Made by a program: the position numbers and the translations under genes. A model generated the notes under the pieces. The model did not search any database, was not told the DNA's origin, and saw only the letters and a program-made list of their open reading frames with translations. 64,000 nt of DNA from Meghimatium bilineatum (lineage: Eukaryota; Mollusca; Gastropoda; Stylommatophora; Philomycidae): contig CM067314.1 of NCBI GenBank assembly GCA_034231615.1, positions 5,086,501 to 5,150,500 of the forward strand, given 5' to 3'. Positions 1-64,000 of this stretch are shown one piece after another (within the stretch, counting starts at the first letter, position 1; each line of letters opens with the position of its first letter).

Positions 1-345
1 TGCACTATAAAATAGGGAACTATGAGTTATAAATGTATGCACTATAAAATAGGGAACTATGAGTTATAAATGTATGCACTATAAAATGAGAAACTATGAG
101 TTATAAATGTATGCACTATAAAATAGGGAACTATGAGGTATAAATGTATGCACTATAAAATGGGGAACTATGAGTTATAAATATATGCACTATAAAATAG
201 GGAACTATGAGTTATAAATGTATGCACTATAAACCAGGGAACTATGAGCTATAAATGTATGCACTATAAAATTAGGAACTATGAGCTATAAATGTATGCA
301 CTATAAAATGGGGAACTATGAGTTATAAATGTATGCACTATAAAA
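1..345. repeat. Minisatellite, 37-bp unit, about 9 copies
   Basis: Tandem 37-bp units start with TGCACTATAAAATAGGGAAC, and their second half reads TATGAGTTATAAATGTA. They run from the window edge to about 40 bp before the acceptor of gene A exon 386-555. The copies differ by single substitutions. The array probably continues left of the window. Confidence 0.9.
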
Positions 346-385
346 AAAAACTTGCATGATAATTCAATTTGTTTTTGTCTATCAG

Positions 386-555
386 GTATGAACTAATTAT
401 TTCTGGTTCAAAGGCCAGCCTGGAGACACTGTCTTATTTGAGAACGAACAAATGGGTAGACGATCACACCAAAGCTATCTCTGTCAGCATGAACTTCATC
501 AATATTGACTCAGCATTAACAACAGTCATCGAACACATTTATGAGTTTAGGCTGG
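386..555 (+). CDS. Gene A exon: end of the polycystin (TOP) domain
   Basis: The acceptor is TTTTTGTCTATCAG before 386 and the donor GTATAA follows 555. The exon enters with one base completing a codon and leaves in phase 1. It encodes YELIISGSKA, then LSYLRTNKWVDDHTKAIS, then NIDSALTTVIEHIYEF. This matches the segment after the GGGY turn of the TOP domain, where W-[VL]-D-x-x-[ST]-[RK]-A is the family hallmark. Length and both phases equal the gene B exon at 43348-43517; by hand count 34 of 57 residues are identical. Confidence 0.9.
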
Positions 556-3500
556 GTATAAACTCAATCTTATCGTGTTAGCCAGTTAGTTATGCATTAC
601 CTTGTTCTTGCTATTTCCTATCTCATTATTGCTTATCTTGTTATATCTTATCTTATTTCTTGTTGTCTTATCTTACTTCTTATCTTGTCTTATTTTAATT
701 CATATCTTGTTACATAGTATCCTGATATTTTTTATCTTGTTATGTATTATCTTAATTCTTATCATGTTTTGTCGTATTTTACTTCATTTTGTGCTATTTA
801 TATTGTTTCTTTTTGTTATATCTTATCGTTACTTCCTATCTTGTTGTATCCTATCTTGTTATTTCTTATCTTATTACTTCTCATCTTGTTAGTTATTGTT
901 TTGTTATTTGTCTTATTGTTTCTTATCTTGTTACTTATTATCTAATTTCATATGTTCTTACTTCTTGTCTTATAGTTTCTTATCTTATTATTTCTTAGTG
1001 TCTCATTTCTTTCTTGTTATTTCTTATATCATTAGTTATATTACTATTTATTATCTTGTTATTTCTTATCTTCTTAATTATTGACTTGTTATTTATATTA
1101 TTTCTGTCCTGTTACTTCTTATTATCTCGTTATTTATCTAACTTTTGTATCTTGTTATTTCTTACCTTCTTACTTCTTGTCTTGCTATTTTTTTCTTGTT
1201 ATTTCTTGTCTTTGCCTCCGTTTTTTTTTCTTATTTCTTTTCCTGTTATTTATCTTAATATATCTTATCTTGTTTTTTACTTATATCATTAGTTTAATTT
1301 TATTATTTCTTATCATATTACTTCTGATCTTATTTCTTAACGTTTTACTTCTTATCTGATTCTTATCTTGTTATTCCTTATTAGCTATTTATTTCTTATT
1401 AGCTTTTATCTTATGTGTTGTCATTTCTTTCTATCTTGTTACCTATTATCTTTTTACTTCTTATAATATTTCATATCATGCTACTTCTTATCATATTTTT
1501 TATCTTATTATTTCTTGTCTTGCAACTTATGATCTTATTTATTATCATATCACTTCTTATCTCATTCCTTATCATGTTACTTCTTATATTTTATATCTTG
1601 TCACCTGCTGGTTAGACTTATAGGCGATATGTAAGTCAATGACTGTAACTTCCTAGATGCTGATATTCCTTCTTATCATGGTGAGGTTGATTCTCTGGCT
1701 GAGGGGCTACTACGAAAGTCTCAAAATGTCAACTGACAAGAATGACTTTCATACCATTTTATGTCACTCTGGATTTTATAGTTATCCATATTTAGTAGTT
1801 CCTAAAATAGCAACAATAGTTGTTAAAACATTGTTCTAAATAGTTAAGGTTTTCATTATTTTAGGTATATCTTTGTACTTTCAACGTTAACTACAGAAAC
1901 TAATCAAGAATTCATGGAAATTAATCAATGCATTATTTTTCTATCAATCAATCACTCAACTGTCTCTCATAAGAACATAGACCACAGGAGAATTGCTTCC
2001 AGTCTGCCATGTCAATTATTTTCACTCCAGATCTCTATAATTGTTATTGGCTCATGCCATGCCACAACATCAGGTTATCTCATATTTTCTCACGACTTCA
2101 TCAATATTCTATCTAACTTTTGTTTTCATGCACACTGTATGAAGATGTCAGAGCGGTGAGTATGTCCATGTGAACAAGGCCTCGATACTAGTTTTAACTA
2201 CCAAAAAATAATACAACACAAAGATCATTCACTCATTCTTTATGTTCACGAGATGTTATATTTTATGAGTAGTACATTCTAATCACAAGCACAGTCGCTC
2301 ACTTGCAGACGTTAGAGAGAATGTTGGCAGTCACATACGTTAGAGAGAATATTGGTAGCCGTACATGTTAGAGAGAATTATAGCAGACGTTCACTCAAAG
2401 CCATTACAGAGAATATTGGCAGTCGCTCACCCACACCCATTAGAGAGAATATTGGCAGCCACTCACTCGCACCCATTAGAGATAATATTGGCAGTCGCTC
2501 ACCCACACCTATTAGAGAGAGTATTGGCAGTCGCACCAATTATAGAGAATATTGGCAGCCGCATATGTTGGAGAGAATATTGGCAGCCGCTCATTTGCAC
2601 ACATTAAAGATAATATTGGCAGCCACTCACCTGCACATGTTAGAGAGAATATTGGCAGCCACTCACCTGCACATGTTAGAGATAATATTGGCAGCCACTC
2701 ACCTGCACATGTTAGAGATAATATTGGCAGCCACTCACCTGCACATGTTAGAGAGAATACTGGCAGCCACTCACCTGCACATGTTAGAGAGAATATTGGC
2801 AGCCACTCACCTGCACGTGTTAGAGATAATATTGACAGCTGCACACATTAGAGAAAGAATATTGGCAGCCACACACATTAGAGAGAGAATATTGGCAGCC
2901 ACACACATTAGAGAGAGAATATTGGCAGCCATACACATTAGAGAGAGAATATTGGCAGCCACACACATTAGAGAGAGAATATTGGCAGCTGCACACATTG
3001 GAGAGAGAATATTGACAGCCACACACGTTAGAGAGAGAATATTGGCAGCCACACACATTAAAGAGAGACTGTTGACAGCCACACACATTAGAGAGAGAAT
3101 ATTGGCAGCCACACACATTAGAGAGAGAATATTGACAGCTGCACACATTAGAGAGAGAATATTGACAGCTGCACACATTAGAGAGAGAATATTGGAGGCC
3201 ACACACATTAGAGAGAGAATATTGGAGGCCACACACATTAGAGAGAGAATATTGGAGGCCACACACATTAGAGAGAGAATATTGGAGGCCACACAAATTA
3301 GAGAGAGAGTATTGGCAGCCACACACATTAGAGAGAGAATATTGGTAGCCACACACATTAGAGAGAGAATATTGGCAGCCACACACATTAGAGAGAGAAT
3401 ATTGGAGGCCACACACATTAGAGAGAGAATATTGGTAGCCACACACATTAGAGAGAGAATATTGGTAGCCACACACATTAGAGAGAGAATATTGGCAGCC

Positions 3501-6500
3501 ACACACATTAGAGAGAGAATATTGGAGGCCACACACATTAGAGAGAGAATATTGGTAGCCACACACATTAGAGAGAGAATATTGGCAGCTGCACACATTA
3601 GAGAGAGAATATTGGAGGCCACACACATTAGAGAGAGAATATTGACAGCTGCACACATTAGAGAGAGAATATTGGAGGCCACACACATTAGAGAGAGAAT
3701 ATTGACAGCTGCACACATTAGAGAGAGAATATTGGCAGCTGCACACATTAGAGAGAGAATATTGGTAGCCACACACATTAGAGAGAGAATATTGGCAGCC
3801 ACACACATTAGAGAGAGAATATTGGTAGCCACACACATTAGAGAGAGAATATTGGCAGCTGCACACATTAGAGAGAGAATATTGGAGGCCACACACATTA
3901 GAGAGAGAATATTGACAGCTGCACACATTAGAGAGAGAATATTGGAGGCCACACACATTAGAGAGAGAATATTGACAGCTGCACACATTAGAGAGAGAAT
4001 ATTGGCAGCTGCACACATTAGAGAGAGAATATTGGAGGCCACACACATTAGAGAGAGAATATTGACAGCTGCACACATTAGAGAGAGAATATTGGAGGCC
4101 ACACACATTAGAGAGAGAATATTGGAGGCCACACAAATTAGAGAGAGAATATTGGCAGCCACACACATTAGAGAGAGAATATTGGTAGCCACACACATTA
4201 GATAGAGAATATTGGCAGCCACACACATTATAGAGAGAATATTGGCAGCCACACACATTAGAGAGAGAATATTGGCAGCCACTCATATTATAGAGAGAAT
4301 ATTGGCAGCCACTCATATTATAGAGAGAATATTGACAGCTGCACACATTAGAGAGAGAATATTGGCAGCTGCACACATTAGAGAGAGAATATTGGCAGCT
4401 GCACACATTAGAGAGAGAATATTGGCAGCTGCACACATTAGAGAGAGAATATTGGCAGCTGCACACATTAGAGAGAGAATATTGGCAGCTGCACACATTA
4501 GAGAGAGAATATTGGCAGCCACACACATTAGAGAGAGAATATTGGCAGCCACACACATTAGAGAGAGAATATTGACAGCTGCACACATTAGAGAGAGAAT
4601 ATTGGAGGCCACACACATTAGAGAGAGAATATTGGAGGCCACACACATTAGAGAGAGAATATTGGAGGCCACACACATTAGAGAGAGAATATTGGAGGCC
4701 ACACAAATTAGAGAGAGAGTATTGGCAGCCACACACATTAGAGAGAGAATATTGGTAGCCACACACATTAGAGAGAGAATATTGGCAGCCACACACATTA
4801 GAGAGAGAATATTGGAGGCCACACACATTAGAGAGAGAATATTGGTAGCCACACACATTAGAGAGAGAATATTGGCAGGTACACACATTAGAGAGAGAAT
4901 ATTGGAGGCCACACACATTAGAGAGAGAATATTGACAGCTGCACACATTAGAGAGAGAATATTGGAGGCCACACACATTAGAGAGAGAATATTGACAGCT
5001 GCACACATTAGAGAGAGAATATTGGCAGCTGCACACATTAGAGAGAGAATATTGGTAGCCACACACATTAGAGAGAGAATATTGGCAGCCACACACATTA
5101 GAGAGAGAATATTGGTAGCCACACACATTAGAGAGAGAATATTGGCAGCTGCACACATTAGAGAGAGAATATTGGAGGCCACACACATTAGAGAGAGAAT
5201 ATTGACAGCTGCACACATTAGAGAGAGAATATTGGAGGCCACACACATTAGAGAGAGAATATTGACAGCTGCACACATTAGAGAGAGAATATTGGCAGCT
5301 GCACACATTAGAGAGAGAATATTGGAGGCCACACACATTAGAGAGAGAATATTGACAGCTGCACACATTAGAGAGAGAATATTGGAGGCCACACACATTA
5401 GAGAGAGAATATTGGAGGCCACACAAATTAGAGAGAGAATATTGGCAGCCACACACATTAGAGAGAGAATATTGGTAGCCACACACATTAGATAGAGAAT
5501 ATTGGCAGCCACACACATTAGAGAGAGAATATTGGCAGCCACACACATTAGAGAGAGAATATTGGCAGCCACTCATATTATAGAGAGAATATTGGCAGCC
5601 ACTCATATTATAGAGAGAATATTGACAGCTGCACACATTAGAGAGAGAATATTGGCAGCTGCACACATTAGAGAGAGAATATTGGCAGCTGCACACATTA
5701 GAGAGAGAATATTGGCAGCTGCACACATTAGAGAGAGAATATTGGCAGCTGCACACATTAGAGAGAGAATATTGGCAGCTGCACACATTAGAGAGAGAAT
5801 ATTGGCAGCCACACACATTAGAGAGAGAATATTGGCAGCCACACACATTAGAGAGAGAATATTGACAGCTGCACACATTAGAGAGAGAATATTGGCAGCT
5901 GCACACATTAGAGAGAGAATATTGGCAGCCACACACATTAGAGAGAGAATATTGGCAGCCACTCATATTATAGAGAGAATATTGGCAGCCACACACATTA
6001 GAGAGAGAATATTGGCAGCCACTCACGTCAAAAAGAATATTAGCAGCCGCTCACTTGCGCATGTTGGAGAGAATATTAGATGTCATCTTTGATCTTACTT
6101 TCCTTTAATCTAGTGCATTGTAACTATTCCCCAGACCTTCCTGTCTCATAAAGTGGCAAATAATATCAATGCTAGACCGAGCTGATTGACCAGGAGATAA
6201 TGATGAACATAAAACAGTATTGATATATGTTTCTCTAAATGACTGATGAACCTGTTTCTATTACAGCTGGTATCTTCATGTACACTACACAAATTTATTC
6301 GTTTCCGCTCAAGTTTACCCCATATTATGAAATCATACAGACTGGTTTGGTTGTGATATTTGGCTTGATGTCTACATATTTCCTGCTGTCTGAAATCAAA
6401 TCAGTAAGCTCTATTTATTGATTAATACAATAGTATCCTGTTTGTATGTATATATCTGTTACAAAGAATTTATTTGTAACAAATTTCTCAGTTTAACAAC

Positions 6501-9500
6501 ACTTTTCGTAAAACCCAGATTATGTTACCTCTTTGTCTTAATTTTTAAAATGTATTATAACGCATGCATTTAAACAAATATCCCTGTATAACATTTTTTT
6601 TTTAAATCCTTGACGTAAGAAAGTACACAATCTGAACATTTGGCTTGCACAAATTTTCACAATCCACCTGTATTTGAACCCTATTCTACAGTGAGGTAAT
6701 GTAAGAGAGAGAAATAATAAACCACCTGTCGGTGACAGATAAAAGCATTGAATATAGTGGGGGTTGACTGGGTATGTGTATTTTAGGCAGGTGGTCGTGT
6801 TTTTCATTGAATGTCTTTAGACTAAGCAACACATTCCATCCAGTCCATCGGCAATACAGTCCTGTTGACTCATCGGGAATAATTCTTCTAAAGCGACGCT
6901 ATTTAATTGTCCTACAATTTTCAATTGGCTGTCGACACAAAGTCTGATGTCTTTCCCCAGGTGGTTTGTTATCCACTCTTGTTGTTAACCATAGGGGTGA
7001 TTGGAGCTCGAGCATGCAATCTAGAGCCAGATGTGTGGCCACGGCCGTGCTATGACCGTGTTTGTTCAGGATGTCCCACATTTCCTCTACTGTATAGGAC
7101 TATAGAAAATTTATATTACATAAATATTTTGTCAGTCTGGACCAAGTTGTTACACAGTGGAATCCCTTTATAACACATCCTGTTATAACAAATGTCCCTA
7201 TTTAACAACACTTTTCAACATCCCCCATTTATATTGATTCTTTATTTTTTTTAAATTGTATATAAACAATCCCTGTTATTGCAAATATATTTTGTTAGTC
7301 ATGATCAAGTTTTTATGATATTTGACTAAAAATTAGGAATAACTATGAAATATATATATATATATATATTATATATAGTGAGAACCATAGTCAAATGTAC
7401 AGTGTGATTGTAGGAGAATAGCTTCTTTCTGACATACACACTTCTAAAGGTTTTCCTGTAAGTGCTCCTTTAAGGTATATTGAACAATACAGAAGGGAGA
7501 ATCAGTAACAGAAAACACAATAAATAGGATAGCCTAAGGAAAATAACAATAGGCTACTATGTGCATTGAAATAACAAATGATAATTTACCAACAAGAGAA
7601 ACCAAAAACAAACATGGATGACAGATGAAATACCAAAGAGAATGTCAGAAAGGAAGCTAAAAATACCTGATGATATACACTTATAGTCAAAGAGATACGT
7701 AACATGTGCAGAACAGCGAAAGAACAATGGATAGAAACAATATGTAAAGAAATAGAGATGTCACTACAACAGAGGACTAAAGAAATGATCAAAGAAATAA
7801 GACAGATCACAAATAAGAAAAATCTTATAAATGGGGTTACCTGCATCAAAGATAAAGAGTGGACAAATTGTATTTGATATGACAGAGGTACTGACAAGAT
7901 GGGAAGATTATGTGAAACAACATATTTGATGACCAACAAAACAAGATACCTACAATACAAAATAATGATAGACCAGCAAAACTGAAAGCAGAAGTAGAAA
8001 ACACAACAAAAACTAAAAATGTGGTAAGGCTACAGGAAACATAACAGCAACAGCAGACATAAAAACTGCAAATGAATTTGGTGTGGAAACAATCCCAGAA
8101 CTTTGCAATGACATGTATGAAACAGGCCACATACCTAAAGACATGAAATCATCAATATTCATACCAGTACCTAAGAAGCCCAGGGTTGTGGATTGTACAG
8201 AATATAGAACAATAAGTTTCATAGTCATATAACCAAAATACTACTCAAGATAATACATGAAAGAATTAACAATACAATAGACATTGAAATCGGTGAAGAA
8301 CAATACGGGTTTAGTAAAAACAAAGGAACCAGATAAGCTATACTTAGTATCTGACTATTGATAGATAAATATATAAAAGTTCAAAATTGTATCTAAATTT
8401 GCTTCATAGACTACAATAAGGTCTTCGACAGAGTCCAACAGGAAAAATTAAGTGAATGTCTTCAAGTAATAAGCATAGATGGAAAAGACATCAGACTGAT
8501 TAGAAATATATATTGGGAACAGACTGCATCAATAAGGTGTGAACACAGCTACTCACCATACATGGAAATAAAAAGAGGGATATGACAGGGATGTATTTAA
8601 TCACACAGCATATTGAACATCTACACAGAGAATATTTTTAAATATATAGAAGGACTGCCATGACACTAGATCAGTAGGACAATGTTAAACAACCTGAGAT
8701 ATGCAGATGACACTGTTCTTTTAGTAGAAAGTGAACATGAACTACAAAACCTAATAGATCAAGCCAATAAGTCAAGTAAAGAATATGGACATTATATAAA
8801 CATTCAAAAAACAAAAACCATAATAATCAGCAGAACATTAGAAGAACAAGTGCTAAACCTAAAAATACATGAAGATATTCTACAATAAGTAGAACATTAT
8901 CAATATCTCTAACACATAATCACAAATGATGGTAGATGTGAAATAGAAGTCAAAAGGAGAATAGGAATGGCTAAAATTACTTTAACTGACATGAAAATAT
9001 TGACATCTAAACAGATTACAAACAAGCTAAAACTGAGAAGTATAAAATGTATATCTATTCTACATTGATGTATGACTCTAAAACATGGGCAATGATCTAG
9101 AAAACAGAATTGCTGCTTTTGAGATATGGATAGGTCTATATAGAAGAACAAGGAGAACTTAGTGGAAAGAGTAGAAAATAAATAAATAAGTACTAACACC
9201 ATCTCGTATGAAATGAAAACTATTAAAAGAAATAAAGATGGAGCAGATGAAATATTTTGGACATATTAAAAAACATAGCACCTTGTTGCAGATCTTACTT
9301 AAGGGTAAACTCAACTGGAAGCAAACAAGAGGTAGGCAGAGATACAAGTGGGAGATAAACATCATACGATGGACATTTTACAGTCTGACAGATTACATTA
9401 CCACAGCAAGAGACAGGAGATGTTGGAGGTCCATTGCAGATTAGCCACTTAATGATGATGATAAGTGCTCTTCTGTCAAACCAGTAGTTGACCAGAAACC

Positions 9501-12500
9501 ACCTAATATCACCTTTTCAGTACTTGGCAGAAACATACATACAAATTCAGCTAGGAGGGAATTTCTCCCAAAGCAGGCCATTCGCCTGTTTTCATGTGCA
9601 ATTCCTGTTTGATTCGAATTTGATGATCTTTTTGTGGAAAATCAATAAGGGAAATGTTTTATCCACATTTCTGTAAAATTTGTAGAATACTAAAGGTAGT
9701 TTTTGTTTAGAACCCATGTCTCCCCCCCCCCCATATGATTAATTTCCTTGGTTATGTTTATCAGTTTATTAATTTAAATATTATTATATTTAGGATTAGC
9801 TATTAGTAAAACATAACTAACCCTAAACAATGAATATTTCAATTAATTGATATAATATTTAGATTAATTAATCTTAACATGAGCAGGGAGACATGGGTTT
9901 CACACAAGAACCGTAAAGGTTATGTTATATGTGATGGGAGTTGAACACCCCAAATGCCCCCTTCCCCTTATTTATGGACTTTTTATTTGGTCTATAGCTA
10001 TGTTGACTTTTCTTGACCTAGTCATGAGCTTTGGTACCCATTTCCTGATGGCTAGGTGGACAGTAAGATTTATTTTTTATTGAACAGACCATGAGTGAAG
10101 TAGAAATGTGGGTCCCCTAGTCAGTGGGAAAAATTATTCAAACACTAGACTACTTCAGTGACTACTTACCTTACTGGCAGTGATAGCAGAGGATAGACTA
10201 TTTTATTGTTTATAAATTACATGTTAAATTGTTGTATGTTTTTTGTTTGCAGTGTTTTGAGTCTGGATTAAAAGCATACTTCACATTCTCACAATCATGG
10301 TTTTTACTGCTAGAGCGATTCCTGTGCATTGGTATATTGATGCTTTACTTCTGGCTGATGTCAGATAAAAATGCAAAGGTATGCTTAAGTATAGGCAATG
10401 TAAGTTAAGAATACAAGAATATGTTTTAGTATGGTTGATGTCAGGTAAACATACAAAGACATGCATTAGTATGTGATGATGTCAGGTAACAATACAATGT
10501 ATGTCTAGTATGGATGATGTCAGATAAAAATACCAAGTGTGTTTACTATGGATGATGTCAGGTAAAAATACAGGAGTATTATTTACTATGGATGATGTCA
10601 GGTAAAAATACAGGAGTATTATTTACTATGGATGATGTCAGGTAAAAATACAGGAGTATTATTTACTATGGATGATGTCAGGTAAAAATACAAGAGTATT
10701 ATTTACTATGGATGATGTCAGGTAAAAATACAAGACTAGGGCCTATCTTTAGTATGGATGAATTGGTAGCATATCCTATTTAGGACGTAGCTATCAACCC
10801 AGCATTTTTTGGCTGTAGTGATTTTCTAGGAAATATAAATACATTCAGCAGCTTGCCATTGCTTTATGAAAGGTCCAGAGGCACAATTGCCTGTGGCGGG
10901 ATCGAACTCTGTACCTTAGCAGTTACAGATGCGCTCTGTATCACTCCGCCACAGAGCCGGACAGTATGGATGATCTGAGGTAAAAATACAAGAATATGCT
11001 TTAGTATGAATGATGTCAGATATGAATGAAAGAAACTGTATCACTATTGCAGATATAAGATAATAGGCAACTACTTAGAAGATAGGTTGTAGTATTAATG
11101 ATTGTCTATTGTCTGTACCCAGGTGAACAATGGTTGATTGTATTCACACTTGAAGTTAAGCGTAGGGATGGGAGATTCAGCTTTCATTCCAAGGCCAGAT
11201 GTATCTCTTTTGGTTGCATTAAATCAATGTTTGTTCAAGGCTATCTTGATGTTTTATATCCACCGTTTTCTTGGTCTCCCTTTGGCTTTATATCCGGATA
11301 TTCTTTTGTTATATGCTCTTATTGGTATTTGGTTTGGGTTAATTCTCATAAGGTGACTGAACCATTTTACTTGCTGTCTTTCAATATGTTCGATACATGA
11401 CATTATACCAACTCTTTTCCTAATTTCTTATTTTATATGGTTTAGTAATCATTCGTACTTATGTAAAACACAGGTTTATATAATCTCTTCAATCAGACAC
11501 AACAGACTAGAACTAAAACTAGTGGGAAATGATGTGCACACAAGAAAACATACACAAATCATATTCAACGTTTCAACCAAAACGTCTTTATCAAGATACA
11601 AACAAAACATCAAAAGACGACGAATGGAAAAATTATCACAACATATATCATTTTATTGTGATAATTTTCCCATAGACCAAGAAAAGGCTCTCAACAGAGT
11701 AGATGAACAACAAATATGGAAAACACTATCAATATACAGAGTACCAGAACATTTAATCAATATATGCAAGGGTATTTATGCTAATAGCCAATGTGAAGTA
11801 AGAAAAAATGCAGGAGTGTCTAATAAGTTCCAAATCCAATCAAGAGTTCACCAGGGATGTGTCCTATCCCCTCTACTTTTTATAACATATATCGACCACA
11901 TCTTTAAACACACAAGTAGACCTATCAACTCAAAATACAAGTTGAACGAACCACTCTCTGCAGACGATCAAGTACTAATAGCGACATCAGAAGAATAATT
12001 GCAAGAACATATGAAAAGACTTCACACAACATGTTAAAAATTCAACATGAAGATTAATATTAAAAATACAGAAATAATGGCAATAGCAAAGAAAGAAATA
12101 TCACTATCTCCATCAGTAATACCTTATACAGGTAAATGAGTTCACTTACTTAGGAAGCATTATATCGAGTGAAGGGAAAAACAGTACAAAACATACCAGA
12201 TCCTAGGACAGATGACACATATTTTTAAGAACAAAAATGTAAACATAGACACTAAAGTTGCATTATACAACACTATTATTATTCCATCACTGTGCTACCA
12301 GTGCCAAACCTGGACAATGACAGGACAAGACAAAATAAAAATAATGACATGTCTATGAAGATACTCAGAGTGTTATATTAAGAGATAGAATTAGAAACGA
12401 TAACATCAGACAGATAACCAAAACAATACCATTATTGGAACACATCAAAAGTTTTCACACACTTTCCAATAGGATAGCATGCCACAAATGGACATGACAC

Positions 12501-15500
12501 ATAGACATCACGGCTATAAATCCACCATGTAAAAGATGGACCACAGAAATCAGAGAAGCCACAGAAACAAGCTTACACACAGCACATAAGAAGGTAATCT
12601 CCAGAGAATTCTTCCACCCCTGATGCCAAAAGGCAAACAAAGGCCACAGCGTATAGATAGATAGATCTACATGCCACCTCCAAGTATGAGAGTCTTCTCA
12701 TAATATCACACATCCGTAAAGAGTTATAATTGCCTGGGTATAAAAGAGATAACAATAACCTCCCTCATGTGCCGGACGAAGGGTAGAAACTCAACATATA
12801 TATCTAACAGCTATTATCCCAATGTGCCCTGTAGTATCAGGGGCTAGAAGTATGAGCTTAATATATGCTTGTTTCTGTGGCTTCCTTTATTACATTGTTT
12901 GCAAGGTCTGCCTTTCACTGTCTATCCATTGTGTCTGAGTAGAGATGTGTTTTGGCGAATGTTGTCTGATGGTAATCAGGAGGCATGTGAATTACTTAAT
13001 CCATTGTCTTCTGATGTAATCTAAAACTGGAGTTATGTTACATCGGAAGGCAACAAATATGTGGTTGCACATGTTTCTAGTTTACCATCAACTCTGCAAT
13101 GGTTTACCAGTTCTGCCATAAGATATTCAGACGTCATTATCTTCTTCTTCTTCTGCGTTCGATCTCAAACTCCTACAGATTAGCAGAATGCATTGACAAG
13201 ATTTACAGCACTGCTGCAATATCTGTGCCTTTTGGCTGGACCATTTTTTGTTTTGGATCACTTCTACATTTTATGGAATAGCCAACTGCACCCCCATATT
13301 CTCCTTAGTCACCTCTTATGACATGCATGGAAGGTAAACCATGTTGATATTCTTTTATCTCCTCTAGGGCCCGAAAACCCATGGACAGGACATCACTATA
13401 ACATGGGTGATTTAGCATGTTACCAGCACACAGGTGGGTCTAAGCTATGGTTATGACAGCTCATCAGAGATATAAATGAAATGTATTATAATGTGTTTCA
13501 GTTAAAACAAGTACACGATGCACACCTGGATGAAGTAGATGATGTACTGTTCATCAACTTCAATATTATAGCAAGTGCAACATTTAATCTAGTCCTAGTC
13601 AGTTGTCTTCTGGTGGTCATGTGCTTGATCAAAAGTCTTCTCAGGTTTCGGTAAGTATTCATTCTTTAGCTGCTACATTCTTCTCGATTGGTTGGTTGCT
13701 GACCAGCTGTCCATGGCTCATGCCCTTTGACTCAATTCCATTGTGCGATATATGCATGTTTTTGTCAGCTGCTGTTCTGTTCCATATGTGTGCCATTTAT
13801 CTGGCCTCAGAGGGAGAAACATTTTTCTGACATCATCCATTGCTGGAAATTCTAAAAGGTGGTGGTAGATGGCTTCGTAGCGATGAGTGCACAGCCTGCA
13901 GCACCTAGAGTATGTTGTGGTTGTATTATGCTTAGGTAATTGTTAGGCTGCACGTATTGTATGCAAAGTTAAAAGATCTTAACTTTGGACTTTCTTATGA
14001 GATGAAACAACAGAGAATGAACAACTTAACAAAAACTCAATGAACTGCTTTTCACTGATGATCAGATCATCATATTTGATGATGAAGAAAAACTGCAAAC
14101 TCACTATATATGAAATAAATACAACATGAGGATTAACACACAAAAGACAAGAAACTATGCAAATAACAAGATCAACAGATCATTTAAACATCTAAATAGA
14201 GAACACAAAAAACATGAAACAAATCAGAGAGTTCAAGTAGCTAGGAAGTATCTTCACAGAAGATGGATGACTCAATAGGGAGATGGAAACAAGATGTCAA
14301 CAGGCAAATGCTGTGATATACCAGCTGTCACCATTGCTATTGCAACATGGAAATAAAAAAAATAAAAATTCTTCTTCTACTTCTTCTGCGTTCATTCTCA
14401 AACTCCCACTGGATATCTCTTGTATCAGAACCATGGTCCTATTAGATTTCCAGAAGGATGTAGTCCAGAGAATGGGAATGCGTTGTGTCCCCGTTTTATT
14501 TGCGCCAATGGCCTGACACATCCGTCTTTGGCGGGAAAAAAACAAATAATTAAGAGCATCTTTGGAATGCATTGTATTATGGTTTACAACTTGGATGTAA
14601 CATCTGCACCTTTCGGTCTGAAACATCTGATTTCTGCATGGCATCTGGATCACTTTGACCCCATATGGAATAGGACAGTCAAGTTCATCCTAAAACCTCC
14701 TTAGTTGCCTCTAATGACAAACCTGGAAGGTAAAGAGTGTTGTTATTCTTTACTTCCCTTTCAATCCCCCGGCAACACATGGGTGGGATACAATCTGTCA
14801 GAAAGCACCACCAAGGCAAGAAATGGAGGATGTTGGAACAATCTCCCGATGCTGAGATGGCAATTGATGATGATTATTCTATTAGGATGCCTAAAACTGG
14901 TCTCGAAGTGTAACTCTTAGAAAATGGGGCATGAAACATCATCTAAAATGTTAACTTTAAACTCTATCCATTTGTGTCTTTACTGTGATGATGATGGCCA
15001 TATGCTACATCCATTTTGTTAAATTCAGTTAAGAGTTATGGCCGATATATCTTTCATATAACTCTTTTCTAAGATTTGCTCTTAGAGGCCTGTGTTACAT
15101 CTACTTTATGAAATTCTGTTAGAAGTTATATGTCTTTTCATCCCTGTATATAGAAGATATGTGAAATATAGCAAGCATGCCAGGAACAGCAGTTAGAATT
15201 TACAATCTGAATAAGATATGCTGATGATACAGTTCTAATTGAAGGGAGCAAACAAGAACTTCAAGCCTTATTAGACATGGTAGTACAAGAAAGTGAAAAC
15301 AAAGACCTCAGTATAAACCAGAAAATAATAGAAGTAATGATTGTTTCAAAGAAATACATGATGCAGTATTAATATAAATAATGCAAAATTAAACCATGTG
15401 GATAAAGTAAAGTATCTTGGCACCATTTTAACATTGGATGGCCAATGAGAAGTAGGATAGCACAGGCGAGATCAGCATTTCAAAAGATTACAAACATTCT

Positions 15501-17709
15501 GTGCAATGGAGTAGTATCAATATATACTTATATTCGAGTGCGAGGATGTTATATTGAGCCAATTCTTCTTTATGGATACAAAACATGAACAGTAAACAAC
15601 AGAGCTCAAGATAAGCTGTTGGCAACTGAGATATGGTATTGTGAACAATTATGAAAATTTCATGAACAGCCACATAAAATAATGCAGAAGTCTTCAGAGA
15701 TGCTGTAGTAAAAAGACAAATTATAGCAAAAATTAGAAGCAGACAGTCAAGATTTTTAGGGAATGTTATGAAAAAAGCAAAACTTGAAAATGTAGCAACT
15801 ACTGGAAAGATGATGGGGAGAAGAGACAGAGGAAGAAAAAGAGATATAGATCTAGATATGTTTTCACTGTGGCAGACAAAGATGTCACCAATTGAACTCA
15901 TAAACAACACATGGGACAAGAGTTGTGGAGAAACATGATCGTCTATCATGGCATTTGATTGATTGATGTCTTTGAGTTCATAGATGACTAATAAGTCCTA
16001 TGCTGGTCCCCCAACATTTCTTATACAGGCTGGACATGATATGATAATTTTCAATGATATTTGATCTGCCCACATCTTTCTAGACAATCTCCATTGTTGG
16101 GCTGTTCCATTTCTCATTTTTTCACAAAGATTGCAGAGCACCATATATCTCTGTTTCATGCATCATCTTTCCATGTTTACCAAAAGCTTTCGGATAGGTT
16201 TTTAACCAGTCCTCTTTAACTATCCATTAAATGAATTAAGACAGATACTATCTACAATTTTTATACCAAAACTCTGCTACCAATGTCAAACATGGATCTT
16301 AACAGCCTCACAGCAGAGGAAAATCGTTACATGTGAAATGAAGTGTCTGAGAAAAGCTGCAATGGTTACCAAACTAGATAAAATAAGAAATGAAGGAATA
16401 ATAGAGTTAGAATAATATCATGTATTGAACATATCGAAAGACAGCAAGTAAAATGGTTTGGTCACCTTATGAGAATGAACCCAAACCAAATACCAATAAG
16501 AGCATATAAAAAAATAATATCAGGACACACGGCCAAAAGTAGACCAAAAAACAGTAGATAGAAAACATCAAGATAGCCTTGAACAAACATGGACTTAATG
16601 TAACCACTGCGACACATCTGACCTTGGAATGACAGCTGAATCTCCCACACCTATGCTTAACAGGAAGTGTGAATACGATAACCATCATTCTCCTGGGGAC
16701 AGACAATAGACAATTAAATGAATATTGAAGTATGAAGCAGGGGCAAGTGGAGTGCAGAAGAAGAATATATGTACATTCAAAATGTGTGTAGAATCTGCAA
16801 TGCATACAGTCTTGATATATGTTTCAAAGTTTTGACTGGTCTTCAGTGAAACATAAACCATCTATTATAACCAATATTAATACACACCTACAAACACACA
16901 GAGGAGATGAACAGAACCCTGAATATTCATTGAGTAATATCCATTAATATATTACCCCATGCCGAAATCGGATGTGCTTAGGCCTACAAGGCGCATAACG
17001 GTGGCACAACGTAAACAAGCTCCTGGCGGAAATCACACGGATATCCGTGCTGGTTACAATGGAGCGAACAAAAGAGAAAAAAAATAATAATATTACCCAT
17101 CTAATTCTGCAACATAATCTCTCTAATTCTTTAACATTACCCATTAATTCTGCAACACCACCCATCTAATTATTTAACATTACCCATTAATTCTGCAACA
17201 CAATCTATTTAATTCTTTAATATTACCCATTAATTCTGCAACACCACCCATCTAATTATGTAACATTACTCATCCAAATTATGTAATATTACCCATCTAA
17301 TTCTGCAACATCACCCATCTAATTCTGTAACACTTTTATAAAGCAATTATTATTTCCTGTTCACAGCGATTATGTTCTACTTGCAACATTTGTCAACATG
17401 ATACCATCAGCAGTCAAGTCTTTATACATTCCGGTAATCTGCATCATCGCATTTGCGTTCCTAGGCTTACTACTTTTTCAATCATTATTAAGTTATTACA
17501 AGACATTTGCTACTGCTAGTGCTACAGTAACTGTGCTGATGTTGGAAACCTCTGCTTTAGTCCCAACTACTGAATCTACTTATCTAGGTGGAGCGTTTAT
17601 CACACTTTTATATTGTGTCATGTTTTATATCATTCTCAACTATTTTATTGTCTTAATTAATGAGGCATATTCAGAATTCAAACGTTTAGCTAGACTCCAG
17701 ATTGGGTAA
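386..17709 (+). CDS. Gene A: polycystin-1-like (PKD1-like) membrane channel, 3' portion, 5 exons
   Basis: The coding sequence joins 386-555, 6267-6403, 10253-10378, 13502-13650 and 17367-17709 (about 307 residues in the window; the N-terminal part lies left of position 1). All junctions are AG/GT and the phases agree. The protein shows the end of the extracellular polycystin (TOP) domain (NKWVDDHTKA), then S2, S3, S4, S5, a pore loop (TVLMLETS) and S6 ending in LNYFIVLINEAYSEFK, the polycystin S6 signature. Family members are multipass cation channel subunits of cilia, sperm or sensory membranes; the role here is inferred from the family only. The C-terminus stops soon after S6, with no EF-hand or coiled coil, unlike PKD2. 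Paralogous to the oppositely oriented gene B. The family call is firm; the subfamily is less certain because the N-terminal domains are not visible. Confidence 0.85.
570..1615. repeat. Degenerate T/C-rich tandem repeat in gene A intron
   Basis: A long run of imperfect units of about 15 bp built on TTATTTCTTATCTTG, with almost no A/G-rich interruption. It keeps several frames open, giving Leu/Ile/Phe/Ser-rich frames with no protein features. Read as an old, slippage-driven low-complexity array. Confidence 0.75.
1616..2265. other. Unique intron sequence, nothing recognised
   Basis: No protein similarity, splice-bounded exon or repeat was recognised here. The last 60 bp (around 2230-2290) resemble the flank of the single satellite unit at 61.4 kb. 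Confidence 0.5.
2290..6090. repeat. 3.8-kb satellite array, 30-36-bp units with higher-order structure
   Basis: The first part (to about 2848) has longer units of about 36 bp (CACTCACCTGCACATGTTAG, GAGAATATTGGCAGC). From about 2849 the unit is exactly 30 bp (ACACATTAGAGAGAGAATAT, TGGCAGCCAC) with variants GGAGGCC, GGTAGCC and GACAGCTG. Diagnostic variants recur at fixed offsets: ACACAAATTA followed by GAGAGAGAGT at 3291 and 4701 (offset 1410); ACACAAATTA at 4131 and 5421, GATAGAGAAT at 4201 and 5491, and ACTCATATTA at 4281 and 5571 (offset 1290). So a block of about 1.3-1.4 kb was duplicated, with a later change of 120 bp (four units). The 30-bp period is a multiple of three, which leaves very long frames open on both strands; these are not read as genes. 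Confidence 0.95.
6267..6403 (+). CDS. Gene A exon: TOP-S2 linker and S2 helix
   Basis: The acceptor is CTGTTTCTATTACAG and the donor GTAAGC. It enters in phase 1 and leaves in phase 0. It encodes AGIFMYTTQIYSFPLKF, then the hydrophobic GLVVIFGLMSTYFLL and SEIKS. Same length (137 bp) and phases as the gene B exon at 40095-40231. Confidence 0.9.
6404..6890. other. Intron; fragment of the TTATAACA repeat, otherwise nothing recognised
   Basis: Around 6480-6620 there are motifs of the dispersed TTATAACA/AACAACACTTTTC family seen more fully at 7090-7320 and 34770-35005. The rest of the interval shows no gene or repeat that I recognise. Confidence 0.4.
6895..7085 (-). pseudogene. 3' tail of a non-LTR retrotransposon
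   Basis: The minus-strand frame reads DILNKHGHSTA, then THLALD and LELQSPL, closely matching the + strand copy at 35.9 kb (DILNRHGHSTA, THLALER, LELQSPL). This resembles the end of RT-type ORF2 proteins (W-x-D-x-I-x-x-D-L...). Only the last about 60 codons remain. Confidence 0.65.
7090..7320. mobile_element. MITE-like element, CAGTGGAATCCC / TTATAACA family
   Basis: Contains ACCAAGTTGTTACACAGTGG, AATCCCTTTATAACA and AACAACACTTTTCAACATCC. Related copies lie at 34770-35005, 40970-41135 and 52490-52600 plus 52925-52990. The CAGTGGAATCCnnTTATAAC end resembles pogo/Tigger-type DNA transposon termini; the family assignment is inferred. Confidence 0.5.
7352..7378. repeat. (TA)n microsatellite
   Basis: A short AT dinucleotide run in intron 2 of the visible part of gene A. 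Confidence 0.8.
7600..9445 (+). pseudogene. Degenerate non-LTR retrotransposon reverse transcriptase
   Basis: A plus-strand RT relic broken by many stops and shifts. Recognisable in order: a KxFDRVQ-like box near 8415, the RYADDTVLLVE catalytic box at about 8697 (YADD is the RT active site), the INIQKTK box, and near the end YFGHIKK, then LLKGKLNWKQTRGRQRYKWE and DRRCW before the stop. The layout is that of RTE/Jockey-like elements lacking LTRs. The same family recurs at 24.96, 37.0, 51.5 and 52.6 kb. Confidence 0.8.
9460..9700. repeat. Copy of a dispersed repeat of unknown type
   Basis: The stretch around GTTTTCATGTGCAATTC, then GATGATCTTTTTGTGGAAAA, recurs at about 53560-53745 and 58310-58500. 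No coding potential recognised. Confidence 0.4.
9700..9910. mobile_element. Palindromic MITE, copy 1
   Basis: The ends are inverted copies of a sequence like TTCTTGTNTGAAACCCATGT; inside are CTAACCCTAA and TTAATTAAT-rich arms. Related palindromic copies lie at 26690-26900 and 46170-46410. No transposase is encoded. Confidence 0.55.
9911..10252. other. Intron sequence upstream of exon 10253, nothing recognised
   Basis: No gene or repeat recognised; ends in the acceptor tract GTTTTTTGTTTGCAG. Confidence 0.5.
10253..10378 (+). CDS. Gene A exon: S3 helix
   Basis: Acceptor TTTTTTGTTTGCAG, donor AAG|GTATGC, phase 0 to phase 0, 42 codons. It encodes CFESGLKAYF, then SQSWFLLLERF, then IGILMLYFWLMSDKNAK. 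Same length and phases as the gene B exon at 34164-34289 (SWLLLAE, IAILLIHVWLL). The 3' end of this exon is the apparent source of the minisatellite that follows it. Confidence 0.88.
10379..10761. repeat. Intronic minisatellite derived from the exon 10253-10378 end and its donor
   Basis: Units settle to 40 bp between 10561 and 10740 (TATGGATGATGTCAGGTAAA, AATACAGGAGTATTATTTAC). The exon end reads TGGCTGATGTCAGATAAAAA TGCAAAGGTATGC, so each unit is a diverged copy of the last about 25 exonic bases plus the splice donor. Copies next to the exon are most diverged and the middle copies nearly identical. Each carries TCAG|GTAAAA, itself donor-like. Confidence 0.85.
10762..10962 (-). mobile_element. 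tRNA-derived SINE, copy 1
   Basis: Read on the minus strand it starts with a tRNA-like head: A box TGGCGGAGTGATACAGAGCG and B box GAGTTCGATCCC. The non-tRNA body ends in AATGCTGGGTTGATAGC and AGGATATGCTACC. It is flanked by AGTATGGATGA at 10751-10761 and 10963-10973, a likely target-site duplication (ambiguous because it sits in a tandem array). The second copy is at 58958-59166. Confidence 0.75.
10963..11095. repeat. Continuation of the exon-derived minisatellite beyond the SINE
   Basis: Two or three further diverged units (GTATGGATGATCTGAGGTAA, GTATGAATGATGTCAG) follow the SINE, showing that it inserted into the array. Confidence 0.7.
11130..11370 (-). pseudogene. 3' tail of a non-LTR retrotransposon
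   Basis: The minus-strand reading gives INPNQIPIRAY, then SGYKAKGRP, a C-terminal RT motif. Copies at 16440-16720 (+) and about 60970-61115 (-). Confidence 0.6.
11455..11650. mobile_element. Single arm of the foldback family seen complete at 54.7 kb
   Basis: TAAAACACAGGTTTATATAA through CAACGTTTCAACCAAAACGT matches the left arm and loop start at 54706-54890. No opposite arm was found here; a reverse-transcriptase relic follows directly. Confidence 0.6.
11655..12625 (+). pseudogene. Non-LTR reverse transcriptase relic
   Basis: A 158-codon open segment contains DQEKALNRVDEQQIWKTL, GCVLSPLLFITYID and LSADDQVLIATSEE (YxDD box altered to SADD), followed through stops by FNMKINIKNTE and TYLGSIISSEGK. 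These are RT fingers/palm boxes of non-LTR elements. Minus-strand relatives at 41.6-42.8 kb and a + strand relative at 32.3 kb. Frameshifted and not functional. Confidence 0.8.
12870..13025 (-). pseudogene. Fragment of non-LTR retrotransposon 3' region
   Basis: The sequence resembles 41600-41770 (GTTGTCTGATGGT, ACTTAATCCATTGTCTTC-like), which is the 3' part of the minus-strand RT there. Confidence 0.45.
13100..13400 (-). repeat. Dispersed (GAA)-tailed repeat, copy 1
   Basis: Contains TCTTCTTCTTCTGCGTTCGA, then GTGCCTTTTGGCTGGACCAT, GGAATAGCCAACTGCACCC and TCACCTCTTATGACATGCAT. The same order of blocks occurs at about 14370-14790, 17735-18165, 27245-27690 and 63360-63670. Probably a SINE or the 3' part of a retroelement; origin not established. 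Confidence 0.55.
13502..13650 (+). CDS. Gene A exon: S3-S4 linker and S4 helix
   Basis: Acceptor AATGTGTTTCAG, donor CG|GTAAGT, phase 0 to phase 2, 149 bp. It encodes LKQVHDAHLDE, then the hydrophobic FNLVLVSCLLVVMCLIKSLL and RFR. It aligns with the gene B exon at 29326-29474 (LSQVHEA, LFSCLMVVTCLMKVLLKIR), of identical length. S4 has few positive charges, as in the polycystin-1 branch. Confidence 0.9.
13860..14345 (+). pseudogene. RT relic fragment
   Basis: From about 14035 the reading gives LLFTDDQIIIF (altered YADD box), then MRINTQKT and, near 14250, a YLGSIFTEDG-like box and METRCQQANAVIYQLSPLL. It is cut by the dispersed repeat that starts near 14360. Confidence 0.6.
14365..14790 (-). 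repeat. Dispersed (GAA)-tailed repeat, copy 2
   Basis: Long copy: TTCTTCTTCTACTTCTTCTG, ATTCTCAAACTCCCACTGGA, TATTTGCGCCAATGGCCTGA, then GGAATAGGACAGTCAAGTTC and CCTTAGTTGCCTCTAATGAC. The (GAA)n tail sits at its left end, so the repeat is read as minus-strand. Confidence 0.6.
14930..15175. other. Intron sequence, internal duplication only
   Basis: The phrase GTTACATCTACTTTATGAAATTCTGTTA(A)GAGTTAT occurs twice in diverged form (about 15005 and 15092). No gene recognised. Confidence 0.4.
15180..15950 (+). pseudogene. RT relic with YADD box and C-terminal tail
   Basis: Starts with RYADDTVLIEGSKQELQALL and runs through a KYLGTILT-like box to GRRDRGRKRDIDLDMFSLW. This is the C-terminal half of a non-LTR ORF2, broken by stops. 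Confidence 0.75.
15951..16185. other. Intron sequence, nothing firmly recognised
   Basis: No gene or repeat assigned. Confidence 0.35.
16190..16725 (+). pseudogene. RT 3' tail relic
   Basis: Plus-strand pieces CYQCQTWILT, KIVTCEMKCLRKA and WFGHLMRMNPNQIPIRAYK with stops. Same tail as 11130-11370. Confidence 0.65.
16950..17040. repeat. Fragment of the dispersed (GAA)-tailed repeat
   Basis: CCGAAATCGGATGTGCTTAG and GGCGCATAACGGTGGCACAA match the inner part of the dispersed family in degraded form. Confidence 0.4.
17090..17338. repeat. Minisatellite before the last exon of gene A
   Basis: Units of about 20 bp (ACCCATCTAATTCTGCAACA) alternate with ATTACCCATTAATTCTGCAA. The array ends about 30 bp before the acceptor tract of exon 17367. 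Confidence 0.8.
17367..17709 (+). CDS. Gene A last exon: S5, pore loop, S6 and stop
   Basis: Acceptor TATTTCCTGTTCACAG; completes CG|C (Arg) and reads RDYVLLATFVNMIPSAVKSL, then S5 PVICIIAFAFLGLLLFQSLL, the pore loop TVTVLMLETSALVPTTES and S6 CVMFYIILNYFIVLINEAYS before TAA at 17707-17709. The filter position holds LET instead of the LGD of PKD2. The tail after S6 is only about 15 residues. Confidence 0.92.
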
Positions 17710-17734
17710 ATGAATGATGCAAGCATAACTGCTT

Positions 17735-18165
17735 CATTTTCGTGTAATCTGGAGAATGGAATGCATTGTGAAATGGTTTACAGCTTAGCTGCGATGTTTG
17801 CGCCTTTTGGCGTGATAATCTGACTTTAGCATGGCTGTGACCATATGTGGGATAGGACAGCCAACTCCCGCCCACTCCGTAGTCCCCTTTTATGACAGTG
17901 ATGCTGCTGCTACTCTTTGCCTCCATTTTGGGAAAGGCAACACCCAGCTGGGAAGCAATCTTGATTGGAATAGATGGTTGTTGAATACACAGCTCTGCCG
18001 AAGACGGATGTGTCGGGCCATTGGCGCAAATAAAACGGCGACACAACGCAATTCCATTCTCTGGACTACATTCTGCTGGAAATCTAGTAGGACATGTCCT
18101 GCTACAAGAGAATTCAGCAGGAGTTTGAGAATGTACGCTGAAGAAGAAGAATACACAGCTGGGAA
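17735..18165. repeat. Dispersed (GAA)-tailed repeat, copy 3 (two abutting pieces)
   Basis: CTGGAGAATGGAATGCATTG to TAGTCCCCTTTTATGACAGT, then a second piece from ACGGATGTGTCGGGCCATTG to GAGTTTGAGAATGTACGCTG AAGAAGAAGAA. It starts only 25 bp after the gene A stop, so the 3' UTR of gene A probably lies inside it. Confidence 0.6.
18029..18034 (+). promoter_or_regulatory. Possible polyadenylation hexamer for gene A
   Basis: The first AATAAA noticed downstream of the gene A stop, about 320 bp away and inside a dispersed repeat. Weak candidate. Confidence 0.2.
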
Positions 18166-18340
18166 GCAATATTGATTGAAATAGATGGTTGTTGAATACA
18201 CAGCTGGGAAGCAATATTGATTGAAATAGATGGTTGTTGAATACACAGCTGGGAAGCAATCTTGATTGGGGTAGATGGTTGTTGAATACACAGCTGGGAA
18301 GCAATATTGATTGAAATAGATGGTTGTTGAATACAAATTA
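18150..18340. repeat. Minisatellite, 45-bp unit, seeded from the adjacent repeat
   Basis: Four to five units of AATACACAGCTGGGAAGCAA, TATTGATTGAAATAGATGG, TTGTTG. An earlier single copy sits at about 17945-17992 inside the dispersed repeat, the likely source. Confidence 0.85.
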
Positions 18341-18599
18341 TGTTAATGTAAGACACACATTGAATTCTGCTACATACTAGTTGATATAATGATATTATTT
18401 TGATGTTAGTCATTTGGAAGTGAATTGCCTTGTTATTTTACCTGACAAACTGTTCTCATTTGAGTATAGACATTCATAGATTAATGTACAGTATATGCAC
18501 AAACACTCACATCATACACCTCCGACAATGAAATAATAAGACTGATTGAAAAACAAAGGAAAGATTTCATTTATATGTTTTTGATACAGCGAGTAGGCA

Positions 18600-19260
18600 C
18601 AACCTTACAATACTGGATTGAAATCTGGAAGTTATCATTAGTTATAGTCCTTGCTTTACTCATTACATCCCTTTGAGAGGCGGCCCTTTAATAATAACTT
18701 TAGTTTTGGGAAAATAAAATAATTGCAGGGCTGACAAATCTGGGAAGTATGGTAGCTGGTTGAGAACATAGGTTTTTGGCTTAAAATTCCTGTACAGCTT
18801 CTGTCCTGTAAGCTGGTGTATTACCATGCAGGTAATGAATACCAATATGTCTTTGGTTATCAGGCAACAAATGTGGCACAACCCAGAAGACAACTTTTTT
18901 TCTTGCTCAAATTTTAGGATTAAAATTGTATGAATTCTCTCATGACTAACATCAAATTCATCTGCCATCATCCTCACAGTGAAACAATTTTCATGTACCT
19001 GTTTTCTGACTTTGGTAATGAGATCATTGTTATGAACAGAAATTTGACATCATGATCTAGCTTTATCTTTCATCGATTCCACAACTGTTTTAAATCTCGA
19101 ATACCACTTGAATACATTGACCTCCATAAACATGACCCATCAATTCAACTGTCTCAATAGCACATTTTCTGATTTAAAAAAATTAAATTAATGTTTGCTC
19201 TTTGCTCCATAAGTAACAATGCACCTGTTACTAGTCCAACAAAATGATAGGTTATTTATC
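18600..19260 (-). pseudogene. mariner-type transposase relic
   Basis: The minus-strand frame reads IADEFDVSHERIHTIL-like, then LPYFPDLSALQLFYFPKTK and IIKGPP. This corresponds to the mariner YSPDLAPxDYFLFPxLKxxLKG block with the third catalytic acid (PDLS.. for PDLAP.D) lost. Stops and shifts show it is dead. Confidence 0.7.
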
Positions 19261-19594
19261 ATCTGGTGGCTGGCATTTGTTGAAATTTGTATGGAGATCG
19301 CTTGTGTGGATTATGTGTTGTGATTGATAGATGGCATTTATGTCTTTTCCATACTAAATCAGTGTCATTATTTAATTGTCCCATGTGTACATACATGTAC
19401 ACACATGCCATTGTCTACTAAATCTCGTCTTTCAAAAACAACTTGTACATATGAGTCAATTTTTCTTAAATTGAATTTAATAAATATGATTTCACATTGT
19501 TGCTTTGTGATGATATACTTATGTGCGTGTAAAACTTTTGTTCAATCATATATTTTAGTTCTTAACCTGAGATAAAGATTGAATCCATGGACTC

Positions 19595-19814
19595 TTAACC
19601 CTTAGTTGTGGAGGCATCCTCAAGCATATGATGAGAGGTTGCCACCATTTTGCTGAGATCTTCTTGTTTCCCATGCAAACAATTCATCTGGATGCCTTAT
19701 TATAAGCTTCCAGATGGATTTTTTCCATTGGAAGCAAAGATGAGGAGGATATCAGCAACATAGCGGTGGCTTTTCATCCTATCCTTAAGAATACCTTCTC
19801 AGCTAAGGGGTTAA
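19595..19814. mobile_element. piggyBac-type MITE with TTAA target sites
   Basis: A 220-bp element bounded by TTAA at 19595-19598 and 19811-19814. The left end TTAACCCTTAGTTGTGGAGG and right end (reverse complement) TTAACCCCTTAGCTGAGAAG start inverted repeats of about 60 bp, extending through GGCATCCTCAAGCATATGAT versus GGTATTCTTAAGGATAGGAT. TTAA duplication and CCC at the tip are piggyBac hallmarks. The TIR matches the 5' end of the transposase fragment at 31112. Confidence 0.8.
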
Positions 19815-19987
19815 GAGTTTGCAATATCCTTTCCGTCTGATCGTTCTGTGAAAGCAAAGTCAGTGCTTCAAACATTACAGAGTTTGTTGCAAATATTATG
19901 GAAATCTGAAGGTCTCATTCTTACAACGTTAGAGTCATTTTTACAAGTTTTCTGGATTCCTTACAAGTTTTCTAGTCTCAGTTCTTT

Positions 19988-22020
19988 AACCTTTAGCACA
20001 CTGCATTAACATTACACAAATTCCCACCTACAGCTGCATCTGTTTTTGACAATTTGTTTTTTTTTGGTGGGTATTTGAACATGCAATAACTTTTTTTTTA
20101 TTTTTAAGAGATTTTAAAATAATTTTTTTAATGTAAATAAAGAATTTAATACTGAATCTGATGGTGTCAGTTTTTTGTTTGTGTATTTTTGATACACGAG
20201 GTGTAAGAAAGTGAACACTGAATCTGATGGTGTCAGTTTTTTGTTTGTGTATTTGTGATACATGGTGTGAGAAAATTGGTATTGATGATTTTTTTAACAA
20301 AAACTTTCATAAAAGACTTACCCATTCATTGTGTAGCTCTGGACTTCATACAATCCACTTTGAAATGCAAAAAGGAATATCTAGCAAAATAAGAGAAGGG
20401 GCCCAGAGTTATCTCACACACTGGGCACACAAACTGGGTCTAGTAGTGTTTTTTAGTTTCCTACGGGAACAGACCACACAGGTCGGGCTTGGAAGCCCTG
20501 CCACTGGCCAACCATTTTGGATTGATATCCATATAGTATCCTGTCCCAATCCTATCTGGTGGATTGGAAGTTTTTCTTCCCTTGTGGGAAGATGAGGACC
20601 TAGACTGACGCTCATGGACCATCATGAAGCTCATGGACAATCTGTAAGCGAAATTTTTCCATCTTTACTCAGCCAGGATATGTGGCCTTCCATCGGACTA
20701 GCAAATTCACAAAGCAACCTTCCAATTGGTAAAAGATTTTTTTTTTCCACCACTTGCAGATCCTGTAGGATAACACATATATTAGCTGCTTGTCAACATG
20801 GTCTACACCTGATTCTTAATAGGAATGGTTTATCCACGACCAGCATGATGGTTGGATCGAAACTGCTTACTGCAGGCTGTCTGCACATTGTGTGCAGTTG
20901 TCATCAAATGAACAGGCCTCTTGTCAACCTATGACATGTAGAGGATATTGCCATCACTAGCAGTAATCAGCCGTGGGTTTTGCAAACCTAGTCACATCGG
21001 AAACCCTCTACAATTTGAATGCAGTGTACCACAGCAGTGTATTCACACCTGTATGGCTATTGGTAAGCTCCTTGAAAAGATCAGGAGAGGAAAATAAGTT
21101 GTCCATGTAAACAACATGCCCCTTAACATACTGGGGAGCAACCAAGGAAGTCACAACTCTGTTAGCCAATTCCATGGTTGTCCTCCTTCCCAAAATACAG
21201 CTTCCAATTCCAGAGATAACCAGTCTTCAAGTAAGCCAGTGCCCAAGCCTTCATACCCCACTTTGAGGGTTTCTTGGGCATGTACTGCCAATGACTAGTC
21301 CTACCCTTGAAAGCTTTCATCAACACTAAGCTCTTTGGAGAGAGAATAATGCTGTTGAAACCAAGGAATAAGTGTGTGGGAATAAATGATGTGATCTTGA
21401 ATGCTTTTCTGTAGTTTTGTTATGACACTGCAGTTTTGTCCACAAGGTGCAAGAAAGCAAGAATAGCTGAAAATCTGTCCCTACTCATGACATTTCTGAA
21501 CCCAGAAAACTTGAGATCATCATCTGACCAATACAATTCATAACACAAACATTTGGTCAGTCCCATCAGGAGCAGCAAAGAAACAAATGATCTCATCAGC
21601 TGTGACTTCTATTCATGGTTTCACATGAGAAGAGATACCAGCATCCTGTCCTTCAAGTCACTAATCTGCTTAGCATAATGGTTAGTTTCGGTCACCAATG
21701 TGTTCAAAATATCATCTGTCATAAAAAAACTAAACATGTCTAGCACACTAACATTAACAGCTAGGACTAGAGGTCCCTCAATTTCAGAAAAGTTGCGAAG
21801 CCATATAGAGCTATAATCTGAAGGGCAGCATACCCTATCGTCTCCATCAAACATGCCAGACGACAAAGAGTTAGTGAAATGAATGCATAGCAACTGGTGA
21901 CTGGAACCACCAACAGCTGAATACATACGTTGGTAATTTGTGCCACAGACAGCATGCTACAGGTTAAATTACCACCGTTATCATTATTTGTCTCCTTTAT
22001 TGATACTATGCACATCTCAA
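19988..22020 (-). pseudogene. piggyBac transposase relic, minus strand
   Basis: Read 5' to 3' on the minus strand: FSEIEGP, VSVLDMFSFFMTDDILNTL and VTETNHYAKQ (N-terminal DDE_Tnp_1_7 region, about 21.6-21.9 kb); VTSLVAPQYVKGHVVYMDNL and FSSPDLFKEL (second catalytic Asp in MDNLFSS, about 21.0-21.2 kb); and a cysteine-rich tail CVVCSRRKLKNTTRPSLCAQ (20.4-20.5 kb). This is the order of the piggyBac family. The right terminus is near TTAACCTTTAGCA at 19988. Frameshifts separate the pieces. Confidence 0.8.
20145..20285. repeat. Local tandem duplication inside the piggyBac 3' region
   Basis: GAATCTGATGGTGTCAGTTT TTTGTTTGTGTATTT occurs twice, about 67 bp apart. A related single copy occurs in the 56.6-kb piggyBac end. 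Confidence 0.6.
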
Positions 22021-22445
22021 CAAGTACTTATTTAAGAAATTCATGGAAGTTTCATTGTTTATGTGGCTTTCATCAATCATAACATTTTGCTATTCATCAG
22101 CAATCATCTTTCTAAAGTAATGCATTTGATTATTCCTTTGGTTTTCATTGGTCTCTTTTTATCGACAGCAAACAAACATTCAGGAAAGATCAAATGCACC
22201 ACAGAAGAATGATTCTCAATTTAGTCCACCCATCTTAGTCCTATATAGCCATTGCTAGTCATTTAAAAACGCACTATTAACTTTATTATTTTATTATTTA
22301 TTGTTATTTTTATTATGGTTGAGTATTTGGTCATCGTCGATCACGACGGACGAACATCATATAGCCATTGGCAATGTTTACAGTTTACAACTGGCAAATG
22401 TATCATGTGTCATTACTTCAGTATTTCTGCCCATTTCGTTCTAAT
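22020..22445. other. Intergenic sequence, possibly the degraded piggyBac 5' part
   Basis: No clear reading frame. The left part may be the 5' region of the piggyBac relic, but the terminal motif was not found. Confidence 0.3.
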
Positions 22446-22448
22446 AAT

Positions 22449-24065
22449 ATCATGAGTGAAAGACAGGAACCCAGGCTTGGATCCAGACATTGACTATAAC
22501 ATGAGTGAAAGACTAGGGTCCACACATTGACTATAACATGAGTGAAAGACTAGGGTCCATGCATTGACTATAACATAAGTGAAAGACTAGGGTCCACACA
22601 TTGACTATAACATGAGTGAAAGACTAGGGTCCATGCATTGACTATAATGTGTGTGAAAGACTAGGGTCCATGCATTGACTATAATGTGTGTGAAAGACTA
22701 GGGTCCACACATTGACTATAACATGAGTGAAAGACTAGGGTCCACACATTGACTATAACATGAGTGAAAGACTAGGGTCCACACATTGACTATAACATGA
22801 GTGAAAGACTAGGGTCCACACATTGACTATAACGTGTGTGAAAGACTAAGGTCCACACATTGACTATAACGTGTGTGAAAGACTAAGGTCCACACATTGA
22901 CTATAACGTGTGTGAAAGACTAGGGTCCACACATTGACTATAACATGAGTGAAAGACTAGGGTCCACACATTGACTATAACATGAGTGAAAGACTAGGGC
23001 CCACACATTGACTATAACGTGTGTGAAAGACTAGGGCCCACGCATTGACTATAACATGAGTGAAAGACTAGGGTCCACACATTGACTATAACGTGAGTGA
23101 AAAACTAGGGTCCACGCATTGACTATAACATGAGTGAAAGACTAGGATCCACGCATTGACTATAACATGAGTGAAAGACTAGGGTCCACACATTGACTAT
23201 AACGTGTGTGAAAGACTAGGGTCCACACATTGACTATAACATGAGTGAAAGACTAGGGTCCACACATTGACTATAACATGAGTGAAAGACTAGGGTCCAC
23301 CATTGACTATAACATGAGTGAAAGACTAGGGTCCACACATTGACTATAACATGAGTGAAAGACTAGGGTCCACCATTGACTATAACATGAGTGAAAGACT
23401 AGGGTCCACACATTGACTATAACATGAGTGAAAGACTAGGGTCCACGCATTGACTATAACATGAGTGAAAGACTAGGGTCCACACATTGACTATAACATG
23501 AGTGAAAGACTAGGGTCCACGCATTCACTATAACGTGAGTGAAAGACTAGGGTCCACACATTGACTATAACGTGTGTGAAAGACAAAGATCCAAGATTGA
23601 CTATATGATATTGACTATAACATGAGTGAAAGACTAGGGTCCATGCATTGACTATAACATGAGTGAAAGACAAAGATCCAAGATTGACTATATGATATTG
23701 ACTATAACATGAGTGAAAGACTAGGGTCCACGCATTGACTATAACATGAGTGAAAGACAAAGATCCAAGATTGACTATATGATATTGACTATAACGTGAG
23801 TGAAAGACAAAGATCCAAGATTGACTATATGATATTGACTATAACATGAGTGAAAGACTAGGGTCCACGCATTGACTATAACATGAGTGAAAGACAAAGA
23901 TCCAAGATTGACTATATGATATTGACTATAACGTGAGTGAAAGACAAAGATCCAAGATTGACTATATGATATTGACTATAACATGAGTGAAAGACTAGGG
24001 TCCACGCATTGACTATAACATGAGTGAAAGACAAAGATCCAAGATTGGATCCAGATATTGATTAT
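22449..24065. repeat. 1.6-kb minisatellite, 37-bp unit with a second unit type
   Basis: The main unit is CACATTGACTATAACATGAG TGAAAGACTAGGGTCCA. From about 23585 it alternates with a longer unit carrying CAAAGATCCAAGATTGACTA TATGATATT. Variants CATGAG, CGTGAG and CGTGTG define subtypes. Two or three stray units lie at 24330-24440, separated by unrelated sequence. Confidence 0.93.
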
Positions 24066-24955
24066 AATATAAATAACCAAATGGTCGGAGGGTGTCAGAC
24101 AAAGTGGAGAGTACCGCAGTAACCGAACAAACAAATGGTAAAGCAAAATAAATTAAACTTGTTACTAGAAAAACTTAGTAAATAAAAAGATGTAATGAAA
24201 CTAAACAGGACAATTCGCAACATGTTGATCAAAATGGGACCTTTTTCAAGAGACTAATAACTTATAAACTAAACAATACTACACAAAATAGATGAGTGAA
24301 TTAGATCAAACCATGTTTCTATATAAGGTAGACATTGGCTATATCATGAGTGAAAGACAAGGATCCAGGCTTAGATCCAGACATTGGCTATAACATGAGT
24401 AAAAGACTAGGGTCTAGACATTGGCTATAACATGAGTAAAATATTCATAAGGTTAACATTTTCAGACAGAAATGTATAAAACAAATGTTGTGTACTGACT
24501 ACAGCTAAATACCCACCAGAAACTTTGATCATAACATTTAAAGCCATTGACAAACAATTCAGTTAGAATATCTTTATTTAAAAATTATAAGTCAGTGATT
24601 ATTTTACAAATTGTAATAATTGTTTTTTTAAAGAATGATGCCTTTGACATGTGGATATATCATAATACAGATTTTCTGTATTGATACGGATTTCGTGACC
24701 AAAAAAAGCCACAATAAATTATTTTATTTTTAATTTAAAAAATTTCATTTGGTGTTAAATATCCTAGTAATTTTTACTAATGCTGACATATCGTATCACA
24801 AACGCAAATATTAAAGGGGAAAAAATTTTGAAATATTTTTTTTTTAAATTGGGGGTTTTTTTGGGGTACTATATACAGATATTTTTTATTGATATACGGA
24901 AATAAATTGTTAAAAATACAGATTTATTAAAACATAAATTGACAGCTATGATATA
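24066..24955. other. AT-rich intergenic sequence with stray minisatellite units
   Basis: Stray copies of the neighbouring array at 24330-24440 (GACATTGGCTATAACATGAG). The rest is AT-rich with no recognised gene. Confidence 0.45.
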
Positions 24956-24959
24956 TAAA

Positions 24960-25275
24960 AGAATAGGGAGAACATCATGGACAGACAAGAAAACAAAGAG
25001 GTTCTAAAACAGTTAATATGAAGAAATAATTATTAAAGTAAATAAAAATCAAGCAAATAAAATATTTTGAACATATTAAAAGACATGACACCTTGATGAA
25101 GACATTTACTTGAGAGTAAAGACGAGTGGAGGTGAGCAAGAGGTAGGCAGAGATACAAGTGGGAGAGTAACATCACGAGATCGGCAGGTTACAGTCTAGC
25201 AGAGTGCACCACCAAGACAAGAGACTAATGTTGGAGGTCTATTGCAGCAAACCTTCGTTTGAAGCTGACGGCACT
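24960..25275 (+). pseudogene. Non-LTR retrotransposon 3' tail
   Basis: AGGGAGAACATCATGGACAG through GAGGTAGGCAGAGATACAAG and TGGAGGTCTATTGCAGC matches the tail at 52575-52920 (YFGHIKRHD, RARGRQRYKWE, DRRCW), with more damage. It marks the downstream limit before gene B. Confidence 0.75.
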
Positions 25276-25729
25276 TGAAGCTGATAACACTGAATTATTC
25301 TTTTAAAACAACACATTTTCAACAATTTAATAACATATTTATTTTCTATAACCATTTTCCTTTTCAATGACATACAATGTGCACAACATTTATTAATATT
25401 ATGATAAACCATGATCACATAGAATAAATGTCATTCAATTGTTCTACTACTGACAATTTTGTCCAAACCTAAAAAAAAATAAAGTCCCGAAAGAGTTAAC
25501 ATATAATAAGGCCTCTTTAGTATTGTAAATTAAACTGTAAACCTTTATTATACATCTAATTTTAAGAACCATCTTTTTCACTTTATACAATTTATCACAC
25601 TTGGGGACACAATTTATCACCTTTGCATAGTGATGATTCAAAGCCCTTTAGGACACAAAGAGTTAACACAACTTTCAAGAAACATACATTCAACATTCAA
25701 GTTAACAGTGATCAGTCTTTAAATTATTT
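25276..25729. other. Intergenic sequence 3' of gene B, nothing recognised
   Basis: AT-rich with no gene recognised. Confidence 0.4.
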
Positions 25730-25735
25730 TTTATT
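25730..25735 (-). promoter_or_regulatory. Candidate polyadenylation signal of gene B
   Basis: AATAAA on the minus strand about 50 bp downstream of the gene B stop codon, giving a plausible short 3' UTR. Confidence 0.45.
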
Positions 25736-25783
25736 TATGTACCTCATTAAGTTGTAGCATCTGATGAAGCCAACTATAGATTT

Positions 25784-26129
25784 TCACTTGGTCAATACCC
25801 GTATCTGTCGTTTTTTTTCCGAATATGATTCATTCAGTAAAACGATATAATAATTAAGCACCAAATAGAGCATGACAACATACAATGATATAATATATAA
25901 TTGTCCAATCACAGAAAATGATTCCAATGTTGGTACTACCATAGAAGTTTCCAGTAATAATACAGTGACTGTGGTTATTGCTTTTGTGACACTACTGTAA
26001 TTCATCAACACTGAATGAAACCATAGCCAACCAAGGTATCCATAGGCAATTATACAAATAACAGGCATCAGTATTGTTTTAGTGGCTGTAGGTATCATCT
26101 GTATAAACGTCCTCATCAGAACATAATCT
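25784..26129 (-). CDS. Gene B last exon: S5, pore loop, S6 and stop
   Basis: The minus-strand acceptor CCTTGTCAACAG completes AG|A (Arg): RDYVLMRTFIQMIPTATKTI, S5 PVICIIAYGYLGWLWFHSVL, pore TVTVLLLETSMVVPTLES, S6 VVMLYLVLNYYIVLLNESYS, then KKRQIRVLTK and stop. It parallels gene A exon 17367-17709 nearly residue for residue, including LET at the filter and the short tail. Confidence 0.92.
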
Positions 26130-29100
26130 CTGTTGACAAGGCATAGTTAAAATGTGAGACTAAGCAATTGTGTGACTGTGAATTCATGACAATTATGGTA
26201 ATAGAAACAACAATTAAAATATTCCTTAAAGGTTGTAGTTTTTGTCCCATTTGTCCTCAAAACTCCCACCAACACTGTATTTCTAACAGTGTCGCCCACA
26301 GAATTAAAATGTGTTGTCGCCGTTCTATTTGCACCAATGGCCAGACACATCCAACTTTGGTAGTTGAAGGTTGTGATAACAATATCTTCAGACTTGTGTT
26401 CATTAGGTAGCATATCCTGGACAAGATTTAGCAGTCATCACAGCCTTTTGTAACTCCTGGATCTTGAGCTAATCTTCCTGATTCTATGAGTATCATATTC
26501 AGGTGCTCTTTGATATATTGTGTACATCTTCTTTATGGCCTAACTTTTTTTCATTGTTCAGGGATCATCCCTCCATTAAGGTATTACATGTCATTTGATA
26601 TGGCCAGATGATTGCGTTTCTAGAGAGAACCTTATTGTTTAGCCAGCTTTCGGTACTATGATTGCAGTCCAACCCCCATTTTCATTCTTGTTTCCCATTA
26701 GTGCCTACCTACGTATTTTGTTACCGGTAATTGATCTAAATATTATATTAATCAATAATTAATTGAAATATTAATTTTTTAGGGTTAGGCTTAGTTATGT
26801 AAAACATAACTAACCCTAAATATAATTATATTTAAATTAATACATGATAAAAATAAACTGATAAACAGGCAACAGAAATAATCAAACAGCTAGGCACTAA
26901 TTGGCACAACATTGGTTTGACTGTGATCATTGTACCCAGTTCTCTTTTACTTTCAATTCACTCAGAATGTCCCAAATGGTAATCTTTTTGGTCTATGGGA
27001 TTCTAAAGATTCTTCTGTTACATTTTGTTTTGAATGCTGCAATTTTGTTTCGCACTTTATTGGTGATTGCACGAGATTCATATTCATATATAGCAACTTC
27101 TGTTATGTCAAGTGTGAGATGGTGAATGTAACAATAAAGTCTAGTGTATAGTCAGTACCTTGTACAAGTGGTATAAACATTATCAGAATTGTAGGTAAGA
27201 GTGTTGACTGATTTGTCACCAATATGTTGCTAGGGACAAAAGAATAACACTGATTACCTTCCATGCAAGTCATAAGAGGTGACTAAGGTTTTAGACTAAG
27301 GTTTATTGGTGTAGCTGCCTTCTCCAACCCATACAAGAAGGGTGAATGATGAAATAACTTAAAAAACATTGTCACTTCAGATTGTGTCAATGGCTTGATG
27401 ATATCCTGTGGAAACCATTTGGAGGATTCCATGATGATTATGCAGATGATAAATATCCATATCAACAGTCATATAGATATCCATAACAACAGATGGATAT
27501 CTATATCAATTTTTGAAATATAGGGTCAAAATTGAAGTCATGCAAAGCCATGCTGAAGTTGGATGTCCCAGGTCACAATGCTCAGATATCACAGCTGTAA
27601 ACCATGATACAACTCATTCTGTTTTCTGGATTACATCCTGCTATCTACAGGATTTTGAGAGCAAACACAGAACAAGAAGAAGACTGATTTGTCCTTTACT
27701 GGTTTTTAAGAGCACATTAAAAGACTGGTGTTTCTCATAGAGGTCAATTAGGAAGTCTGTTCAAAAAGTATCCAACTTAATTTCATTCTACGAAAACAAA
27801 CCCTGGTTGGTTGGTATGTGTTGTTATGTGACATATTCTTTCATAGAAGCAGGAAGATTACCGGTAGCTCAAGATCGACAGCATTTTCATCAGTATTAGT
27901 GATTGTGTATAGCAATCAACCTTCACATTTTAATTTTTACAGAATGGTGAAATAAATTAGAAACGTTACTGCTTTAGATTATTATGTCAATGGTTTGGAG
28001 ATATCCAGTGAAAATCATTTGTAAGATTCCACAGGCTTTTATCAATGATTCCATGAAAATTAAGGAGTAGTACAATAACTTTACAAATGGTTATGCATCA
28101 GTGCAGATGGAAGCATGTTCTGATAAGCAGATGGAAACCTCACCGCCACAGAGCTGATAAACTGTGTTGTGTATATATAATTAAAAGTAAAAGTTAATGT
28201 AAAACTGTCTACCATGTGGCCAATAAAAATGGTAAAACAGTTTCTAAAATCACTTCCTGAATTAGGTAAATGAATGCTAGACTTATCAGATACACTTTCT
28301 TCCAAATGTTTGTACATTTCAGATTCATTTAGTGTATGCTTTGTCATAGTTGTAGGTCAAGTAAAAATGGTTACACAAAGAAAGGCCAGCTATGTCAACA
28401 CACAGAAATAGAAATTACACTTACAAACATGTGCAAATACAGAATCTGAAATGTTAGATGACCCTTAGACAGTTTAAACTAGCCAGATTATTTGAACACT
28501 TTGAGGTGCTTTCAGGGATAAAATATACAAATACATGGCCCACGGTTCCACATGGAGATAGCTGCACAATAGAGGTAACTTTTCACTGTATCCTTAAGGA
28601 TGCCTGGATGTCTCAGGCAAGGCATCCTTCCCCCTAGAAGAATATCATAGAGGTGCAGGTAAAAACGGTTCCCTAAGTCACAGACAAGTTTTCCCAATGT
28701 ATGTAAGGTGGCATCGTTTAGAAATAATTGCATCGATTAAATTCCTTGACAAACATGAAGCAATAATGGAAGTTTAAGATAGACTAAGGAAAGGACACTG
28801 CGATGGTATGAACTACAAAATTGCATGTTTTGTATAATCTAACACAAGGTGCTGTGCCTCTGTTTCTGTCTGTCCACTTGAAGACAGCTATGGACAAGGT
28901 CCCCGTCCCTCAGTGAAGTAATGTGATACACATATCAAAGATTTATATGGGAAAATATTCAATGAAGTCTGAGCATTTTGTTTACATCAAATCTGCACAA
29001 GAAGTTGACTAGTATAAGATAGGTTACAAAGATGGGTACTGTCAGCAGAAGTGTAATGGTGGATACACTCAGGGAGAGATCGATTGGAGCAACTGTGGAC

Positions 29101-32100
29101 GTGTCCAGTTTGCGGTGATGATGATCTGACAACTAACTAACTCACTAAGATAACAAAGAGACAGACAAATTTGGTTAAGCAGACAGGCAGTAGCAAGTTA
29201 TTTAGTTATGCATTTCTGCAAGTAGGCATACAAACTGATAGATATTAACTAGGTACCAGGTAGCTAGTTATTTACTTATGTATGTTGATAAGTAGGTAGA
29301 TAAATAGACAATAACATATATATACCTGATCTTGAGCAGCACTTTCATTAAACAAGTAACAACCATCAGACAACTGAACAGAATGAGGTAACCTGTCCTC
29401 AAGGATATTGTTTTAAAGCTGATGTAATCTGCTTCACTCTTCTCTCTCAAACTTGCCTCATGGACTTGACTCAGCTACAAGACATAACATGTTCATCATC
29501 ATCATGTATAACATTACATCTATATATATATATATAACAGATTATCATATGTATTACTTCTACGTGCATACAACAATTTATCATTGGTATCACATTATAT
29601 CTACACACATATAACAGTTTATTAGAAGTCTTGAAAGTTGATAACTGTATGGTTTATAAGTATGTTAATATTACATGCATTTATAAATATGATAATGTTA
29701 CATGCATTTATAAATATGATAATGTTACATGCATTTATAAATATGATAATGTTACATGCATTTATAAATATGATAATGTTACATGCATTTATAAATATGA
29801 TAATATTACATGCATTTATAAATATGATAATGTTACATGCATTTATACATATGATAATGTTACATGCATTTATAAATATGATAATGTTACATGCATTTAT
29901 ACATATGATAATGTTACATGCATTTATAAATATGATAATGTTACATGCATTTATAAATATGATAATGTTACATGCATTTATACATATGATAATATTACAT
30001 GCATTTATAAATATGATAATATTACATGCATTTATAAATATGATAATATTACATGCATTTATAAATATGATATTACATGCATTTATAAATATGATAATAT
30101 TACATGCATTTATACATATGATAATGTTACATGCATTTATAAATATGATAATGTTACATGCATTTATAAATATGATAATATTACATGCATTTATAAATAT
30201 GATAATATTACATGCATTTATAAATATGATAATATTACATGCATTTATAAATATGATAATATTACATGCATTTATAAATATGATAATGTTACATGCATTT
30301 ATACATATGATAATGTTACATGCATTTATACATATGATAATATTACATGCATTTATACATATGATAATATTACATGCATTTATACATATGATAATATTAC
30401 ATGCATTTATAAATATGATAATATTACATGCATTTATAAATATGATAATATTACATGCATTTATACATATGATAATGTTACATGCATTTATAAATATGAT
30501 AATATTACATGCATTTATAAATATGATAATATTACATGCATTTATAAATATGATAATATTACATGCATTTATAAATATGATAATATTACATGCATTTATA
30601 CATATGTCTTGACATTGCATTAATTTATAAACATGTTGCCTTGCATGTATTTATACAATTTTTAACATTGCCATGGATTTCATTGCATGATCTCATAGAT
30701 GTAGTTTGTTTCTGTGATAGAGTTAATAAAAGTATCCCCATGGTATAGTGCATAAGCCATTTGCCGTGTGTTTATGAGGTTGTAGATGTGATGCAGGGCC
30801 ATGACTTCTGGATTTGTTTAATGATTCCTGGAAATTATTGCTCCATTGAGAGTGACAGAGTCATATGGAAAAAGAAAAGTACAATTAAATCAATTCTCTA
30901 TGCCTTTTGAGTTTGTTTACATAAACAGAAATGTACATACAGTATGTACAAGAGTGTATTCATTCTTTAAAAAGGTAAAATAAAAAATCTGCCCTGTACA
31001 AGTTTGACTTGCGGTTTTGAGATAGTGAGTATTCAGAAGCCCAAAGTAGTGGGTTATAATTACAATGCAGACAGTTCGACAGACATATCATTAAGAAAGC
31101 AATGGGACATTAACCCCTTCCCTGCGGAGGCATCCTTAAGGATACGATGAAAAGTCATCTTTATTTTGCAGACATCTTAATGAACAATGGGCCATGTACT
31201 AATATAATTTATCCCTGATAGCACCCCAAAGTGTTCAAATACTCTGACTGGCTAGTTAAAGCTGTCTGGGTCATTTAACAATAGAAATTCTGTATTTGCA
31301 CACGTTTGATAGCATAATAACTACTTTATGTGTGTTAACACAGGTGTCTTTTCGTTGTGTGGCCATTTTGACTAGGTAGTACTATGGCAAATCGTACACT
31401 AAATGAATTTGAAAATTATAAACATTTGGTAGAAAGTTTCTCTGATAATTCTAGTATTCCTTATCTGATTCAGGAAGTGACTTAGAAAGTGTTAATTTGC
31501 AGTGTAGTACTCATTTAGATGACAGACCCTATATGCAGCGCACATGTTTCAAATTCGTGATATGGGATAAGGTAAACATTTTTGTTTTCTGTCAATGTCA
31601 ATACCTAGAACCATCAATCAAACAAGTGCCATGCCTAATGGCATAGGCAATCATATTTCTCCACGACTCTGTCTCTAGTGTTGTCAATAGACTCGGTGAA
31701 CTTCTCTTGTGCCATAATACTAGTCTATCTAGAAACTTCCTTCTTTGCCATCCCATCTCCTTTCCCCTTGATCATTTCAGTGTTTATTTCCAGTGGTTAT
31801 TAAGTGTTAAAGGTTGGTCCTTCTCAGTACATGCCCTGGGAATCTTGACTGTGTGCCCCTAATGTTTGATATAATTGATCCTTTTATGCCACCATCAATG
31901 AGAACATCTGCATTAGTTCTGACTGTCCATGGTATTTTCATCATTCTTCTCAGGAACCACATCTCTGTAGCCTCCAGTTCGTTTTGAATGTTTTTGTTTA
32001 CAGTCAATGCTTCACATCCATAAAAAAAGAATTATTTAGATATAACTTCTCAGTACTCAAATTCGGGTCTGCATTGATAAGTCTTCCATTGCACAAAATT

Positions 32101-34374
32101 GTTCTAATTTTTTGGAATGCTGATTTGGCTTGTGCTATACAGCATTTTATCTCACTTGAGCATCTACATTCTGATGTTAACATGGTGCCAGGATATTTTA
32201 CTTTTTCAACATACATCCTAGAACCATACATCCTGAAATCCAAAACTAAAGACACAGTTATACATGCACCAATTAACAAAGCACCAGGAATAGACGGTAT
32301 ATAAAGTGTCTACACAGACGAACAGTTTGAATCGAAATGTGATATAGAATACACAAAAGACACCACAGGAATGGAATACTTTGGTGATTGTTCCCATCTG
32401 GAAGAAAAAAGGCAGTAAGAGGGACTGCACTAAGTATTGAGGCATATCACTCTTAAGCCACATAGAAAAAAATCTTAAGCAAGATACTTGAGAGAAGAAT
32501 ACGCTCATATATAGAACCACGGCTCAACAACATACAATTGGGCTTCCGGAAATATAAATGCTGTACATATGCAATCTTTGCCCTCAAACAACTTTTAGAA
32601 AGAGCGACAGAACATAACCAAGACATTTGACTTTCGAAGACCAAGAGAACACTTTTGACAGAGTAGATAGAGCACAACTATGGATAACACTACAGACGCT
32701 GAAAGGCAACAGAGGGTTTAGCGAATAGATAGATTAACATTGGAAGTTTGTGTGTCCAATTAGAAGGCATATTTCAGCCTTTTGTATGCAGATCATAATA
32801 ATAAGCCCCATAATCAGTCACGATCGTAGGGATGTCACACTGGAGACATCAAAGCGAGTGTAGTAAAATCATGCTCAGACAATTCCTTGATGTTGTCAAT
32901 CCAGAATTGTCTTTTTCACCTCTTCTCCCTCCACCCTCAACTGTTCTTTGCAATTTAATTATAGAATGTGAGTTGTGTCTCATTACATTTCCAAACCAAA
33001 CACGTTTGCTCCACTTCATCACTACCAAAAGTGGTTTTACAAACCTACAATTTTGTTTATTTGTGGTCAGACAAATATATTTGTCCTGTGTTCTATATAA
33101 CGTATTCTCAACAAACGTCTGTAGCACTTGTATTTAAAAGCCTGCATCATTCTCTGTGCCTTCAATAAGATCCAGCTTTCCTTCTATACAGAAGCATACT
33201 TAACACTAGCTCACACGCACAACATCGGTTTTATAGTTTTACTTGACAATGGCTAACAGACTATCACTATTGGACTATGGGGTATTAATGTGAAAACATA
33301 CCAATAACAGTATACAAGACAATTTCAATGTGTCAACCATTAGTTATTTGTCAAGAATATACAAAACAGGCAGTGAACAAACAATAAAAAGAATGATACC
33401 ATCACAGAGGCATGAGAACACACATATTAAACATCATGACGTCCAAGGTGACAATGGGAGTCTACACAATTAATCATGGAAGCGAGTTTTGTTGAAAAAT
33501 AAATGGGAAAAGATAACGGAATGAAAACTTTTACTTAAAACAAGATGTACATCAATAAAACGAGGGCCACACAAACCACAATTTAAACATGATTGATCGG
33601 ATTTAAGTTTCCAAGGTTAAAGGGCACCAGGCAAAGAAATAAATGAATTTTCAAAGGCGTACCTAGATCTACCATCAAATGGTGCAAGATCTGAGGACAC
33701 TGACTTAGCACCAGCAATCTGAAAAGATAGATATTTACTGTAATACTAATCTTACTTGTCAAAATCATGTTCAACATTGCCATGACAGCCATCATCATAT
33801 TGAGTATTTCACTTAATTTCATTTTACAAGTTGCCATCAGATTCGGGACACAAGATATTTAAAGGTGGTAACTTCTTCCAGTTTGTTACCATTTAACTGG
33901 ATGCACATTGCAAATATCCAATTATGAAAACCTGCAACCATTTGATGATATTAATATTTGCGACTTTTTACCACATATGGCATTAATACGGCCACTTTTA
34001 ACCACAAACATAGACCACATGGCTTCAATATGTTTGACCCAACCATATAACCACATGGCTTCAATACAGCCACTTTTGACCACACAAAAATGGCTTCAAT
34101 AATATGAATATTCAGTCATTATAACCAATAACAAAATGGCAATTATAGATTCACACTAGATACCTTCCATTTTTTATTCATTAGCAGCCAAACGTGGATC
34201 AACAAAATAGCAATAGAAAAGCAGCATTCAGCCAACAGCAGCCATGAGTGTGATATTATGAAATGGGACAGAAGCCCATGTTCGTAACACTGTTGAAAAA
34301 TATAGGCCCTATATCAAATATCAATTATATCTTACACATCACTTGGTTCAAATCTCTGTGTGTGTATAATAGGG

Positions 34375-34416
<42 letters not shown>

Positions 34417-37400
34417 CCTATATACACTCACGCACACATATATATGTAGGCTTATATATATTTATACAATGATATCCCTCAATAGCACATCCTTTTATAT
34501 ATATATATTTATAGCACATCCTTTTATATATAGGCCCTATACAGTCGGCCTATAGGCCTATTCAATTCGTCCATCATAGTCAATGATGACCATTCTGCTC
34601 AATTGGAATGATAATGAAGATGATGTCTACGGTGTGTGTTAATTGTGACTAATGAGTTCTATACATGCATGAAATTGTCTACCACACTCTGACCATGTAT
34701 GGGAACTGAGTATGGCCACTGAGTAGCTCTTACCTTTCCCGTGTCATGTTTTTTATGTGTGTACACTTGTTACAACAAGTTTTCCAATGTAACGATTCTT
34801 TAAAAATCACAAATTAATCCTCTATATCACATTCTTGCATAACAAATTTTCCTATATAACAAGACTTTTCAAAATCCTCAATTATATTTATTCTATATTG
34901 TTTGTACTGTAGGCCTCTATATAGGAAATTTCTGTTATTATATACATATTTTATCGATCCAGACCAAGTTGTTATAACAGGATTCCACTGTATATTTATT
35001 TTTTTACGGTATTGAAAGAGCAGACAGGTTTGCATCTAAAGCACGAATAGGTGAGGAGTTCACAATGGATAAGGATGATGTGCTGAAACTATTTCACGAG
35101 CAGCTGGTAGAGATGTAGACCCAAGATTGATGAAACATTTGAGACTGAGATTTGAGGTATATGGTATTAAATATAGAACTAGTAGAACTGGATATCCGCA
35201 TAGCAGGTTGTGAAGCATGGTCAACCAGGGAGCAATGGAAGCATAGCAGGTTGTGAAGCGTGGTCAACCAGGGAGCAATGGAAGCATAGCAGGTTGTGAA
35301 GCGTGGTCAACCAGGGAGCAATGGAAGCATAGCAGGTTGTGAAGCGTGGTCAACCAGGGAACAATGGAAATCATCAAGTATGAGTACTCTTCATCATCTG
35401 CTAAGAAAGACTGAACATTAATGAGTCTACCCGGAATGCAATAATGGTGATTTATAATCAATAATTAATGTAGATTTTTTCTGTAAGTAAAATGGTAGTG
35501 ACATTTCATATAGAGATATGTGGCTCAGTAGTGTTAGATATGTATTTTCATATTACTGAGGTAAATGGGTCTGTAGTATTAAATTTGTATTTCAAATCCA
35601 TCAAGGCATGTGGGTCTGCATGTAATTATGACAATTTGTTGTGAAATGGTGTAGCTATTGTTCCATATGTTACTGACATCGTATACATTTATCAGTTTAT
35701 ACTATCTTGAGTTTGTTTGCTCCTGATTGGTTATACTACCAGAAAATCATCAAGGTAAAGACATACCTCAATAATTCATATTTTGCAAATTTAATTTAAC
35801 AGTGTCAGCGTCTTTTATGTTCTATTTTCTATATATATATTATCTTATAATATATATATATGTATATACATAAAAGATGGATAGAAAAAAAATGTATACG
35901 GAAAATTATATACGGAAAAGATGGATAGAATATGTCAGGGATATCCTGAACAGACACGGTCATAGCACAGCCAAGGTCACACATCTGGCTTTAGAACGCA
36001 AGCTCGAGCTCCAATCACCCCTAAGCTTAACGGCAAGAGTGGATCACAAATCACCTGGAGAAAGACAATAGACAATTATCTTATTTTGTTTAAAAATAAA
36101 ATAAGAATAACTTACAAAGTATGTCAATATATTGACATACCAGAATCGTACTTTCATGTCTCTTCACAATGGCACATCATTTGTCAAAATATAAAGTCTG
36201 TTATCTATCTGTCTATTGTCATTTCTACTTGTGCAGCAAAGCATCATGTTGGGGAAGTTGAAGTTATCTGTCTTTGGCCGTTTGGGTCACATTGACCATG
36301 GTCATCCTGTGTCTCTTTAACGTTTCTTTGATTGTGTACACCCATCTAGTTCGTGGTCTTCCATGTGCCTTGAAGCCTGATATTCTACTGCTGTATGCAT
36401 GAAGGGCTGGTTAGTTCCATTCTCTTGATGTGGCCAAACCATCTCGTTTGCTTTTCGATGTAGTTGGCAATGCAAGGTATAAGGAAATAATCAGATATGT
36501 GGTTTAGAACATTGCAGGACAGTGCTTTTTAAGAACTAGAAGTGTAAAATTCAATTTTATATTTCCTGTTGTAAGGTCAAATCAGTGAACACCTACACCA
36601 CTATATACTAATAATATAAATGGAGTTCAGTTCAGAAAATAGCAGGTCAACACTGCTACATTGAAGATATTGAGTACAGATGGTGGACAGTGGCAATGTT
36701 ATCTTGTGTACTGGGGAAATTCTTAGAGATAATTTGTGTAAAATATGTTATAAATTTAAAAAAAAACAACTCAGTTTCATCATCGGCCATTGAGGAAAAA
36801 AAATTAACCACAAATTGATTATGATAACATCCTGTATTTTAATCCCGTAATCAATAAGTTAATTAAATATATTTAGAAGTACCATGTCTTGTGATGGATA
36901 TATAAAGAAAGATAGTATATTTTCCCAATGATCTTGAGCCCTGGCATCCTTTCTATATGTTTAAAGTTATTATCTTTGTTGATATGAAATAAACTGGGTG
37001 ATAAAGTATATTCTTGTTCTACTTCTCCTTTTATTTCTATGTGTGGTAATTTTGGTTTTGTATTTTGATTATGGTGAGGAATGGTCTTTTAATATGACAT
37101 GTCCAAAATATTTTATATGTTTGACCTCTATTTCCTTTAATAATTATTTCTTCATACGAAGTGTTGTTAGAATATTTTTATTTGTTTTCTTCTCTTTCCA
37201 TGATGTTCTTCCTATTCTTCTATATATCTACATCTCAAAGGCATCAATTCTGTCTTCTAATTGTTTGTTTATTGTCCATGTTTCTGAGCCATATATTAAT
37301 ATAGAATAGATATAGCACTTAAATCTTCTCATTTTTAGATTGTAATGTGTTTAGATATTAATAATTTCCTCATGTCATTGAAAGTACTTTTAGCCATTCC

Positions 37401-40400
37401 TATTCTCCTTTTAACTTCTGTTTCACATCTGTCATCATTTGTGACTATGTGTCCAAGATATTGATAATGTTTTACTTGTTGTAGTTTCTCTCTGTGTATT
37501 TTATGTTTAGAACCTGTTCTTCTGTAACTTTGCTGATTATCATAGTTTTTTTGGTTTTTTTAATGTTTATATCCAGTATATAATCTTTACTTGTTTTATC
37601 AACTTGATCTTTTCATGTTCACTTTCTACTAAAAGAAGTGTTCCCAGGACAAGGGAAATAGTTCCCTTAAAATTAGATTGGATTGTGCAAGAAAATGAAT
37701 AAAAAAAATACAGTTTGCAATCAAGTTTTGTCATTCAAAATTCAATTTACAGAAAATTGGAAGAAGTACTGATCTGCGAACATGACTGTGAGTATCTTGT
37801 AAGACAGGTTTACTTGTCATGTAACAAATGAGAGGAATCCAAATGAGTACTAGTTTCCTATCAGCTTCAATTACTTGTGTCAATTTGTTTGCTACTGAAT
37901 GTTCAAATGAAAAGCTGCATACAGTCTCCCTTACACAGCCATGACAACATGATATCCTATTCTTCTGTACAGGAGAACCAGTTTATTTGATGATTGAGAA
38001 CACCTTCAAGTTATATACCTGTAGATATCCAGAAGGGTGATCTTTAGATCATCACATTTTTATATTTCCCAGGGTTTGTTTTTCATATAGGTCTACTGTT
38101 TGTTTTTCATATAGGTCTACTGTTTGTTTTTCATAAAGGTCTACTGTTTGTTTTTCATATAGGTCTACTGTTTGTTTTTCATATAGGTCTACTGTTTGTT
38201 TTTCATATAGGTCTACTGTTTGTTTTTCATATAGGTCTACTGTTTGTTTTTAATATAGGTCTACTGTTTGAATTGGAACTTGCCTGTAAAAGCTTTCATA
38301 GATTCATGAACACTAATATCTAGTTCATGTTTCATTAGCTCTCTGGACTTAGAATAAGATCAAACAAAAGTCTAACCTTAAAAATTACATCTAGTCTTCA
38401 TGCTATGAATTTGCAATTATCATTGATATGAAGAAATGTGTTTATACTTTCATATATATATATTTCTGACACTTGACACTGCAGTCACATTTAACAGTAG
38501 ACCAAAATATTCTGTTAGGGTATCAAAGAAATATCTTGATATTATTAGGTGAAACAGGTTTCCAAGAAGGATCTCGTTGTTCTAAAATTTTGATACACTG
38601 TAACAGCATATTCCTACACATTGGTTTGCTCTGTGCAGTACCTCAAAGAATGACTGACGTAGAAATAGTGAAAGATAGGCCTAGTCCCAATCAAACGTTG
38701 AGTAGGTTGAAAGGTTGAAAAGTTGTAGAAGATTGACTTCATTGTACTCAGCTTACCAAAGTATACTCTGTCCCTCTCACCGAAGCAGCATACTGCCTGC
38801 CGAGAGTACCATCATAGCACATAATTCCGGTGCTTCAAGCAATAATTACCAGAGATCTTAGAAAAAATCCACTTTATAAACAAGATAATTCGAGGGGAAT
38901 TCGTTCCTACAACCTCTTTAGAATAAAGCATATGGCATGACCACTAGCCAGAGAGAACCTCAAGAAGCAGAGTAATCGGGGTCAAAATATTTGCACGACC
39001 TGATTTCTAATGAAATTTCTCAATATTAACGTAACTCAGCTGTTTGACTGTATTATCTATCATGTCTAGGGTGTTGCAGAGAGCAGTGATCACATGTCAT
39101 CAATTAGGCCTATCTACTAGAGTTCGACAATTGTCGCTTGTTAACTTTCAAGTCCTGAATTAATTCTTCCTCAATGTTTGATTAATTCTCATTCTGAAAA
39201 ATTCCCTATAAATCTCATCTGAATCATAAGTAGGTTCATTCTGACCAAAGTTTTAAATAAAATTACAGAACATAATAAACAACTCCGAGCTAGAAAACCA
39301 CAGCTGGAAACGTTCGGAAGACTGCAATTTCAGCCACCATTACTGCTAGTCGCTTCAGAATATAAATAAATTCATGGAAGGACCTCTGCAGAGAACCTCA
39401 GGCATCATGTTGCCCAACTAAATGTACTAGAAGAAAGGCACATGCCCAGAGTGTGGTAGACAATTCCAGACATGCATAGGACTCATTAGTCGCAGTCGGG
39501 CACACCGCAGACACCATCATCTTTATTATCCCAGTTGAGCTGAATGGCCATCTCTGACTTCAACGGATGAATAACACTGCTCGTCACATGAGGGCTAAAT
39601 TCAGTATGTTTATTCACATAAACAGTGAAGAAGAAGAATTAAAATAACTATGTCAATGTCGATCGTTAATGGCCAGGATGGAAATTAATTGATAGCTGTC
39701 GGGCCCCACTAGGATGGGAGTGAGAGGGTTAAATTGAGAAACTTAAATGTTAATTCTGTATTGTTCTATATATGAGAAATAGATGCAAAGCACATGTCAA
39801 TAAAAAAACTAACTGGTAACTTACTTGAAAAAAAAAGTATAATGTGTCAGACAGAAAGGTGCAGATATCACAGATAAAATGTAAACTATGGCATAATGCA
39901 ATCTGTTCTCCGGACTACATGCTGGTGATCTGGAGAAGTTTGAGAATGAACGTAGAAGAATAATAATGGTAAACAGAATTGATAGAATGACCTGTAAGAG
40001 TTTTTCATGTGTAAAATCAACAATAATTTATCTACAATAACAAGTAGACCTATATACGTAAACTTTCTAGAAAGATGAATTAGCTAAAACGTACAGATTT
40101 GATCTCACTTGTCAAGAAATATATGGCCATCAAAGCAAACAGTACCACCAAGCAAGACAGGCCAACGTCATGTTTTTCAGAGAATCTTATCGGAAACGTA
40201 TTAATGTCTGAAGTGTGCATATAGAAACCAGCTGTGAATGTCAAACATTATTGTTAATATTGTATAGTAATATTTTAGTTACGTATTAGGTATGTAAATT
40301 ATCATCACCACACACCTGACATGTCTCCATAAATGCTCAGATCTGCACTTTATTAAATCTTTCTGGCTGTAGTGGCTGATGACTCTAATTTTGTGTTGAT

Positions 40401-43400
40401 TGTTTATTCTTGGTGGAAAATAGGTGGAGCGAGGTTTCACCATTTTGTCATTTCTGATGCACAGAGATGGTTGGTAAGACAAGTGCATTGTTGATAGTCA
40501 AATAATTCTGTGTGGTTTTTGTGTCCCGTTTGTATTTATTTCTTGATAAAGGTTGGAACGTAACGTAGAAAAGTTTTTGTTCCTTTGTTTTTTGTTAGTT
40601 CTTATTCATATTAGTTTTTATATTGAATAATACCAGTTTTCATCACTTAACTGTTGATATAAGTGATTCTTGGGATGCTGCTTACACGTTTATTTGACTT
40701 CTGACATTTTCATTTGTTCTCTACAGTAAAATATTGACTATCCTTTGCAGTATTTTGGCGGGTGTCAGAATTAATTGGTGGCATCCACCTGCTCGCAATC
40801 CCTTTTGATGTCTCTATGTATGTGGTATTTAACTTTTGTGAACACATTAAATGTTATTAGTTCAGGTTATCATTATATAAGACAAGTCCATAGCTGCTCT
40901 GATCCCCATCTCAATAAATCAATCAGGAATACAGTTTGGTGTTAATTTCTCAGTCTCTTTGTGAATATACAGTGGAATCCCATTATAATAACTTGGTTCA
41001 GGCCGACAAAATATGTTGGCCTATGTAATTACAGAAATTCACTATACAGACTATAGTACAACAATATAGAATAAACATAATTTGGGTTTTGAAAACTGTT
41101 ATTACATAGGGAAATGTGTTATAAAAGAATGCAGTGTAGAGGAATTCTATCTATCTAGGAATTCTATTGTCTTTACTCTGCTTAAGCTGTGAGGAGTCAC
41201 CTGTTTGAATGATGATCGGTTTTTGGGCTAATGCACATTTGGTGGCTTGATATGCAGTAATACTGTGCCATGTCAGAATGTTGGTAACTCCTTAAATTCA
41301 CCTTCTTCTTTGTCTTCCTCTGTATCTTGCTGTTCCATTTGTTTTGAGCAAGAACTCAAGAGGGATTTGACTGTTTATATAATATGTTTTCTTTCTGTGC
41401 CATTGCAATCTTTACTCTGATATTTTGCAACTCTGAGAATGACCATGATTCACACTTCTAAAAATCTTATGAATAGACAAGTTTTCTCAGTGCATTGATT
41501 ATGTTAGCAAGATCAACTGATCTATCTATTCGCTAAACCCTTTGTTACCCTTCAGCATCAGGGGTAGAAGAGTTTACTATGGAAGGTCCTCTTGTGTGCT
41601 AAGTATATTGTGGAATTTGTCACTTCTTTCATTTCGGTGATCCATCATTTTCATGGTTGGCCTCTAGGTCTGCCTTCACTGTGTAGCATAGCTTGCTGTG
41701 GCATGCTGTCTGATGGTTGTCTGCTGATGTTTGCAAACTATTTGATCTGTTGTCTCTTAATATATTCCAATATTAGGGTGGTGCCAGCTTTTTTGGTCTA
41801 ATGTCCTCATTCCTCACTTTGTCTCTTAGCGATATTCCTAGGATTCTGTGAAATCATGTCATTTCAGCTGTCACAAGTTTATGTTTGTCTTGTGCTGTCA
41901 TTGTCCATGTTTGGCATTGGTAACACAGCGTTAGCATAATAATCGTTTTGAAGTGTTATTTTGGTGTTTAAATCTACATGTTTGTTTTTGAAGATTGGTG
42001 TAATTTGCCCTAGGGCTTGGTATGCTTTACTACATTTATGGTGTATTACTCTGCTGCTCTTGCCATCTGTTGTTATATTACGTCCTAGGTATGTGAATTC
42101 TGTCCCTTGCTTAAGTCTACTGTTTCCAATATATATTTATGTGTTTCTTTCTGTTCTTCCTATCTTCATTACTTCAGTCTTTTTTATATTTATCTTCATG
42201 TTAAAGGTATGGCATGTTTGATGTAATCTATCTATTTGTCTTTGCTCTTCTGATGATGCTACTAGTGCTTGGTTGTCTGCAAATATCAGTTCATTTAAGT
42301 TATCTTTGATATTGTTTTCTTCCTTTGTCTTTGCTACTTTGCAGATGCAATCTATGTATGTTATGAACAATAGGGGGATAGTACACATTCCTGTCTCACT
42401 CCTAAGTGAATTTGGAAATTATTGGATGTACCTGTGTTTGTTCTGACTGTGCATTGGCTATTGGTGTATATGCTCTGACATAGGCTTATCAGATATTGGG
42501 AACTCCATATGTCTGTAGTGTTATCCATAGCTGTGCTCTATCTACTCGGTCAAAAGCTTTCTCTTGGTCCACAAAAGTCTTGGTTATGTTCTATTGTTCT
42601 TTCTGAAAGTTGTTTGAGAGTGAAGCTTGCATCTGTACAGCTTTTATTTTTTCTAAAGCCCAATTGTGTGTTGAGCCATAGTTCAATATATGCGCACATC
42701 AATTGATAATATCTTTCAATATTGTGACCATCCAGCTTATCAGTTCTTTACTGTCAACCCTACATATCCGGACTAGAATATAAAGATTCCTCTTCTTCTT
42801 CTGTGTATAAGTTTTAATAACGCACAATGATAAACAGCTGCAAAATGACCTATATATTTGTGTCTGTCAGGTAATACAATCAGGACATGAGATAGAGGTT
42901 TTCATAAATAAATCATAACTAAACTTGTATATGGAGTTGGCACCCTTTTCTGATCTTCGCAATATGCTATTGTTTGCTTCAATCTCCAGGAATTATGAGC
43001 ACTGAAACTCTTGTTTCCTATGCACAAAGGTAATAGAGGAAGGGTCTTCAGAGATACCCATAGTGCTCCAACTCTAATTACAACTTGCAGCGGTACGAAA
43101 TGCTTTCAGGAGAGGGCTACTATTCACGTGAAGTAATTGTGTATGTAGAAGACATGTACCATTTTTATGCAAAGATTCTGTAACAGCCTACAATAATATG
43201 GTGGCATCAATGTATGTCACTCTTGATTTCAGTGGATACGACTGCATGACTTCCAAAGAAAAACAAAGTTTTACAAATGAAGAAAAGACATCCAAAAACA
43301 TGATAAACACAAACTTGAAGCCCCATATAATGAGAAGAATGTTTTACCCATTGTGAATTCGTAGACATGTTCTATAATTGTTGACAATCCTGAATCTATG

Positions 43401-43813
43401 TTGAAAAAGTTTACACTAACTGCTACTGCTCTTGTGTATTCATCAACCCACTTGTTCTCTCTTAGGTAGTTCAGATAATCAAAACTATTCTTGGACCTAT
43501 CCAGAATTAAGTCATACCTGTTTGAGGAGATCAAAAGATTTGTGATGCATTCAAACTGTCATAATGACATAAAAATACCATCATTTCTAGAAAAACTTAA
43601 AACAAAAATAACAGATCAAAAGGACTATAGTTATTTTTAAAATTCTAGACATATTTTGTTTATTTAATCAATTCCCACAAATTTGAAGCAATGAATCTAT
43701 TGTTTGCTATGTAAAATTGGGAGTTTCTCCAGAGCTAGATTGTATAATCTGAATATAATGACTCTTAGTAGTATTCAATGCTTTGAGGAGGAGACGTGTC
43801 CTATTCAAAGAGG

Positions 43814-43878
<65 letters not shown>

Positions 43879-46800
43879 AAGTATGCTGTAACATACCAAC
43901 TGTCACTACTGCTTAAATACCAAGTGTTCAACATGGCAACCAAACAGCATATCTTTATTCCACGATCTTTATTCCAACATTATGTTATGTTATCAGTGCC
44001 AGGCATAGCCCCTGACAAAAAGTCCATGAGAAAGATTACAACATGTGAGATGAAATGCCTGAGAATGGTTTAAGCATCACCAGAGACCAAATAAGAAATA
44101 AAGACATCAAAAAAGATAGTAAAGACCATATCATGCAAGCAATATATAGAGACAACAGATATAACTAATTTGGTCACCTTATACGAATGGAACTATCATA
44201 TCCAGGCATACAACAGTAGAAAGAACGGCTACAAAGCAAGAGGAAGACCAAGAACAAGATGGGTAGATTCGATTCAATCAATGAGATAAAAATCACAGCC
44301 TAACCATGGCAATGCAACAAAGATGACACAAGATAGAAAACTTCAACTCTCCACGATGCCTAATAGCACTTGTGGAAAAGACAACAGATAGATAAATAGA
44401 TAGATATTCCACCATTTTGTATGCAGACTTTTGAATTATATCGTTATATGCACTTATATGTTGCCAAACTGCTATATTTATTGCTATATTTATTGCTATA
44501 TCCATATATACATATTTCAGGAAAGTTTCATTAATTTTTAATTATAAATAAATTTAAGAAAATACTTTACAGTGAAAATGCCATGACTGTTTCAAGCTTT
44601 TTACAATCATAAAACTGTACATACTATTGTTACTAAATGTTAAAAAAATTGCTGAAATATAATCAAAAAACCACGATTCATAAATGAAATACTTCAGTAA
44701 TTCATTATTCCACAGATTTACACTTGTTAAATATTATATATATATAAATAATAAGATATAGATGAGGGATATAAAAGAGGAAAAAATTATAAAATTTCTA
44801 AGCCTATTTACCACTTGGTGCACATGAATAATACTCTGTTATACAACCAGCTAGCCAAAACTAAACATATAGTTACGCGTATAATCCACAAAAATTGTAT
44901 CATATTTAAAACAAAAACATTCAATTTATAGTATTTATATACTATTTGAAGAGTAGATGAGGAAGACATCTGAAAAAAATCAGGAAAAACAAATCAACAG
45001 TTGAAATTCTGATATTATGAATGAAGTTTTAGAATCACAAACAGGTATTGTACAAGCGACTATTGATTGAAAACAGATAGAAGTGGTGTCAAGTATCGTT
45101 GACACTAATTTGGAAATGCTGGAATCAAATATAAACATACTACTGAGTATTAACGCTTTATATCCCCAAACGATAAATAGGTTGTCAATTGGTCTGAGGA
45201 AAAACAGAAATAACAAATAGGTTGTAAATTGGTCTGAGGAAAAACAGAAATAACAAATAGGTTGTCAATTGGTCTGAGGAAAAACAGAAATAACAAATAG
45301 GTTGTAAATTGGTCTGAGGAAAAACAGAAATAACAAATAGGTTGTCAATTGGTCTGAGGAAAAACAGAAATAACAAATAGGTTGTCAATTGGTCTGAGGA
45401 AAAACAGAAATAACAAATAGGTTGTCGGTTGGGCCTGTAAGAATTAATGAATGCAATCAAGACAAAATTTAGAAATAGACTTGATACAGATCAATTGGAA
45501 ATATTGATGAGAATCAAACTGCAAATGTCTTCTGAAATTAATATTGACAAAGTGTATTCTTTCTGGAAAAACTAGAAAGGTAGAGAGAAAAGTCAAAGAT
45601 ATTTTCACATTTTTTGTGTGAAAATATATTGCATTTCTTTTTTTACTTTGTAAAATGCAAATGAGAAATTGTTTTGTGTGGTTGACTGTGATTAATGTTC
45701 AGAAAAAAATAACCTACATGTCATGTTGTGGGAGGAGGACTGTTGAAGTGAAAATGCTACATTAAAGTTGGAGTCAAACTGTTTTGTGTTAGTTCTGTCC
45801 ATAAGAAGCGGTGTTGCAAATTTGTCACATCGGCCTATGCAATTTAACCCACATGCTTTTTTATCTTAGAGGGAACATTGTAAGTAACATGTTAGTTTCG
45901 TAATGAAATGACATCAAGAAGAAAAGACAGTTTGATGCAATGTATTCTGTATTTAATATATTTGCGTTGTGTGTCTGTTTAATTCCTAGACCTAGTGAAG
46001 AACGGATCGACAAGGTTAGTGACACTTACATGTTTTATTGTTTTCAAAGATGATATTATGAGCGTGTTAGTTTGGTTATGAAATAACCTTATAAAAATAC
46101 AACAGACCAAGGTACGTAAAAGAATTTTATCAGCACATCGAATGAGTTTAGGTGATTCAATATGTTTTATGGTTCTTGTTTGTAATGCATGCCTACCTGC
46201 TTATTTTAGGGATAACTAATCTAAATATTATATAAACAATTATCAATAATTAATTTAACTATTATTTCAGGGATGGGGGTTAGGAGAGTTACGATTTACG
46301 TAACTAACCCAAACCCAAAATAAATTTATATTAAAGTTAATAAATGATAAACATTAAAAGATAAACATAGCCAAGGGAAATAAACAGGTAGGCACATGTT
46401 CCAAGCAAGAACCTTTTCTTTATATTTCTGTACAATTAAAAATGTTCACCACCTTCTCACATATCATACACAAACAAAAATTACATCATTAGATTCAATA
46501 TTCAATTCTTTACTACCATAAAATATAGGCCTATATAAAAAAATCTCTAAAATAAAAAAATTATTGCATTTTCACACACTCAACCAAAGTAAACAAAATT
46601 GTTAAAAAAAGAATCTGGACGCAAGGAGGAAGTTATGTAATTTTAATTGTTAATGCTAAAGGTTGTTGTTGTCATGTGATGTATTCTCTCCAGTATTTTG
46701 TCTTCCCAATGAACTCTCTGAACCCTTCTCTGTCTTGGATGATGCGGCTTGCATTTTTCAATGACGTGTTCATGTTATCTTTAATGTCATCAGTCCATCG

Positions 46801-49800
46801 TCTTCTTGGTCTGCCTTTCCTCCTGTGCCCCAGTGCTCTGCCCTCCATTATTTGTCCTTCTAAACAGTTGTGTCTGTTTATATGACCAAATAGGTGTAGT
46901 TTTCTTTATGCTATTGTGTATAGTAACCAACACTCTGGAATCTTCAATGTCTGTATAATATCTGAGTTTCAATTTTTTTTCCTTCCATGATATTCTAAGT
47001 ATCCTTCTGTAGCATTTCATCTCAAAGCGTTGTTCTTTTTTGGTCACTGTTTTACTTAGTGTTCATGTTTCACAGCCGTATGTTGCAATTGGAAAAATAA
47101 AAGTTCATAGCATTAGTAGTTTTGTTTATATTTTGTTATTTTTCCGTATGTTTTTCGACCATGTTATTTTACAATATGCCATTGCTAAAGGTTAAGTAGC
47201 TAAAAACTAAAGATAAGTACAGTGAAACCTTGGTTTTCATCAGTAATCTGTCTGAGAATAATCAGCGAAATCCAAAACTGACGAAAATTAAGGCAACTAA
47301 TTCCTTGTGAATCGATGTAAATTCAATTAATGCATTCCAATTACAAATTCAAAAAAAACATACCAAAACCAAGTGATTTATCATGTGACTTGCAACATGA
47401 ACAACTGACTTACCCTCCCCCTCTGTAAGTGTGTGTTGGGGTAATAATGTCCTCAGAATGATCTGCCTTTTTATAAATATATGGCTTAAGTACAGATTTT
47501 TCTTCATCTACTTGCAAAACCCAAGTGTTTGCAAATGTTCGAGTCTCTGAAGAAATACAACAGATGAAATATACATTGTGAAATAACTGTTAAATGATGC
47601 ATTTATATTGATACTACACTCCTTCTTCATCGTTCATTCTCAAACTTCCACTGGATATCTCTTGCAGCAGGACCATGGTCCTATTAGATTTCCAGAAGGA
47701 TGTAGTACAGAGAATGGAAATGCATTGTGTCATTTAATTTGCGCCAATGGATGATACTAGGCTATGTGCATTATTTATTTTGGTTGTTTTTCCCTCTTAT
47801 TGCAATCAAATGCAATCTATTTCTATTGTGCTTTCTATTGTGAGAGTTGGGCACTTACTGTGAACATGGAGAGGTGATTACAGACCTTTGAATACAAATG
47901 ATACAAGTTCTATGAATTTCCTATAAGAGAACATAAGACAAATGTGTATGGAAGAAATAAAATAAAAATGCATATAGGTCCACATATGCATATATGCAAT
48001 AGTGAAACAATGAAAACCTGTATTGTTTTGACATATAATCCAGCATGATTCCTTGTAAAAAAACATTACTGTAGGGAACTTTCGAAGATGGAAGAAGCAT
48101 AGGATGACAAATAGAAACATAGACAGACAAGATCAAAAACTGGATAAGACAAGATTTATCTTCATTCATTCGCATTGTTGAAGATAGAAATTGCTAGAAC
48201 ACTCTGTGTGCTGAAGCATCCAATGTTGTACCTGTACGACCCTGATAGGCTACAATGTTGTACCTCTACGACGCTGACGGGTTATAATGTAGTAATTCTA
48301 CGGCCCTGACGGTTACAATGTGGTACCCCTATGACTCTGACGGATTATGGGTATATAGGTAGAGGTGTAGGTAATCTAAATTTAGACAACAAAGGACACA
48401 TCTGAACAATCAAAATGAAAGCTCTGATTTACTAATTATGATAACAAATATAGCTGACAAAATGTCTACTAAGTAGATCATATTACAGAAAGCACATAAT
48501 TGTAGTTTGGAGATGGTATTCATAACAATGGATTCTTGATTAAGAACAGCATCATAGAACATATCATATTTCCAGAAGTGATATCTTTGTTAGTCCATTT
48601 ATCCATCTAAGAGTAGTTTATATAAACTCAGTTTCCCAGTCAGTTGTTGGACATGGGTTCTTCAGATTTCTCCAGAGAGGATGTACTTTCCCCCCTGGTC
48701 ACTCCTAATTCAATCATTCAACATGTACATTATTATTTCAGCCTCCTTTAATTTATTATTTTATTATTTCAACCTTGTCCTTTTCTAGTGTATAAGCGTC
48801 ATAATTAACACACTTATAACAAAGTTTTGACTATCAAAGAAATCTATGACAAGAGTTTTCAACATTAAACAGATCTATGACAGATTTTTCAACATGAAAC
48901 ATATCTATGACAGACTTTTTAAACATGAAAAAATCTATGACAAGAGTTTTCAACATGAAACATATCTATGACAGACTTTTTAAACATGAAAAATCTATGA
49001 CAAGAGTTTTCAACATCAAACAAATCTATGACAGCTTTCAATATCAAACATACCTACAACAGAGCTTTCAATATCAAACATACCTACAACAGAGCTTTCA
49101 ATATCAAACATACCTACAACAGAGCTTTCAATATCAAACAAACATCGAGGATAGATCAGATCTGGATAGTCCTTTACGCAGTTTCCTGAATGAGAAGAGA
49201 AATACAAAAGAATTATCTCAATGGTGACATTCACTATAACAGTAAAGTAGGAAATATGGACTATATGCTAGCAGTTAAAAAACTATTATAATCAAAAAGT
49301 TTGGGGAGAAATGAATACTAAACATAAAAATATATAGCGAAAAAGTAGACACTTTCTTGTATCTTGGGCACATAAATCACAAATCATGATAGATGTGAAA
49401 CAGAGGGTAAAGGAGAAATGGAATGGCTAAAAGTACTTTCAATGACATGAGGAGACTAGCGTCCAAACAAACTATTAGAATAATGGCAATTATAAAATGC
49501 TACATATAATACTAGCTACAGAAGAATTCTCAGAATACCATAATCTCAAAGATCACCAATAGGAACATTCTGAAAGAATTGAAAGTAAAATAAAATGGCT
49601 AAACAACAAGGTTCTCTCTCGAAAACTACAACATTTTGCCCATACCACATGCCATGATAGCCTAGAAAATATCATAATTGAGGGGATGATGACAGGACAA
49701 GGAAAAAGAGGCAGACCACAAAGAAGATGAACACAATATATCAACGAATATTCACAGGCAAGAAGATTGACAGGAGTTTCAAAAGGCTGTGATGACAGCT

Positions 49801-52800
49801 ACATCCTGTCCAGGACATGCTACCTACTAATGATGCCATCTACTATACATAACCTTTTCACCACTATGACATCTCCCTATTGTCAATCTCCCATCATTAA
49901 GACAAGGGGCACAACCTCCAAATTATTGATATGATGGTATTAAAAATGCATTTTCTTTCAAACTATTCCTCATATCAGACTTGACAGATCAACTGAACAA
50001 TGAATAGGCTTGCATGAACCTATATCAAAGATAATTTAATACATATATATTTTGAAAAATAAACTGTCGGTGAACATTTATTTTTACATTGGGGGAGCTG
50101 AGTGTTGGGAGTCATCCTGAGACGAAAATATTGAGATATCTCAAATCTCTTTCTTCCCAAACAGGTTGATATGTCCGAAATGTTGAACCTGTCATCCGTA
50201 CTCCAGTACATACCATACTCAAGCAGAATACACAGGCCAATTATAATATAAATATAAAAAATGCTTTATGTCAATGGCAGTTACAGATGACCAGCACGTG
50301 TCTTCTTTCCTTGCTTGTTCTTTGCGTTATGTTACATACAAATTTGTCTGATCTGCTGCAAATTGATAAACTCATCGTTGACAATGATGCTAAAGTATTC
50401 ATAATGTGTGGCAATTTCATCAAAATTATGCACAGATCCAACATTTTCTACAAAATTCTCAACTTCTACTAAAAACATTTCATCACTCCGGTGAAACTTG
50501 CAATGTCACAATTAGTACCACGTTTTTCCTTCTATTTGTCAGAAACATTAGGTCTTATCTAACAAGGAACTTCACATTCCACGTTATATTTGGTACACAA
50601 ATTACCTACATTGTGCCTATTTCCATCGTAATTACGGCTGTCATCATCAGCGCACAAACAAACAATATCCAATGTGTAAAAACTGCACATATTTATAAAT
50701 TCATAAAAAATCAGTCTGACATATTTCCACGATGTAAATATCACATAAAGCGAAACTGTGACCTACGCAAAGGTCATGGCCAGGTATTAACCCAGCGCAA
50801 ACTAAAAATGTAATATGCAAAAATTAAGACAATACTAACAGTTATTTCACTGATACCCTACCAATTTAAATCGCCATAACACCATAATTTTGGTTAGGTC
50901 TAGCTCCATAATGTAGGGTTCAGAAAAATGGATAATGAACAAATAGTTAGAAGACAGAAATGTGGACATGCCTTAAAAATGTGGATATATGGGACAACTT
51001 GTCTCAGAAAGATTATGAAAATCCGATGGCAAGACAGAATTCCAGATACTACTCTCTTTCACAAATCTGGCACTCCTAGCATTGACACTATTCGGATGCA
51101 GACACATATTTCATGGGTAGGTCATCTTGTACGTATGCCAGATCATCGCCTGCCTAAGATACTTCTCTAGGATGAGTTGCAGAAGGGTTTATGCTCGTGG
51201 CCAAAATAAGCGCTACACGGGCTTGTTAAATAGCTCACTGAAAGCCTTTGAAGTAGACCAAGATACATGGGAAGAACTTGCACACAATAGAAATCATAAA
51301 AAAAGACACAGCATCTTGTGAAAAGAGGAGAAATGCTGCAGCTTGACAGCGGAAAGTAGATAGAAAGTCATGTGTAAACCAAACACCATCTATAGTGGTC
51401 ATTCATACCCGAACTGTCCAAGAATATTTGCGGCCATAATAGGGCTTATTAGCCATCTACGAACTCATAGTCAAGTACATAACTCTAACTGAATTGCAAA
51501 AGTGGATGTAACAAATGGGCATCATCATCATGTGATATACAAACAACATATAGAAGAAAATGAAGAACATGGAAAGAGAAAAATACAAAGAGGTTCTAGA
51601 TATTATTAGGTAATAGAAATTACTGTTAAAGGAAATAAAATTCTAATAAATAAATCCAACTGAAGATGGATGTGTCAGGCCACTGGTACAAATAAAAAAG
51701 CTACACAGTGAATTTCCATTCTCTGGTATATATCCTGCTGGAAATCTAGTAGGACCATTGCCCTGTTGCAAGGGATATCCAGCGGGAGTTTGAGAATGAA
51801 TGATGAAGAAGAAGAAATAAATGAATATTTAGAACATATAAAATGACATACCTTGTTGAAGACATTAGGTAATTGTAGGTATTGTTGAGCATGTGACAAG
51901 TACAAGCAGGAAGGAAACATCATGAGATAACAAAATATTGTCTGTCAGATAAGGTAGAGGTGGATGTAGGAAGATAACATCATGAGCTAAAAAAAATATG
52001 GTCTGTGAGATAAGGTAGAGGTGGATGTGGGAACAACATGAGATAACAAAATTTGTAGATCTGGTGCGGCCAACTTTCAATGCAGAGATGGCACTTGATG
52101 CTGATGACAATAAAGTCATGGGAGACAAGGTAGTAGGTAGTGTAGATTTTAAGTCACTTGCCCGCTGGCCATCTGATCTGAATATCAAGTTCCCTCTTTA
52201 TTCATTTTTTAAATAAACAAATAACCTTCATGGTTCACCCAGCCACAAGAAGTACGATACCAGTGTTCAAGCTCTGAGAAAGTTAAGAAATCTTCCTTTG
52301 CTATTAATCAAGTGCAGTAGGGACACTACTCAGTAACTGAGCACTTATGGCAAAACATGTGCTATGATGCTGGTTCATAATTGAGCTTGATGTTAACTTT
52401 ATCATGAAGTGATAATACAAGTAAGTTATAGAAATATAAGAAACGGTATTATGTGTATGAATGACAGTATGGTGGAAGCACTATATAGCGCATATTTAAC
52501 AAATAACAAAATTATAACAAATTTAACTTTTAACAACACTTTTAAAAAAAACCCAATTATATTTATTCTTTATACTGTAGCATATATAGAATAGGGAGAA
52601 CATCATGGAAAGAGAAGAAAACAAATAAAGAGGTGCTAAAGACACGTAATATGAAGAAAGAACTACTAAGAGAAATAAAGATCAAGCAAATAAAATACTT
52701 TGGACACATTAAAAGACATGACACCCTATTGAAGACCTTACTTGAGGGTAAAGTCAAAGGGAAGCGAGCAAGAGGTAGGCAGAGATACAAGTGGGAGAGT

Positions 52801-55800
52801 AACATTACACGATGGACAGGTTACAGTGTAGCAGAGTGCACCACCAAGACAAGAGACAGGAGATGTTGGAGATACGTTGCAGCCAACCTTCGTTGCGGAG
52901 ACGGCACTTGATGATGATGATGATATATAGTAAATTGATATTACATAAATATTTTATCAATCTGGACTAATTGTTATAATTATATTATTAATACAAAGTG
53001 TCTCTGTTACCTTTGTATGGTTTAACCCTGACTTGTCTTACTCGTATTTTAGTCATTATATGCATATTGACGGTGCTGGTGTTAGATTTCCATGTTTTGA
53101 TGGTAGTGAACATTTTGATGAGGTGGTTCCAGAATGCCTCTGTCGTAAGAGTCTGCAGAAACACACACATGTATTGCTTACAGTAACTTGGGAATCTGAT
53201 TTTCTCACATAGATCTGATATTAACTTATAAAGGCCAGAATATTTTTTAAATATTTTGTCGCAAATATCTGGGTACAATATCTCTTTTTCTTTCAAAGTA
53301 AAACTTGTGTGTCATGACACAATATACACACATATATAATACATTCACCTAATAAATAAATAAAAAATGTATAATTAGGCATACATTTTGATAGAAGTGT
53401 ATTAGAAAATTGTATGTTAACTGAAATTATGATTAATTTTCCATGCCTTTCTGTGTAAAAAAATGGAAAGTTATGAATGAATAAACTACTCACAAAACCA
53501 TGCAGAAAGCCTGAAACATGTTTCTGAGTACTCCAATAAACAGGGCAGTAGATACAAAAAAAGAAGGCATTTGCCGTTTTCATGTACGAATCCCTAATTT
53601 TGATGAGAAATTGTATGATCTTTTTTGTGAAAAACATTATGGGGGTAGTTAACCCACCTTTTGGCTACATATTTTATCCACCTTTTTTGCTACATTATTC
53701 AAACCCCCCTCCCACCCTTATCTACTGGCTTGCCAATACACTTTTAGAATAACAGTAAATCCATTTGTGAACATTTAGAAACCAGTATCAGATTTGTGTA
53801 TTGTATTATTTTACACTTTATTTGGTGAACAATATCTTGTTTTACACTTTATTTGGTGAACAATATCTTGTTTTACACTTTATTTGGTGAACAATATCTT
53901 GTTTTACACTTTATGTGGTGAACAATATCTTGTTTTACATTTTATTTGGTGAACAATATCTTGTTTTACATTTTATTTGGTGAACAATATCTTGTTTTAC
54001 ATTTTATTTGGTGAACAATATCTTGTTTTACATTTTATTTGGTGAACAATATCTTGTTTTACATTTTATTTGGTGAACAATATCTTGTTTCCCACTTTCT
54101 TGGTGAACAATATCTTGTTTTACACTTTCTTGGTGAACAATATCTTGTTTTACACTTCATTTGGTGAACAATATTTTATTTTACACTTCATTTGGTAAAC
54201 CATATTTTGTTTTACACTTCATTTGGTTAACCATATTTTGTTTTACATTTTATTTGGTGAACCATATTATAATGTTAAGAATATGTTTTGACCACACCCT
54301 CTTCATTTTCAGAACTTGGTTATTCTTCTTGAAACAAATTATTTCTGTTACTTCATCAACTCTGGTTGGATGTGTTGGGCCACTGGCGTAAATAAAATAG
54401 CAACACAATACATTTCAATTCTCTGGACTGCATCCTGCTGAAAATCTAGTAGGACAATTGTCCTGCTATAAGAGACAACGAGTGGGAGTTTGAGAATGAA
54501 CACAAAAGAGTAAGAAATGAATGGTAGGCCTACTATATCATAGCTATCAACTTATTTTTCATAAAAATGTATTGATTGTAATTTATATGCATATTTTAAT
54601 TTAACAAACATCTTAATTACAATTTATAAGCGTATTTAAAAAAAAACAATATCCGTATTTAGCACCAAAAGATCTTTTTTAGCCCATCAATATGTTTTTG
54701 TGATTATTAGACTTACGTAAAACACAGGTTTATATATCGCTTCAATGAGACACGACAGACTATAGCTAAAACTAGTAGGTAATGATGGGCAATGATGAGC
54801 ACACAAGAAATCATAAAAATTACAATACACAAATCACATTCAACGTTTCAACCAAAAGGTCTTTATTAAGACACAAACAAAACATCAAAATGGAAAACGA
54901 ATGGAAAATTATCACAACATCCAACGGAAATATGGAAATGAGATGCCGAAGGTCAAAAGTACATAAAAAACGTAAATATATGTGGAAACGAAACAAACAA
55001 AAAGAATAAAGACAAAGACCACACCAACCCAGTACTATTGAATGTGATTTGTGTATTGTAATTTTTATGATTTCTTGTGTGCTCATCATTGCCCATCATT
55101 ACCTACTAGTTTTAGCTATAGTCTGTCGTGTCTCATTGAAGCGATATATAAACCTGTGTTTTACTAAGTCTAATTGTTGTTACGTTTCACACAATTACCT
55201 TGTTTTTGTGATATAAAAACTTCTGCATTAGTAATAATTAGGCCTACTGAAATTGAACACCACTTGACCTTTTTAAACAATTTTTTGGGGGAAATCTGTA
55301 CTAGCTGACACCTATGCAATATTTACACATTTCTTGTTTCATGTGACATATTCTTTTCAAAATGTGGTCTGCCTTATGGATTCTCTGAACACTCCGCAAT
55401 TCTGGGTGAGTTGAGCTGCCGCAGCTAGCGACATGTTTAAGCAATCTGATATATCACTGCACCATCATCATTTTGGGCGCACTCTTTCCCTGTTGCCATT
55501 AACTTTGCCTTCAGCTATTAATCTTTCTATGATGTTATGTTTTTTTATAAGACCAAAGAAACTCAGTTTTCTTGTTAAGATCTTGTTAAAGAGGCAACCC
55601 TCTTCGACATTTACTGATCTTAACACTTTTTCATTTGTCTTTTTAGCTGTATAGGTGGTATCCATGGTATAAGTAACATTTTTCTGTAGCATTTTGAAAG
55701 CAGCGATTCTCTTTGCTATAGTTTTATTTAATGCCCAAGCCTCACAATCGTATATTGCCACTGGAAATATGCATGTTCTGATCACACATGGTTTAGCTTT

Positions 55801-58193
55801 AATACATTTATACCAATTTTTAATACTTAAAATCACTTTAAAATGATATGTGTTGTGTCCATTGCAGAAGTAAAGTATTTGAGAATGAAATAACAGTAAC
55901 TTCTTTAAATAACTGAAAGCATTATTAAATACCACACTATTGTAATTGTCCAATATACAGCTGTCCAACCATTGTTTCAGCATTTTCAGATGATAATGAA
56001 ATAATTCCTTCAGTTGCAAGTAAGTAGCTCTTTACAGAACATAGCCTTTTTGACAAAAGCATATAAGCCATTAGGATTCCAGGTTATTTCTACAGTTATC
56101 TCTATCATGTGAACATCAATAGTGCTATTCTTACTCATCATTGTTTGTTGTAAATGTATCCTTGCAGAGGTCTTTTGGTTGATAGGCCTACATTGTTTTG
56201 TGTGTGTTATTATGCATGTTTCAAGTGATTAGCAAAACTTTATTAACTCGTTCCAAGATGCACTTGTTGGATTTAAGTTTTTATGCAGTGAGTAGGCCTA
56301 TATATTTTTGACACAAGCACATATCCTCAGCTGATTAACCTAGAGAAACTGAAACACATAAGGTTTGCTGTCAAGGTTGTGTTAAGTGGAGTTTATGGAT
56401 GTATGTTTAGTCCCTAAAGGGAAGCATTCTAGTGTAGCAGTATTCCAATATAAGCGTGTCCTACCAGGAGTGCAGCGTATACATCTGGGTCAACTAGTTC
56501 ATCTTTCGCCTGTCAGATCTGTTGACCAATATACAGTGATGGCACAGCTAGCATTCACCATCATCTAGTAGTCTGCAAAAGAGGACAAAGTTGCAATGTC
56601 CGCTGGTCTGCATCTCTTAACCTTTAGCAAGCCAGATTAAAAAATACGAAACGTCTCCCTGCCGCCGGATTCTTTTTTGAAAATTTGCATTATTGATGGT
56701 GACTGTTTTGAAAATGTGATAATTTTTTGGTTGTTAGAGATATTTAAATAATATTTGCACATATAAATAAAGAATTGAATTATGCATATATTGGTGTAAT
56801 TTATGTACGTGTGTGTGTGATACCAGACGTATGAGAAAGTGGTAAAGACGTTTTTCACAAAAAACATATATTTTATAACAAATAAAGAGGAAAAAAATAA
56901 GAATAAAAAATAACTTACCTTATATATCGAATTCCTTGGCAACACTGTAAACTAAATCACGCAAATCTGTTGTATTTATGTTCTTTCACTGCGAAATTAT
57001 CAAAATATAGCCGGGGGAACTGTATAAAACATGTAGATTTGCAGTAAAATTGTTCTTTGAGCTTAGGCCTAGAGTTATTTTTTCTGCCACTTCAAAATAT
57101 TCGATATCAAACGTACTAGTCCCCAAACCAACACGGCATTCTGTATATTCACTGCTGTGAAACTAAATAACCTAATAATCCATGATTCAAGCCACGATTC
57201 AATGTTATTTTATTCGAAATACGATGAAATAAAGGTCTATAAAACCGATCCATCATAATGGCATCGTACCGGTGTACAGATGTGGTCAGATTAATTGCTC
57301 TTAAACTTTTACGAATAGCTAGCCATTCTTAAAAACGATCATTTTGGAAGTGGGGGATGTACCGACTTCGATTGCGCATGTCCCCAGCTATGTGCACGGA
57401 CTGTGGTACGTGTAAATCTCACGATATTATCGTTGGGTGGGACGGGTTGCCAAAAGCGTGCGCGGCCATTATGTTTCTCGGCGGCCGGGATTGATATAGA
57501 CTTGGTGAAGGTTAAACATCTATTGAGACCATGTGACAGAAGACAAAAGTTAGAAATTGTGACAAGACATGCAGTCATAATGATGATTTTTTTTATTTTA
57601 CAGGTGACAGGTTGTCAAACTGTCTTGTCTGTCCCCCAACTTTCCTTAATTGCCTCCTACAACATGACTGAAAAGAAGATAGTGGTTCTATTTTGTGCAC
57701 CCTGAACTAGAAATCCATGCCCCCACGGTTGCTACATGAGCAGCATTATCAGATATATTGAACATACACTGTCAACATTGTTTCTGTAATTTAGATTTAA
57801 CATAGGGGCAAAAATAAGGTCTGCTGGAATCACAACAAAAGTATACTTACAATATGAGGCTTCTTTGTGATTATGTGCAAGCGCAAAGACTTTGTTAGAA
57901 ACTTTGTCTGAAGAAATCTGTTGTGAACAGATCCCGTTTCCATACTGACAATGGCAAGAACAACAATAATAAAAATGATATTCTGAACGTGGTTGTAGGG
58001 GACTCTTTTCTCCCTGTTTGCACGCTCTCTCTGGAATAAAATGTGAATAATGATATAGTTCAGATTACAAATACATTCCTTGACTACACACACACACACA
58101 GATATATACATGCATACCTACAGGCACGCGTGCACGCACCCACATATACATGCCAGTAGGTACCCGAGCACAGGCCCATGCACACACACACAA

Positions 58194-58238
<45 letters not shown>

Positions 58239-61200
58239 TAAAGTGCCCCTTAAGCATTCGAATCTGATGTTTATTATACATACAGGACTGCAGATAAGTT
58301 TTTCTTGGGGGGACGGGTTTTAACTAACTCAAAACAAGGTATTTGTATTTTCATGTGTAAATCTCTACTTGATGAAAAATTGTGATGATTTTTTATGTAG
58401 AAAATCGCTAAAGGGGTATTAATTACTGATCTTTTGGCTAAGTTCCTAGTATAAAAAGTCATGTAAGTTTGAGGGACCCCCAGTCCCCCCTTATCTGTAG
58501 CTTGAATACATGAATTATCCCCGGATCAAAAAATAAGTATCAGGATTGGCAGAGCATCAACAATAATGAACAGATTAATAAAATGCATCTACAATAATGA
58601 ACAGATTAATAAAACACATCTACAATAATGAAATACAATCCATTTATAATAATGTAATATAACACATCTACAATAATGAACAGATTCATAAAACACATCA
58701 ACTTCAATGAACAGATTAATAAAACGCATCAACAATAATAAACAGATTAATAAAACGCATCTACAATAATGAAATAAAATACATCTACAATAATGTACAG
58801 ATGATTAAAACACATCTATAATAATGAACAGATTAATAATATAAATCTACAATAATGAACAGACTAATAAAACGCATCTATAATAATGAAATACAATGCA
58901 TCTGCAATAATGAAATACAATGCATCTACAATAATGAAATACAATGCATCTACAATAGTTGATAGCATATCCTATTCAGGACGTAGTCATCAACCCAGCA
59001 TTTTTTGGCAGCAGTGATTTTTCTAGGCAATTATAAAAAAATATTTTTAGTAGTTTGCCATTGCTTTCCGAACAGCCTAGATTCACAATTGCCACATGTA
59101 ATTGGATCAAAATTGGTACCTTGGCCATCACAAATGCGCTCTGTACCACTTCGCCACAGAGCTGGACATCTACAATAATGAGCAGACTAACAGAAATGAT
59201 ATGGAGAAACAGGAGAGATGTCTAAACACTTTTTACATGCAGTGCCTACATAGAATTCTAGGAACTAGGTGACATGACAAAGTCACTAATACTGATGTAT
59301 GGCAAGGCAAAGTCACTAATACTGATGTATGGCAGGACATAGTCACTAATACTAATGTATGGCAGGACAAAGTCACTAATACTAATGTATGGCAGGACAA
59401 AGTCACTAATACTGATGTATGGCAGGACAAAGCCACTAATACTGATGTATGGCAGGAAAAAGTCACTAATACTAATGTATGGCAGGACAAAGCCACTAAT
59501 ACTAATGTATGGCAGGACAAAGCCACTAATACTAATGTATGGCAGGAAAAAGCCACTAATACTAATGTATGGCAGGACAAAGCCACTAATACTGATGTAT
59601 GGCAGGACAAAGCCACTAATGATGATGTATGCAGGACAAAGCGACTAACACTGATGCTTTAGAAAGAATAGGCAATACCACAGTATTTTGTATGCTCAAT
59701 CTTTGCAGACTCAGATGGCTGGGACACACTACATGAAGATGGCAGAATATCAAAGGATCTATGGACAATTACAGTCTGGAAAAGATCTCTCAGAGCGACC
59801 TCACTTCGGTACAAAGAATTATGTAAACACAATATGCATAATACAGACAATGATATGGAACCATGGGAACAGGTTGCCTTAGATCATGTTGCATTGAGGG
59901 GAAAGATCAGGAATGGTATGAAGACAAAGGAAAAATGAAAGCAGTTAGTTCAAGGGATGCACTCCTAAGAAGTAACACAACAGTATACGATGGTACAAGT
60001 GAACCTGTGATTTCTTGTACATAGGCCTACTGTGGATCGGAAGGAATTTGTGAGTCCCATCCTTCATTGTCAGGTGCCACAGATTATATGTCTTATAATA
60101 CAACAATAACACTATCATCTGGAAAGACGAAAAGTTGCCTACTACCTACTACTGTAGTTATATTTATATTTATTTTATTAGGTTAACAAAATTAATGTTT
60201 TGGTAACCATTAAATAATAACGTTTGAATAGTATACAGACAATTCAAAAGACAAAAATAAAAGGCAAGATCAGATTATTTCATTTATCTCAATTCCTACT
60301 ATGTTTCTGTTCAGACAGCAACAGGTTTTTCAGAGACTGAATTGAACAACAGTCATTTGAGGAGTCACACACAAAAATTACCTTTTCTTTTGCCATGATC
60401 ATTTTTGCTTGCGAAGGAGGAGCATCAGCATCAATGAACAAATTTCACATTCTCAGATTTTGTATTCTGAATGGTAGTCTTGAAGTCTAATGTGGCATGT
60501 TCCTTTGTAAAACATTGCCTTCAATGCCACTTTCTAAGACTCTTGGTCCAGCATCTTCGAGCATCATATTTGTAATTTTTCAATATCATGTGTCACTGTA
60601 GTCATGATCTGTCTCTTGTTCTATTTCCTGGAACTTTACCCTGCATGATTAATCTTTCTAACCATTGTGTTTTTGTATATGTTCAAAATATGTCTGTTTT
60701 TTTATAGTTTTGAGAAAAAAACAACAGTCTTCTTGTATATTCAGGTCATTATGACATCTGCATTGGATCATCTTTCTATGCATGATAGAGACCTATTCCT
60801 CGAATCCTTCTATAACATTTCATTTATAATGATATTTTCTTTTCCATTTCGGATCCATGTCTCACAACCATATGTTACCACTGGAAAAATTAATTTGTGT
60901 CTTAATAGTTCTAACTTTGTTTTTCTATTTGCCACTTGCTTAGAACAAGTTGTTAGTCTATGTCTATTGTCTTTCCCCAAGTGAATGATGGTTTATATTA
61001 TCCACACTTGCTACTAAGCATAGGGATGGGAGCTTCAGTTTTCATTCTAAAGCCAGATGTGTTGCCTTGGTTGTGTCTAGTGCCTGTTTGTTCAAAGTTA
61101 TCTTGATGTTTTCTATCAAGTGTTAGTGTAATTAATAAATAATGAATGTAGTTTATGCTGGCAGGTCTATATGACAATCTTAAGATTTTCTCTTACAATG

Positions 61201-64000
61201 TAACCATTGCAGTCATAGACACATTTTACAGTGGGACCCTTACATTATTGATGTAACCATTATGTTTTTAGTAATGTGGATATTAGTCTATATTTCCTCT
61301 AATTTTATTCTCATGTGAGCAAAACTTCATTGTCTGTGTGGTGAATATTTCCATTTTTACTTTGTGAAAGAAAAAAAAAAGCTCTGTTTTTATGAGCATT
61401 AGAGGTACATTTCATGAGCAGTACCTTTTAATTATGTGCACAGCCACTCACCCGTAGATGTTAGAGAGAATATTGATCAAAGTCCTTCATGGTTCGTGGA
61501 ACTTTAGATGTGTTCACAGGCAAGTTGAACTTATCATAAGAGTATGTTGATAAGGCACTCTGTTTTATGCATCCTCCAAGTCAATAACAGTAGTAAACAT
61601 TTTCATATCGGACTGGAAGCCCTCAAATACATTGTAGGCTAAGATAGAGGCATTGTGCCATGTTTCCTTTGAGATGTTTATGCTGACCAACCAACCAAAC
61701 ATCTAACTAACAAACTCACCAGTATGTGCTTACACCACGAATGTGAATGCACAATAATTCTGTCTGAAATACTTTGATCTTCAAGAGAACCCAGTGTCTT
61801 TGTACGTGTTCTCGCAATATTTAAATTTACTGTGTCCTGAATAGCTGGCAAGACGGCCAATATTTCTGTAAACATTTCAACAGAACTGCATGACACAGCA
61901 GTAAAATACCAGTTCATATAAAAATAAAAGCACATGCAATGGTGTCACAAAATGTGTTCATTAGCAGTTTATGGAACACGACTAAGAAACTCATCAAAAT
62001 AATCTATCTTAAAGAATCTATGAATCTGTTACAGCTCTGATACAGAGCAATGTTTGCTGGTCTAGAAGGGTTTCTGGTCACACAATACGGTCAGAGCAAT
62101 GTTTGCTGGTCTAGAAGGGTTTGTGGTCACACAATACAGGCAGAGCAATGTTTTCTGGTCTAGAAGGGTTTGTGGTCACACAATACAGGCAGAGCAATGT
62201 TTGCTGGTCTAGAAGGGTTTGTGGTCACACAATACAGGCAGAGCAATGTTTGCTGGTCTAGAAGGGTTTGTGGTCACACAATACAGGCAGAGCAATGTTT
62301 GCTGGTCTAGAAGGGTTTGTGGTCACACAATACAGGCAGAGCAATGTTTGCTGGTCTAGAAGGGTTTGTGGTCACACAATACAGGCAGAGCAATGTTTGC
62401 TGGTCTAGAAGGGTTTGTGGTCACACAATACGGTCAGAGCAATGTTTGCTGGTCTAGAAGGGTTTGTGGTCACATAATACAGGCAGAGCAATGTTTGCTG
62501 GTCTAGAAGGGTTTGTGGTCACACAATACAGGCAGAGCAATATTTGCTTGTCTAAAGGGTTTGTGGTCACACAATACGGTCAGAGCAATATTTGCTGTTC
62601 TAGAAGGTTTGTCATCCTTTGTTTTTCTACCCACCCTCTCAGAAAGTCTGTTGGCTTATTCTGCTAAAATGTGAAGTTATTTGGAATCTATTGCAAGAAA
62701 CAATTTACTTTCATTAAAACTATGTATGGTTGCAACTTATACTGCCACCACTAATGCTTAATTCAACTAAGTATTGTCCCATGCATGTGAATCAGCTAAG
62801 TCAATCATATTGGCATTATTATGCATATATTCACCATTGCTGGCTGACAGCTCACAATAATTGCCAAGACATAGATCTAAATTATTGCTTGCACTCATTT
62901 CAATATCCGAATGATATTTATCATAATAACGTGAGATTAATCAAACAGATTCTGCCTTACCTGTCCAGGCTGCTCACTCTGAGAAAAATAACTACCGGTA
63001 ATATTTCAGTAAAATATGCTTGTTTGAACTTCAAAATTGCCAAAATTATGCACTGATACTTTCTCCTTGCATCAGAATTCAAAAGGGAAAAATGCATTTA
63101 ATAATATCTCAAAACTAACAGAAAAATCACTTTTCAGCAGTATAGGATTATAAGGCACCACTGTTTATCAGATGTAATATATATAAACTGTAATATTTAA
63201 AAAAAAGGATTTATGACTTTTTTTATTATAGAAAAAATTAAAAGACAGCAACAAACAGGATTTAAACCAGGTCTATTCAGATGGCACCTACTGACCTCAC
63301 AACTTGAGTTAACATCATTTCTGTGCCCAAAAAGATTTGATCTTAGTCAAGACTTCCAACATGTTACTATGAATAAGGATGGATGCCTGTGTGTTGCCGG
63401 AGCCCGAAAGGGGAACAAAGAATAGCAACACTGTTTACCTTCCACATATGTCGTAAAAGGCGACTAAGGAGGTTATGGGATGGAGTTGACTGTCCCATCC
63501 CATATAGGGTCAGTGACCCAAAGCCATGCTGAAGTCGGATGTGTCAAGCCAAAAGGCGCAGATATCGCAGCAATGCTATATACCATGACACAATGCATTC
63601 CGTTCTCCGGACTACATCCTGTTAATATGCAGGAGTTTGAGAACGAAAACAGAAGTAGAAGAAGAACAAGGACCTGTCGATCGACACATATTAGTAATTT
63701 TAAATGTGTGTGGTTCTTGAAGAACTTACATACCTGTGCAGCATATGTGCTGTTGTCTGTGTGTTGGTCAGCAGGTTCATATTCATAGTAGCTTGAAAAA
63801 TGCCATGTGTACTGCCCTAATTTAAGGGATAAACTACTATGCTGGCCAATAACATTCATACTCACTCTGAATCCTGTTCACAGATTCTAGTCTGACTCCA
63901 TAGTCGTAGGAGTTAAGACAGACAGACATGACTTTGTTTGCACATGCCATGACAACCAGGAAGATAGGGTACACAAGAACTACCAAGATGATGACTGTCA
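25784..64000 (-). CDS. Gene B: polycystin-1-like (PKD1-like) membrane channel, 11 exons, 5' end outside window
   Basis: The coding sequence on the minus strand joins 64000-63866, 61865-61720, 58030-57851, 53152-53011, 49185-49114, 47546-47414, 43517-43348, 40231-40095, 34289-34164, 29474-29326 and 26129-25784, about 578 residues in the window. In order it encodes a hydrophobic segment, a cytosolic loop, S1, the TOP domain (EAFWNHL, VRQVRVKPYKG, two cysteines, YRGGGYD, NKWVDEYTRA), S2-S6 and the pore. A membrane segment and loop upstream of S1 match the 11-TM layout of polycystin-1 rather than the 6-TM PKD2. All phases are consistent and no in-frame stop was found, so the gene looks intact here. 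No EF-hand or coiled coil follows S6. The function (ciliary or sensory cation channel subunit) is inferred from the family. Confidence 0.85.
26225..26400 (-). repeat. Dispersed (GAA)-tailed repeat fragment, copy 4
   Basis: CAAAACTCCCACCAACACTG, GTGTTGTCGCCGTTCTATTT GCACCAATGGCCAGACACAT match the inner part of the dispersed family, in minus orientation. Confidence 0.55.
26401..26685. other. Intron of gene B, nothing firmly recognised
   Basis: No gene recognised. The minus strand may hold a short RT 3' tail, too degraded to call. Confidence 0.3.
26690..26900. mobile_element. Palindromic MITE, copy 2
   Basis: The arms TTAGTGCCTACCTA.. and ..TAGGCACTAA are inverted; the centre carries TTAGGGTTAGGCTTAGTTAT and ACATAACTAACCCTAAATAT. 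Related to copies at 9700 and 46170. Confidence 0.65.
26901..27240. other. Intron of gene B, nothing recognised
   Basis: Two short overlapping + frames have no recognisable similarity. Confidence 0.35.
27245..27690 (+). repeat. Dispersed (GAA)-tailed repeat, copy 5
   Basis: TACCTTCCATGCAAGTCATA AGAGGTGACTAAGG; then, after an inserted 230 bp or so, AAAGCCATGCTGAAGTTGGA TGTCCCAGG, CACAGCTGTAAACCATGATA and a tail AACAAGAAGAAGAC. Plus orientation. Confidence 0.6.
27745..28060. other. Intron; possible mariner-like end
   Basis: GAAGTCTGTTCAAAAAGTAT CC at about 27752 resembles mariner-type termini, but no opposite end was found. Confidence 0.25.
28075..28625 (-). pseudogene. piggyBac 5' end and N-terminus, minus strand
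   Basis: On the minus strand, GGCATCCTTAAGGATACAGT near the tip, a leader with CAAAGTGTTCAAATAATCTG, then MTKHTLNESEMYKHLEESVS, SDKSSI. It aligns with the + strand copy at 31112-31560 (MANRTLNEFENYKHLVESFS). N-terminal fragment only. Confidence 0.7.
28790..29130. other. Intron; unassigned repeat-like sequence
   Basis: AGACAGCTATGGACAAGGTC and the GATGATGATCTG end look retroelement-derived, but no frame was recognised. Confidence 0.25.
29326..29474 (-). CDS. Gene B exon: S3-S4 linker and S4 helix
   Basis: Minus-strand acceptor TCTTGTAG and donor AG|GTATAT, phase 0 to 2, 149 bp. It encodes LSQVHEASLREKSEADYISF, then TGYLILFSCLMVVTCLMKVL and LKIR. Homologous to gene A exon 13502-13650 with identical length and phase. 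Confidence 0.9.
29660..30620. repeat. 0.96-kb minisatellite, 27-bp unit, about 35 copies
   Basis: The unit is TTACATGCATTTATAAATAT GATAATG, with two main variant sites (AAATATG/CATATG and ATGTT/ATATT) and one copy short by three bases near 30070. Because 27 is a multiple of three and no frame holds a stop, three long frames stay open (two +, one -). Confidence 0.95.
30621..31108. other. Intron of gene B, nothing recognised
   Basis: The left edge retains decaying array units (CATGTATTTATACA). The rest shows no gene. Confidence 0.4.
31112..31560 (+). pseudogene. piggyBac 5' end and transposase N-terminus
   Basis: Begins TTAACCCCTTCCCTGCGGAG GCATCCTTAAGGATACGATG, a TTAA plus piggyBac TIR. A 260-bp leader precedes MANRTLNEFENYKHLVESFS, SDNSSIPYL and then stops and shifts. 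The 3' part is missing; unrelated RT sequence follows. Confidence 0.75.
31610..32275 (-). pseudogene. Non-LTR RT C-terminal relic
   Basis: The minus strand reads KVKYPGTMLTSECRCSSEIK, AQAKSAFQKI and LINADPNLSTE, then LEATEMWFLRRMMKIPWT and SRFPGHVLRR. This is the C-terminal domain of RTE-like ORF2 proteins, largely collinear but shifted. Confidence 0.75.
32255..32735 (+). pseudogene. Non-LTR RT relic, head-on with the preceding one
   Basis: Plus strand: HAPINKAPGIDGI (the conserved K-APGxDGI box), then pieces corresponding to VPIWKK, ERRIRSYIEPRLNN, QLGFRK and a TFDRVDRAQLW-like box, with stops. Confidence 0.65.
32840..33130 (-). pseudogene. Non-LTR RT 3' tail
   Basis: Minus strand: WFGNVMRHNSHSIIKLQRTV and EGGGRRGEKDNSGL, corresponding to the WFGHVxR / LQGTVEGGRRRGR tail of RTE-like elements. 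Confidence 0.75.
33180..33580. other. Intron of gene B, nothing firmly recognised
   Basis: CAAACAATAAAAAGAATGAT and similar purine-rich stretches; no gene called. Confidence 0.3.
33585..33875 (-). pseudogene. Non-LTR RT fragment
   Basis: Minus strand: EEVTTFKYLVSRI (FKYLGSxI box), then KMKLSEILNMMMAVMAML and NMILTSKISI. This matches RT C-terminal sequence; it mimics a membrane segment but is not a channel exon. Confidence 0.65.
33965..34105. repeat. Short irregular minisatellite
   Basis: Four diverged units built on ACCACATGGCTTCAATACAG and CCACTTTTGACCACA. Confidence 0.65.
34164..34289 (-). CDS. Gene B exon: S3 helix
   Basis: Minus-strand acceptor ATATTTTTCAACAG and donor AAG|GTATCT, phase 0 to 0, 42 codons. 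It encodes CYEHGLLSHFIISHSWLLLA, then ECCFSIAILLIHVWLLM and NKKWK. Aligned with gene A exon 10253-10378 (SWFLLLE, IGILMLYFWLM). Missing this exon would keep the frame but remove a helix. Confidence 0.88.
34378..34413. repeat. (TA)n microsatellite
   Basis: A pure AT run flanked by inverted AGGCCTATAT motifs. Confidence 0.9.
34560..34740 (-). pseudogene. Retrotransposon C-terminal zinc-finger tail
   Basis: The minus strand reads a C-x-x-C-GRQFHACIELISH block. The same block on the + strand at 39440-39570 reads CPECGRQFQTCIGLISR, and at 51.4 kb CPNC..IGLISHLRTH. This is a C2H2-like finger at the end of a non-LTR ORF2. Confidence 0.65.
34770..35005. mobile_element. MITE of the CAGTGGAATCC family, near-complete
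   Basis: The left arm CTTGTTACAACAAGTTTTCC and right arm ACCAAGTTGTTATAACAGGA TTCCACTG are inverted; the interior includes AACAAGACTTTTCAAAATCC. The pogo/Tigger-like ends suggest the family; no transposase. Confidence 0.6.
35010..35195 (+). other. Short protein-like stretch of unknown origin
   Basis: Plus strand: ADRFASKARIGEEFTMDKDD and VLKLFHEQLVEM before a stop. It looks like a decayed coding fragment, origin unknown, with no splice context. Confidence 0.3.
35199..35370. repeat. Minisatellite, 43-bp unit, 4 copies
   Basis: The unit is GCATAGCAGGTTGTGAAGCG TGGTCAACCAGGGAGCAATG GAA. Confidence 0.9.
35400..35870. other. Intron of gene B, nothing recognised
   Basis: No gene recognised. A duplicated phrase TGTGGCTCAGTAGTGTTAGA / TGGGTCTGTAGTATTAAATT is present. 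Confidence 0.4.
35875..36080 (+). pseudogene. Non-LTR retrotransposon 3' tail
   Basis: Plus strand: RWIEYVRDILNRHGHSTAKV, THLALERKLELQSPL and PGERQ then stop. Best-preserved copy of the tail also seen at 6895-7085. Confidence 0.7.
36200..36475 (-). pseudogene. Non-LTR retrotransposon 3' tail, opposite orientation
   Basis: The minus strand contains RISGFKAHGRPRTRWVYTIK and ETLKRHRMTM, a second RT tail family. Confidence 0.6.
36480..37005. other. Intron of gene B, nothing recognised
   Basis: No gene or clear repeat. Confidence 0.4.
37010..37640 (-). pseudogene. Non-LTR RT C-terminal relic
   Basis: The minus strand retains SENEQIKLIK-like, INIKKTKKTMI, a HYQYLGHIVTNDDRCETEVK-like box, LIYGSETWTINKQLEDRIDA, and EIEVKHIKYFGH. 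Same family as 7600-9445. Confidence 0.7.
37645..38075. other. Intron; faint RNase H-like piece on the minus strand
   Basis: A minus frame at about 37760-37900 reads LVLIWIPLICYM, faintly like the WIPSHVGI box of retrotransposon RNase H. Too weak to call. Confidence 0.25.
38078..38272. repeat. Minisatellite, 24-bp unit, 8 copies
   Basis: The unit is GTTTGTTTTTCATATAGGTC TACT, almost invariant. Confidence 0.92.
38280..38860. other. Intron of gene B, nothing recognised
   Basis: No gene recognised. Confidence 0.4.
38870..38965 (-). mobile_element. tRNA-like SINE head
   Basis: The minus strand shows an A-box-like TGGCTAGTGGTCATG and, about 40 bp on, GTTGTAGGAACGAATTCCCC, a B-box-like motif. 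Not the same family as the 10.8/59.0-kb SINE. The body was not delimited. Confidence 0.4.
39240..39575 (+). pseudogene. Retrotransposon C-terminus with zinc finger
   Basis: Plus strand: tail of ORF2, then CPECGRQFQTCIGLISRSRA HRRHHHLYYPS and stop: Cys-x2-Cys with a trailing Arg/His pair, homologous to 51.4 kb. Confidence 0.65.
39840..39970 (+). repeat. Dispersed (GAA)-tailed repeat, copy 6
   Basis: GGTGCAGATATCACAGATAA, CTCCGGACTACATGCTGGTG and AGTTTGAGAATGAACGTAGA AGAATAATAA. Confidence 0.6.
40095..40231 (-). CDS. Gene B exon: TOP-S2 linker and S2 helix
   Basis: Minus-strand acceptor TTTGACATTCACAG and donor GTACGT, phase 1 to 0, 137 bp. It encodes AGFYMHTSDINTFPIRFSEK, then LSCLVVLFALMAIYFLT and SEIKS, matching gene A exon 6267-6403 (AGIFMYTTQI, YFLLSEIKS). 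Confidence 0.9.
40240..40965. other. Intron of gene B, retroelement-derived in part
   Basis: Minus-strand fragments such as LSYQPSLCIRND have no assigned family. No gene called. Confidence 0.3.
40970..41135. mobile_element. MITE of the CAGTGGAATCC family
   Basis: ACAGTGGAATCCCATTATAA TAACTTGGTTCAGGCCGACA at the left; GTTATTACATAGGGAAATGT GTTATAAAAGAATGCAGTG at the right (inverted). Confidence 0.6.
41590..42780 (-). pseudogene. Non-LTR reverse transcriptase relic
   Basis: The minus strand contains DQEKAFDRVDRAQLWITLQ (palm box), PLLFITYIDCI, LIFADNQALVASSEEQRQID (YADD altered to FADN) and FNMKINIKKTEVMKIGR, then a decayed C-terminus. Closest relative 11655-12625. Confidence 0.8.
42785..43345. 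other. Intron of gene B, nothing recognised
   Basis: Begins with a TTCTTCTTCT remnant, perhaps a tail of the dispersed repeat. No gene. Confidence 0.35.
43348..43517 (-). CDS. Gene B exon: end of the TOP domain
   Basis: Minus-strand acceptor CTCCTCAAACAG and donor G|GTAAAA, phase 2 to 1, 170 bp. It encodes YDLILDRSKNSFDYLNYL, RENKWVDEYTRAVAVSVNF and NIDSGLSTIIEHVYEFTM. The first base completes the third Gly of the YRGGGY turn from the preceding exon. Confidence 0.92.
43817..43876. repeat. (TA)n microsatellite, about 60 bp
   Basis: A pure TA run. Confidence 0.95.
43880..44395 (+). pseudogene. Non-LTR RT 3' tail
   Basis: Plus strand: YQLSLLLKYQVF, then KSMRKITTCEMKCLRMV, FGHLIRMELSYPG and SKRKTKNKMG with stops; continuation of the RT type interrupted at 14.34 kb. 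Confidence 0.65.
44400..44995. other. AT-rich intron of gene B, nothing recognised
   Basis: No gene recognised. Confidence 0.4.
45000..45560 (+). pseudogene. hAT-like transposase C-terminus, interrupted by a minisatellite
   Basis: Plus strand upstream of the array: NEVLESQTGIVQATID and SSIVDTNLEMLESNINILLS. Downstream: LMNAIKTKFRNRLDTDQLEI, LMRIKLQMSS and INIDKVYSFWKN then stop. The IKTK-RNRL-(L)-LMRI...W block resembles the hAT C-terminal dimerisation region. Family call moderate. Confidence 0.5.
45180..45430. repeat. Minisatellite, 40-bp unit, 6 copies, inside the hAT-like relic
   Basis: The unit is GGTTGTCAATTGGTCTGAGG AAAAACAGAAATAACAAATA. On the gene B strand each unit reads TTATTTCTGTTTTTCCTCAG, a perfect-looking 3' splice site. 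Confidence 0.92.
45561..46165. other. Intron of gene B, nothing recognised
   Basis: No gene called. TTAATTCCTAG...AAG|GTTAGT at 45.99 kb (+) mimics a tiny exon but has no support. Confidence 0.35.
46170..46410. mobile_element. Palindromic MITE, copy 3
   Basis: The arms GTTCTTGTTTGTAATGCATG CCTACCT and AGGTAGGCACATGTTCCAAG CAAGAAC are inverted; the core carries GGGTTAGGAGAG and GTAACTAACCCAAACCC. Confidence 0.65.
46650..47110 (-). pseudogene. Non-LTR RT 3' tail
   Basis: Minus strand: RFEMKCYRRILRISWKEKK, then KTTPIWSYKQTQLFRR and a QGRRPRRRWTDDIKD-like tail. CYRRIL-x-ISW is the classic ORF2 C-terminal motif. Confidence 0.7.
47215..47375. mobile_element. Fragment of a Tc/pogo-like MITE (CAGTGAAACCTTGG end)
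   Basis: ACAGTGAAACCTTGGTTTTC, AATCAGCGAAATCCAAAACT and GACGAAAATTAAGGCAACTA resemble the ubiquitous CAGTGAAACCTCGGTT...CGAAAACCGAGGCAA type of DNA transposon terminus. It ends 40 bp before gene B exon 47414-47546. Confidence 0.5.
47414..47546 (-). CDS. Gene B exon: central TOP domain with the GGGY turn
   Basis: Minus-strand acceptor CATCTGTTGTATTTCTTCAG and donor GG|GTAAGT, phase 1 to 2, 133 bp. It encodes ETRTFANTWVLQVDEEKSVL, KPYIYKKADHSEDIITPT and HTYRGGG, continuing into Y in the next exon. W followed by Y-x-G-G-G-Y is the family's TOP-domain signature. Found by demanding phase continuity between 49114 and 43517. Confidence 0.9.
47620..47760 (-). repeat. Dispersed (GAA)-tailed repeat, copy 7
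   Basis: TCTTCATCGTTCATTCTCAA ACTTCCACTGGATATCTCTT through AATTTGCGCCAATGG. Minus orientation. Confidence 0.6.
47761..48210. other. Intron of gene B, probable RT remnant
   Basis: Plus strand CESWALTVNMER (YGCESWxLT-like) suggests a decayed RT C-terminus. Not delimited. Confidence 0.35.
48212..48345. repeat. Short minisatellite, about 33-bp unit, 4 copies
   Basis: Units built on TACAATGTTGTACCTCTACG and ACCCTGACGGGT, diverged. Confidence 0.7.
48346..48834. other. Intron of gene B, nothing recognised
   Basis: No gene recognised. Confidence 0.4.
48835..49113 (-). repeat. Minisatellite made of the exon 49114-49185 end plus its splice donor
   Basis: On the minus strand the exon ends TTGATATTGAAAGCTCTGTT GTAG|GTATG, and the following intron repeats GTATGTTTGATATTGAAAGC TCTGTTGTAG (30 bp) about three times without change. 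It then decays into units like CATGTTGAAAACTCTTGTCA TAGATTT toward 48835. Every intact copy regenerates G|GTATGT in the same phase, and the array is open in the exon's frame (GMFDIESSVV repeated). Confidence 0.92.
49114..49185 (-). CDS. Gene B exon: TOP-domain cysteine segment
   Basis: Minus-strand acceptor TTTCTCTTCTCATTCAG and donor G|GTATGT, phase 1 to 1, 72 bp (24 codons). It completes KPYKG and reads GNCVKDYPDLIYPRCLFDIE, SSVV. The two cysteines correspond to the conserved pair of the polycystin domain. The end of this exon is tandemly repeated into the intron. Confidence 0.88.
49315..49750 (+). pseudogene. Non-LTR RT C-terminal relic
   Basis: Plus strand: VDTFLYLGHI, MAKSTFNDMRRLASKQTI, CYIRYYRRILRIP-like and GQGKRGRPQRR-like pieces with frameshifts. 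Confidence 0.65.
49751..50280. other. Intron of gene B, nothing firmly recognised
   Basis: A minus frame at 50020-50211 has no recognisable motif and no fitting splice phase. Confidence 0.3.
50285..50815 (-). pseudogene. Possible piggyBac-type transposase fragment
   Basis: The minus strand reads VENFVENVGSVHNFDEIATH, YEYFSIIVNDEFINLQQIRQ ICM. The order F..I.x(5)YFx(3)V.DEx(4) matches the region before ETNxYA in piggyBac transposases and parallels the 21.7-kb relic, but ETN is absent. Tentative. Confidence 0.4.
50925..51490 (+). pseudogene. Non-LTR retrotransposon C-terminus with zinc finger
   Basis: Plus strand: TCLRKIMKIRWQDRIPDTTL, SIDTIRMQTHISWVGHLVRM PDHRLPKIL, then (shift) YTGLLNSSLKAFEVDQDTWE and CPNCPRIFAAIIGLISHLRT H. 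This is an RT tail followed by a C2H2-like finger. Confidence 0.8.
51540..51650 (+). pseudogene. Small RT tail fragment
   Basis: GAAGAACATGGAAAGAGAAA and AAGAGGTTCTAGATATTATT match the start of the 52.6-kb tail. Confidence 0.5.
51655..51825 (+). repeat. Dispersed (GAA)-tailed repeat, copy 8
   Basis: GATGGATGTGTCAGGCCACT GGTACAAATAAAAAAGC through GGGATATCCAGCGGGAGTTT GAGAATGAATGATGAAGAAG AAGAA. Confidence 0.7.
51850..52230. other. Intron of gene B with a local triplication
   Basis: ATCATGAGATAACAAAATAT TGTCTGTCAGATAAGGTAGA GGTGGATG is present three times in diverged form (51917-52068). Possibly RT-derived (CDKYKQEGNIMR). No gene called. Confidence 0.45.
52231..52480. other. Intron of gene B, nothing recognised
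   Basis: No gene recognised. Confidence 0.4.
52490..52990. mobile_element. CAGTGGAATCC-family MITE split by an RT tail insertion
   Basis: 52490-52600 (AACTTTTAACAACACTTTTA AA, ACCCAATTATATTTATTCTT) and 52925-52990 (ATTACATAAATATTTTATCA ATCTGGACTAATTGTTATAA) are the two halves of one MITE. The RT tail 52601-52920 lies between them. Confidence 0.5.
52595..52920 (+). pseudogene. Non-LTR retrotransposon 3' tail, best-preserved copy
   Basis: A 92-codon open frame: MKKELLREIKIKQIKYFGHI, KRHDTLLKTLLEGKVKGKRA, RGRQRYKWE, WTGYSVAECTTKTRDRRCWR. Ends in GATGATGATGAT. Confidence 0.8.
53011..53152 (-). CDS. Gene B exon: start of the TOP domain
   Basis: Minus-strand acceptor ATGTGTGTGTTTCTGCAG and donor G|GTAACA, phase 0 to 1, 142 bp. 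It encodes TLTTEAFWNHLIKMFTTIKT, WKSNTSTVNMHIMTK and IRVRQVRVKPYKG. The T-x-x-x-FW-x-x-L block and the (K)IRxRQxRV strand are the entry of the polycystin domain. Confidence 0.9.
53160..53555. other. Intron of gene B, nothing recognised
   Basis: No gene recognised. Confidence 0.4.
53560..53745. repeat. Dispersed repeat of unknown type, copy 2
   Basis: TTGCCGTTTTCATGTACGAA, TGATGAGAAATTGTATGATC TTTTTTGTG and a CCCCCCTCCCACCCTTATCT end; related to 9460-9700 and 58310-58500. Confidence 0.5.
53806..54265. repeat. Minisatellite, 31-bp unit, about 15 copies
   Basis: The unit is TTTTACACTTTATTTGGTGA ACAATATCTTG, with ACATTTT and ACTTTC(T) variants clustered in blocks. The last copies (54160 on) are diverged (CCATATTTTG). 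Confidence 0.93.
54355..54515 (+). repeat. Dispersed (GAA)-tailed repeat, copy 9
   Basis: CAACTCTGGTTGGATGTGTT GGGCCACTGGCGTAAATAAA through AGTGGGAGTTTGAGAATGAA CACAAAAGAG. Confidence 0.65.
54706..55174. mobile_element. Foldback element with near-perfect arms of about 135 bp
   Basis: The left arm (54706-54842) ATTAGACTTACGTAAAACAC AGGTTTATAT... ends CAAATCACATTCAA. The right arm (55038-55174) is its reverse complement with only the terminal CGT/GT difference noticed. The loop of about 195 bp is A-rich and carries a short Lys/Arg-rich frame without similarity. The loop start and left arm recur at 11455-11650. Confidence 0.85.
55180..55425. other. Intron of gene B, nothing recognised
   Basis: No gene recognised. 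Confidence 0.4.
55430..56020 (-). pseudogene. Non-LTR RT C-terminal domain, longest open copy
   Basis: A minus-strand frame of 183 codons: CVIRTCIFPVAIYDCEAWAL, NKTIAKRIAAFKMLQKNVTY, TNEKVLRSVNVEEGCLFNKI and LSFFGLIKKHNIIERLIAEG KVNGNRERVRP. The YGCExW, TNExVL, FFGHIxR and GKRxRGRP boxes are all recognisable; the N-terminal RT palm is missing. Confidence 0.75.
56021..56610. other. Intron of gene B, nothing recognised
   Basis: No gene recognised. Confidence 0.4.
56615..56905 (-). mobile_element. piggyBac 3' end fragment
   Basis: TTAACCTTTAGCAAGCCAGA at the tip, then TAAATAAAGAATTGAATTAT and GATACCAGACGTATGAGAAA GTG, which match 19988-20270 beside the piggyBac relic (TTAACCTTTAGCACACTGCA, TAAATAAAGAATTTAATACT). 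TTAA and terminus are visible; no coding part. Confidence 0.6.
56910..57235. other. Intron of gene B, nothing recognised
   Basis: No gene recognised. Confidence 0.4.
57240..57510. promoter_or_regulatory. CpG-rich patch inside a gene B intron
   Basis: Unlike its surroundings, this stretch is dense in CpG (GCGTGCGCGGCCATTATG, TTCTCGGCGGCCGGGATTG, GATTGCGCATGTCC). It could be an unmethylated promoter/CpG island of a nested transcript, or a young insertion. No TATA box or coding exon was established. Confidence 0.35.
57851..58030 (-). CDS. Gene B exon: S1 helix before the TOP domain
   Basis: Minus-strand acceptor CACATTTTATTCCAG and donor ATT|GTAAGT, phase 0 to 0, 60 codons. It encodes RERANREKRVPYNHVQ, S1 NIIFIIVVLAIVSM, then ETGSVHNRFLQTKFLTKSLR and KPHI. 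A basic stretch before S1 and an Arg-rich stretch after it match the polycystin-1 S1 region. Confidence 0.82.
58086..58232. repeat. (CA)n and (GA)n microsatellites
   Basis: CACACACACACAC at 58086, ACACACACACAAACACACA at 58181 and a pure (GA)n run at 58202-58232. Confidence 0.9.
58310..58510. repeat. Dispersed repeat of unknown type, copy 3
   Basis: AAGGTATTTGTATTTTCATG TGTAAATC, GATGATTTTTTATGTAGAAA and CCCCCAGTCCCCCCTTATCT match the copies at 53560 and 9460. Confidence 0.5.
58550..58957. repeat. Minisatellite, about 31-bp unit, interrupted by a SINE
   Basis: Units are ATCTACAATAATGAACAGAT TAATAAAACGC, with a shorter unit ending GAAATACAATGC. The array resumes for one unit at 59167 after the SINE. 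Confidence 0.88.
58958..59166 (-). mobile_element. tRNA-derived SINE, copy 2
   Basis: The minus-strand head GCTCTGTGGCGAAGTGGTAC AGAGCGCATTTGTG carries the A box; the B box is degraded (ATTTTGATCC). The body ends AATGCTGGGTTGATGACTAC, GTCCTGAATAGGATATGCTA. It is flanked by CATCTACAATA at 58947-58957 and 59167-59177. Same family as 10762-10962. Confidence 0.75.
59178..59945 (+). pseudogene. Non-LTR RT C-terminus with an internal minisatellite
   Basis: Plus strand: TFYMQCLHRILGTR (CLRRILGI box) and DKVTNTDVW (the DxVTNxxVL box), repeated by the array. After the array come VFCMLNLCRLRWLGHT, RIPKDLLYGQLQSGKRSLGR P-like and DNDMEPWEQVA-like pieces with shifts. Normal RT order, split by the array. 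Confidence 0.75.
59277..59640 (+). repeat. Minisatellite, 30-bp unit, 12 copies, expanded from RT codons
   Basis: The unit is CAAAGTCACTAATACTGATG TATGGCAGGA = 10 codons (KVTNTDVWQD). It lies exactly at the DKVTN box of the surrounding RT relic, so the retroelement sequence is the source. Confidence 0.92.
59950..60635. other. Intron of gene B, nothing firmly recognised
   Basis: No gene recognised; parts are probably retroelement-derived. Confidence 0.35.
60640..61115 (-). pseudogene. Non-LTR RT relic and 3' tail
   Basis: The minus strand contains KLINFSSGNIWL/YGCETW-like sequence (about 60850-60900: VVTYGCETWI) and, at 60970-61115, the tail also found at 11130 and 16440 (LGMKTEAPIPML). Confidence 0.6.
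61116..61375. other. Intron of gene B, nothing recognised
   Basis: No gene recognised. Confidence 0.4.
61385..61485 (+). repeat. Single unit of the 2.3-6.1-kb satellite with shared flank
   Basis: TTCATGAGCAGTACCTTTTA ATTATGTGCACAGCCACTCA CCCGTAGATGTTAGAGAGAA TATTG aligns with 2260-2340 (TTTATGAGTAGTACATTCTA ATCACAAGCACAGTCGCTCA CTTGCAGACGTTAGAGAGAA TGTTG). One unit only, no array. Confidence 0.75.
61720..61865 (-). CDS. Gene B exon: cytosolic loop before S1
   Basis: Minus-strand donor CTG|GTGAGT; the acceptor chosen is GAAATGTTTACAG because it fits phase 1 from the preceding exon. It encodes KILAVLPAIQDTVNLNIART, RTKTLGSLEDQSI and HSHSWCKHIL, then phase 0. An alternative acceptor, TGTCATGCAG (exon start 61885), would not fit the upstream phase unless another exon exists. 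The loop is not conserved in the family, so confidence is lower. Confidence 0.65.
62043..62612. repeat. Minisatellite, 49-bp unit, about 12 copies
   Basis: The unit is CAGAGCAATGTTTGCTGGTC TAGAAGGGTTTGTGGTCACA CAATACAGG; the last three copies are diverged. Confidence 0.93.
62650..63355. other. Intron of gene B, nothing recognised
   Basis: Open + frames at 62730-63056 and 63213-63425 show no recognisable family; the second starts EKIKRQQQTGFKPGLFRW, possibly a retroelement fragment. Confidence 0.35.
63360..63670 (+). repeat. Dispersed (GAA)-tailed repeat, longest copy
   Basis: GGATGGATGCCTGTGTGTTG CCGGAGCCCGAAAGGGGAAC, TTACCTTCCACATATGTCGT AAAAGGCGACTAAGGAGG, GGATGTGTCAAGCCAAAAGG CGCAGATATCGCAGC and a tail AGAAGTAGAAGAAGAA. 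Gives the block order for the whole family. Confidence 0.7.
63866..64000 (-). CDS. Gene B exon, 5'-most in the window: membrane segment before the loop
   Basis: The minus-strand donor is A|GTGAGT; the acceptor lies beyond the window. It encodes TVIILVVLVYPIFLVVMACA, NKVMSVCLNSYDYGVRLESV, NRIQ. A hydrophobic helix with a Pro, followed by a basic loop, fits a membrane segment N-terminal to S1 in the polycystin-1 11-TM region. Leaves in phase 1. Confidence 0.78.

Follow-up and report, generated by a model that had tools for sequence, protein, structure and literature searches.

When the end of an exon is copied into the following intron together with its 5' splice site, the question is whether the cell is offered several exon ends or merely carries the residue of repeat formation. 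We addressed this question at a short exon of a polycystin-type gene, here called gene B, in the land slug Meghimatium bilineatum. The gene lies in the window, that is, the 64,000-nucleotide stretch of contig C17 that was analysed; the published assembly comprises 25 chromosomes and 7 unanchored scaffolds and amounts to 1.61 Gb, according to the available part of its description (PMC10770140). The exons of gene B were placed as follows (a slash marks a splice junction).

57851-58030, minus strand: upstream exon, read by eye as holding a transmembrane stretch (open frames matching paralogues)
53011-53152, minus strand: preceding exon, which ends in phase 1 (...KPYK G/) (open frames matching paralogues)
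49114-49185, minus strand: the array-bearing 72-nt exon of polycystin-type gene B (splice sites and paralogues A, C and D)
47414-47546, minus strand: following exon (CAG/AG ACT CGA ...), joining donor 1 as SSVV-E-TRTFANTW (open frames matching paralogues)
43349-43517, minus strand: next exon, the polycystin-domain match of the genome-wide search, with an end placed to within one base (domain and paralogue match)
40083-40247, minus strand: open frame with the next downstream exon match, its exon ends approximate (paralogue match)

Spliced through the first donor of the 72-nt exon (donor 1), the stretch of four exons that runs from 53152 to 43349 matched the Polycystin_dom (TOP) family PF20519 with 73.5 bits over profile positions 19-182 of 199, which agrees with an earlier note that had placed the site in the TOP domain of a channel-type gene. 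The solved structures nearest by sequence were those of polycystin-2, polycystin-2-like 1 and polycystin-1-like 3; these matches were weak (best E 0.0038) and covered the C-terminal part of the TOP domain only. Regarding the cation-channel domain PF08016, the 20 genome matches listed (E <= 0.01) included none on C17, and an intronless paralogue on contig C11 scored 32.6 bits. The cysteine segment said to lie beside the site was also recovered, both cysteines of the 72-nt exon being invariant across five aligned paralogues.

Both splice sites of this exon (49185-49114, minus strand) were read directly, the 5' flank being TTCTCATTCAG/ and the donor edge TTGTAG/GTATGT. Its product, (G)NCVKDYPDLIYPRCLFDIESSVV(G/E), lies inside the polycystin/TOP domain and the exon end reads ...DIESSVVG/GTATGT. 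Direct reading of the copies confirmed the splice-donor minisatellite that the earlier note had described: the unit consists of the 27 last exon bases (49140-49114) plus GTA of the intron and recurs with a period of 30, and it holds TTGTAG/GTA, so the duplicated segment includes AG/GT. The TRF program reported the array at 48815-49140 with a period of 30, 10.9 copies and a score of 313. Its units are the following.

49111-49140, minus strand: u0, 27 exonic bases plus GTA, holding donor 1 (unit comparison)
49081-49110, minus strand: u1, identical copy (0/30 differences from u0), holding donor 2, which would add 10 residues
49051-49080, minus strand: u2, identical copy (0/30 differences from u0), holding donor 3, which would add 20 residues
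49023-49050, minus strand: u3, a hybrid with a young left half and an old right half, AG/AT at the donor position (unit comparison)
48811-49022, minus strand: u4-u10, decayed older copies, with AG/AT in u4-u9 and AA/GT in u10 (TRF, frame reading and unit comparison)

Exactly three intact G/GTATGT donors are present, at 49114/49113, 49084/49083 and 49054/49053. All of them are in phase 1, no stop codon separates them, and they share the same sequence from -27 to +21. The eight distal copies (49050-48811) are decayed, seven of them having lost the GT; u4-u10 are diverged copies of 29-31 bp, and the frame of the exon closes where u4 starts, with a stop at 49018-49016 after ...FDIESCHRFV. Hence the in-phase repetition of the donor given for 48835-49185 holds for three stop-free donors, but most of 48835-49050 is decayed, which leaves two extra donors at most. 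The GMFDIESSVV blocks expected from distal donors would indeed be in frame, but could be added only once or twice (+10 or +20 residues).

The array did not arise by chance and was made in place. With a recurrence rule that required an 18-mer to repeat within 160 nt with at most 4 mismatches, shuffled sequence scored 4 times in 833, whereas here all 30 bases of 30 repeat twice. A DNA search of the whole genome (1.61-Gb assembly, 32 contigs) with three units, in which simple repeats and very common words are skipped and sensitivity is limited accordingly, returned two matches, both within the gene B array. As the unit was matched nowhere else in the genome, it was made locally and is not a dispersed repeat. 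The four other donors and five acceptors of gene B were tested as well and none recurs nearby (best, 10 mismatches of 22-27). Many other arrays occur in the window, including a 30-bp minisatellite at 2822-6048 (107 copies, 91% matches) and a 27-bp array at 29653-30606 (35 copies), in which three of the six reading frames stay open over long distances, probably as an effect of its period.

Paralogues A (C17:5080955), C (C17:5316822) and D (C17:4781624) contain a counterpart of this short exon that ends at the equivalent position and in the same phase; their donor edges are /GTTAGT, /GTCAGT and /GTAAGT, respectively. Only the donor-1 product aligned without gaps to A, C, D (the following junction of D being taken from the homology match) and the intronless C11 paralogue. 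Since this gapless alignment needs donor 1, the comparison identifies donor 1 as the ancestral exon end of the family, and it is most likely still the main donor. In addition, the domain score fell from 73.5 to 64.2 bits with 10 extra residues and to 61.6 bits with 20 (cut-off, 23.6). Both results weaken the interpretation given in the earlier note. The intronless paralogue (L064, C11:44622784-44623947) lies in an open frame of 2194 codons and is perhaps a retrocopy.

Behind the matching exon, no recurrence was seen in A (best, 13/29 mismatches) or in C (12/31). Paralogue D carries, at the same exon as gene B, 231 tandem copies of 52 bp spanning 12.0 kb (C17:4781583-4769572, minus strand; loci L063, L065, L036 and L033), each unit being made of 32 exonic and 20 intronic bases. 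GT is found once, in the exon copy, while the 230 other copies have GC (105 GCAAGT and 125 GCATGT). Because these 230 intronic copies vary at only 12 of 52 positions, a single GC founder would be enough to explain the array, and selection for GC is unsupported. An ancestral array common to all paralogues was rejected, given that A and C are without copies and that the B and D units have neither length nor breakpoints in common; for the latter reason, independent births of the B and D arrays appear likelier.

The decayed copies of gene B also bear on the history of its exon. Compared with the exon end of paralogue C, the present B exon shows 9 differences in 30, while u4, u6, u8 and u9 show 6-7; u5, u7 and u10 show 11-12, u5 and u7 being aligned with a one-base shift. 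At exonic columns 6, 9, 16, 24 and 25, the majority base of the seven old copies is not that of the present exon; at columns 6 and 9 the old copies are mixed. The old state at these five columns is shared by C at four, by A at two and by D at two, and at column 6 both C and A have the state of the exon. In our own codon reading, three of the four changes that the exon seems to have undergone since the old copies alter a residue. That four of the seven oldest copies are nearer to the paralogue C exon end than the present exon suggests at least two waves of copying, an old one and then a young one. We consider this history likely but not firm, because u5, u7 and u10 are farther from C than the exon is and column 6 disagrees.

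The explanation that we favour, and hold to be quite probable, is that gene B carries an exon-intron-boundary minisatellite (a 'mirage') raised by local duplication, probably twice, in which donor 1 is ancestral and likely the main donor and donors 2 and 3 are probably minor. Beyond the anatomy, the identity of the young copies and the decay of the old ones, which are observed, we infer that replication slippage or unequal exchange would have duplicated the 27 last exon bases and the donor into the intron. A first amplification would have started from an older exon end, its copies then losing GT; the exon would have changed, and a second amplification would have yielded the perfect u1 and u2. 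Donors 2 and 3 match donor 1 in sequence and could be used by the spliceosome in competition with it, giving at most two longer in-frame forms (+10 and +20). Such forms would change the extracellular domain and are expected to be minor or absent.

The strongest competing explanation is that the repeated donors are substantially used, producing a ladder of ectodomain lengths (0, +10 and +20 residues), and that array length varies between individuals. Of two equal donors, the intron-proximal one is often preferred, which would favour donor 3 here, and for this reason we keep substantial use of donors 2 and 3 as a minority possibility, unlikely though not negligible. The three donors are identical, intact and stop-free in one frame, and both longer products still score as a polycystin domain. 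However, the family is matched by donor 1 alone, there are just two extra intact donors, and one period in three would be a multiple of 3 in any case. The amphioxus precedent points both ways: boundary repeats of a globin gene vary in copy number between haplotypes (PMC3087553), but boundary arrays left regular splicing undisturbed (PMC3087553, PMC3902484), as far as the available parts of these papers go.

The in-phase, stop-free arrangement, which the earlier note had pointed out, loses much of its weight on the same ground. Each unit brings in only three intron bases and the period is divisible by 3, so that a stop-free phase is near-automatic. Among the five donor arrays that we saw, the periods were 30, 36, 40, 52 and 92; only 30 and 36 are multiples of 3, and the array with the 36-bp period contains an in-frame stop. 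A selected in-phase design is thus unneeded, since the phase follows from the period.

A broader version of the ladder would make the exon edge a generator of ectodomain variation: slippage would keep making in-frame donors, the resulting ladder would differ between slugs, frame-breaking copies would be silenced by loss of GT, and the array would write back into the exon. We regard this version as improbable. The GT losses cited for silencing are the AT of the old copies of B and the GC of all 230 intronic copies of D.

Slightly less probable in our judgement is an array that preceded the exon end or overwrote it, the present end FDIESSVV being derived from the array through gene conversion by the minisatellite unit. 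The identity of the exon, u1 and u2 would fit this explanation, as would the four exonic sites that seem to have changed after the old copies formed, three of them with an altered residue. Nevertheless, A, C and D have the exon with its end and phase, while A and C are without copies and D has another unit, which indicates that the exon was the ultimate source. Conversion may have acted in the second wave, but substitution in the exon followed by re-amplification is as simple an account of it.

Gene B is not alone in this genome. Donor-edge arrays were found elsewhere in the polycystin family at loci L013 (period 92), L020 (period 36) and L047 (period 40), and an acceptor-edge array at L041, so that the boundary arrays known here, including those of B and D, are all at polycystin-family exons. 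At L013 (1706-2662) the exon end CACACAG/GTATGT is repeated in alternating 52- and 40-bp steps, with GTATGT or GTAGTG in the stretch that was read. The arrays of L047 (1762-3248, 40 bp) and L020 (1727-1950, 36 bp) include few exon bases per unit, and GTAAGT is mostly intact where they were read. The acceptor edge of L041 (1323-1532) shows about four copies of TTTATTTGTAG/ATCTTCAA..., exon start included. Since similar arrays are present at other splice sites of the genome, nothing singles gene B out for a special role.

We then compared splice edges with their surroundings. Donor arrays were present at 3 of 47 polycystin-family donors (49 loci less two of the intronless C11 gene), in addition to B and D among the four C17 exons, which were chosen and are not random draws. 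The recurrence rule flagged 4 of these 47 loci; L013, L020 and L047 were read by eye and kept, L049 (4/18 mismatches) was dropped unread, and unflagged exon ends were assessed automatically only. By the same rule, 462 of 2842 flanking windows recurred. An earlier automatic count gave 2 of 42 donors (with the donors of L013 and L020 misplaced), 97 of 630 flanking windows and 3 of 126 exon-interior windows. Acceptors were flagged at six loci (L008, L009, L021, L031, L041 and L043), of which only L041 was read and kept. Among kinase and myosin genes, none of 15 donors had an edge array (12 by the rule at the best-scoring donor, 3 by eye and TRF), and in 4 of the 12 a repeat starts about 15-30 bases behind the donor. 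Automatic donor calls, in both family counts and in the kinase/myosin set, used a score matrix entered by hand.

Preferential seeding at donors found no support in these raw counts (2/42 versus 97/630, and 3/47 versus 462/2842): flanking windows recur so often by the same rule that donors are struck no more than what surrounds them. Across 53 exon loci totalling 170,577 bases, 17.4% of the sequence lay in TRF arrays, with those of B and D counted in. The boundary arrays look as if minisatellites, which arise abundantly here, had reached splice edges without any targeting, and the gene B array, which has no demonstrable selected function, looks like an outcome of the unusual abundance of intronic minisatellites in this genome. 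A repeat also adjoins a nuclear copy of mitochondrial DNA (L070, C2:121989805-121990428) that includes cox1 (PF00115) and segments interpreted as nad4 and nad2; its cox1 is open under genetic code 5 (also 9, 13, 14 and 21) and not under vertebrate code 2.

It is very improbable that the copies have been retained to serve as decoy donors or to bind U1 and thereby regulate the splicing or transcription of the long intron. The tandem intact donors seen in the parts of L013, L020 and L047 that were read and the 230 GC donors of paralogue D (105 of them GCAAGT) would suit such a role, yet the old copies of B have lost GT, the near-uniform D array can be explained by a single GC founder without selection, and repeats without splice sites are common in flanking sequence. 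Least probable of all is an assembly artefact or a wrong copy number, for although tandem arrays are hard to assemble and one assembly only is available, this array is short (330 bp), its copies are mostly distinguishable, and PacBio reads were assembled with Hifiasm to give the source assembly, as stated in the accessible part of PMC10770140.

Minisatellites at exon-intron boundaries are an already known kind of structure in cephalochordates. In amphioxus, 'mirages' lie across the boundaries of Adh3, globin, troponin C and PGBD5 genes, affect both exon edges, keep regular splicing and vary in length between haplotypes (PMC3087553, PMC3902484; these and the papers below are cited from their available parts). 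The slug arrays resemble them in that an exon edge and its splice signal are tandemly copied into the intron, at 5' and 3' edges, with some copies keeping AG/GT. They differ in occurring in a land slug, in the gene B array, whose 30-bp unit takes only 3 bases from the intron and whose three in-frame donors are identical, and in paralogue D, with 231 copies and GT in the exon copy alone. Intron gain by tandem duplication of AG/GT (the Rogers model) is treated in PMC3087553, and a potato case in PMC4974935; here too the duplicated segment carries AG/GT and could act as donor or acceptor. Intron gain was nevertheless rejected for gene B, whose intron is older than the array, its position being common to A, C and D, and no new intron was seen. 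In human segmental duplicates, variable internal tandem repeats at exon-intron boundaries (PMC2812944) similarly involve exon edges, recent family members and possible splicing effects, but about half of them are in coding exons and transcripts were examined, whereas the slug copies are intronic and known from the genome sequence alone. In abalone, a polymorphic 27-bp intronic minisatellite of a TSSK1-like gene (PMC6905558) is not described as containing a splice site in the part of the paper available. Our literature searches, whose coverage excluded most subscription journals, found no mollusc report of splice-edge arrays. New here are the animal group, a set of three equivalent donors in one frame, the D array with its 231 copies but a single GT, and old copies that likely record how the exon end read earlier.

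Altogether, these results show that splice-edge minisatellites exist outside lancelets. Donor arrays offer natural experiments on spliceosomal choice between equivalent sites, with three identical donors in gene B and, in paralogue D, one GT followed by 230 GC copies. In addition, the end of a coding exon may survive in an earlier form in the old copies. If the extra donors were used, a minisatellite could alter the outer domain of an ion channel in ten-residue steps.
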